Below are positions 1 to 35,781 of a stretch of 35,781 bases of DNA, one piece after another. How positions within the stretch are numbered: position 1 is the first letter of the stretch; the number at the start of each line of letters is the position of its first letter. The stretch is from Flavobacteriales bacterium. Lineage in GTDB: Bacteria; Bacteroidota; Bacteroidia; Flavobacteriales_C; GCA-002722245. The notes under the pieces are model-generated. The model did no database searches. It was not told the DNA's origin and saw only the letters and a list, made by a program, of their open reading frames with translations. The translations under genes and the position numbers were made by a program. Location: contig PBJD01000025.1 of assembly GCA_002720635.1 (NCBI GenBank), forward strand, positions 1-35,781. Direction: 5' to 3'.

Positions 1-1930
1 ACAATTCCAATGCATCCTCTAAACTCAAGTTTTGTATACTCTGACCCTTCCTTAAACCAGCGAAAGTGGGTTTTTCATCACTGCCCTCAACCATTTCTCC
101 AATTTGTGCAATTGGACCAAATTTTCCCATTCGAACAATTACTCTTTTACCTGATTTTGGATCAATACCCAGCTCGCGTTCCCCAGTAATTCTTTCTGAA
201 TTTTCGATAGTTTCCTCAACATTTTCGTGAAATGGATGATAAAAGGAATCAATCATAGATTTCCAATCTTTCAAACCTTGAGCAATTTGGTCAAATTGTT
301 GTTCAACTTGAGCAGTAAAGCCATAATCAACTATTTTACTAAAATTTTGAACTAAAAAATCATTTACCAACATTCCTATATCGGTAGGAAAAAGTTTATT
401 TTTTTCAGCTCCAGTAATTTCAGTTCGATCGAACGAATTTAAATGGCCACCTTCAAGGGTCATGAATTTATATTTTCGCTCTAACCCTTCTCGCTCTTCC
501 TTGACTACATAGGTTCTTTTTTGAATCGTAGAGATTGTTGGCGCATAGGTTGAAGGTCGACCAATCCCTCTATCTTCCATGGCTTTCACCAAACTGGATT
601 CTGTATACCTAGGAGGATGTTTCGTGAAGCGCTCGCGAGCATTCATGTTTGTTAAAACTAAATCTTCTCCAATGGTTAGGTGAGGCAACATTCCTTCTTG
701 TTCCTCATGGTCGTCATCTGTAGATTCTAAATACAATTTTAAAAATCCATCAAACTTCAAAACCTCACCTTTGGCGATTAAATCTTTCTCTGCCTTTGAG
801 ACATTTATGGTTACCGTAGTACGCTCTAATTGAGCATCCGACATTTGAGAAGCTACAGCCCGTTTCCATATCAATTCATACAGCCTTTGATTCTGGTAAT
901 CTCCATCAATCTGATGCATACTAAAATCAGTTGGACGTATGGCCTCATGAGCCTCCTGTGCGTCTTTGTTTTTGGTTCTGAAAACACGCTTGTGGTAGTA
1001 CTCTTGACCAAATGAATTTATGACTTCATCTTTAATCCCCTCTAATGCAAAATTAGACAGATTTGTAGAGTCCGTTCTCATATAGGTTATATACCCTTGT
1101 TCGTATAATTTTTGAGCTATAGACATCGTTTGACCTACAGCATATCCAAGCTTGCGACCTGCTTCCTGCTGAAGTGTAGAAGTTGTAAATGGAGCAACTG
1201 GACTTTTCTTTGCTGGCTTCTTGTCTAATTTTACTACAGAAAAAATTGAATCTGCACTCTTTTGTAAAAATTCAAGAGCCTCATCTTCTGATTTTAGATT
1301 TCTAGATAGTGTTGCTTGGAAAACATTTCCTTTTGCATCAAAATAAGCAACAATTCTGAAGGAACTTTCAGCAACAAAATCCTGAATTTCCCTTTCACGC
1401 TCAACAATCAAGCGCACAGCTACAGATTGAACTCTACCTGCTGATAGTGATGGCTTGACTTTTCTCCACAAAACTGGAGATAATTCAAATCCAACTAACC
1501 TATCCAGCACTCTTCTCGCCTGTTGTGCATTAACCAAGTTGAAATCAATAGACCTGGGCTTATTAATTGCTTTTAAGATGGCATCTTTGGTAATTTCATT
1601 GTATACAACTCTTCTTGTTTTAGACTCATCCAATTTCAATGCTTCTAGTAAATGCCATGAAATTGCTTCTCCCTCCCGATCTTCATCAGTTGCCAACCAC
1701 ACAACATCAGCTTTCTTAGCTAAATCTTTTAACTCCTTAACTACTGCTTTTTTATTTGGGGATATTTCATATGTGGGTTCAAAATTATTTTCAGTATCTA
1801 CACCCAATCCTTTCTTAACTAAATCTCTTATGTGTCCTACACTGGATCGGACAGTATAATCTTTGCCTAAATATTTTTCAATTGTTTTCGCCTTCGCAGG
1901 TGACTCGACAATAACTAGATTTTTTGCCAT
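1..1930 (-). CDS. topA: DNA topoisomerase I (3' end beyond window)
   Basis: Type IA topoisomerase that relaxes negatively supercoiled DNA through a covalent 5'-phosphotyrosine. About 643 codons are visible, reading leftward from ATG at 1928-1930; the carboxyl end lies outside the window. The N-terminus is a Toprim domain with VIVESPAKAKTIEKYLG and the acidic DEDREGEAISWHL segment. The catalytic tyrosine is the second Y of GYITYMRTDS, about residue 283. Later segments such as GIGRPSTYAPTI are typical of the family. Family members in Bacteroidetes are usually somewhat over 800 residues, so roughly 200 residues (tail and zinc or repeat modules) are probably missing. The gene diverges from miaB; a candidate promoter lies at 1975-2007. 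The start is well supported because the signature begins at residue 5. Confidence 0.96.
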   Translation of the reverse strand, partial: MAKNLVIVESPAKAKTIEKYLGKDYTVRSSVGHIRDLVKKGLGVDTENNFEPTYEISPNKKAVVKELKDLAKKADVVWLATDEDREGEAISWHLLEALKLDESKTRRVVYNEITKDAILKAINKPRSIDFNLVNAQQARRVLDRLVGFELSPVLWRKVKPSLSAGRVQSVAVRLIVEREREIQDFVAESSFRIVAYFDAKGNVFQATLSRNLKSEDEALEFLQKSADSIFSVVKLDKKPAKKSPVAPFTTSTLQQEAGRKLGYAVGQTMSIAQKLYEQGYITYMRTDSTNLSNFALEGIKDEVINSFGQEYYHKRVFRTKNKDAQEAHEAIRPTDFSMHQIDGDYQNQRLYELIWKRAVASQMSDAQLERTTVTINVSKAEKDLIAKGEVLKFDGFLKLYLESTDDDHEEQEGMLPHLTIGEDLVLTNMNARERFTKHPPRYTESSLVKAMEDRGIGRPSTYAPTISTIQKRTYVVKEEREGLERKYKFMTLEGGHLNSFDRTEITGAEKNKLFPTDIGMLVNDFLVQNFSKIVDYGFTAQVEQQFDQIAQGLKDWKSMIDSFYHPFHENVEETIENSERITGERELGIDPKSGKRVIVRMGKFGPIAQIGEMVEGSDEKPTFAGLRKGQSIQNLSLEDALEL

Positions 1931-1974
1931 TTATGTTGTTTTTAAATACTAATAGTTCGCATTGCGGGAATTTG

Positions 1975-2007
1975 CAAAATAAAGCATTTCATCTAATATG
2001 TTCCAAA
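1975..2007 (-). promoter_or_regulatory. Candidate topA promoter
   Basis: Read on the minus strand, TTTG (2004-2007) is followed after 21 bases by TTATTTTG (1975-1982). This is one mismatch from the Bacteroidetes -7 consensus TAnnTTTG with its usual upstream TTG at an acceptable spacing. It would give a leader of about 40 nt ahead of topA. Pattern match only. Confidence 0.4.
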
Positions 2008-2040
2008 TCCTTTTAAGAAGATAAAATATCATATACATAT

Positions 2041-2058
2041 ATTAACCTATAGGTTAAT
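2041..2058. repeat. 18-bp perfect palindrome between topA and miaB
   Basis: ATTAACCTATAGGTTAAT is its own reverse complement over all 18 bases. It sits between the divergent topA and miaB promoters, about 20 bases upstream of the miaB -33 element. A perfect palindrome of this length in a promoter spacer is a good candidate for a dimeric regulator site. It has no T-run and is not placed like a terminator. No regulator can be named from the sequence. Confidence 0.5.
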
Positions 2059-2071
2059 GATTTTTACAGAT

Positions 2072-2086
2072 ATGACATATTGTCAT
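2072..2086. repeat. Inverted repeat ATGACA-TAT-TGTCAT over the miaB -33 element
   Basis: Two perfect 6-bp arms are separated by 3 bases. The repeat covers the TTG at 2080-2082, which fits as the -33 element of the miaB promoter, so a protein bound here could compete with RNA polymerase. The TGTCA half-site also recurs in an inverted repeat upstream of groES (6567-6592). Confidence 0.45.
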
Positions 2087-2110
2087 TTATTCAATTAAAA
2101 CGTACCTTTG
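2080..2110 (+). promoter_or_regulatory. miaB promoter (-33 TTG, -7 TACCTTTG)
   Basis: TTG at 2080-2082, a 20-base spacer, and TACCTTTG at 2103-2110 match the Bacteroidetes primary sigma consensus exactly in the -7 box. Transcription would begin about 5-7 bases downstream, leaving a leader of roughly a dozen bases before ATG 2128. The in-frame TTG at 2080 therefore belongs to the promoter and is not a start codon. Confidence 0.75.
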
Positions 2111-2127
2111 TAATACAATTTTTTAAA

Positions 2128-3582
2128 ATGGGAGAACACGAAGAAATGTTAGAGGAAAGTCGGCAAGGGGAAGTTTTAGAATTGAATCCCTTTAACGAAA
2201 CACAGACTGGCAAGAAATTGTATATTGAAAGTTATGGATGTCAAATGAACTTTTCCGATAGTGAGATCGTCGCTTCTGTCTTGGGAAATGAAGGGTATAC
2301 TACTACAACCAATATGGAAGAAGCTGATTTAGTTTTTCTAAACACTTGCTCTATTCGGGACAAAGCAGAAGAAACTATACGTAAAAGGCTTAAAACAATT
2401 AAACACGACCCTAAAAAGAAAAAAGATGTAAAGATTGGGGTTTTAGGTTGTATGGCTGAGCGTTTGAAAGGCAAATTACTAGAAGAGGAAAAATTAGTAG
2501 ATTTAGTTGCCGGACCAGATGCATATCGAAAATTACCTGAATTGGTTGACGATATTGAAGATGGGCAAAAAGCCGTTAATGTTCTTCTTTCGCGAGAAGA
2601 GACCTATGATGATATTGAGCCAGTTAGAATAAACTCCAATGGAGTTACTGCATTTGTTTCAATTATGAGAGGTTGTGACAACATGTGTACGTTCTGCGTT
2701 GTTCCGTTTACAAGAGGTCGAGAACGGTCAAGAAATGCAGAGTCTATAGTAAATGAATGTAAAGACCTTCACAAAAAAGGGTACAAAGAAGTTACGTTAT
2801 TGGGACAGAATGTTGATTCCTATCGGTGGTCCGAAAATAGAAATTTAAGAGGGAGGAAGTTAAGAGAAGCTCCAAGAGATGAAGTAATTGACTTTGCCAA
2901 ATTACTTATAATGGTGGCTGAAATTTCCCCAAGTTTAAGAGTTCGATTCAGCACTTCTCACCCAAAAGATATTATCGATGAAGTCATGTTTGCTATTCGA
3001 GATTATAAAAACATATGTGAATACATACACTTACCTGCTCAAAGTGGGAACACCAGAATATTGAAAAAAATGAACCGCACCTACACCCGAGAATGGTATG
3101 ATGCTAAGATTGCTCGTATTCGAGAAGTTATTCCTTCGTGTGCTATTTCCACTGATATCATTACAGGTTTTTGTTCTGAAACCGATAAGGAACATCAAGA
3201 TACTGTTGAATTAATGAAACAAGTTCGTTACGAACTTGCCTATATGTTCTTTTATTCAGAAAGACCAGGGACTTTAGCTCAAAAGAAATTTGAAGATGAT
3301 GTTTCAGAAGATGTTAAAAAAAGTAGGTTAAAGGAAATTATAGATATTCAAACTCAAATTAATAAAGAGCTAAACGAGGAAGAAATAAGTAAAATCCATG
3401 AAGTTTTAGTTGAAGGCGTATCTAAACGTGATGAAAATGACTTCAGAGGTAGAAACAGTCAAAATAAGGTAATTATATTCCCAAGAGAGAACTACAAGAT
3501 TGGAGATTATGTAAAAGTGAAAGTTGAAAAATCTACATCGGCTACTTTAATTGGAAAAGCTGTAGAAATAGTAAACTATTGA
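2128..3582 (+). CDS. miaB: tRNA-2-methylthio-N6-dimethylallyladenosine synthase
   Basis: Radical-SAM methylthiotransferase that adds the 2-methylthio group to i6A37 of tRNAs reading UNN codons. 484 residues. The N-terminal methylthiotransferase domain carries the three cysteines of the auxiliary 4Fe-4S cluster: C38 (YGCQMN), C74 (NTCSIR) and C108 (LGCMAE). The radical SAM cluster motif is C183, C187 and C190 in [15 protein letters not shown]-like RNA-binding domain follows at about residues 410-484. The reading frame opens upstream to a TTG at 2080, but that codon lies in the promoter, so ATG 2128 is chosen. It is the first gene of a compact run with the NtrC-like regulator, lptE, a TPR-like gene and secG. 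Confidence 0.96.
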
Positions 3583-3590
3583 TAATTTAT

Positions 3591-4853
3591 ATGAATGCAA
3601 CGCTTACAGGTATAAAACAACGATTTGGAATAATTGGCAACTCTAAATTATTAAATGACGCCATCGATATAGCCATGCAGGTAGCCCCTACTGACCTATC
3701 GGTTTTAGTAACTGGTGGAAGCGGAGTTGGTAAAGAAAGTTTTGCTAAAATTATCCATTATCAAAGCTCAAGAAAACATAATGATTTTATTGCAGTAAAC
3801 TGTGGCGCTATTCCGGATGGAACTATTGATTCAGAATTATTTGGTCACGAAAAAGGAGCATTTACTGGTGCTGTAGACCAAAGAAAAGGGTATTTTGAAG
3901 TCGCCAATAATGGAACAATATTCCTTGATGAAGTAGGTGAATTACCTATGAATACTCAGGCCAGATTACTTAGAGTTTTGGAAGCCGGAGAGTTCATAAA
4001 GGTAGGATCTTCTAAAGTTCAAAAGACAAATATAAGAGTTGTTGCAGCAACGAACTTAGATATTTCAAGAGCAATTAAAAAGGGTAAATTTCGAGAAGAT
4101 TTATATTACCGTTTAAATACTATACCGATAAAAGTACCTTCATTACGTGAACGTAAAGAGGATATTTATTTGCTATTCAGAAAATTCTCTATCGATTTAG
4201 CTGAAAAATATAGAATGCCACCTTTACGCTTAGACGAAGAATCTAAAGAAATTTTAGAAAACTACCGTTGGCCTGGAAATATTCGTCAACTAAAAAATAT
4301 TGCTGAACAAATATCAATTATTGAGGAAAATAGACTGGTTACGCGTAATCAGCTTTTAAAATATCTTCCAGAAGCTGGATCTTCAAATCTGCCAATAATT
4401 ATTGGTAAAGGTAATGAAAATGACTTTGGTTCTTCTCAAAATCCTGAATGGAAGAAAGAACGCGAAATACTTTATAAAGCCCTTTTTGATATGAAAAAAG
4501 AGCTCAGTGGTTTAAAAAACGTGGTTACTGAGTTGGTTAAAAATCGAGGTAACGTTGTAGACACTGAAAATTTATACCAGCAATTGCAATTAGATTCTGA
4601 TGGGGATATAACGCAAGATCATTCTGCTTATTCTTTGACTGTTAATTCTCCTTTCAAGACAAAATCAAACCGAGATGACTTTGATGAGAGCCATGAAGTA
4701 GTTGAAGAAAGTTTATCTTTAGCAGAAAGAGAAAAAGAATTTATAATCAAAGCACTTGACAAACATAAAGGAAGGAGAAAAAACGCGGCCCAGGAATTGG
4801 GGATTTCAGAACGTACTTTGTATCGAAAAATAAAAGAATACGATATTCAATAA
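3591..4853 (+). CDS. NtrC-type sigma-54 activator without receiver domain
   Basis: Enhancer-binding AAA+ ATPase that would open promoters bound by sigma-54 RNA polymerase. 420 residues from ATG 3591, 8 bases after the miaB stop; an in-frame TTG at 3579 overlaps that stop but is less likely. The AAA+ domain begins almost at the N-terminus: Walker A GGSGVGKES at 42-50, the sigma-54 contact loop GAFTGA at 89-94, Walker B TIFLDEVGE at 109-117, and YRWPGNIRQLKN in the sensor II region. A variable linker (about 255-370) leads to a Fis-type helix-turn-helix at the end (GRRKNAAQELGISERTLYRK). No receiver, GAF or PAS domain is present, so input must come by another route or activity is set by expression. 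This gene is commonly found next to miaB and lptE in flavobacteria. Its targets are unknown here. Confidence 0.93.
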   Translation: MNATLTGIKQRFGIIGNSKLLNDAIDIAMQVAPTDLSVLVTGGSGVGKESFAKIIHYQSSRKHNDFIAVNCGAIPDGTIDSELFGHEKGAFTGAVDQRKGYFEVANNGTIFLDEVGELPMNTQARLLRVLEAGEFIKVGSSKVQKTNIRVVAATNLDISRAIKKGKFREDLYYRLNTIPIKVPSLRERKEDIYLLFRKFSIDLAEKYRMPPLRLDEESKEILENYRWPGNIRQLKNIAEQISIIEENRLVTRNQLLKYLPEAGSSNLPIIIGKGNENDFGSSQNPEWKKEREILYKALFDMKKELSGLKNVVTELVKNRGNVVDTENLYQQLQLDSDGDITQDHSAYSLTVNSPFKTKSNRDDFDESHEVVEESLSLAEREKEFIIKALDKHKGRRKNAAQELGISERTLYRKIKEYDIQ

Positions 4854-5344
4854 TGAAAAAATTATTTATAGTTGCGATATCATTTATTGCTTTAGGCTGT
4901 AAGGTCACCTACTCTTTTAGAGGTGGAGAAATACCAGGACAAACATTTAGCATAGAGAGTTTTACTAACACAGCTACTCTGGTAAACCCAAATTTAGCTA
5001 TTGTTATCCAGGATGAATTACAGGAAAAATTTTCAAATGAGTCTAATTTAAAGTATACAGATGGAATAGGTGATGCCCATTTTACAGGGGCAATAATAAA
5101 TTACTCGATCACTCCTGTTCAAGGTACCGGGGCTGAAACTGTAGCACTAAATCGTTTAACGATTAAAATTAAAGTATCCTATGCCAACTCAGAAAATAAC
5201 AATCAGGATTTCGATCAAACCTTTGAAATGTATGATGATTTCGAATCCACTGATGACTTTTCTGCTATAGAAGATAAATTAATGAAAAGTATTTCCGAAA
5301 AACTAATAGATCAGATCTACCAAAAAACAATGACTGAATGGTAA
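4853..5344 (+). CDS. lptE: LPS-assembly lipoprotein LptE
   Basis: Small outer-membrane lipoprotein, the partner that plugs the LptD barrel and helps deliver lipopolysaccharide to the cell surface. 163 residues. A signal peptide ends in the lipobox IALGC, with lipidated Cys16. The mature part has the flavobacterial LptE pattern: FSIESF, then LVNPNLA, a stretch resembling GAIINYSITPVQG, LNRLTIKIKVSY, and a C-terminal helix ending in KTMTEW. The start ATG shares one base with the regulator's TAA stop (TAATG), implying coupled translation. The call rests on lipobox, size, pattern and conserved neighbourhood; the family is too divergent for invariant residues. Confidence 0.82.
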   Translation: MKKLFIVAISFIALGCKVTYSFRGGEIPGQTFSIESFTNTATLVNPNLAIVIQDELQEKFSNESNLKYTDGIGDAHFTGAIINYSITPVQGTGAETVALNRLTIKIKVSYANSENNNQDFDQTFEMYDDFESTDDFSAIEDKLMKSISEKLIDQIYQKTMTEW

Positions 5345-5347
5345 GCT

Positions 5348-6244
5348 ATGAATAAAAAAGTTTTTAACCGACTCTTAAAAAATCCCGCTAATATTAGTCA
5401 TGAATATAAAAATGATTTAAAAAAATTAGTAGATACTTTCCCCTATGCAACAAATATCAGATTACTCTACCTTTCTTCATTACTTAATGATGCTGATGTA
5501 ATTTTTGAACAAGAACTCAAAAAAACAGCAGCTTATATTTCAGACAGAAGAATTCTTAGGAGGTTGATATCAAAAACAGCAGCTAAGGAAAATTACATTA
5601 TTCAGAAACCAAAAATGAAAGTCTCAGTAAAAGAAACTGAATTCCTTACTTCGACTAAAGATAAAGTTATAACTCAAGAGGAACCTAAAGCCAATAAGTC
5701 CTCAGATAAAGAAACGATTTCAACAAAAAAATCAAATCATTCAAATGAATCTTTAGAAGAGATAAATACAACTAATCAAATTAATTCAATAACTGAACTT
5801 GATGATTTGATTATTAATTCGGCTATTGACGCATCCATTTCGATAGATATTGACGCAGTTTCAACTGAAATTAATAAGGAAAACAGTCGTCCAAAAACAT
5901 TTTTAGAATGGATTAAAGCCTCTGAGGTGACAGAAATTAAATCTGAACTTAGTCCCAAACAAAAAGAACGTATTGAATTTAAAGAAAAAGCTGAAATATT
6001 AATTGATCAGTTCATTCAAAATCAACCAAAAATTAAACCTAAAGCCGAATTTTACTCTGCTGAAAATATGGCCAAAAAAAGTATTGAAGATTCAGAAGAA
6101 ATTGTTACCGAAACTTTGGCAAAAGTTTATGCTGATCAAGGAAATATAGAGAAGGCAAAAAGTATTTATAATCAGTTAATTTTGAAAAATCCAGAAAAAA
6201 AGAGTTACTTTGCAACCCTCATAAAAGATTTGAGGTCAGAATAG
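5348..6244 (+). CDS. Conserved hypothetical protein with C-terminal TPR-like helix pair
   Basis: 298 residues, no signal peptide or membrane segment, so probably cytoplasmic. Residues 1-85 are helical. Residues 85-180 are acidic, rich in Lys, Ser and Thr, and probably disordered. FLEWIKASE lies at about 178-186. The last 60 residues form one TPR-like unit (VTETLAKVYADQGNIEKAKSIYNQLILKNP is split here only by its turn: the helices are VTETLAKVYADQ and IEKAKSIYNQLIL). The gene starts 3 bases after lptE and lies 10 bases before secG, so it belongs to the same transcript. Similar proteins with a disordered middle and one TPR-like end are often seen at this locus in flavobacteria. No function can be assigned. 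Confidence 0.8.
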   Translation: MNKKVFNRLLKNPANISHEYKNDLKKLVDTFPYATNIRLLYLSSLLNDADVIFEQELKKTAAYISDRRILRRLISKTAAKENYIIQKPKMKVSVKETEFLTSTKDKVITQEEPKANKSSDKETISTKKSNHSNESLEEINTTNQINSITELDDLIINSAIDASISIDIDAVSTEINKENSRPKTFLEWIKASEVTEIKSELSPKQKERIEFKEKAEILIDQFIQNQPKIKPKAEFYSAENMAKKSIEDSEEIVTETLAKVYADQGNIEKAKSIYNQLILKNPEKKSYFATLIKDLRSE

Positions 6245-6254
6245 ATTTAAAGAT

Positions 6255-6542
6255 ATGGCTTTATTAAGTATATTAATTATAATTATTTCAGTTCTACTAG
6301 TGTTAGTAGTAATTATTCAAAATAGTAAAGGTGGAGGTTTGGATGCTAACATAGCTTCTCAAAACCAATCTTTCGGAGCAAAAAAAACAACTGAAATTGT
6401 AGAAAAAGTAACCTGGTATTTAATTGGTGCTTTAGCTATTTTGTGTATTATCTCTACCAAAGCCGTTTCAACCGGAGATGCAGATTTCGACACAAAAGAT
6501 ACAAACGAACCAATTGAACAACAAGATAGTTCAGAAGAGTAA
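6255..6542 (+). CDS. secG: Preprotein translocase subunit SecG
   Basis: Accessory subunit of the SecYEG channel in the inner membrane. 95 residues with two membrane segments (about 3-21 and 53-70) joined by the family loop IQNSKGGGLDANIASQNQSF, followed by a short acidic cytoplasmic tail typical of Bacteroidetes SecG. It is the last gene of the miaB run; groES follows after 176 bases with its own control region. Confidence 0.92.
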   Translation: MALLSILIIIISVLLVLVVIIQNSKGGGLDANIASQNQSFGAKKTTEIVEKVTWYLIGALAILCIISTKAVSTGDADFDTKDTNEPIEQQDSSEE

Positions 6543-6566
6543 TTTTCTAATTCAATAAATCAAAAA

Positions 6567-6592
6567 TGTCAGCATGTCATCATCTGCTGACA
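6567..6592. promoter_or_regulatory. Inverted repeat upstream of groES (candidate heat-shock operator)
   Basis: Perfect 8-bp arms TGTCAGCA (6567-6574) and TGCTGACA (6585-6592) flank a 10-base spacer that itself begins with TGTCA (6575-6579). There is no T-run, so a terminator for secG is unlikely. No CIRCE element (TTAGCACTC-N9-GAGTGCTAA) is present before groES, so another element must carry any heat-shock control, and this is the best candidate. The TGTCA half-site recurs at the miaB promoter. Confidence 0.45.
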
Positions 6593-6600
6593 AATATTAT

Positions 6601-6653
6601 TTGACGCTTCAAGAAATCAGTAAAATTGACGCATAAAAAGACTATTTTTACGC
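6601..6653 (+). repeat. Three spaced TTnACGC-type repeats before groES
   Basis: TTGACGC occurs at 6601-6607 and 6626-6632 and the related TTTACGC at 6647-6653, spaced 25 and 21 bases, close to two helical turns. They fill the region between the inverted repeat and the groES start. They could be activator sites or include -35-like elements; no clear TAnnTTTG box was found downstream. Confidence 0.3.
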
Positions 6654-6718
6654 ATTTTATCAAATGGCATATAATGTGCTTGAAAAAATTAAATTTTTAT
6701 AATCTTAATATTTAGAAA

Positions 6719-6994
6719 ATGTCAGTAAATGTAAAACCATTAGGAGACAGGGTTTTAATCAAGCCTGCTCTTGCAGAAGAAAAAACTGCTTCGGGAATAA
6801 TCATACCCGATACGGCAAAAGAAAAACCTCAAAAAGGCGAGATCATAGCTATTGGGGACGGGAAAAAAGATGAACCTTTAAATGTAAAAGTTGGTGATAC
6901 TGTAATTTATGGAAAGTATTCAGGAACGGAGTTAGCTTATGAAGGGGTTGATTATTTAATTATGAGAGAAGCGGATATTTTCGCAATCGTTTAA
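6719..6994 (+). CDS. groES: Co-chaperonin GroES (Hsp10)
   Basis: Seven-subunit lid of the GroEL folding chamber. 91 residues with the family N-terminus [13 protein letters not shown], the mobile-loop region [19 protein letters not shown], and [15 protein letters not shown]. The start follows TTTAGAAA without a clear Shine-Dalgarno sequence, normal for this phylum. groEL begins 15 bases after its stop, so the two form one operon. Confidence 0.97.
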
Positions 6995-7009
6995 AAAACA
7001 GTAAAAAAA

Positions 7010-8647
7010 ATGGCAAAAGAAATTTTATTTGATGTAGAAGCTAGAGACAAAATTAAAAAAGGAGTTGATTCTTTGGCAAGCGCTGTGAGCGTAACATTAG
7101 GACCTAAGGGGAGAAATGTAGTTATAGACAAAAAATTTGGAGCTCCAACAGTCACGAAAGACGGTGTTACCGTAGCAAAGGAAATTGATTTAACAGATCC
7201 TGTTGAAAATATGGGTGCTCAACTGGTAAAAGAGGTTGCCAGTAAAACAGCAGATGCAGCCGGAGATGGTACTACTACCGCTACAGTTTTGGCTCAAGCG
7301 ATTTACGGAGCAGGTATTAAATCAGTTGCTGCAGGAGCAAATCCAATGGATTTAAAACGTGGAATTGATGCAGCTGTAAAAGTTGTAGTTTCAAACCTGA
7401 AAGAACAAGCTCAACCTATTGATAAAACTGAAGAAATTGCACAAGTCGCTACTATTTCAGCTAACAATGACAGTGAGGTAGGAAGCAGAATCGCTGAGGC
7501 AATGAAAGTCGTTGGAAAGGATGGTGTGATTACAGTAGAAGAAGCTAAGGGTACTGAAGATGAATTAAAAACCGTTGAAGGTATGCAATTTGACAGAGGT
7601 TATTTATCCCCGTACTTCGTTACTAATGCAGATAAGATGGAAGTTGAATTGGAAAACCCTTTAATTTTAATTCACGACAAAAAAATATCTGCTTTAAAGG
7701 ATGTTTTACCAATTTTAGAAAAATCTCAACAAACAGGCAGACCATTACTAATTATTGCTGAAGATGTAGATGGAGAGGCCCTGGCTGCATTGGTAGTTAA
7801 TAAAATCAGAGGATCACTTAAAATTGCAGCTGTCAAAGCCCCTGGATTTGGAGACAGGAGAAAGGCAATGCTTGAAGATATAGCAGTATTGACTGGTGGA
7901 ACAGTAATTAGTGAAGAACAAGGATATCAGCTTGAAAACGCAGATACTCCAATGTTAGGACAAGCAGAAAAAATCGTTATCGATAAAGATAATTCAACAA
8001 TTGTAAATGGAGCAGGAGATTCTGAGCAAATAAAGGCAAGAATCAATCAAATAAAAGCTCAAATCGAATCAACCAGTTCTGATTACGACAAAGAAAAATT
8101 ACAAGAAAGACTGGCCAAACTCTCTGGAGGAGTTGCTGTAATTTATGTAGGAGCTGCCACTGAAGTTGAAATGAAAGAAAAGAAAGATCGTGTTGACGAC
8201 GCCTTACATGCAACAAGAGCTGCAGTTGAAGAAGGTATTGTTGCTGGTGGTGGTACTGCATTAGTTAGAGCTCTAGATGCTTTAATTAATGTTAAAGGTG
8301 AAAATGATGACCAGGAACATGGCGTTAATATTGTCAAAACAGCTATTGAATCCCCATTAAGAACTATTGTTTCCAATGCTGGTGGAGAAGGATCAGTTGT
8401 TGTAAATAAGGTAAAAGAAGGTAAAGGAGATTTCGGCTACAACGCGAGAAACGATGTATATGAAAATTTAATTTCCAGTGGTGTTATTGACCCCGTTAAA
8501 GTGACTCGTTTAGCTCTTGAAAACTCAGCATCAATATCAGGGTTATTGTTAACCACAGAGTGTGTTATTGCTGATGAACCTGAAGATTCAGCAGCTCCTG
8601 CGGCAATGGGAGGTGGAATGCCAGGTGGAATGCCAGGAATGATGTAG
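7010..8647 (+). CDS. groEL: Chaperonin GroEL (Hsp60)
   Basis: ATP-driven folding chamber made of 14 subunits. 545 residues, the usual full length. Visible signatures are [14 protein letters not shown], the ATP site [14 protein letters not shown], apical-domain [29 protein letters not shown] near residue 405, and the flexible [11 protein letters not shown] tail. A strong intrinsic terminator follows 20 bases after the stop. Only this copy is in the window. No frame disruption is seen. Confidence 0.98.
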
Positions 8648-8667
8648 AATCTATTTCTATTATAAAC

Positions 8668-8697
8668 AAAAAAAGCCCGTTAAAACGGGCTTTTTTT
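8668..8697 (+). terminator. Intrinsic terminator of groESL
   Basis: GCCCGT (8675-8680), loop TAAA, ACGGGC (8685-8690), preceded by seven A and followed by seven T, so it can also act on the opposite strand. It lies directly after the groEL stop. Confidence 0.93.
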
Positions 8698-8774
8698 GTT
8701 CCTTTAAGGAAACAATACTTGCCCACCCCCGTAATTAAAAATAGCCTAGCAAAGCAAAAATTATACGAATTAAA

Positions 8775-9518
8775 TTGAATTTTAAAAGGAAAAATATCAT
8801 CCTAGCAGGGTTACTTTGCCTTGTTCACACTTTTTTGTTTTCAACAGAAAAATGCGTTAAATATGGAATGGGTTACAAAACTTTTAAATATACCTCTCAA
8901 AATAATTTAATTCATTCGGGAAGATATCTTTACGGAGGATTTTCCTATGAGTTCGGGAACCAATATTTAAACAAAGTAAAATTCCAGGTTTCTAATTCCA
9001 ACCGAGAAATCAAACTTGACATTATTTATGTATCTGCAGCTACAGCAGCGAATATTTATTACGATTTCGCAATCCAAACTATCACTTTAAAAAAATCCAG
9101 CTATTATTTCGGACTTCACATAGGTAATGATTTCAATTTAAACTTTTTCCCAAGAATAGATACTAGAAACCTGCTATGGTTTAACCAATCTTTTGGAGGA
9201 ATATCAATAATTAGTAAATATAAACTCAACAACAATAATCACATAAATTTTAGCACCCACATTCCAGTACTATCAAGTGTTTTTTACAACAAATTAAATC
9301 GATTAACAAGCGAAATTCCTGATGATAAGAAAATTCAATCCTACTCAGGATTTCCCATTAAATTATTTAATGCAGATGCAGAAATAGGATATGTGTTTTC
9401 AAAATTCGGATTTGATTGGGGAATATTTTATCAGTTTGAAATGAATAAAATAAACGAAACAGCCAGTAACCAATTGACGGGGATGGCTCAATCAGCTTCA
9501 TTAAGAATAATTTATTGA
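8775..9518 (+). CDS. Probable exported outer-membrane beta-barrel protein, TTG start
   Basis: Not recognised as a named family. 247 residues if translation begins at TTG 8775; the frame is closed by a stop at 8742 and there is no ATG before about residue 32. Starting at the TTG gives a good signal peptide (KRKNIILAGLLCLVHTFLFS), which supports it. The mature part alternates polar and aromatic or aliphatic residues in short strands, for example GRYLYGGFSYEF and SYYFGLHIGNDF, and ends in SLRIIY, like barrel proteins whose last residue is aromatic. The 13-bp palindrome TTCCTTTAAGGAA at 8699-8711 lies upstream. It precedes the PAP2 gene by 54 bases but that gene appears to have its own promoter. 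Confidence 0.62.
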   Translation: MNFKRKNIILAGLLCLVHTFLFSTEKCVKYGMGYKTFKYTSQNNLIHSGRYLYGGFSYEFGNQYLNKVKFQVSNSNREIKLDIIYVSAATAANIYYDFAIQTITLKKSSYYFGLHIGNDFNLNFFPRIDTRNLLWFNQSFGGISIISKYKLNNNNHINFSTHIPVLSSVFYNKLNRLTSEIPDDKKIQSYSGFPIKLFNADAEIGYVFSKFGFDWGIFYQFEMNKINETASNQLTGMAQSASLRIIY

Positions 9519-9559
9519 TAATTAAACACCTATTTATAATGTTCATCAAATTAAGATTT

Positions 9560-9567
9560 TACCTTTG
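9560..9567 (+). promoter_or_regulatory. -7 box TACCTTTG upstream of the PAP2 gene
   Basis: An exact match to TAnnTTTG lies only 5 bases before the TTG start codon at 9573. No convincing -33 TTG is present at the usual distance (TTC at 9542-9544 is nearest). If used, the transcript would start at or just before the start codon. Confidence 0.5.
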
Positions 9568-9572
9568 TCTTA

Positions 9573-10187
9573 TTGGATACAATTAAAAAAAATATTGTTG
9601 CTATTATTATTTTCATCCTCTTCTTCAGTATTGGGCTTGCTTATGTAATCACTTATCCAAAACTCGAAATACAACAGTATATAAATTCATTTTATTATCC
9701 AGCAGCAAACACTGCATTTAAATTTTTAACTCGTTTAGCTGAAGGATGGTTTACCGTACCTCTCTTGATTTTCCTTCTTTTCTACAATTGGAGAAAAGGT
9801 TTATATATTGGTTTTTCATATGCAACAGCATCAATACTGGTTGCCGTTTTAAAACGACTGGCTTTTTCAGATTTTAAAAGACCACATGGATTTAAAGAAC
9901 TAATTCAAAATGAAAAATACAATTGGTTATCCGATGTTCAAATGCCTTCAAATCTCAGCTTTCCAAGTGGACACACTACAGTAGCTTTTTGTGTTTTTTT
10001 TGGATTGGCGCTGATTATTCCCAATAAAAAAATTGGGGCTGCTTTAACTCTGTTAGCCGTTTTAGTTGGCTTTTCAAGAACGTATCTTTCTTATCATTTT
10101 TTAATGGATTTGGTTGCAGGTTCTTTTCTTGGTGTTGCAACAGCTTTAGGAATGTATTACACACTTAAAGGAAAGCTAAAACTATAA
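9573..10187 (+). CDS. PAP2-family membrane phosphatase, TTG start
   Basis: Membrane phosphatase of the type 2 phosphatidic acid phosphatase superfamily; family members dephosphorylate lipid phosphates such as undecaprenyl pyrophosphate or phosphatidic acid. 204 residues with five to six membrane segments. The three catalytic motifs are present in order: KRLAFSDFKRP (about 89-99), FPSGHTT (about 130-136) and SRTYLSYHFLMD (about 169-180). Upstream in frame a stop stands at 9552 and the only near-cognate start before the first membrane helix is TTG 9573; internal methionines would remove the first helix and motif. The exact substrate cannot be read from the sequence. It converges on hemW with 41 bases between. 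Confidence 0.88.
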   Translation: MDTIKKNIVAIIIFILFFSIGLAYVITYPKLEIQQYINSFYYPAANTAFKFLTRLAEGWFTVPLLIFLLFYNWRKGLYIGFSYATASILVAVLKRLAFSDFKRPHGFKELIQNEKYNWLSDVQMPSNLSFPSGHTTVAFCVFFGLALIIPNKKIGAALTLLAVLVGFSRTYLSYHFLMDLVAGSFLGVATALGMYYTLKGKLKL

Positions 10188-10228
10188 TGGAATTCCGATT
10201 CGATATCCTTGTTTTTTCAAATCAATAG

Positions 10229-11356
10229 TCAAACTTCAAAAAACTCACTGGCAATATAATCTGCCATCAGTTTACCTTCTTTAGTTAATCGATATTCCTC
10301 TCCAAAAAAAGCAAGTTGACCACCTCTAAGAAAAACCGCTGTTTTTGCTTTAAAATTGTCAAAATACATAGGGAATAAAAGTTCAATTTCACGAATATTG
10401 ACACCTTCACAAGTACGTAAACGAGTCATAACCAATTCATTAAACAAATCTTTCTCTGTTAACTCCTCTGTTTCAAAATAATCAGAACCACTATTGATTT
10501 TTTTAATGTAGCCCGTATTACTTGGAATATTATGCGTTCTGACATTTTGATAAAAACTATGTGCCGATGGACCAACACCTATATATGGCTTTTGTTCCCA
10601 ATAGGCAGAGTTATGCTTACTTTTATATCCTTGTTTAGCGTAATTCGATATTTCATATTGTAAATATTTATGATTGCTCAACTTTTCCATGATAAGTTCA
10701 AACTGACGAATTGATTTCTCCTGACTCAATTCTTCAACTTTTCCTTTCTTAATTAATTGTATCAAAGCTGTTTGCTCTTCAACAGTTAAATTATAACAAG
10801 AAATATGGGGAACATTCAATTCAATAACCTTATCTAAATTTCTAATTAATTGCTGGTCCGACAATAACGGCAGAGCAAACATGAAATCAATTGAAAAATT
10901 ATCAAACCCTGCTGATTTGATATGTTCAAGGGCCTTTATGGCTTGTTTAGAATCATGTACTCTATTCATTTGTTGTAAATCATCCTCAAAAAAAGATTGA
11001 ACACCAAGACTAATTCGATTAATCCCTTTTAACTTCCAATGTTTTAATTTGTGTAAACTTACATCCTCAGGATTTGCTTCAATAGTAATTTCCTCAACTG
11101 AGCTTAAATCATAATTTTGATACAAAGTAAGTAATATAGAGTCGACCTCTTGATTTTCAAGTAGTGAAGGCGTTCCTCCACCAAAATAAACAGTTTTAAT
11201 ATTGACTCCCTTAAAAACAGATTTTTTATGTTTTAATTCTGTACATATTGAAGCAATCATTTCCGAACGATACCTTTCAAATGAAGTTGAAAAATGAAAG
11301 TTACAATAGTAACAAGCTTGTTTACAAAATGGAATATGGATGTAAATTCCGGCCAT
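10229..11356 (-). CDS. hemW: HemW-like radical SAM heme chaperone
   Basis: HemN-like radical SAM protein; HemW homologues bind heme and deliver it, rather than acting as coproporphyrinogen dehydrogenases. 375 residues. The cluster motif is C11, C15, C18 in PFCKQACYYCNFHF, followed by GGGTPSLL near 60-67, ISLGVQSF and GPSAHSF. It lacks the long N-terminal extension of true HemN, and CNF after the third cysteine is the HemW form. Start ATG 11354-11356 lies 20 bases downstream of a TACCTTTG box on the minus strand. The neighbouring cyoE cluster also concerns heme, but it is a separate transcript. Confidence 0.9.
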   Translation of the reverse strand: MAGIYIHIPFCKQACYYCNFHFSTSFERYRSEMIASICTELKHKKSVFKGVNIKTVYFGGGTPSLLENQEVDSILLTLYQNYDLSSVEEITIEANPEDVSLHKLKHWKLKGINRISLGVQSFFEDDLQQMNRVHDSKQAIKALEHIKSAGFDNFSIDFMFALPLLSDQQLIRNLDKVIELNVPHISCYNLTVEEQTALIQLIKKGKVEELSQEKSIRQFELIMEKLSNHKYLQYEISNYAKQGYKSKHNSAYWEQKPYIGVGPSAHSFYQNVRTHNIPSNTGYIKKINSGSDYFETEELTEKDLFNELVMTRLRTCEGVNIREIELLFPMYFDNFKAKTAVFLRGGQLAFFGEEYRLTKEGKLMADYIASEFFEV

Positions 11357-11376
11357 ATACTGATTGAATTAATCTA

Positions 11377-11384
11377 CAAAGGTA
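11377..11384 (-). promoter_or_regulatory. -7 box TACCTTTG of hemW
   Basis: CAAAGGTA on the plus strand reads TACCTTTG on the minus strand, an exact match to the Bacteroidetes -7 consensus, 20 bases before the hemW start. The matching -33 element is not clear. Confidence 0.6.
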
Positions 11385-11464
11385 CGACTAATTAACATTT
11401 AATTATGGAATAGGAATTGAATGTAACCATGTTATATATTGTGAACATTATTATTTTGCAGAAG

Positions 11465-14113
11465 ATGAAAGCCATATTTTTCATATCATTTTTATTTTGT
11501 ATTCTAACTGGCTTCGGTCAGAAAGAGTATAAATATACTGAGGTCAAAAAAAATGCCGCCAGAATTGAGTTTTTAAACTTATCTAATGAGGAATTCACAG
11601 AGCTCCCCTCTATAATTGAGACATGCAAAAATCTTAAAAAGTTAAAATTGAACAACAATCGTTTAACTTTTTTGCCTGACTGGTTAAAAAAAATAGAAAG
11701 TATTGAAGAACTTGATATTTCGGGTAACAGAACATTAAATATTAACCAGGCATTTTCAGTGATAAGTCAGCTCCCTAATCTTAAAAAGCTTGTTGCAAAC
11801 CATTGCAATATGTTTTATTTACCCGTTGCCATAAGAAGAATCGAAACATTAAAAGAAGTGAGTATTTCTGATAACCACATCAAGTACTTACCTCCTATTT
11901 TTGAATATACATTTTGGGAAAAGCTGGATTTATCGTACAATTGTATTGATACACTTCCAAGCACCTTAGTATTCATGAATACACTTAAATCATTGGATTT
12001 AAGTTACACTCCTGCAATTGAGAATAAATTCACTTATTATACAGTTGAATTTCTGAAAAATTTAAAAACACTTAAACTTTCTGGAGCCAATTTTTTACCG
12101 AAGGAAATTTATAAAATTGACTTCATAAAGGAACTTGTATTAACCAACGGAACTTTTGAAAGACTTCCAGAAGAATTTGAAAAAATAAAAAATCTAAAAA
12201 AACTGGATATCAGAGGCTGTGAAAATTTAAAAATTTCCGATTTGGTTGAGTTGCTGACTGGTAGCTACTCAACACTTCGAGACTTGAAAATTGGTCATAA
12301 ATTCTTAAACACAATTCCTTATAATATTTCAAAACTCAAGAAAATTAACAGTTTAACAATTGATAATTCCTGCTTAGAAAAACTATCGAGTTCTATTGCG
12401 CGTTTTAGGGGTAAAGACATTTCTTTTAAAGGATGCAGGTTCCCGAGTCCTTCTGACGTTTTCAAAGAAATAGGAAAAAGTAAAAAAATTAAAAGAATTT
12501 ATATCAATAATTGTGTTTTTGGCAAATCCGACTGGAAAATAGGAGCTTCTGATAAATTTGAGGAAATTCACATCAGGAACTGTTATTTAACCTACCTTCC
12601 TTTAAATATTGAAGATTTTCCAAAACTTAAACTCCTTAATTTATCAGGCAATAAAATCGCAAAAAATAAGATTACCTGGAAAACCCCAAAAACAATTCTT
12701 GGAGCAGATTATCAAACTTTATCTTATGAAGCTAAAGAGCTGAATAATTGGAAATATGTCCAGAATCAAAAAACAATAAAACGAATGATTTATACTGAAG
12801 TGGGTGATTTGTTCACGCTTCCCTCTGGTGCAAAAGTTGAGGTCCCTGCCGAGTGTTTCATAGGAACAGGTAATACCACTATTATTGGAAACGTAAAACT
12901 GGAAATCAAAGAATTTAGAACCCAGGCTGATTATGCATACACCAAATACCCTACATATTTACCAAACGGAGATGTTTCTGATACTAAATATGCCATTGAA
13001 ATTAGAGCTTTTTGCAAAAACAAAGAAGTTTTTGTGAAATCTGAAAAACCAATTTTAATTTTCCCTCAATTTAAAAAGGAATATGCTCTGGATAAATATT
13101 TTTATTTGGAATACAAATCTAAATGGCAAACACTCAATCAAAACACCAATATATGTATAAACAATTCTGAATCTCAAATTATCCCCAAATGCATGGATTA
13201 TTCAAACATTCCGAAAATAGGACAAGACTTAAAAGTATCAAAAGTCTTTGTTAAACTTATGCGAAAAAAAAAGAAGAAAAAACTAAATTTTGAAATCACT
13301 CCTGAATATGGTTACAGAGATCAATTACTGAACCCTTTTGGGGACAAAATTAAAGGATATCCAGAACTTAAACATTACAAAGGGATAAAGTGGAGATATG
13401 TTGGCGACAGTTTAGAAAAAGATTTAAAAAAACTTTATTTTCTTTCTGATGAAGCAAAAATTGAAAAATTGAAAAAATACAGTTCACTAAAAGCTTACGT
13501 TTTAGATATTAAAGACATTAGAATATATCCCAATCCAAATGACGATAATTATTTAATTCAATTTATTCAAGGTAGAGATACTTTTTCCATTGAAGCTCTC
13601 CCTTTTATCACAGTATATAAAGCAAAAAAAATCCAGAGATGGCATAGAGTAAAATATAGAAAATACAAGAAGTCATTAGAAAAAAGAAAGGAAAAATGGC
13701 GAAAAATGGACACAACTTTCATAAATCATTATGAAAAATTTGAAGCCCATTTAGAAGCCTTCAGAATATATAATCTAAAAGCTCTCTATTCCATTAACAA
13801 ACAAAATAACAATAAAAAACCTGTACAAACTTTAAAAATATATAAACCTGGTTTATATCAAATGGCTATCCCGTTGCTCCTCAACAAAGGAGAATTGAAG
13901 AAACCAGTTTATTACATTAAAGGGAAACGATTTTATCCTAAGAAAGTACTTGTTAGTAATATATCCAAAGGATACAACTTTTGGTCAGACCCAAAGGATA
14001 TACCCAAGGAAAAAGGGATTTATAAAATCAGCACTGTTTTAGATGATATCTTGTACTCAGGCACATGGGGAATCAATAATAAAGTGACATTTGAAAAAGT
14101 AACCACAAAATGA
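11465..14113 (+). CDS. Secreted leucine-rich-repeat protein with large C-terminal region
   Basis: 882 residues from ATG 11465, which gives a clean signal peptide (KAIFFISFLFCILTGFGQ). In-frame starts further upstream (TTG 11417, ATG 11429) would put extra residues before it. Residues 35-395 form about 13-15 leucine-rich repeats of roughly 22-25 residues, with units such as LKKLKLNNNRLTFLPDWL and LKLLNLSGNKI; several middle repeats are degenerate. Residues 455-560 begin FTLPSGAKVEVPAECF and resemble a segment seen in other Bacteroidetes surface proteins (IP-x-x-F followed by a G-x-V-x-L-x-I-x-x-F strand). The last 250 residues are very lysine-rich. No sorting domain or membrane anchor is seen. 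Repeats of this type usually bind proteins or surfaces, so an adhesive or recognition role is possible; this is inference. It overlaps the next gene by 4 bases. Confidence 0.72.
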   Translation: MKAIFFISFLFCILTGFGQKEYKYTEVKKNAARIEFLNLSNEEFTELPSIIETCKNLKKLKLNNNRLTFLPDWLKKIESIEELDISGNRTLNINQAFSVISQLPNLKKLVANHCNMFYLPVAIRRIETLKEVSISDNHIKYLPPIFEYTFWEKLDLSYNCIDTLPSTLVFMNTLKSLDLSYTPAIENKFTYYTVEFLKNLKTLKLSGANFLPKEIYKIDFIKELVLTNGTFERLPEEFEKIKNLKKLDIRGCENLKISDLVELLTGSYSTLRDLKIGHKFLNTIPYNISKLKKINSLTIDNSCLEKLSSSIARFRGKDISFKGCRFPSPSDVFKEIGKSKKIKRIYINNCVFGKSDWKIGASDKFEEIHIRNCYLTYLPLNIEDFPKLKLLNLSGNKIAKNKITWKTPKTILGADYQTLSYEAKELNNWKYVQNQKTIKRMIYTEVGDLFTLPSGAKVEVPAECFIGTGNTTIIGNVKLEIKEFRTQADYAYTKYPTYLPNGDVSDTKYAIEIRAFCKNKEVFVKSEKPILIFPQFKKEYALDKYFYLEYKSKWQTLNQNTNICINNSESQIIPKCMDYSNIPKIGQDLKVSKVFVKLMRKKKKKKLNFEITPEYGYRDQLLNPFGDKIKGYPELKHYKGIKWRYVGDSLEKDLKKLYFLSDEAKIEKLKKYSSLKAYVLDIKDIRIYPNPNDDNYLIQFIQGRDTFSIEALPFITVYKAKKIQRWHRVKYRKYKKSLEKRKEKWRKMDTTFINHYEKFEAHLEAFRIYNLKALYSINKQNNNKKPVQTLKIYKPGLYQMAIPLLLNKGELKKPVYYIKGKRFYPKKVLVSNISKGYNFWSDPKDIPKEKGIYKISTVLDDILYSGTWGINNKVTFEKVTTK

Positions 14114-14823
14114 TAAAATCAATTCTCTCTTTAGTATTGATACTAACTTTCTCTTCAACAAAAAAACATGAAGATGAATACAAAAACTTCTTTAATCAGA
14201 GAAAAGATTATACATCGGCAAAAACAAAAAAATTAGGTGTAACAACTTTAAATCATAATCTACTGAACAGAACCGTTTTTCAACTGGTAAACGAAAAAAG
14301 GCAAAAAAAAGGGTTGGACTCATTAAAATATACATCAGCACTAAACAAAGTATCGCTTGTATTTCAAAACAAACTTGAATTAAGACGTTTTACAAACACT
14401 TCTTCCATAGAGAGAAAAATCAGTAAAACACTATACAGCAAAACAAAAAAATCGGGATTTGATGGTGGGTTAGTCATACCTGTTGTAGGTGAACACGAGG
14501 CTTTGGATTACGATGGTAATTCAGAATTCTTCTACAACAAAAATGATAAAAAGTCAGAATTTAAACTATTCTATGGTATAAAGCCACGAAAAAGTGAGCT
14601 GAATCCAAAAAGAACAGAAATTCAAGCCCTGGATTATTACAGTTTTGCAAAAAAAATTCTCAAAAAACTAGAATCTGAAAACAAGAGAGAGCTCTACTCA
14701 AAAGCTTATAAATGGGGCGGCTTACATTTACAATGGTATTACAAATCATTAAACAAAAGAAAAATACCTCAAATTAAAATGATTTTGATACTTGGGGGAT
14801 ATGCCACTTCCGGTATGCGATAG
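14110..14823 (+). CDS. Secreted protein, possibly CAP/SCP-like
   Basis: 237 residues with a hydrophobic N-terminus (IKSILSLVLILTFSS) that may be a signal peptide. ATG 14110 overlaps the LRR gene stop in ATGA, so the two are probably translated together. Residues 50-95 (LLNRTVFQLVNEKRQKKGLD, then LKYTSALNKVSLVFQNKL) resemble the first helices of the CAP/SCP fold, and the end (IPQIKMILILGGYA) resembles its last strand. Two lysine-rich, low-complexity segments lie between, and the usual CAP histidines are not obvious. The fold assignment is tentative; it could equally be an unrelated exported basic protein. Confidence 0.55.
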   Translation: MIKSILSLVLILTFSSTKKHEDEYKNFFNQRKDYTSAKTKKLGVTTLNHNLLNRTVFQLVNEKRQKKGLDSLKYTSALNKVSLVFQNKLELRRFTNTSSIERKISKTLYSKTKKSGFDGGLVIPVVGEHEALDYDGNSEFFYNKNDKKSEFKLFYGIKPRKSELNPKRTEIQALDYYSFAKKILKKLESENKRELYSKAYKWGGLHLQWYYKSLNKRKIPQIKMILILGGYATSGMR

Positions 14824-14843
14824 AGAACCTCGATAAATAAGAC

Positions 14844-14874
14844 TTTAGGATTGAACTGAAATGGCCTATCTTTG
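14844..14874 (+). promoter_or_regulatory. Promoter of the cyoE oxidase cluster
   Basis: TATCTTTG at 14867-14874 matches TAnnTTTG exactly. TTTAG at 14844-14848, 20 bases upstream, is an imperfect -33 element. The TTG start of cyoE lies 17 bases after the -7 box. Confidence 0.55.
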
Positions 14875-14891
14875 TTATATAAGCATTCGAT

Positions 14892-15803
14892 TTGTCAACC
14901 ATTAATACACATAAAAAAAATACTCTGATTGATGATCTGAAAGAGTTTACGAAATTGCGTTTAGCTTTGCTGGTTGTTTTCTCGGCAGGGATTACATACC
15001 TTACCGCACTTAAGTTCAATAATCAAGAAATTGATTGGCTATCCACATTTTGGCTATGTTTTGGCGGAATGCTCGTCACTGTAAGTTCAAACGGTTTTAA
15101 TCAAATTTTTGAAAAAAACCTTGACAAATTAATGTCAAGAACTAAAAACCGACCTCTGCCAACGGAAAGAATGTCTCTAAAAACGGCTTGGTTCATAACG
15201 TTAATTTCCGGAATTGCCGGATTCTTAATTTTATGGTTGAAGCTCAATCTTTTGACAGGCATATTAGGGTTATTGAGCTTAAGCTTATACTCTTTTGTTT
15301 ATACTCCAATGAAACAAAAAACACCATGGGCTGTTTTAATTGGAGCATTTCCTGGAGCCGCTCCTCCTTTAATTGGCTGGACGGCATGTGAAGCCGTTGA
15401 TTTCATGTGGATATCACCGGCAGCTTTATCTGTATTCTGCATTCAATTCATGTGGCAATTCCCTCATTTTTGGGCAATTGCCTGGAAATGTCATGACGAT
15501 TACAAAAAAGGAGGGTTTCAACTACTCCCTTCTCCAACTGGAAAAGATTCGAAAAGTGCATTTCAAATTTTAATTTATACATTATTTATGGTTCCAATCG
15601 CGATGCTTCCGTGTCATCCAGACTTCGGTGTTGCTGGCTTAACCTCCAGTATAATTGTACTATCGCTTGGAATTATAATGCTTTATCCTGCAATTATGCT
15701 GATGAAAACATTAGATGAAAAATGGGCGACAAAACTAATGTTTGCCTCTTTTATATACTTACCGCTAGTGCTTATTACATTTTTAACCGATCAATTTTAT
15801 TAA
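14892..15803 (+). CDS. cyoE: Protoheme IX farnesyltransferase (heme O synthase), TTG start
   Basis: UbiA-family membrane prenyltransferase that converts heme B to heme O for the terminal oxidase. 303 residues. The first prenyl-diphosphate motif is NLDKLMSRTKNRPLP at about 76-90, and the second is the WKCHDDYKKGGFQLLP region at about 198-213. Seven to nine membrane helices are expected. The start is TTG 14892, since no ATG occurs before the second membrane helix region and the cytoplasmic N-terminus is then of normal length. It is first in a plus-strand run with two subunit III genes, subunit IV, two SCO-type proteins and DUF420; the next gene starts 3 bases later. Confidence 0.93.
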   Translation: MSTINTHKKNTLIDDLKEFTKLRLALLVVFSAGITYLTALKFNNQEIDWLSTFWLCFGGMLVTVSSNGFNQIFEKNLDKLMSRTKNRPLPTERMSLKTAWFITLISGIAGFLILWLKLNLLTGILGLLSLSLYSFVYTPMKQKTPWAVLIGAFPGAAPPLIGWTACEAVDFMWISPAALSVFCIQFMWQFPHFWAIAWKCHDDYKKGGFQLLPSPTGKDSKSAFQILIYTLFMVPIAMLPCHPDFGVAGLTSSIIVLSLGIIMLYPAIMLMKTLDEKWATKLMFASFIYLPLVLITFLTDQFY

Positions 15804-15806
15804 GTT

Positions 15807-16544
15807 ATGAAAAGTAGTATCCCAAAAGAAGAAAGATTAGAAATTAAAAAGAAGACAAGTAAAAACATGATGTATTTGGCCATTGGGTCAATGATTATGC
15901 TTTTTCTGGGACTGGCAAGTGGCTATTATGTTTCTAAAACAGGTCCTGTATGGGTTTCAATTACCGTTCCGGATGAGTTTTTTATCAGTTCGGGTGTTAT
16001 AATTTTAAGCAGCATTACTTTTTTTATTGCATCAAAACTCGCCAAAAAAGGGAAATTTAACCTGGTTCCCATTTTTGTAATTATCACCTTGATACTTGGT
16101 TTAGTATTTGTAAAATTTCAAAGGGATGGATGGAAACATATGAAGTCCAGAGGAATGTATTTAAGTGACGTTGTGAAAATTGATGGTTTGCTTAAAAACA
16201 AAGATGTTGAATATGGAGTAGACTATAAAATTTTCATGAACGATAACGAATTAAAATACGTGGATGGTGTATTTTACGACAAAAGAGACGAATACAATTC
16301 AATTCCAATGTATCCAAGTTTAGATGCAGACAATGTTTCAAGCAGTTGGATGTATATCTTAACGGGGTTGCATTTAGCGCATTTGATTGGGGGTATAATA
16401 TCCTTAATTGTGGTGACAATCAAGAGTTTACTTAAAAAGTATAATGAAAATGATATTGTCGGAATTGAAGTTAGTTCCATTTATTGGCACTTTTTAGATT
16501 TTTTGTGGTTATCTTTGTTATTCCTACTCTATTTTGTAGGCTAA
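15807..16544 (+). CDS. Cytochrome c oxidase subunit III, first copy with loop insertion
   Basis: Heme-copper oxidase subunit III, inner membrane. 245 residues and about five helices. The C-terminal family signatures are LTGLHLAHLIGGIISL and IYWHFLDFLWL. Between helices there is a hydrophilic stretch at about residues 108-172 (from KFQRDGWKHM to SLDADNV) that is longer than in the second copy and contains charged and tyrosine-rich sequence. Tandem subunit III genes are usual in flavobacterial clusters. Starts 3 bases after cyoE, so translation is probably coupled. Confidence 0.88.
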   Translation: MKSSIPKEERLEIKKKTSKNMMYLAIGSMIMLFLGLASGYYVSKTGPVWVSITVPDEFFISSGVIILSSITFFIASKLAKKGKFNLVPIFVIITLILGLVFVKFQRDGWKHMKSRGMYLSDVVKIDGLLKNKDVEYGVDYKIFMNDNELKYVDGVFYDKRDEYNSIPMYPSLDADNVSSSWMYILTGLHLAHLIGGIISLIVVTIKSLLKKYNENDIVGIEVSSIYWHFLDFLWLSLLFLLYFVG

Positions 16545-16572
16545 TTGAGAAAAACTTAAATTTTTATTTAAA

Positions 16573-17262
16573 ATGGCAGGAGAAGTAAGCAAAGCTATTC
16601 CAGCTAAAGAACTTTGGGAAGGAGGGAGATCACCCTTTAGCATGAGCTATGGTAAAATGATGATGTGGCTCTTCCTGATTTCCGACGCTTTAACATTTGG
16701 TGCATTCATTGTGTCATTAGGATGGTTTCGTTACACCTATCCATCCTGGCCGGTTTCTGACCAGGTATTTTTCCACTTTCCTTTCGTAAGCGGACATGTT
16801 CCATTGGGTTATGTTGCTTTCATGACGTTTATTCTCATTATTTCCTCTGTAACTATGGTTCTTGCAGTTGAGGCCGGTCACAGAAATGATAAGGCAGGTG
16901 TCGTTAGGTGGATGGTTGCCACCATAATTGGTGGCTTTATTTTCCTTGGATCACAGTTTTGGGAATGGTCAACATTCATAGCTGGAACGGATGGTTTAAT
17001 TGAAACCTGGGGTGATAATGCAACCATCACATCAAATCCTTATGGACCACCACAATATGCGCAGTTTTTTTATTGTGTAACCGGTTTCCACGGATTTCAT
17101 GTTTTTTCAGGAGTTGTAATTAACATTGTTATTTGCGTTAATGCCATAGGAGGAACATATGCGAGAAGAGGTCACTATGAGATGGTCGAAAAAGTTGGTT
17201 TGTACTGGCACTTCGTAGATTTAGTGTGGGTATTTGTATTTACCTTCTACTATTTGCTTTAA
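16573..17262 (+). CDS. Cytochrome c oxidase subunit III, second copy
   Basis: 229 residues, five or more membrane helices. Signatures are GSQFWEWSTF, TGFHGFHVFSGVVINI and YWHFVDLVWVFVFTFYYLL, all typical of subunit III of caa3/aa3-type oxidases. Compared with the preceding copy it lacks the long polar loop but has a shorter one at about 140-160. Subunits I and II are not in the window, so they must be encoded elsewhere. Confidence 0.93.
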   Translation: MAGEVSKAIPAKELWEGGRSPFSMSYGKMMMWLFLISDALTFGAFIVSLGWFRYTYPSWPVSDQVFFHFPFVSGHVPLGYVAFMTFILIISSVTMVLAVEAGHRNDKAGVVRWMVATIIGGFIFLGSQFWEWSTFIAGTDGLIETWGDNATITSNPYGPPQYAQFFYCVTGFHGFHVFSGVVINIVICVNAIGGTYARRGHYEMVEKVGLYWHFVDLVWVFVFTFYYLL

Positions 17263-17289
17263 CAAAAAATAATTAGAAACTTTAATCTA

Positions 17290-17670
17290 ATGGAGAGAGA
17301 CGACATTAAGGAGTATTCAATAGGAGCTCAACACTCTGAAGAAGAAGGAAGAAAAATCCGAAAAAACATTATTAAAGTAACTATACTTCTTACGATAATT
17401 ACAGCAGTTGAAGTTATTGTAGGGATATTATATTCAAGAAGTAATCCCGATGTTTCAGAAAGTGCCTGGACTGCCATAAAATACGGATATATTATTCTTA
17501 CACTCATAAAAGCAGGCTACATTGTAATGGAATTTATGCATTTAGGACATGAAAGAAAAGGAATGAAATTAACAGTATTGGTACCTTACATAGTTTTCAT
17601 TATTTACTTAATCTTCATTTCAATAACTGAAGCTTTAGCCGTAAGTGACTCTAACTTTCCCCTAAACTAA
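17290..17670 (+). CDS. Cytochrome c oxidase subunit IV family protein
   Basis: 126 residues with three membrane helices (about 26-47, 62-78, 94-113). The last two contain YIILTLIKAGYIVMEFMHLGHE, given here as two parts YIILTLIKAGYIVM and EFMHLGHE, the pattern of prokaryotic subunit IV. Placed between subunit III and the SCO-type genes as usual. Confidence 0.88.
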   Translation: MERDDIKEYSIGAQHSEEEGRKIRKNIIKVTILLTIITAVEVIVGILYSRSNPDVSESAWTAIKYGYIILTLIKAGYIVMEFMHLGHERKGMKLTVLVPYIVFIIYLIFISITEALAVSDSNFPLN

Positions 17671-17683
17671 AAAGTATTTGAAG

Positions 17684-18355
17684 ATGGTAGACAAAAAAAT
17701 ATCATCTCCGAAGAAGAAATTACTTTATTTAGGTCTTTTTATTTTGCCTTTCCTAATTGCAATGGGGCTTATTTACATATCTGTAAACCTTGGTACACTT
17801 CCAATAATGAATAATAATGGTGAATTTGTAAAATTAAAATATAAAAATCCACCTGAATACTACACCATACCCGAGTTTTCTCTACCTACATTTAATGATG
17901 ATACCGTTCACTTTCGACACAAAGATTCTGTTTTGTATATGATTACCATGTTCCATAAAGAAAATGTTAAAGAATGGGAAAAGCATGTTATGTATATAGG
18001 CGGTAAAATTATCAAACGGGCAAATAATATAAAGGTCATATCCATTTTCGAAAATGATCGAAAAATGAGTATATGGAAGGAATCTCCAATAGAATATGTT
18101 AAATCTGTTTCTAAAAAGTGGTATTTAGCTCATGCATCTGAGAATGAATTTGAAACAATCAAAAACAATTTAAAGCTCAAACTAAATGACAGTACTCAAA
18201 TGTATGATTATGTTTTAGTAGATAAAGATGAGCATATCAGGGCCCACTGTTCCATTAATGATGCAAAAGTTGCAAGGGATATTCCCAAAATGTTTAAATT
18301 ATTAAATAATCAATATGTCCCGAGGAAGTTGGATATTAAACAGATTAAAAAGTAG
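17684..18355 (+). CDS. SCO-like membrane-anchored protein lacking the CxxxC motif
   Basis: 223 residues from ATG 17684 (an in-frame TTG at 17678 is possible). One N-terminal membrane anchor (about 13-33) is followed by a periplasmic domain. The layout follows the SCO thioredoxin fold: EFSLPTFNDDTV, then SVLYMITMFHKENVKEWEKH, KVISIFENDR, and YDYVLVDKDEHIRA near the end. Where SCO proteins have FTTCxxxC, this one reads MITMFHKENV, so both copper-binding cysteines are absent. The conserved histidine also does not align clearly. It overlaps the canonical SCO gene by 41 bases. It may be a structural or regulatory partner in copper delivery; that is inference. Confidence 0.7.
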   Translation: MVDKKISSPKKKLLYLGLFILPFLIAMGLIYISVNLGTLPIMNNNGEFVKLKYKNPPEYYTIPEFSLPTFNDDTVHFRHKDSVLYMITMFHKENVKEWEKHVMYIGGKIIKRANNIKVISIFENDRKMSIWKESPIEYVKSVSKKWYLAHASENEFETIKNNLKLKLNDSTQMYDYVLVDKDEHIRAHCSINDAKVARDIPKMFKLLNNQYVPRKLDIKQIKK

Positions 18356-18935
18356 TTTATTACTTTTTATTATCGTTGCTTGTAGTTCCCCAAAGCAGCC
18401 TCTTCCTGTATTCGGCCAAAAACAAATTAATAATAAAGGAGAAGAAATTGATTATACTGTTTCTGATTTTAAATTTTTAAACCAACACAATGAAATCGTT
18501 ACTTTGGATAAATATAAAAATCAAGTATATGTAGCAGATTTCTTTTTCACTACCTGCGCAACTATATGTCCAAAAATGACGAAGCAATTAGTTCGTGTTC
18601 AAAAAAAATTACAAGGAAAAAAATTTCATATTATTTCTCACACCGTTAATCCAGAATTTGACACCACTGATATATTATTAAATTACGCAATCAAAATGGA
18701 TGCTGAACTTAGCAATTGGGATTTTGTAACTGGTGATGCTCAAAAAATATACAGGCAGGCTGTCTCATATAAATTAACAGCAATAAAAGATACTACCCAA
18801 CTCATACCATTTGTTCACAGTGAATATCTTGTTTTGGTAGATAAAAAGAAGAGAATAAGAGGTTTGTATGACGGAACAAATACTGAAGAAGTAAATCAAC
18901 TAATCGAAGATATAGAATGGCTAATTCAGCAATAA
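18315..18935 (+). CDS. SCO1/SenC family copper chaperone lipoprotein
   Basis: Delivers copper to the CuA site of oxidase subunit II or acts as a thiol reductase on it. 206 residues. The N-terminus is a lipoprotein signal with lipobox IVAC (Cys23). The thioredoxin-fold domain has the copper motif C81-A-T-I-C85 in FFTTCATICPKMT and the ligand histidine at about 168 in FVHSEYLVLVDKK. The start ATG 18315 lies inside the preceding gene, a 41-base overlap; no better start exists, and using it completes the signal peptide. It overlaps DUF420 by 19 bases. Confidence 0.93.
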   Translation: MSRGSWILNRLKSSLLLFIIVACSSPKQPLPVFGQKQINNKGEEIDYTVSDFKFLNQHNEIVTLDKYKNQVYVADFFFTTCATICPKMTKQLVRVQKKLQGKKFHIISHTVNPEFDTTDILLNYAIKMDAELSNWDFVTGDAQKIYRQAVSYKLTAIKDTTQLIPFVHSEYLVLVDKKKRIRGLYDGTNTEEVNQLIEDIEWLIQQ

Positions 18936-19477
18936 ACCCAACACCGGAATTTAAAGAAAAAAAGAGTGTAAAAATTGCCATATGGGCATTTACAGCTGTA
19001 GTTTTTCTGTTGGTAACCTTAATGGGATCAAAAGATTTTCCGAGACCTGATGAAGCACCGGAATTCACTAAAGCTTTACCCACTGTAAATGCAATAATAA
19101 ACTTTTCGTGTTTCATAACACTAATCTTCTCTTTTATTATGATTAAAAAGAAGAATGTAGTTATGCACATGCGCTTAAATACGTTTGCAATGGTTTTGTC
19201 TGTTTTCTTTTTGTTAAGCTACGTTCTTTATCATGTAACAAATAAAGAGACATCTTACGACGGAGACCTTGTGGTTATCTACTATTTTATTTTAGCCACG
19301 CATATTGTGCTATCGGGAATTTCCTTACCCTTTATTTTATTTTCTTATTACCGTGCTTTCATCGGGGATATTAAAGGTCACAAAAAAATCGTAAAATGGG
19401 CTTATCCGGTTTGGCTTTATGTTGCACTTACCGGTCCAATTGTATACCTCATGCTATCTCCATATTACGGACACTAA
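18917..19477 (+). CDS. DUF420 family membrane protein
   Basis: 186 residues, five membrane helices. Contains HMRLNTFAMVLSVFFLLSY, LATHIVLSGISLPFI and the conserved histidines of the family (HMR, YHVT, THIVL, GHKK). DUF420 proteins are regularly linked to cytochrome oxidase assembly genes (the family includes Bacillus CtaM/YozB-type proteins). ATG 18917 overlaps the end of the SCO gene by 19 bases. Confidence 0.88.
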   Translation: MANSAINPTPEFKEKKSVKIAIWAFTAVVFLLVTLMGSKDFPRPDEAPEFTKALPTVNAIINFSCFITLIFSFIMIKKKNVVMHMRLNTFAMVLSVFFLLSYVLYHVTNKETSYDGDLVVIYYFILATHIVLSGISLPFILFSYYRAFIGDIKGHKKIVKWAYPVWLYVALTGPIVYLMLSPYYGH

Positions 19478-19508
19478 TTGACCTTAACTGGACAATTTTG
19501 TATCTTTG
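19478..19508 (+). promoter_or_regulatory. Promoter directly in front of the 77-residue gene
   Basis: TTG (19478-19480), a 20-base spacer, and TATCTTTG (19501-19508) form a full match to the Bacteroidetes promoter. The -7 box ends only 4 bases before the ATG at 19513, so the message should be leaderless or nearly so. The small gene is thus separately transcribed from the oxidase cluster. Confidence 0.75.
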
Positions 19509-19512
19509 CACT

Positions 19513-19746
19513 ATGTTCAAAAAGATTTTAATATTTCTTGTTGTCTTTCTGTTAACTCAACCCGCATCAGCAATGTGCTCGCAATGTAAAGCAATAGCTG
19601 AGCAAAATGATAGCGGTTGGGCAAATGGATTAAACTCAGGCATACTTTTCCTAATGATACCGCCATACCTTATACTAATTGCAATTGTTATCTTTGGATT
19701 TAAAGGAAAAATTAGAGCAGGAATAAAGAATTTTGTAAATTCGTAA
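19513..19746 (+). CDS. Small membrane protein with CSQC motif
   Basis: 77 residues: a signal peptide or first membrane helix (FKKILIFLVVFLLTQPASA), then MCSQCKAIAEQ, a short polar part, and a membrane helix (about 44-64) with a basic tail. The frame is open further upstream, but ATG 19513 gives the signal sequence and sits at the promoter. The cysteine pair just after the predicted cleavage site could bind metal or be redox-active. Similar small proteins are usual after DUF420 in flavobacteria; role unknown, possibly in oxidase assembly. Confidence 0.72.
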   Translation: MFKKILIFLVVFLLTQPASAMCSQCKAIAEQNDSGWANGLNSGILFLMIPPYLILIAIVIFGFKGKIRAGIKNFVNS

Positions 19747-19769
19747 TTCATTAGTTCTTTTTTTAATTA

Positions 19770-19862
19770 ATTATCAAGAAAGGTGAAGGGAAAGGCCCTG
19801 TGAAACCTTGGCAACCCCAATACTTTGGAAGGTGCCAAATCCAACCCAAAGGGGATAGATAA
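19770..19862 (+). ncRNA. SAM-I (S-box) riboswitch aptamer
   Basis: The conserved core is visible in order: TTATCAAGAAAGGTGAAGGG (19771-19790), GGCCCTGTGAAACC, TTGGCAACC, GGTGCCAAATCC and GATAGATAA. P1 pairs TTATC (19771-19775) with GATAA (19858-19862). P3 ends in CCAA (19817-19820)/TTGG (19825-19828). P4 is very short, CCC (19845-19847)/GGG (19851-19853) with an AAA loop. It stands directly in front of methionine synthase, the usual target of S-box control, and is followed by a terminator at 19903. High SAM should turn the gene off. Confidence 0.93.
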
Positions 19863-19902
19863 ATAAAATAAATACAATAATATATCTCTCTCCCTATATC
19901 AT

Positions 19903-19930
19903 CCTCAAAAAAACTCTTGAGGTTTTTGTT
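19903..19930 (+). terminator. Riboswitch-controlled terminator ahead of metH
   Basis: CCTCAA (19903-19908) pairs with TTGAGG (19917-19922), followed by TTTTT. The hairpin lies between the SAM aptamer and the start codon, so it is an attenuator. Its left arm can pair instead with GGGGAT of the aptamer (see findings), which would give the antiterminated state at low SAM. Confidence 0.85.
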
Positions 19931-19945
19931 ATTGTGAAAATAAAG

Positions 19946-20962
19946 ATGAACAAACCAGGTGTAAAAAACAGTTTAAAAAATAGAATTCTTGTGCTTGATG
20001 GTGCAATGGGATCTTTGATTCAAACTTATAAATTGGAAGAAGATGATTTTAGAGGAGAAAGATTCAAAAATCATTCGCACCCCTTAAAAGGAAACAATGA
20101 TTTACTCGCATTGGTGAGGCCTGATATTTTAAAAGAAATTCACGCAAAATATTTAGATGCCGGAGCAGACATAATCCAAACAAATACATTCTCGGGCACT
20201 ACAATCGCTCAAGCAGATTATGCTTTGGAAAACGCGGTATATGATATTAACTTTCATTCCGCTAAAGTTGCAAAAGAGATTACTGATGAATACACACTAA
20301 AAACCCCAGATAAACCAAGGTATGTTGCAGGTTCAATTGGACCAACAAATCGGACACTCTCGATTTCACCGGACGTCAACGATCCTGGTTTTAGAGCAAT
20401 TACATGGGATGAAATGGTAATTGCTTATAAGGAACAAACTAATGCTCTGATTGACGGAGGTGTGGACATAATATTGGTGGAAACTATCTTCGATACACTA
20501 AATGCCAAAGCATGTTTGTACGCTATTGATGAGATTTTTGAAGAAAAAAACATAAAATTACCCATAATGGTATCAGGAACTATTACTGACGCATCCGGGA
20601 GAACATTAAGCGGTCAAACTGCAGAAGCATTTTTAACCTCAGTTTCACATTTGGATTTATTATCTATTGGATTTAACTGTGCCCTTGGTTCTAAAATGAT
20701 GAAACCCTACTTGGAGGTACTCTCAAAAAACACTGAATATGGTGTAAGTTCTTATCCAAATGCAGGTTTACCCAATGAGTTCGGGGAATATGATGAGTCA
20801 CCGGATGAAATGGCGAAGCAAATTAAAGAATTCTTAGAAGACAACTTGATTAATATAATAGGAGGATGTTGCGGAACAACACCTGAACACATAAAAGCAA
20901 TTGTCCATTTAGCTGCTAAATACGAACCGAGAAAATTAAAAAATAATGAGTTTACATCCTGA
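19946..20962 (+). CDS. Methionine synthase, homocysteine-binding part (split MetH, N-terminal piece)
   Basis: Homocysteine S-methyltransferase domain corresponding to the first module of cobalamin-dependent MetH. 338 residues from ATG 19946; a GTG at 19934 is an in-frame alternative adding four residues. It begins [15 protein letters not shown]. The zinc ligands are C245 (IGFNCALGS) and C308-C309 ([11 protein letters not shown]). The chain ends after this domain; the remaining modules are in the next gene, which overlaps by 17 bases. Splitting at this boundary is known in Bacteroidetes. Expression is under the SAM-I riboswitch. Confidence 0.93.
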
Positions 20963-23663
20963 TTATCGGGGCGAATACAAATACAAATGGCTCAACTTGC
21001 CGTTCATGCGCTTAAGCGGATTAGAGCCTTTGGTTGTAACTCCTGAACTTAACTTTATTAATGTTGGTGAAAGAACCAATGTAACAGGTTCAAGAAAATT
21101 CTTACGATTAATCAAAGAAGAACTTTTTGATGAAGCGCTATCGATTGCTCGAAATCAGGTTGAAAATGGTGCGCAAGTAATCGACATCAACATGGATGAA
21201 GGAATGATAGATGGTGTTTCGGCTATGACTAAATTCCTAAACCTAATCGCTGCTGAGCCTGATATAGCAAGAGTTCCTATTATGATAGACTCTTCTAAAT
21301 GGGAAATAATTGAAGCAGGCTTAAAATGTATTCAAGGAAAGTCCATTGTAAACTCTATTTCACTAAAAGGAGGGGAAGTCGAATTCATTGAACAAGCAAG
21401 AAAAATAAAAAGATATGGTGCAGCGACGATTATAATGGCATTTGATGAAGTTGGTCAGGCCGATACTTATGATCGAAGAATAGAAATTGTAAAAAGAAGC
21501 TATTCGATTTTGACCGGACCTAAAGTAAACTTTCCCCCTCAAGATATAATATTTGATTTAAATGTATTTCCTGTTGCGACAGGTATAGAAGAACATAGAA
21601 AAAATGCACTTGACTTTATTCAGGCAACTCGTTGGGTAAGAGAAAATTTACCCGGAGCACATGTTAGTGGAGGTGTATCCAACGTCTCTTTTTCTTTCAG
21701 AGGAAACAATCCTGTTCGAGAAGCTATGCACTCTGCATTTCTATATCATGCAATTAAAGAGGGAATGGATATGGGAATTGTCAATCCCAGCATGCTGGAA
21801 GTTTACGATGACATTCCTAAAGATTTATTGGAAAAAGTAGAAGATGTGCTTCTCAATCGAAAAGAAGATGCTACAGAAAGACTTTTAGAATTTGCGGAAA
21901 CCGTCGTAGAAACAGCGAAAGAGAAAAAAACGGACAATAAATGGCGTGAAGAATCGGTTGCGAAAAGACTGGAACATTCTCTAGTAAAAGGAATTACAGA
22001 TTTTATAGACGAAGATGTAGAAGAAGCTCGAAAAGCACACGAAAAACCTCTACATGTCATTGAAGGACCTCTAATGGACGGAATGAATGTAGTAGGAGAT
22101 TTATTTGGTTCAGGAAAAATGTTCTTACCACAAGTTGTCAAATCAGCCAGAGTCATGAAGAAAGCTGTCGCTTATCTGTTGCCGTTTTTGGAAGACGAAA
22201 AAGAAGAAGGCAGTTCCGCTGGTAAAATTCTATTGGCGACCGTAAAAGGAGATGTTCATGATATTGGCAAAAACATCGTTGGCGTTGTTCTAGGGTGCAA
22301 TGGATATGAAATTATTGATATCGGGGTGATGGTACCTCCGGATAAAATCATAGCAGCTGCAAAAGAACACAATGTAGATATTATTGGCTTAAGTGGATTA
22401 ATTACTCCATCGCTTGATGAAATGATAACCGTTGCAAAAGAGATGGAAAAAAATGGAATGAAAATTCCATTATTAATTGGTGGTGCAACAACCTCAAAAA
22501 TACACACTGCTGTAAAAATTGAAGAGCATTATAAAGGGGGACAAACAGTATACGTTCTTGACGCATCTCGATCAGTTACAGTGGCTACTAAATTATTGAG
22601 TGAAGAAAAAAAAGAATATGTTCGGGAGATTCAAAATGAATATTCAAGAATGCGTGAGCATCATAAAAACAGAAGAGCTTCTAAAGAAAAAATATCATGG
22701 AGTAAGGCAAAGGCCAATCGTCAGCAGACAATATGGAGTCAAGACATGGTCAAAAAACCAAATTTCATTGGAGTTCAATTATTTGATGATATACCTTTAA
22801 CGGAAATCCGAAATTATATTGACTGGACACCCTTCTTTCAAACCTGGGATTTGCACGGTAGATACCCTGCAATTTTAGAAGACAAAATTGTAGGAAAAGA
22901 AGCCAAGACCCTTCTTGCCGACGCTCATACAATGTTGGATAAAATTATAGCTGAAAAATGGTTGGTCAATAAGGCCGCAGTAGGAATATGGCCAGCAAAT
23001 GCCGTAGGGGAAGATATTGAAGTCTATACCGACGAATCAAGAAATAAAGTATCCGAAAAATTCTTCACCATACGACAACAGCAAAAGAAAAAAGAAGGTT
23101 TACCAAACCACTCTCTAGTGGATTTTATTGCACCAAAAGAATCTGGAGTAAAAGATTATATTGGTGGTTTTGTAGTTACAGCGGGTATTGGTATTGAAGA
23201 ACATATTGAACGATTTGACGCGGATCATGACGATTATAACTCGATAATGCTAAAAGCTTTAGCAGATCGATTTGCTGAAGCCTTCACGGAATTAATGCAT
23301 GAAAAAGTAAGAAAAGAAATTTGGGGATACGCGACCGAAGAAAACTTTAAAAATGAAGAATTAATTAAAGAATCATACAAAGGGATTCGTCCGGCACCAG
23401 GCTATCCAGCCTGCCCAGATCACCTAGAGAAACCAACGCTGTTTAAACTTTTAGATGCAGAAAAATTAACAGGAGTTTCCTTAACAGAAAGCATGGCCAT
23501 GTATCCAACAGCATCCGTTTCAGGTTGGTATTTTGCTCACCCGGAATCAAAATATTTTGGAATTGGTAAAATAGAAAAAGACCAAATTGAAGACTATGCA
23601 AAAAGAAAGGGAGAATCTGTTGAATTTATCGAAAAATGGTTGGGGCCAATCTTAAATTACTAG
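20946..23663 (+). CDS. metH: Methionine synthase, folate/cobalamin/activation modules (split MetH, C-terminal piece)
   Basis: 905 residues carrying the methyltetrahydrofolate, cobalamin and SAM-dependent reactivation modules. The pterin-binding domain starts [16 protein letters not shown] (about 37-52) and contains [16 protein letters not shown]. The cobalamin domain has the axial-ligand motif DVHDIG with His438 and later [13 protein letters not shown] and LIGGATTS. The activation domain ends with [14 protein letters not shown] and the [17 protein letters not shown] segment. Start 20946 overlaps the previous gene by 17 bases; ATG 21006 (MRLSGLEPL) is a possible later start, since homologues often begin shortly before LSGLEPL. 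A weak hairpin follows the stop. Confidence 0.95.
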
Positions 23664-23678
23664 CTGGTAATAACCAGC
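23663..23678 (+). terminator. Weak hairpin after metH
   Basis: GCTGGT (23663-23668) pairs with ACCAGC (23673-23678) around an AATA loop, starting at the last base of the stop codon. It is followed by an A/T-rich stretch without a clean T-run, so termination may be partial or it may protect the 3' end. Confidence 0.35.
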
Positions 23679-23733
23679 AATCATAATTTAAATATTATTT
23701 TCTTCGTTAACCTTTAAATCATAAATTTATTGA

Positions 23734-25554
23734 ATGTACAGATTTTTAATTGGTATACTACTAATATTGACAAAGCTTTGTTCTGGACAATCACAAAATG
23801 AAAAACTAGCCTATCAGTACTTTGCTGAAAAGCAATATGAAAAAGCAGTAGTGATTTATAAAGAGCTGTATAAACAAATTCAAAAAAAAGAATATTATGA
23901 ACCACTATTGGAATCATATATTTTTTTGGAACAATTTAAAGAAGCTGAAAAACTAACTAAACATCACATTAAAAAAAATCCAGAACGAATTGAACTAAAT
24001 ATTGATTATGGTTTTATTTTAGAAAAATGGGGCAAACAATCTAAAGCAATACAAGCATATGATAACACCCTGAGATCAATGGTTCCAAATGTAAATTCTA
24101 TCCTGTCCGTTGGAAATAAATTTTACCAAAAAGGAAAATACGATTATGCAATTAAAGCATACAAAAGAGGTGTAAAACTAGTAAACGGTAATTATCCATT
24201 CGCTTTTGAATTGGCAAAAGTATACGAGACCAAAGGTAATTTAACTGCTGTCTCTAAATCTTTAATAGGAATTATGGAGTACGGAGATGATTACCTTGAA
24301 TCTGTAAAGGGAGCCCTTTCGTCATACTTTTATGATGATTCAAACGGAAAAAAAAGAAATGTATTTAAAGACATTCTCCTCGAACAAATTCAAAAACACC
24401 CATCAAAAGATGGCTACACAGAATTATTAATTTGGTTTTTTTTACAGGAGAAAAAATTCTCATCGGCATTAATACAAGCTATAGCTATTGATAAGAGAAA
24501 TCAAGAAATGGGGAATAGGATTATAGAGATTGCTGATATTTTTGTTCAAAATAAAGCATATGATGTTGCCTTAAAAGCATACAAATATTTACTTGAAAAT
24601 AAAGAGGATTCATATTTCTACAGGATGGCAAGAACCAAAACTGTTGAGATACTTAATAAAAAAATTGATGAAGACCCCGCTGCCAGCCAGGATGATATTA
24701 CTGCATTGAAGAAAAATTACGAAAGCGCCCTGGAAGAGCTCGGTAGAAACAACTATACAATGGATTTAATAAGAGGTTATGCCCTTTTATTAGCATTTAA
24801 ATATAATGACACAGAAAAAGCAAAAGAAGAGCTAAATAATGCTTTAAAACAACCCAGAGCAAGAAACATAGAATTGGCAAAATGTAAGATAACACTTGCT
24901 GATATTTATGTAAAAGAGAATAATATATGGGAAGCTGCTTTATTATATGGACAGGTAAATCATACATTTAAAGAAGATATCATTGGACATGAAGCAAAAT
25001 TAAAAGCTGCTAAAACTTATTTTTATGGCGGAGACTTTAAATGGGCAAAGGCACAACTGGATATTCTTAAAGCAAGTACAACAAAACTGATTGCCAATGA
25101 CGCTCTTCAACTGTCGGTATTAATTTCTGATAATTTAGGATTAGATACTTCAACTGCAGCACTTAAACTTTACGCTAAAGCAGATTTGTACAATTACCAA
25201 AATAATGATTCTTTAGCCTATCTTTATTATGATAGTATATTAGAATTATTCCCTGAAAATTTAACCCTTTTGGATGATGTTTACTTTATGCAGGCTAAAA
25301 TTAATTCGAAAAATAAGGAATGGAACTCTGCAATTAATCGCTACCAGAAAGCTGTAGAATATGATGATTTATTAAAGGATGATGCACTTTTTGAAATGGG
25401 ACTGATTTACATGGATATTTTAAAAGAGCCCGAAAAAGCATTAAGCTGCTTTGAGGAAATTATCCTGAACCACCAGGATAGTTTTTACGCTTTTGAGGCA
25501 AGAAAAAGATTCAGAGCGCTTAGGGGAGATTTTAATGATCAAATAGTGAAGTAA
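23734..25554 (+). CDS. Exported tetratricopeptide-repeat protein
   Basis: 606 residues with a signal peptide (YRFLIGILLILTKLCSG) and probably about a dozen TPR-type helix pairs through the whole chain. Clear units are AYQYFAEKQYEKAVVIYKEL (about 26-45), KAIQAYDNTLRSMVPN, YDYAIKAYKRGVKL, YDVALKAYKYLLEN and the last one, ALFEMGLIYMDILKEPEKAL. It is likely a periplasmic scaffold or an adaptor; the sequence names no partner. The GreA-like gene starts 36 bases after its stop. Only 70 bases separate it from metH. Confidence 0.82.
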   Translation: MYRFLIGILLILTKLCSGQSQNEKLAYQYFAEKQYEKAVVIYKELYKQIQKKEYYEPLLESYIFLEQFKEAEKLTKHHIKKNPERIELNIDYGFILEKWGKQSKAIQAYDNTLRSMVPNVNSILSVGNKFYQKGKYDYAIKAYKRGVKLVNGNYPFAFELAKVYETKGNLTAVSKSLIGIMEYGDDYLESVKGALSSYFYDDSNGKKRNVFKDILLEQIQKHPSKDGYTELLIWFFLQEKKFSSALIQAIAIDKRNQEMGNRIIEIADIFVQNKAYDVALKAYKYLLENKEDSYFYRMARTKTVEILNKKIDEDPAASQDDITALKKNYESALEELGRNNYTMDLIRGYALLLAFKYNDTEKAKEELNNALKQPRARNIELAKCKITLADIYVKENNIWEAALLYGQVNHTFKEDIIGHEAKLKAAKTYFYGGDFKWAKAQLDILKASTTKLIANDALQLSVLISDNLGLDTSTAALKLYAKADLYNYQNNDSLAYLYYDSILELFPENLTLLDDVYFMQAKINSKNKEWNSAINRYQKAVEYDDLLKDDALFEMGLIYMDILKEPEKALSCFEEIILNHQDSFYAFEARKRFRALRGDFNDQIVK

Positions 25555-25590
25555 ATTATCTGATTCGACAAATAATATTGCACTTAAACA

Positions 25591-26037
25591 ATGAATAAAA
25601 AAAATGTTTATGACAAAATTGTCTTTGAAATAAATTGTCGAATAAGTAAAATTCAAAAAGCACTTGATAATCAAAAAGAGAATCTAATCGTCGAATCAAA
25701 ATCTACAGCAGGAGACAAACATAACACCTCAAGGGCAATGATGCATATAGAGATTGATAAGCTGAGTCAACAATTGTCAAAATTAATCCAGATAAATAAA
25801 TTAATACAAAGTGTAAAGCCGGAAAAATGCAATGATAAAATTCAACTTGGGTCGCTGGTAGAAACCAATTTTGGATATCTTTATATCATTGCCCCTTTGG
25901 GGAATATTTCATTCAAAGGAAAAAAAATCATGGTTATTTCCTTAGCTTCTCCAATTGGAAAAGCTCTTCAAGATAAAACACAGAGAGAATTCATAACTCT
26001 ATACGGAAATCGATGGGAAATAAAGAAAATAACTTAA
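25591..26037 (+). CDS. GreA/GreB-like transcription factor family protein
   Basis: 148 residues. Residues 1-75 form a helical, probably coiled-coil region (AMMHIEIDKLSQQLSKLIQI). Residues 84-148 match the FKBP-like C-terminal domain of Gre factors: GSLVETNFGYLYIIAPLG, then KIMVISLASPIGKALQDK and YGNRWEIKKI. Gre factors stimulate RNA cleavage by stalled RNA polymerase through acidic residues at the tip of the N-terminal coiled coil; here the tip region (ESKSTAGDKHNTSRA) has E and D but is not a standard match, so cleavage activity is uncertain. It could bind polymerase without cleavage. Same strand as, and near to, the TPR gene. Confidence 0.72.
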   Translation: MNKKNVYDKIVFEINCRISKIQKALDNQKENLIVESKSTAGDKHNTSRAMMHIEIDKLSQQLSKLIQINKLIQSVKPEKCNDKIQLGSLVETNFGYLYIIAPLGNISFKGKKIMVISLASPIGKALQDKTQREFITLYGNRWEIKKIT

Positions 26038-26176
26038 ATTTTTAATCAAACCACAATTTGTTTTTTATTTTTTAATTTTTTTTTAAACCGTTTTAAAAAA
26101 AATAATCTCAATATTTTTTTTATCTGTTTTTTTTGACTATCATTGCCCCGTTATTAATTATTTACAAATTATTATT

Positions 26177-26365
26177 ATGAAAAAATTGGTTTTATTAGCA
26201 GTAGTTTTTGGAAGTTTTGCATTAACAAGCTGTAGCAAGGAGAAAGATTGTGAATGTACAACGACTGTTCCAGGGTTGGATCCTGTAACACAAGTATACA
26301 CAATTGAAGATGGCGATTGCTCTGATTTAGAGACTAATTCGTTAATATCATGTGAAAAAAAGTAA
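26177..26365 (+). CDS. Small cysteine-containing lipoprotein
   Basis: 62 residues: signal peptide with lipobox ALTSC (lipidated Cys19) and a 43-residue mature part with four further cysteines, C25, C27, C48 and C59, spaced so that two disulfides are possible. Many short Bacteroidetes lipoproteins have this form. ATG 26177 follows an A/T-rich region; a TATCATTG at 26138-26145 is one mismatch from a -7 box. A strong terminator follows. Function unknown. Confidence 0.7.
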   Translation: MKKLVLLAVVFGSFALTSCSKEKDCECTTTVPGLDPVTQVYTIEDGDCSDLETNSLISCEKK

Positions 26366-26386
26366 AATTATATTCGTTAATTTTAT

Positions 26387-26410
26387 AGGTGGCTAACGCC
26401 ACCTTTTTTT
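26387..26410 (+). terminator. Intrinsic terminator after the small lipoprotein
   Basis: AGGTGGC (26387-26393), loop TAAC, GCCACCT (26398-26404), then an unbroken T-run to 26410. The ATG of the next gene follows at once at 26411. Confidence 0.9.
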
Positions 26411-27100
26411 ATGCTTAAAATTTTAGTTTATACATTAATTTCAGCTTTTGGATGGATTGTGATTCTATTTATGGATGAATCAGAAATGTTTCTTTATCAA
26501 AATGTACCTTTTCTAAACCTAATATTAGTTTTTTATTCGCTCAGAATTTTTATTGGTATTTCAATAATAATTCTGCCCTGTAAATTATTATCGTATCTGA
26601 ATTTCGGTTTACTAAAAAAATGGACACAAAGATTATTAATACCTTGCTTATTTTTTATCCCATTTATCATTTCACCTCCAGATTCATGGGGGTTCAAACA
26701 TAAAAAAACCTCCAAAGAACAAAAGGCACATCTGGAGAATCTTTTAATTCAAAACAATAATATTCATTCTGAAAACTCTCTTATTTGTTTTTTATCAGCA
26801 CACTGTACATTTTGCAAATTAGCAGGTAAAAAGCTTGGAGTTATCAAAAATAATTTAGCTCATGATGACCAACTTCAAATAGTCATACATAATGACTCCA
26901 GCGAAGTACAAAAATTTTTTAAAAAAGTTGGCATACCCGAACATTTCAATTACCATTATACATCTATTGATACTCTATTAAATATTTGTGGTGGAACCAT
27001 GCCGACGATGTTCCTAATGAAAAATAACTGCATTATTAATGAATATGGATCAAGATCCTTAAATGACCTGGAGATAATTAATCAACTTAATAAGTTGTAG
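26411..27100 (+). CDS. Membrane protein with C-terminal thioredoxin-like domain
   Basis: 229 residues. Three hydrophobic segments (about 3-21, 33-60, 73-90) are followed by a domain with the redox motif C132-T-F-C135 in FLSAHCTFCKLAG and the cis-proline loop GGTMPTMFLM near 197-206, the hallmarks of a thioredoxin fold. It probably acts on thiols at the outer face of the inner membrane. An additional cysteine pair partner is not evident in the membrane part (only C57 and C79), so it does not look like DsbD. The start ATG touches the T-run of the upstream terminator; the message may begin inside that hairpin or by read-through. Neighbour on the left is a four-cysteine lipoprotein that could be a substrate. 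Confidence 0.7.
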   Translation: MLKILVYTLISAFGWIVILFMDESEMFLYQNVPFLNLILVFYSLRIFIGISIIILPCKLLSYLNFGLLKKWTQRLLIPCLFFIPFIISPPDSWGFKHKKTSKEQKAHLENLLIQNNNIHSENSLICFLSAHCTFCKLAGKKLGVIKNNLAHDDQLQIVIHNDSSEVQKFFKKVGIPEHFNYHYTSIDTLLNICGGTMPTMFLMKNNCIINEYGSRSLNDLEIINQLNKL

Positions 27101-27124
27101 TTCTGCTCCATAATTAAAACGAAA

Positions 27125-27147
27125 GAAGAGGTGGAAACCACCTCTTC
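27125..27147 (-). terminator. Hairpin between converging genes, terminator for the OmpA-like gene
   Basis: GAAGAGGTGG (27125-27134) and CCACCTCTTC (27138-27147) form a perfect 10-bp stem with a 3-base loop. Read on the minus strand it is followed by TTTCGTTTT, which fits a terminator for the gene ending at 27195. On the plus strand the following bases are not T-rich. Confidence 0.65.
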
Positions 27148-27160
27148 ACTTAGCAAAATC

Positions 27161-27179
27161 AGGGTTGGAAACCAACCTT
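27161..27179. repeat. Second hairpin of the same design
   Basis: AGGGTTGG (27161-27168) pairs with CCAACCTT (27172-27179), with one G-T pair, around an AAA loop. It shares the GG-AAA-CC tip with the first hairpin 13 bases away. On the minus strand it lies 15 bases after the OmpA-like stop codon. It may stabilise the 3' end or help termination. Confidence 0.55.
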
Positions 27180-27194
27180 GTAGAAAGAGAATTT

Positions 27195-28220
27195 TTAATT
27201 ATTTAATATTTCTTCAAATACGTCTAATCTTGGCGTCAAAACAATATCTGTTCTTCTGTTTTTCTTTTTAGCTTCTGATGTTTTCCCTGCATCAAGTGGA
27301 GAGTGTTGCCCCTTTCCGCTTGCTGTTAAACGTTTAGGGTCCACTTTAAAGCTCTCTAAAACTTTAACTATTTCAGTACCTCTCATTACGCTTAAATCCC
27401 AATTATCCTTCAATTGCGGACCTCCATGATATTTATCTGTATCTGTATGTCCTTCCACGGTAATATTGATATCATTATTCCCTTTTAAAGCTTTAGCTAA
27501 TTTTTTTAATGCCTGCTTTCCTTTTTCATCAGCAGTATAACTTCCAGGTTTAAACAATAATTCATTATCCAAAGAGATGTATACTTTTCCATTTCTCATC
27601 TCCATAGTAATTCCCTGATCCTCTAAACCAAATAATGCTTGTCTGATTTTATTTTCAAGTGCTTTAGCCAATGAATCTCTTCTGGATATTTCCGATTGCA
27701 ATTCTGCAATTCTTTTGGCTCTTTGTTCAATATCAGCCATTGCCCTATTTAATTCTGCCGTTTTTTGTCTTAAATTCCCCTCCTTCTCTACCAATGATCT
27801 TTCAGCCTCATTAAGTTTATCTTCTTTTTCTTGAAGTGTGCTTCTTGTATTCTCAATTTCTTTCATATAGCGCATGACCAACTCTTCTGCTTTCTTTTTA
27901 TTCAAGTCCTTTAAATTTAAAAGCTCTCGGTATGTTTTATCCAATTGATCATAATTACTGGTTAACTGACGCAAAGATGTACCCTGAATTGAGGTATCGT
28001 TTTTTAGCGCAGTCATCCGCTTATTCATATCGGTAACTTTGTTTTCAAGCTCACTATTTTCAGATTCCAATTGTATATTTTTGGAATGCAACTCCTGAGA
28101 CTTAGCTTTTTCTGCATTATAATTAGCAGTTAAATCATCTAATTTTCGCTTGGGAACACAACTTGTAACAGATACTCCAATAATACCTCCAATAATTAAA
28201 ATTTTTACTATATTTTTCAT
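27195..28220 (-). CDS. OmpA-family lipoprotein with coiled coil
   Basis: 341 residues from ATG 28218-28220; longer frames upstream would displace the signal peptide. Lipobox VTSC gives lipidated Cys21. Residues 30-205 are a long charged coiled coil (for example NIQLESENSELENKV). The C-terminal OmpA domain contains ITVEGHTDTD, then DNWDLSVMRGTEIV with the Asp and Arg that bind diaminopimelate of peptidoglycan, and KKKNRRTDIVLTPRLD. It likely ties the outer membrane to the cell wall, like Pal. A -7 box lies about 30 bases upstream. Confidence 0.9.
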   Translation of the reverse strand: MKNIVKILIIGGIIGVSVTSCVPKRKLDDLTANYNAEKAKSQELHSKNIQLESENSELENKVTDMNKRMTALKNDTSIQGTSLRQLTSNYDQLDKTYRELLNLKDLNKKKAEELVMRYMKEIENTRSTLQEKEDKLNEAERSLVEKEGNLRQKTAELNRAMADIEQRAKRIAELQSEISRRDSLAKALENKIRQALFGLEDQGITMEMRNGKVYISLDNELLFKPGSYTADEKGKQALKKLAKALKGNNDINITVEGHTDTDKYHGGPQLKDNWDLSVMRGTEIVKVLESFKVDPKRLTASGKGQHSPLDAGKTSEAKKKNRRTDIVLTPRLDVFEEILNN

Positions 28221-28249
28221 AGGACAATCCTCTTTTTCAAATTTAACGT

Positions 28250-28276
28250 CAAAGTTACTACCAAGAGTTTGCCAAA
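28250..28276 (-). promoter_or_regulatory. Promoter of the OmpA-like lipoprotein gene
   Basis: On the minus strand TAACTTTG (28250-28257) matches TAnnTTTG exactly. TTTG (28273-28276) lies upstream, but the 15-base spacing is short for this promoter type. Leader of about 24 bases. Confidence 0.5.
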
Positions 28277-28372
28277 GTGGTTTATTACTAACATTATTCT
28301 GTGCAATTCCTCTACAAAGCATGAAAGAATAAAATTTTGATATCGTATTTTCGTTACTTCGTATAAAGGATT

Positions 28373-31300
28373 TTGAACTTTTATAATCGGATTAAATACT
28401 ACTCTCTTTTGGGATTATTTATAATCTCATTTTCAGGATTTTCTCAAAAGAATTTCAGCAATTTTACAGTAAAAAAAATCCCGATTTCAGATTCCGTAGA
28501 AATCGACTCATTATCTATAATCCCGGGAAGTTTCTACATAAACATGGATAGTAGTAATTATGAAGTGAATTATTTTAAGGGAGTTATTTTTTTTAAACAA
28601 AAAAATAATGATTCCATATTTATTCGTTACAGAACTTACCCGCTAAATTTCACATCTGTTGTCCAAAAAAGATCTCTAAAATACCCAAATGACAATAATC
28701 GAAAAAATATTCTTACTAGAGACCCATACAAATACACACCTAAAAACTTAAGTAGAGAAGATCTTTTTGGATCAAATTCTCTACAAAAAAACGGTAGTAT
28801 TTCTCGAGGTATTAATATTGGAAATACAAGAGATTTATCCGTTAATTCAAATATGAATTTAAAACTTGCAGGCACTTTTCAAGGTATAGAAATTTTAGCA
28901 TCTGTAACCGATAATAACATCCCCATTCAACCTCAGGGAAATACTCAAACTCTTCAGGATTTTGATAAAGTGTTTATTCAATTTTCAAAAGATGGTCACC
29001 GGCTGGTTGCTGGAGATTTCCAAACAAAAGAATCAAAAGATGTTTTTCTCAAATACAATAAAAAGGCTCAAGGCCTAAGTTACGAAGGGAAATATACTTC
29101 GACGCTTTTTAAAAAAGCTGCAACTTTAAACATAAAATCAAATGTTGCGCTTTCACGAGGAAAATTTAATCGTCAACAAATTCTTGGAGTTGAAGGGAAC
29201 CAAGGGCCCTATCAATTATTTGGAGCTGAAAATGAACGTTTTATAATTGTCCTTTCAGGAACAGAACGAGTGTATATTGATGGTAAACAATTATCGAGGG
29301 GAATGGATGGTGATTACGTAATTGACTATAACTCGGCAGAGATTACATTTACCACCAATCAACTCATCACGAAGGACAAAAGAATCATAGTAGAATTTCA
29401 ATATTCAGATCAAAACTATGGTCGGTCTCTATTTACCTCCAGCAGCGATATTTCCAATAAAAAAGGAAGGTTTTTTTGCAACTTCTATACAGAACAAGAC
29501 ATGAAATTTCAACAATTAAACCAATCTTTATCCAACGAGCAAATTCAATTGCTGAGTGATGTTGGTGATAGTTTACAGCTTGCTATATCCCCTAGAATTG
29601 ATACCGTAGAATACAACTCAAATCAAGTTTTATACAAAAAAACGGATACATTAATTGAGTCTATTCTCTACTCTTATTTTAAATACAGTACCGATCCTGA
29701 CAGTGCTGTTTATAGTCTGGGATTTAGTAACGTTGGAGAAGGAAATGGAAACTACAATCTTTCTACATCAAGTGTAAATGGACGAGTTTTTGAATGGGTC
29801 CAACCAATAAATGGAAAACCACAAGGGAATTATGAACCAATTACCCAGCTAATTGCCCCTAAAAAACAACAAATGATTACTATCGGAACTAGTTATAAGC
29901 ATAAAAACTCAATACTTTTTTTTGAATCTGCTTTTAGCAATAAAAACCAAAATCTTTTTTCTCAAAAACATAAAAAAAATGACCAGGGGATTGCTGTAAA
30001 AGCCGTTTTTAAAAATGAAAAAACAAAAAATATAAATAAGGAAAATCCTAAAGAGGATCCTAAACTACGAGTTTTCACAACGGAATTGAGCTATCAAGTC
30101 ATTAACAAAAATTTCAGTTCCGTAGAACGATTCAGGTCAGTAGAATTTAATAGAGACTTCAATTTAAATTCTTCAATTCCTGAAAATACGGAACAAATAA
30201 TCGGATTAAAATGGAATAAAAGCTATTTGAAAAAACGAGTTTCAGGCATTGATTTTTCGTATATTCATCGTGAAAATGAATACTATGGTTTTAAATCAGC
30301 CGCTGATATAAACTCTAAAATTGGAAAGAAGGGACAGATAACAGGAAAAGGAAGCTTTTTAAAATCAGAAGGCAATATACAGGGCAGTCAATTCTTAAGG
30401 CATTTAATTACCTATGTTCACAAATTAAACAATGGAATTTCTTTTAAAATTTGGGAAGAGGAAGAACATAACTTAGTAAACAATTTGAACCTTGACACTC
30501 TTGAATCCAATTCTTTTAGGTACACTGTTTATGGCTCAGAATTAAATTTCAAAAAAACAAATACAGTTAACATTAGTTTTACAGGCGATCAACGAATTGA
30601 CTACCTTCCATTCAACAGTAAGCTTAATAAAGTTACAACAGCAAATAATGCAGGAGCAAAATTAACTTACAACAATAGAAAAGGGACAAAATTCCTATGG
30701 AACTCTGTATTCCGAGAACTCTCAATTGATAACGCTGATTTAATTGTTCAAGAACCTGAAAACACCTTATTAAATCGATTAGAATATAAATTCAAATTAC
30801 TAAAAGGGCTCGTAAATTCTTCTTCGTTTTTTGAAATAGCAGCAGGAAGTGAACTAAAAAGACAATACCAATTTATAGAAGTAAATCCGGGACAAGGAAA
30901 TTATGCCTGGATCGACTTTAATAACGATTCTATACAAGACATTGCTGAATTTGTCGTTTCAGCCTTTCAGGATCAAAATAATTTTATAAAAGTATCTCTG
31001 CCTACTACTGACCTTATAAAAACCTACAACAACGAGTTCAATCAATCCCTGACGATAAACCCTGCCAGATACCTTAAAAGAGATAAAAAACTTAATAAGT
31101 TAATTACTCGATTCAACAACCAATTTCTTATGAAATTAAATACAAAGAATTCTAAAGAACAAACACAGAGAATTCAAATTCCATTTAAAAATGGAATTAA
31201 TGACACAAGTTTAATCTCAGCATCCTCTTCGTTAAGAAACACCGTTTATTTTAATCGCTCCAATCCGGTATTTGGTATGAACTACACAGTTAAAACAAAC

Positions 31301-31873
31301 CAAAACAAGAATCTTTTAACTTCAGGTTTTGAGGGACGTTCATTAACCTCTAATGCTATTGATATAAGGTGGAATATTGCAAAAAAAATCACCTTTAGAA
31401 ACAAATCGGAAATTGTTTCTAAATCAAGATTATCAGAACAGTCACAGGACAACAATTATGAAATTGAAAGTTTCGTTCTCGAACCAAAAATCACCTACCA
31501 AAAGGGATCTCGTTTTAGAACATCCTTTAATTCAGCAATTAAAAATAAAAAAAATATAATTGCCTACGGAGGCGAAAAAGCTGAATTTAGAAAGTTGGGA
31601 ATCGAGGCGACTTATAATTTTATTTCCAAGGGAAGAATGACGGGAGGTGTTGAATATATTTCAACCATATTTTCGGGAGATCAAAGAAATAGCTCTCCAT
31701 TACTTTTTGATATGCTGGAAGGTTTTCAAATAGGAACAAATTATACCTGGACTACTGGCTATCAACAATCCTTTAAAAATAATTTACAGATCAGCATAAA
31801 TTATGAAGGAAGAGCATCCGAAACTTCAAAAACCGTGCATACAGGAAATATGCAGGTTCAATTACTATTCTAA
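28373..31873 (+). CDS. Very large outer-membrane protein, conserved in Bacteroidetes, TTG start
   Basis: 1166 residues. An in-frame TAA at 28364 leaves TTG 28373 as the start, and this yields a good signal peptide (YYSLLGLFIISFSGFSQ). An N-terminal region (30-130) precedes a conserved stretch NGSISRGINIGNTRDLSVNS (about 142-161), then LAGTFQGIEILASVTDNNIP, FIQFSKDGHRLVAGDFQ and KKAQGLSYEGKY. The remainder alternates strands and turns of the outer-membrane barrel type and ends with NMQVQLLF. To my knowledge it resembles uncharacterised long surface proteins found across the phylum; it is too short for SprA. Role unknown, possibly in surface assembly or transport. Confidence 0.72.
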   Translation: MNFYNRIKYYSLLGLFIISFSGFSQKNFSNFTVKKIPISDSVEIDSLSIIPGSFYINMDSSNYEVNYFKGVIFFKQKNNDSIFIRYRTYPLNFTSVVQKRSLKYPNDNNRKNILTRDPYKYTPKNLSREDLFGSNSLQKNGSISRGINIGNTRDLSVNSNMNLKLAGTFQGIEILASVTDNNIPIQPQGNTQTLQDFDKVFIQFSKDGHRLVAGDFQTKESKDVFLKYNKKAQGLSYEGKYTSTLFKKAATLNIKSNVALSRGKFNRQQILGVEGNQGPYQLFGAENERFIIVLSGTERVYIDGKQLSRGMDGDYVIDYNSAEITFTTNQLITKDKRIIVEFQYSDQNYGRSLFTSSSDISNKKGRFFCNFYTEQDMKFQQLNQSLSNEQIQLLSDVGDSLQLAISPRIDTVEYNSNQVLYKKTDTLIESILYSYFKYSTDPDSAVYSLGFSNVGEGNGNYNLSTSSVNGRVFEWVQPINGKPQGNYEPITQLIAPKKQQMITIGTSYKHKNSILFFESAFSNKNQNLFSQKHKKNDQGIAVKAVFKNEKTKNINKENPKEDPKLRVFTTELSYQVINKNFSSVERFRSVEFNRDFNLNSSIPENTEQIIGLKWNKSYLKKRVSGIDFSYIHRENEYYGFKSAADINSKIGKKGQITGKGSFLKSEGNIQGSQFLRHLITYVHKLNNGISFKIWEEEEHNLVNNLNLDTLESNSFRYTVYGSELNFKKTNTVNISFTGDQRIDYLPFNSKLNKVTTANNAGAKLTYNNRKGTKFLWNSVFRELSIDNADLIVQEPENTLLNRLEYKFKLLKGLVNSSSFFEIAAGSELKRQYQFIEVNPGQGNYAWIDFNNDSIQDIAEFVVSAFQDQNNFIKVSLPTTDLIKTYNNEFNQSLTINPARYLKRDKKLNKLITRFNNQFLMKLNTKNSKEQTQRIQIPFKNGINDTSLISASSSLRNTVYFNRSNPVFGMNYTVKTNQNKNLLTSGFEGRSLTSNAIDIRWNIAKKITFRNKSEIVSKSRLSEQSQDNNYEIESFVLEPKITYQKGSRFRTSFNSAIKNKKNIIAYGGEKAEFRKLGIEATYNFISKGRMTGGVEYISTIFSGDQRNSSPLLFDMLEGFQIGTNYTWTTGYQQSFKNNLQISINYEGRASETSKTVHTGNMQVQLLF

Positions 31874-31905
31874 TAAAAGTAGCCGTTTTCACGGCTACTT
31901 TTATT
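31872..31905. terminator. Bidirectional terminator between converging genes
   Basis: A perfect 15-bp stem, AATAAAAGTAGCCGT (31872-31886) with ACGGCTACTTTTATT (31891-31905), loop TTTC. A-rich left and T-rich right arms serve both strands: the large outer-membrane gene on the plus strand and the TRL-like genes on the minus strand. The left arm includes the stop codon of the large gene. Confidence 0.9.
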
Positions 31906-31916
31906 TTAAAGATTTC

Positions 31917-32201
31917 TTATTCTCCTGTTACAACAGTTGTAACGGTTCCCTTTATGAAACCTCCTTGAACTGTTTGATCAACAGTAGCTACTTTAGTTAT
32001 ACCACCATCTTTTGCGGCTGCAATAACTCCTGTCTCCAGATGAAGCCCCAACGGAATTCCAAAAAGAGTTGAATAGGACGATTTACCTACTTTATCTCCT
32101 CTGGTGTTATCTGTCACCATTAAAGGAGCACTAACTGCACATGACGCTAAAGTTAAAACTACGATAGCACCGGCAAATAATTTTGTTATACTTTTCTTCA
32201 T
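31917..32201 (-). CDS. TRL-like lipoprotein, copy 3
   Basis: 94 residues, lipobox LASC (Cys21). The mature part has the pattern of the TRL-like family: PLMVTDNTRGDKVGKSS, a hydrophobic middle with LETGVIAAAKDGGITKVATVD, and an end strand TVTTVVTGE. It is one of three tandem paralogues on this strand, probably one transcript, 11 bases after the next copy's stop. Function of the family is unknown; predicted outer-membrane or periplasmic lipoprotein. Confidence 0.75.
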   Translation of the reverse strand: MKKSITKLFAGAIVVLTLASCAVSAPLMVTDNTRGDKVGKSSYSTLFGIPLGLHLETGVIAAAKDGGITKVATVDQTVQGGFIKGTVTTVVTGE

Positions 32202-32212
32202 GATTTTAAATT

Positions 32213-32533
32213 TTATTCTCCTGCAACAATTAGTTCGTAAGTTCTAAATAATCCAAAATTAGTTATTTTAATATCTACAGCACCTACTTTTTGAATACCT
32301 GCTTTTTCTACTGCCTCCACAATCCCATATTTCTTGTTTAAACAAATTCCACTGGATATAACATATCCAGCTCCAGATGCAGCCGCTGGAGCTGCAAATA
32401 TACACGTGTTTTTAGATGAACCTGTCTTGTCACCCAAACTGTTATTTGTAACTGCAAGTGGTTGCGTAATAGAGCATGAAGCTAATACTAATATCGATGC
32501 TCCTAATAATGTTAACCTTTTAAATACTTTCAT
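32213..32533 (-). CDS. TRL-like lipoprotein, copy 2
   Basis: 106 residues, lipobox LASC (Cys20). PLAVTNNSLGDKTGSSKN and AVEKAGIQKVGAVDIK match the other copies, and the chain ends YELIVAGE. It differs by an inserted small-residue-rich segment (about 47-66, FAAPAAASGAGYVISSG) and by two cysteines (CIF, GIC) that the other two lack, which could form a disulfide. Confidence 0.75.
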   Translation of the reverse strand: MKVFKRLTLLGASILVLASCSITQPLAVTNNSLGDKTGSSKNTCIFAAPAAASGAGYVISSGICLNKKYGIVEAVEKAGIQKVGAVDIKITNFGLFRTYELIVAGE

Positions 32534-32544
32534 TTTAATTGATT

Positions 32545-32808
32545 TTATTCTCCTGTTACTTCAGTTGTAATTGTAAAAAATATCCCAAAATTTTTCGTGG
32601 TAAATGTTGTACTACCAATTTTTCGAATATCACCATTTTCTGCAGCCTTTTTATACGTAAAGTTGGCATCTTTTTGAAAAGGCTTTAAAGTAGCCGATCC
32701 TGTTTTTGTACCAATCGGATTATTCGTAACCTGCAGTACCTGGTACTGACAAGAAGACATTAATCCTACCAGTGCAAAAGAAGCAATAGCAATTTTTAAT
32801 TTTTTCAT
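32545..32808 (-). CDS. TRL-like lipoprotein, copy 1
   Basis: 87 residues, lipobox MSSC (Cys20). VLQVTNNPIGTKTGSATL, AAENGDIRKIGSTTFTTK and the ending TTEVTGE align with the two downstream copies. It is first in the transcript, preceded by a well-formed promoter at 32835-32863. All three genes end with the same 11 bases at the stop region (TTATTCTCCTG on the plus strand or nearly so), a trace of duplication. Confidence 0.75.
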   Translation of the reverse strand: MKKLKIAIASFALVGLMSSCQYQVLQVTNNPIGTKTGSATLKPFQKDANFTYKKAAENGDIRKIGSTTFTTKNFGIFFTITTEVTGE

Positions 32809-32834
32809 GTTGTTTACTTTAAATTAATTTTGAA

Positions 32835-32863
32835 CAAAACTAAATCAATTTAATTTTTATCAA
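32835..32863 (-). promoter_or_regulatory. Promoter of the TRL-like gene cluster
   Basis: On the minus strand TTG (32861-32863) is followed after 18 bases by TAGTTTTG (32835-32842), a full match to the Bacteroidetes promoter, giving a leader of about 20 bases before ATG 32808. Confidence 0.68.
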
Positions 32864-32968
32864 AATTTATTTGCAATTATTATGTCAAAAAATGATAAAA
32901 TAATTATTAACAAATAAAATAGAACAAAAACATTTAGAATATTAAATTAATTTATTGGAGAAATGTAA

Positions 32969-33919
32969 TTAAGCAAGCATACTAATTAAATCAGGGAATT
33001 TTATATTCAAATACCTGGCTTGCTGCGGCAGAATACTTTGAGAACTCATTCCAGGTATAGTATTTACTTCGATTAAATAAAAGGTATTATCCTTCAAAAT
33101 AAAATCTATTCGTGCAACTTTCTTCAAGCGCAACAATTTAAAAACCCTTGCAACAATTTCCTGACATTCAGATGCTTTTTCTACAGATATATCAGCTGGT
33201 GTTATCTCTTTAGCTCCTTGTTCGGAGTATTTTTGTTTAAAGTCAAAAAATTCTGAATCCACAATTATCTCTGTTAAAGGCATTATCTTTTCTTTACCCT
33301 GATCAAAAACAATTCCTACTGAAAACTCTCGCCCTTGAATGAACTCCTCAATAATGACCTCTTTATCATGACTAAATGCATCATTCAAAGCAGTCGCTAA
33401 ATCAGATTTGTTTTTCACCTTATGAGTCCCAATTGAAGAACCTCCATTATTCGGTTTGACAAAACATGGATAACTAATTTCTGAATACAATTTTGAATTA
33501 TCTTCTCCTTTATAAAAGACCACTGATTTAGGAACTTTTATTCCATAAGTACTCAAATATCTATTACACCAGTTTTTATTAAACGTTAATGCACTGGATA
33601 AGACATCTGATGAATTATATGAAATACCCAGTAATTCAAAATAACCTGCTAATTTTCCATCTTCCCCGGGTGCACCATGAATAATATTAAACACAGATTT
33701 GAATACTATTTTTTCTTTTTCTGTAGTAAATGAAAAATCATTTTTATCAATGGAATACTCCGTAGAATCAAATTCAGCAACCCAGTTTTTATCGACAATT
33801 CTTACCAAAACGGGTTGACCTTTTGCAGTATCGAATGAATTAAATATTTCACTGGCACTCTTTTTGGAAATTTCAGATTCTCCAGAAAAACCACCATAAA
33901 CCAGAGCTATGTATTCCAT
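32969..33919 (-). CDS. ddl: D-alanine--D-alanine ligase
   Basis: ATP-grasp enzyme that joins two D-alanines for the peptidoglycan stem peptide, in the cytoplasm. 316 residues, normal length. Features: IALVYGGFSGESEIS at the N-terminus, the HGAPGEDGKLAGYFELLGI segment (about 80-98), FVKPNNGGSSIGTHKV, IIEEFIQGREFSVGIV, and the metal-binding FYLIEVNTIPGMSSQS. Start ATG 33917-33919. It follows ftsZ on the same strand but a terminator at 34032-34062 lies between, so it is probably transcribed separately. Confidence 0.95.
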   Translation of the reverse strand: MEYIALVYGGFSGESEISKKSASEIFNSFDTAKGQPVLVRIVDKNWVAEFDSTEYSIDKNDFSFTTEKEKIVFKSVFNIIHGAPGEDGKLAGYFELLGISYNSSDVLSSALTFNKNWCNRYLSTYGIKVPKSVVFYKGEDNSKLYSEISYPCFVKPNNGGSSIGTHKVKNKSDLATALNDAFSHDKEVIIEEFIQGREFSVGIVFDQGKEKIMPLTEIIVDSEFFDFKQKYSEQGAKEITPADISVEKASECQEIVARVFKLLRLKKVARIDFILKDNTFYLIEVNTIPGMSSQSILPQQARYLNIKFPDLISMLA

Positions 33920-34031
33920 ATTGTTTGTTTTTCTTAAAAATAAAGTTTAGATCAAAATAAGTGTTCGAATGCAGTAAGTTTTTATTCAGAATAATATTGT
34001 TAGTTAATCTCGAAAAACAAAGCTAAAAATC

Positions 34032-34064
34032 AAAAAGACTCTGCAGTTTACAGAGTCTTTTTTT
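34032..34064 (-). terminator. Intrinsic terminator after ftsZ
   Basis: AAAAAGACTCTG (34032-34043) and CAGAGTCTTTTT (34051-34062) form a 12-bp stem with a 7-base loop. On the minus strand the hairpin is followed by TTTTTGATTTTT. It lies 20 bases after the ftsZ stop. Confidence 0.9.
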
Positions 34065-34083
34065 ACCAATGTTATACTTTAAT

Positions 34084-35781
34084 TTAATCCACATTATCAT
34101 GCAAAAAAGAGTTGTTTGGACGAATTTCAGGATTATTATCTCCATCATCACCTAACGTAAACCTTGATGCGTTGTTTTCCGATGAATGTTCAACATTGTC
34201 CAACCTTACTTTTTTACGAATGTATGCTGGTTCATCTTCTAAATCACTAATACTGGATGGTGATTTTAATTTTGAAGTTAAATTATTCAGTTGACTCAAC
34301 CTTTGTTGTGACCTTTTTAATCTTTCTTCAGCATCTAATTCATCCGCAAAAGTAGACTTTGAGCCTTCATGGATAATTGTTGATTCGTTAAAATTTTTAT
34401 TTGAAGTGTCAGTGATACTGTTAAAGCCAGGTTCAAAACTTGAATCTTCTTTTGATTCATCCACTTTTGATGTAAAATCAAACTTAGTTTCTTCTGATAT
34501 AACCTGAGCATCAGGTTCTTTACTTGAATCATTATTTGAATCTATATCTTCATATAAATTATGAACTATTCTAGGCGATTCCATTGATTCTTCTTCAGAA
34601 GCTTCTGAGCCAATGACATCGTGATTTTTAAAATCAACTGTTTTTTCCACCAGAGGAACGTCCAGCTCCATTTTAATTTGTTCCACTTTTGGGGCATCAA
34701 AAGTTTTTAATTCAGGCTCCAAGGGAATACTTTGCTCTTGAAACGTCTTTTTAACCTCTTGTTCTTTTGAATCAACATTCTCATCAGTTTTAAGATTATG
34801 TATTACTTTTTCCTTTTTCTTTCCAGTCTGAATACCACCAATCGATTTGCTGGCCTCAAAACCAGTTGCAATTAAAGTTATTGAAATACTATCTCCGAGC
34901 TCTTCGTCTCTTCCAGTACCCCAGATAATATCTGCGGACAAACCTGCTTCGTCTTGAATATAATCAGTGATTTGAGATATCTCATCCATCATGACTTCAT
35001 TATTGCCGGAGGTAATGTTTAATAAGATGTAGTTGGCTCCTTCAATATCATTATCATTTAACAGAGGAGATTCCAATGCCTCTTGAGCAGCTTTAATTGC
35101 TCTGTTTTCACCGGAAGCCATTGATGACCCCATAATTGCGACACCACTATCGGTCATTACTGTTCTTACATCTTCAAAATCAACATTTATATATCCTGTT
35201 CTCGTTATTATTTCTGCAATACCTTTTGCAGCTATTGTTAATATGTCATCTGCTTTTGCAAATGCATCAGATAAAGAAAGATTGCCGTAAATCTCTCTTA
35301 ATTTATCATTACAAATAATCACACAAGTATCTACAGAGTCTCTCAATTCCTCTAATCCACTATCCGCCTGACTTGACCTTTTTCTTCCTTCAAACCCGAA
35401 TGGATAAGTAACTATTGCTACCGTAAGAATACCTAATTCTTTTGCTATTTTTGCAATAATTGGTGCAGCTCCAGTCCCGGTACCTCCACCCATACCGGCG
35501 GTGATGAAAAGCATTTTAGTATCTTTTTCTAAAATCTCTTTTATCTCATCATTGTTTTCATGTGCTGCATTTTTTCCTACCTCAGCAATAGAACCAGCTC
35601 CGCGGCCCCCTGTTAGGTTTAATCCCAATTGAATCTTATTAGGAACAGGACTTATTTCAAGAGACTGTTCGTCGGTGTTGCATATAAAAAAGTCAACACC
35701 TTTGATACCTGCCTTATACATATGGTTTACCGCATTGGAACCACCTCCTCCAACACCAAATACTTTGATGATAGAGCTTTC
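34084..35781 (-). CDS. ftsZ: Cell division protein FtsZ (start just beyond window)
   Basis: Tubulin-like GTPase that forms the division ring. 565 codons plus the stop are visible; the frame continues to the window edge, and judging by homologues only about 10-20 residues are missing. Visible parts: KVFGVGGGGSNAVNHM, the GTP-binding loop GMGGGTGTGAAPIIA, and the catalytic T7 loop NVDFEDVRTVM. The GTPase core ends near LIATGFEAS. A long acidic, serine-rich linker of about 220 residues follows, ending in the C-terminal peptide NNSFLHDNVD, of a form common in flavobacteria. A methionine at 35721 is internal, because the glycine-rich motif lies before it. Confidence 0.96.
   Translation of the reverse strand, partial: ESSIIKVFGVGGGGSNAVNHMYKAGIKGVDFFICNTDEQSLEISPVPNKIQLGLNLTGGRGAGSIAEVGKNAAHENNDEIKEILEKDTKMLFITAGMGGGTGTGAAPIIAKIAKELGILTVAIVTYPFGFEGRKRSSQADSGLEELRDSVDTCVIICNDKLREIYGNLSLSDAFAKADDILTIAAKGIAEIITRTGYINVDFEDVRTVMTDSGVAIMGSSMASGENRAIKAAQEALESPLLNDNDIEGANYILLNITSGNNEVMMDEISQITDYIQDEAGLSADIIWGTGRDEELGDSISITLIATGFEASKSIGGIQTGKKKEKVIHNLKTDENVDSKEQEVKKTFQEQSIPLEPELKTFDAPKVEQIKMELDVPLVEKTVDFKNHDVIGSEASEEESMESPRIVHNLYEDIDSNNDSSKEPDAQVISEETKFDFTSKVDESKEDSSFEPGFNSITDTSNKNFNESTIIHEGSKSTFADELDAEERLKRSQQRLSQLNNLTSKLKSPSSISDLEDEPAYIRKKVRLDNVEHSSENNASRFTLGDDGDNNPEIRPNNSFLHDNVD

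Follow-up and report, generated by a model that had tools for sequence, protein, structure and literature searches.

Why would a bacterial cytochrome c oxidase (cox) operon keep an SCO-like protein that has lost its copper site directly beside an SCO whose site is complete? Sco is described as a copper protein with a CXXXCXnH motif, acting on subunit II together with PCuAC; CtaM is described as a DUF420 protein needed late in oxidase assembly, for the aa3/caa3 oxidases of Gram-positives (both in PMC9145763). The window analyzed here (the whole stretch of 35,781 nt from contig PBJD01000025.1 of a Flavobacteriales bacterium) encodes such a pair, P0001 and P0002. The gene order is COX4, P0001, P0002, DUF420, and we refer to the place between COX4 and DUF420 as the slot. 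The features of the locus are as follows.

14892..15803, plus strand: heme O synthase-type UbiA prenyltransferase (PF01040, 2.9e-49), which we take to be CtaB from context
15807..16544, plus strand: second subunit III-like protein (PF00510, 1.2e-11)
16573..17262, plus strand: cytochrome c oxidase subunit III (PF00510, 1.3e-9)
17290..17670, plus strand: cytochrome c oxidase subunit IV, COX4_pro (PF03626, 3.6e-13)
17684..18355, plus strand: P0001, copper-site-less SCO homologue, 223 aa, with ATG at 17684 and a stop ending at 18355 (ORF and translation, conservation, dN/dS, profile-profile comparison)
17720..17788, plus strand: N-terminal transmembrane anchor of P0001, aa 13-35, including P22 (hydropathy; model helix 9-34)
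17963..17977, plus strand: place of the lost CxxxC in P0001, aa 94-98, NVKEW (by-eye ungapped pairing with VYVADFFFTTCATIC)
18203..18244, plus strand: retained late strand of P0001, YDYVLVDKDEHIRA, with D180 and R186 (both invariant in the 10 proteins of the order)
18315..18935, plus strand: P0002, canonical SCO, 206 aa (PF02630, 2e-23; matches to SCO structures in the PDB; all three ligands)
18372..18383, plus strand: lipobox of P0002, IVAC, with C23 (invariant in 10 orthologues)
18555..18569, plus strand: C81-x3-C85 of P0002 (sequence)
18816..18818, plus strand: His168 of P0002 (sequence)
18917..19477, plus strand: DUF420/CtaM-type membrane protein (PF04238, 4.7e-37)
19513..19746, plus strand: small secreted CxxCK membrane protein after DUF420 (no Pfam match; the start inside ORF 19396-19746 is our choice)

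The small protein directly 3' of DUF420 has a signal peptide, the sequence CSQCK, and one transmembrane segment. A C-x2-C ... G-x-N-x-G[ILV] pattern follows DUF420 in 88 of the 154 slots surveyed below (48 of 75 degenerate and 40 of 79 canonical), and the CxxCK protein is a candidate for a thiol or copper function in oxidase assembly. Farther downstream, what is presumably methionine synthase is split into a homocysteine-methyltransferase ORF and the rest (19934-20962 and 20946-23663), with the same split in L001 and L002. Upstream of the operon, 11417-14113 encodes a large protein with leucine-rich repeats by eye, the C-terminal part of which is also present in L001.

The initial annotation had placed P0001 at 17684-18355, overlapping a canonical SCO gene with a C81/C85/His168 set, and had described it as an SCO-like protein that keeps the membrane anchor and the late strand without CxxxC. 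Closer analysis bore out all of these points. The coordinates are right, and the two ORFs overlap by 41 nt, identically in all five genomes of the genus. The CxxxC region of P0001 is YMITMFHKENVKEW, and the place of the motif reads FHKENVKEW; the pairing of NVKEW with VYVADFFFTTCATIC was made by eye and its exact register is uncertain, as the profile alignment puts gaps there. The SCO copper/redox motif CxxxC is absent from P0001 and its nine orthologues, and no distal His ligand is conserved at the aligned column in the order's 10 proteins, L012 alone having His there by alignment; all copper ligands of P0001 are gone. W98 of P0001 is invariant in the 10 proteins. The sole Cys of P0001, C189, lies close to the C-terminus; the 10 P0001-family proteins compared share no Cys across the order's two genera, and the TlpA/ResA-type active-site Cys pair is likewise absent from P0001. 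The anchor is a single N-terminal transmembrane helix by hydropathy and in the structure model, and the domain beyond it would be periplasmic. In sequence searches, P0002 matched PF02630 and solved SCO structures (2e-22 for the latter), and all three ligands and a lipobox were found in it. The genome holds a copper-site-less SCO together with a canonical one, as in plants with HCC2, and here the two are adjacent.

Searched as a single sequence, P0001 gave no significant match in Pfam (PF02630 included), NCBIfam, or the PDB. When the 10 orthologues were combined into a profile, matches appeared in 65 of 396 class genomes, the best one beyond the order being a slot SCO beside DUF420 (1.8e-10). 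In profile-profile comparisons, the P0001 family aligned with the 10 neighbour SCOs over 174 columns (probability 94.2, E 1.2e-7) and with 79 canonical slot SCOs over 212 columns, the anchor included (probability 98.5, E 3e-15). These alignments point to a homology to SCO that is remote within the order.

A structure model of P0001 built from three orthologues (mean pLDDT 59.3, pTM 0.56; core mostly 70-84, residues 30-76 poor) has the order strand-helix-strand-helix-strand-helix-strand-strand-helix. Foldseek against the PDB put human SCO1 at ranks 1-3 (E 0.002-0.005; TM 0.32-0.45, by target 0.41-0.45), with no match under E 0.001. By VIA-align, the model reached Z 7.7 with yeast Sco1, tied with tryparedoxins at about 8, and Z values below 8 may reflect no more than a shared arrangement; for the predicted model, this result shows a thioredoxin-type domain rather than SCO alone. 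An earlier model, with neighbour-family rows in the alignment, had a mean pLDDT of 44 and peroxiredoxins as best matches, and it was not used as evidence because MAFFT appears to misplace paralogues. The thioredoxin-fold order of SCO that had been read from the letters is thus found in the predicted structure, with human SCO1 as the best PDB match and a core of moderate quality; the outcome that the initial annotation had named as refuting, a predicted structure without an SCO-type thioredoxin fold, did not arise, and we assign P0001 a thioredoxin-type SCO fold with moderate confidence.

A protein search of 100 genomes (this one and its relatives) gave 14 matches, namely the genome itself, all four others of the genus, all five of the sister genus, and four distant SCO proteins. 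The arrangement of COX4, degenerate SCO, canonical SCO, and DUF420 occurs in all 10 genomes examined of the order, with P0001 71-77% identical within the genus, 29-32% identical to the sister genus, and in the same position throughout. The mean dN/dS of the P0001 family is 0.054 in the genus (2 of 10 pairs computable) and 0.207 in the sister genus (7 of 10 pairs), the pairs left out being saturated at silent sites. The corresponding means (genus/sister genus) are 0.118/0.189 for the neighbour SCO, 0.069/0.089 for COX4, and 0.078/0.091 for DUF420; in the sister genus, the value of the P0001 family is about twice those of COX4 and DUF420 but like that of the canonical SCO. With the gene order intact in all 10 genomes and dN/dS low, these sequence comparisons indicate that P0001 is not decaying and is kept by purifying selection.

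The slot was then surveyed across the class. DUF420 was found in 362 of the 396 genomes drawn from the class. Reading covered 190 loci, namely 180 picked for their spread over families, 9 from the order, and the window. COX4 and DUF420 occur together in 157 of these, and an SCO-family ORF is present in 154 of the 157 (the exceptions being L090, L114, and L128). Of the 33 loci left out, which have no COX4 match, 17 contain no SCO-family ORF, one (L112) holds a further pair, 11 have every ligand column filled (L096 among them, with an extra residue in the motif), and the other 4 are L055, L094 (cut short), L102, and L156. We found that 79 of the 154 slots hold a single canonical SCO, 42 a single SCO without at least one ligand, and 33 a pair, and in every pair the upstream copy is degenerate and the downstream one canonical. 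Here, degenerate means that not all three ligand columns are filled (n = 75), and one of the 79 canonical proteins, L170, was classed from its CxxxC. The degenerate slots are spread over 23 families and the single canonical ones over 36, with both kinds in 7. Full and partial decay are both seen, 12 of the 75 degenerate proteins keeping both Cys columns without an aligned His, a call that rests on the alignment and is least sure in family f5. By the patterns used, all 75 have a transmembrane anchor and no lipobox. Collectively, the same position in relatives, to which the initial annotation had pointed as a check, holds a degenerate SCO in 10 of 10 genomes of the order, and a copper-site-less slot SCO is not peculiar to that order; it is widespread in the class. 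In the literature searched, which lacks most subscription papers (e.g., the 2007 Sco genome survey, Banci and co-workers), we found no description of a copper-site-less SCO in bacteria.

Two further observations concern individual families. The upstream copies of f19 (L065, L120, L123, and L202) keep CxxxC, but their aligned His column holds Phe or Tyr, and they are possible intermediates that could still do thiol chemistry. In f63, the slots of L090 (2670-3209) and L114 (2552-3172) contain an ORF whose N-terminus is hydrophobic and which went unrecognized by the SCO profile applied, possibly a still more diverged SCO copy.

What remains of the protein once the copper site is gone was assessed by column conservation in the 75 degenerate proteins, with the 23 families weighted equally. 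Values are fractions of the rows with a letter at the column; the degenerate rows have an occupancy of about 0.7-0.8 over the first three quarters of the alignment, rising to near 1 at its end. From canonical to degenerate proteins, the ligand columns fall from 1.00 to 0.33 and from 1.00 to 0.32 for the two Cys and from 1.00 to 0.10 or less for His, and the ligand surroundings (FTTC, CP, VDP, and TG) decay as well. The transmembrane Pro (column 19; P22 in P0001) goes from 0.94 to 0.97 at an occupancy of 0.76, and the late-strand columns are kept (L182, 0.97 to 0.91; D184, 1.00 to 1.00; R190, 1.00 to 0.98). Other kept columns are L-P of the linker (0.94/0.79 to 0.80/0.69), Y193 (0.83 to 0.82), W142 (0.99 to 0.78), and L211 (0.99 to 0.84). 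Of these residues, P0001 retains the Pro, the LP pair, and the L, D, R, W, and L, and it lacks two residues common to most other degenerate slot proteins, with A187 for Gly and C189 for Tyr. The retained columns would form an interface that needs no copper, and some of them may be needed only for folding.

Another SCO is present in all 75 degenerate-slot genomes, adjacent in 33 and away from the slot by PF02630 in 42, and no degenerate slot without a backup SCO was seen among them. The 39 away-from-slot proteins that were read all have both Cys and a plausible His, and the remaining 3 score 72-92 bits; ligands were read in the second SCO of 72 of the 75 genomes. Single-canonical genomes have a second PF02630 match in 52 of 79 cases (a match only, ligands not read) and one match only in 27. 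The cutoff was E 1e-3 for the 42 single-degenerate genomes and 1e-8 for the 79 single-canonical ones, and the second SCOs of all 42 also pass the stricter value. Site loss is associated with a second SCO at a Fisher P value of 1e-9. This test ignores kinship, and its 33 pairs carry a second SCO by their very definition; restricted to the 42 single-degenerate genomes, it gives an uncorrected 1.7e-6. Across 13 independent pairs, an average of 6.3 differ in the second SCO in that same direction, 0 in the opposite one, and 6.7 show no difference (median P of 0.03, range 0.002-0.125). In the present genome (78% complete), P0002 is the only strong PF02630 match (84 bits), and a weak TlpA-like protein also just passes the cutoff (19.6 bits, or 24.5 with its neighbours). 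Its COX2 keeps the CuA motif CNKICGASHYNM and the CuA ligands, and none of the order's 10 genomes gave a match for PCuAC. This COX2 (L279, C45) appears by eye to contain a long insert in a 467-residue frame, and it scores only 23 bits with PF00116 though the CuA motif is intact.

The P0001-family profile scores 83.5 against nine f11 slot SCOs and 103.1 against all 79, versus 51.3 against the neighbour family (10 sequences), and the alignment with the slot SCOs extends through the anchor. On these grounds, with 83.5 and 51.3 coming from comparisons of nearly equal depth, a recent tandem duplication of P0002 was rejected as the simplest reading. Because P0001 is closer to the slot SCOs by profile and shares their anchor and place, the degenerate protein is probably the operon's resident SCO and the lipoprotein P0002 the newcomer, with support from the trees that is moderate and in part contrary. 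The proposal of a non-metal-binding paralogue beside an active one therefore stands in part: an active-looking SCO is adjacent, but P0001 is probably not a copy of it, judging from position, anchor, and profile scores.

One group of the SCO tree (support 86, unstarred) unites 16 rows of downstream copies, from the genus, f52, f28, and f19, with 28 of the 45 SCOs encoded elsewhere in genomes; the downstream copies of the sister genus, f54, f37, and f2 fall outside it. A simple pattern finds a lipobox in 20 of 33 downstream copies, 25 of 45 SCOs elsewhere, 1 of 79 single canonical slot proteins, and 0 of 75 degenerate ones; the f54 downstream copies are transmembrane. The SCO tree (quick method, long branches) needs 6 state changes, of which 4 are forced by starred branches, with a support of 74 for the large degenerate group, and the neighbour tree (DUF420 plus COX4) needs 25, of which 13 are forced; such changes do not tell gain from loss or transfer. 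Degenerate copies of f40, f20, and f27 are nested among canonical SCOs. The degenerate copies of the class may have one origin or several, and the SCO tree is compatible with either a separate or a shared loss in P0001's order.

We favor, with a probability of roughly 0.5, the reading that P0001 serves the aa3-type oxidase as a docking or assembly partner that carries no copper. The resident SCO, anchored in the inner membrane, would have lost its copper site while selection kept the rest of the domain. In the resulting division of labor, the copper-free anchored SCO would keep the SCO docking function during assembly, when it would hold or present a cox subunit such as subunit II, and lipoprotein P0002 next to it would supply copper and thiol chemistry to CuA. 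The retained transmembrane Pro and L-x-D-x5-R strand would be the binding surface, the partner would be an oxidase subunit, and P0001 and P0002 would act together. A partner or scaffold role in CuA assembly, as the initial annotation had suggested, is consistent with the sequence data, which a permanent oxidase subunit would explain just as well. Because it lacks the ligands, P0001 is not classed as an SCO copper chaperone; it is an SCO homologue with a possible role at the same place.

The main rival holds that P0001 is a permanent accessory subunit of the oxidase or its supercomplex that uses the SCO fold structurally. Its gene directly follows those of subunits III and IV, all 75 degenerate slot proteins are anchored in the membrane, and a motif is conserved without catalytic residues. 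However, P0001 adjoins SCO and DUF420/CtaM, both assembly-type genes, the same position is occupied by a full copper-site SCO in 79 slots, and no solved oxidase subunit chain matched P0001, L130, L138, or one profile, the few queries used, so that we judge this reading somewhat unlikely. Another reading takes P0001 out of oxidase assembly and gives it a regulatory role or one in redox or stress balance, as has been proposed for plant HCC2. That protein is without the motif, oxidase activity does not depend on it, and in yeast it rescues an oxidative-stress phenotype (PMC3971200 and PMC6307045). For P0001, such a role is less probable still, as its gene stays in the cox operon and no Cys is common to both genera of the order, which leaves no thiol chemistry evident. 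A new metal or ligand site is improbable: H79, H101, H150, H184, and C189 are kept in all five proteins of the genus, but these are 71-77% identical, so that conservation there says little, and only H101 also occurs in the sister genus (7 of 10 in all). That P0001 is a decaying duplicate without function, as the loss of all copper ligands and the fast divergence (about 30% identity between genera) might suggest, is very improbable given an ORF open in 10 of 10 genomes, a dN/dS well below 1, and a constant position in the order, the 41-nt overlap constraining only the last residues.

Among known systems, the SCO1/SenC chaperones (PF02630; B. subtilis YpmQ and human SCO1) share with P0001 the anchor, the thioredoxin-type order, the cox operon context, and profile-profile homology; P0001 differs in having neither CxxxC nor the His, and hence no SCO-type copper site or thiol chemistry, and in having no Pfam match of its own. 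TlpA/ResA thiol reductases share the thioredoxin-type fold and are among the structure matches, whereas P0001 has no active-site Cys pair. CtaM (DUF420) is a neighbour in the locus and an unrelated membrane protein with four or five transmembrane segments. In its features, P0001 resembles the known precedent, plant HCC2, a mitochondrial, transmembrane-anchored SCO homologue without the Cys/His ligands that coexists with a canonical SCO (PMC3971200 and PMC6696091). HCC2 is eukaryotic and dispensable for oxidase activity (PMC3971200), whereas P0001 is encoded inside a bacterial cox operon, and site loss among bacterial slot SCOs was read in 23 families. A 2019 review calls the ability of copper-site-less SCOs to stand in for other SCOs "very surprising" and asks for research on the role of SCO apart from its thioredoxin and metallochaperone activities (PMC6696091).

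More tentatively, the SCOs of cox operons may share an ancestral task, independent of copper, in the biogenesis or structure of the oxidase, carried by the anchor and the L-x-D-x5-R strand, and Bacteroidota may repeatedly have handed the copper task to a second, often lipid-anchored SCO, leaving the resident as a docking or scaffold protein. If true, copper chaperone function would be separable from what SCO does in the complex. Site loss in many bacterial families at one fixed operon position, with the motifs kept, provides a natural mutagenesis series and a genetic system for the question that the review raises. A look-alike kept by selection beside a normal copper-delivering SCO, in many relatives, suggests that the family has a second, copper-free job.
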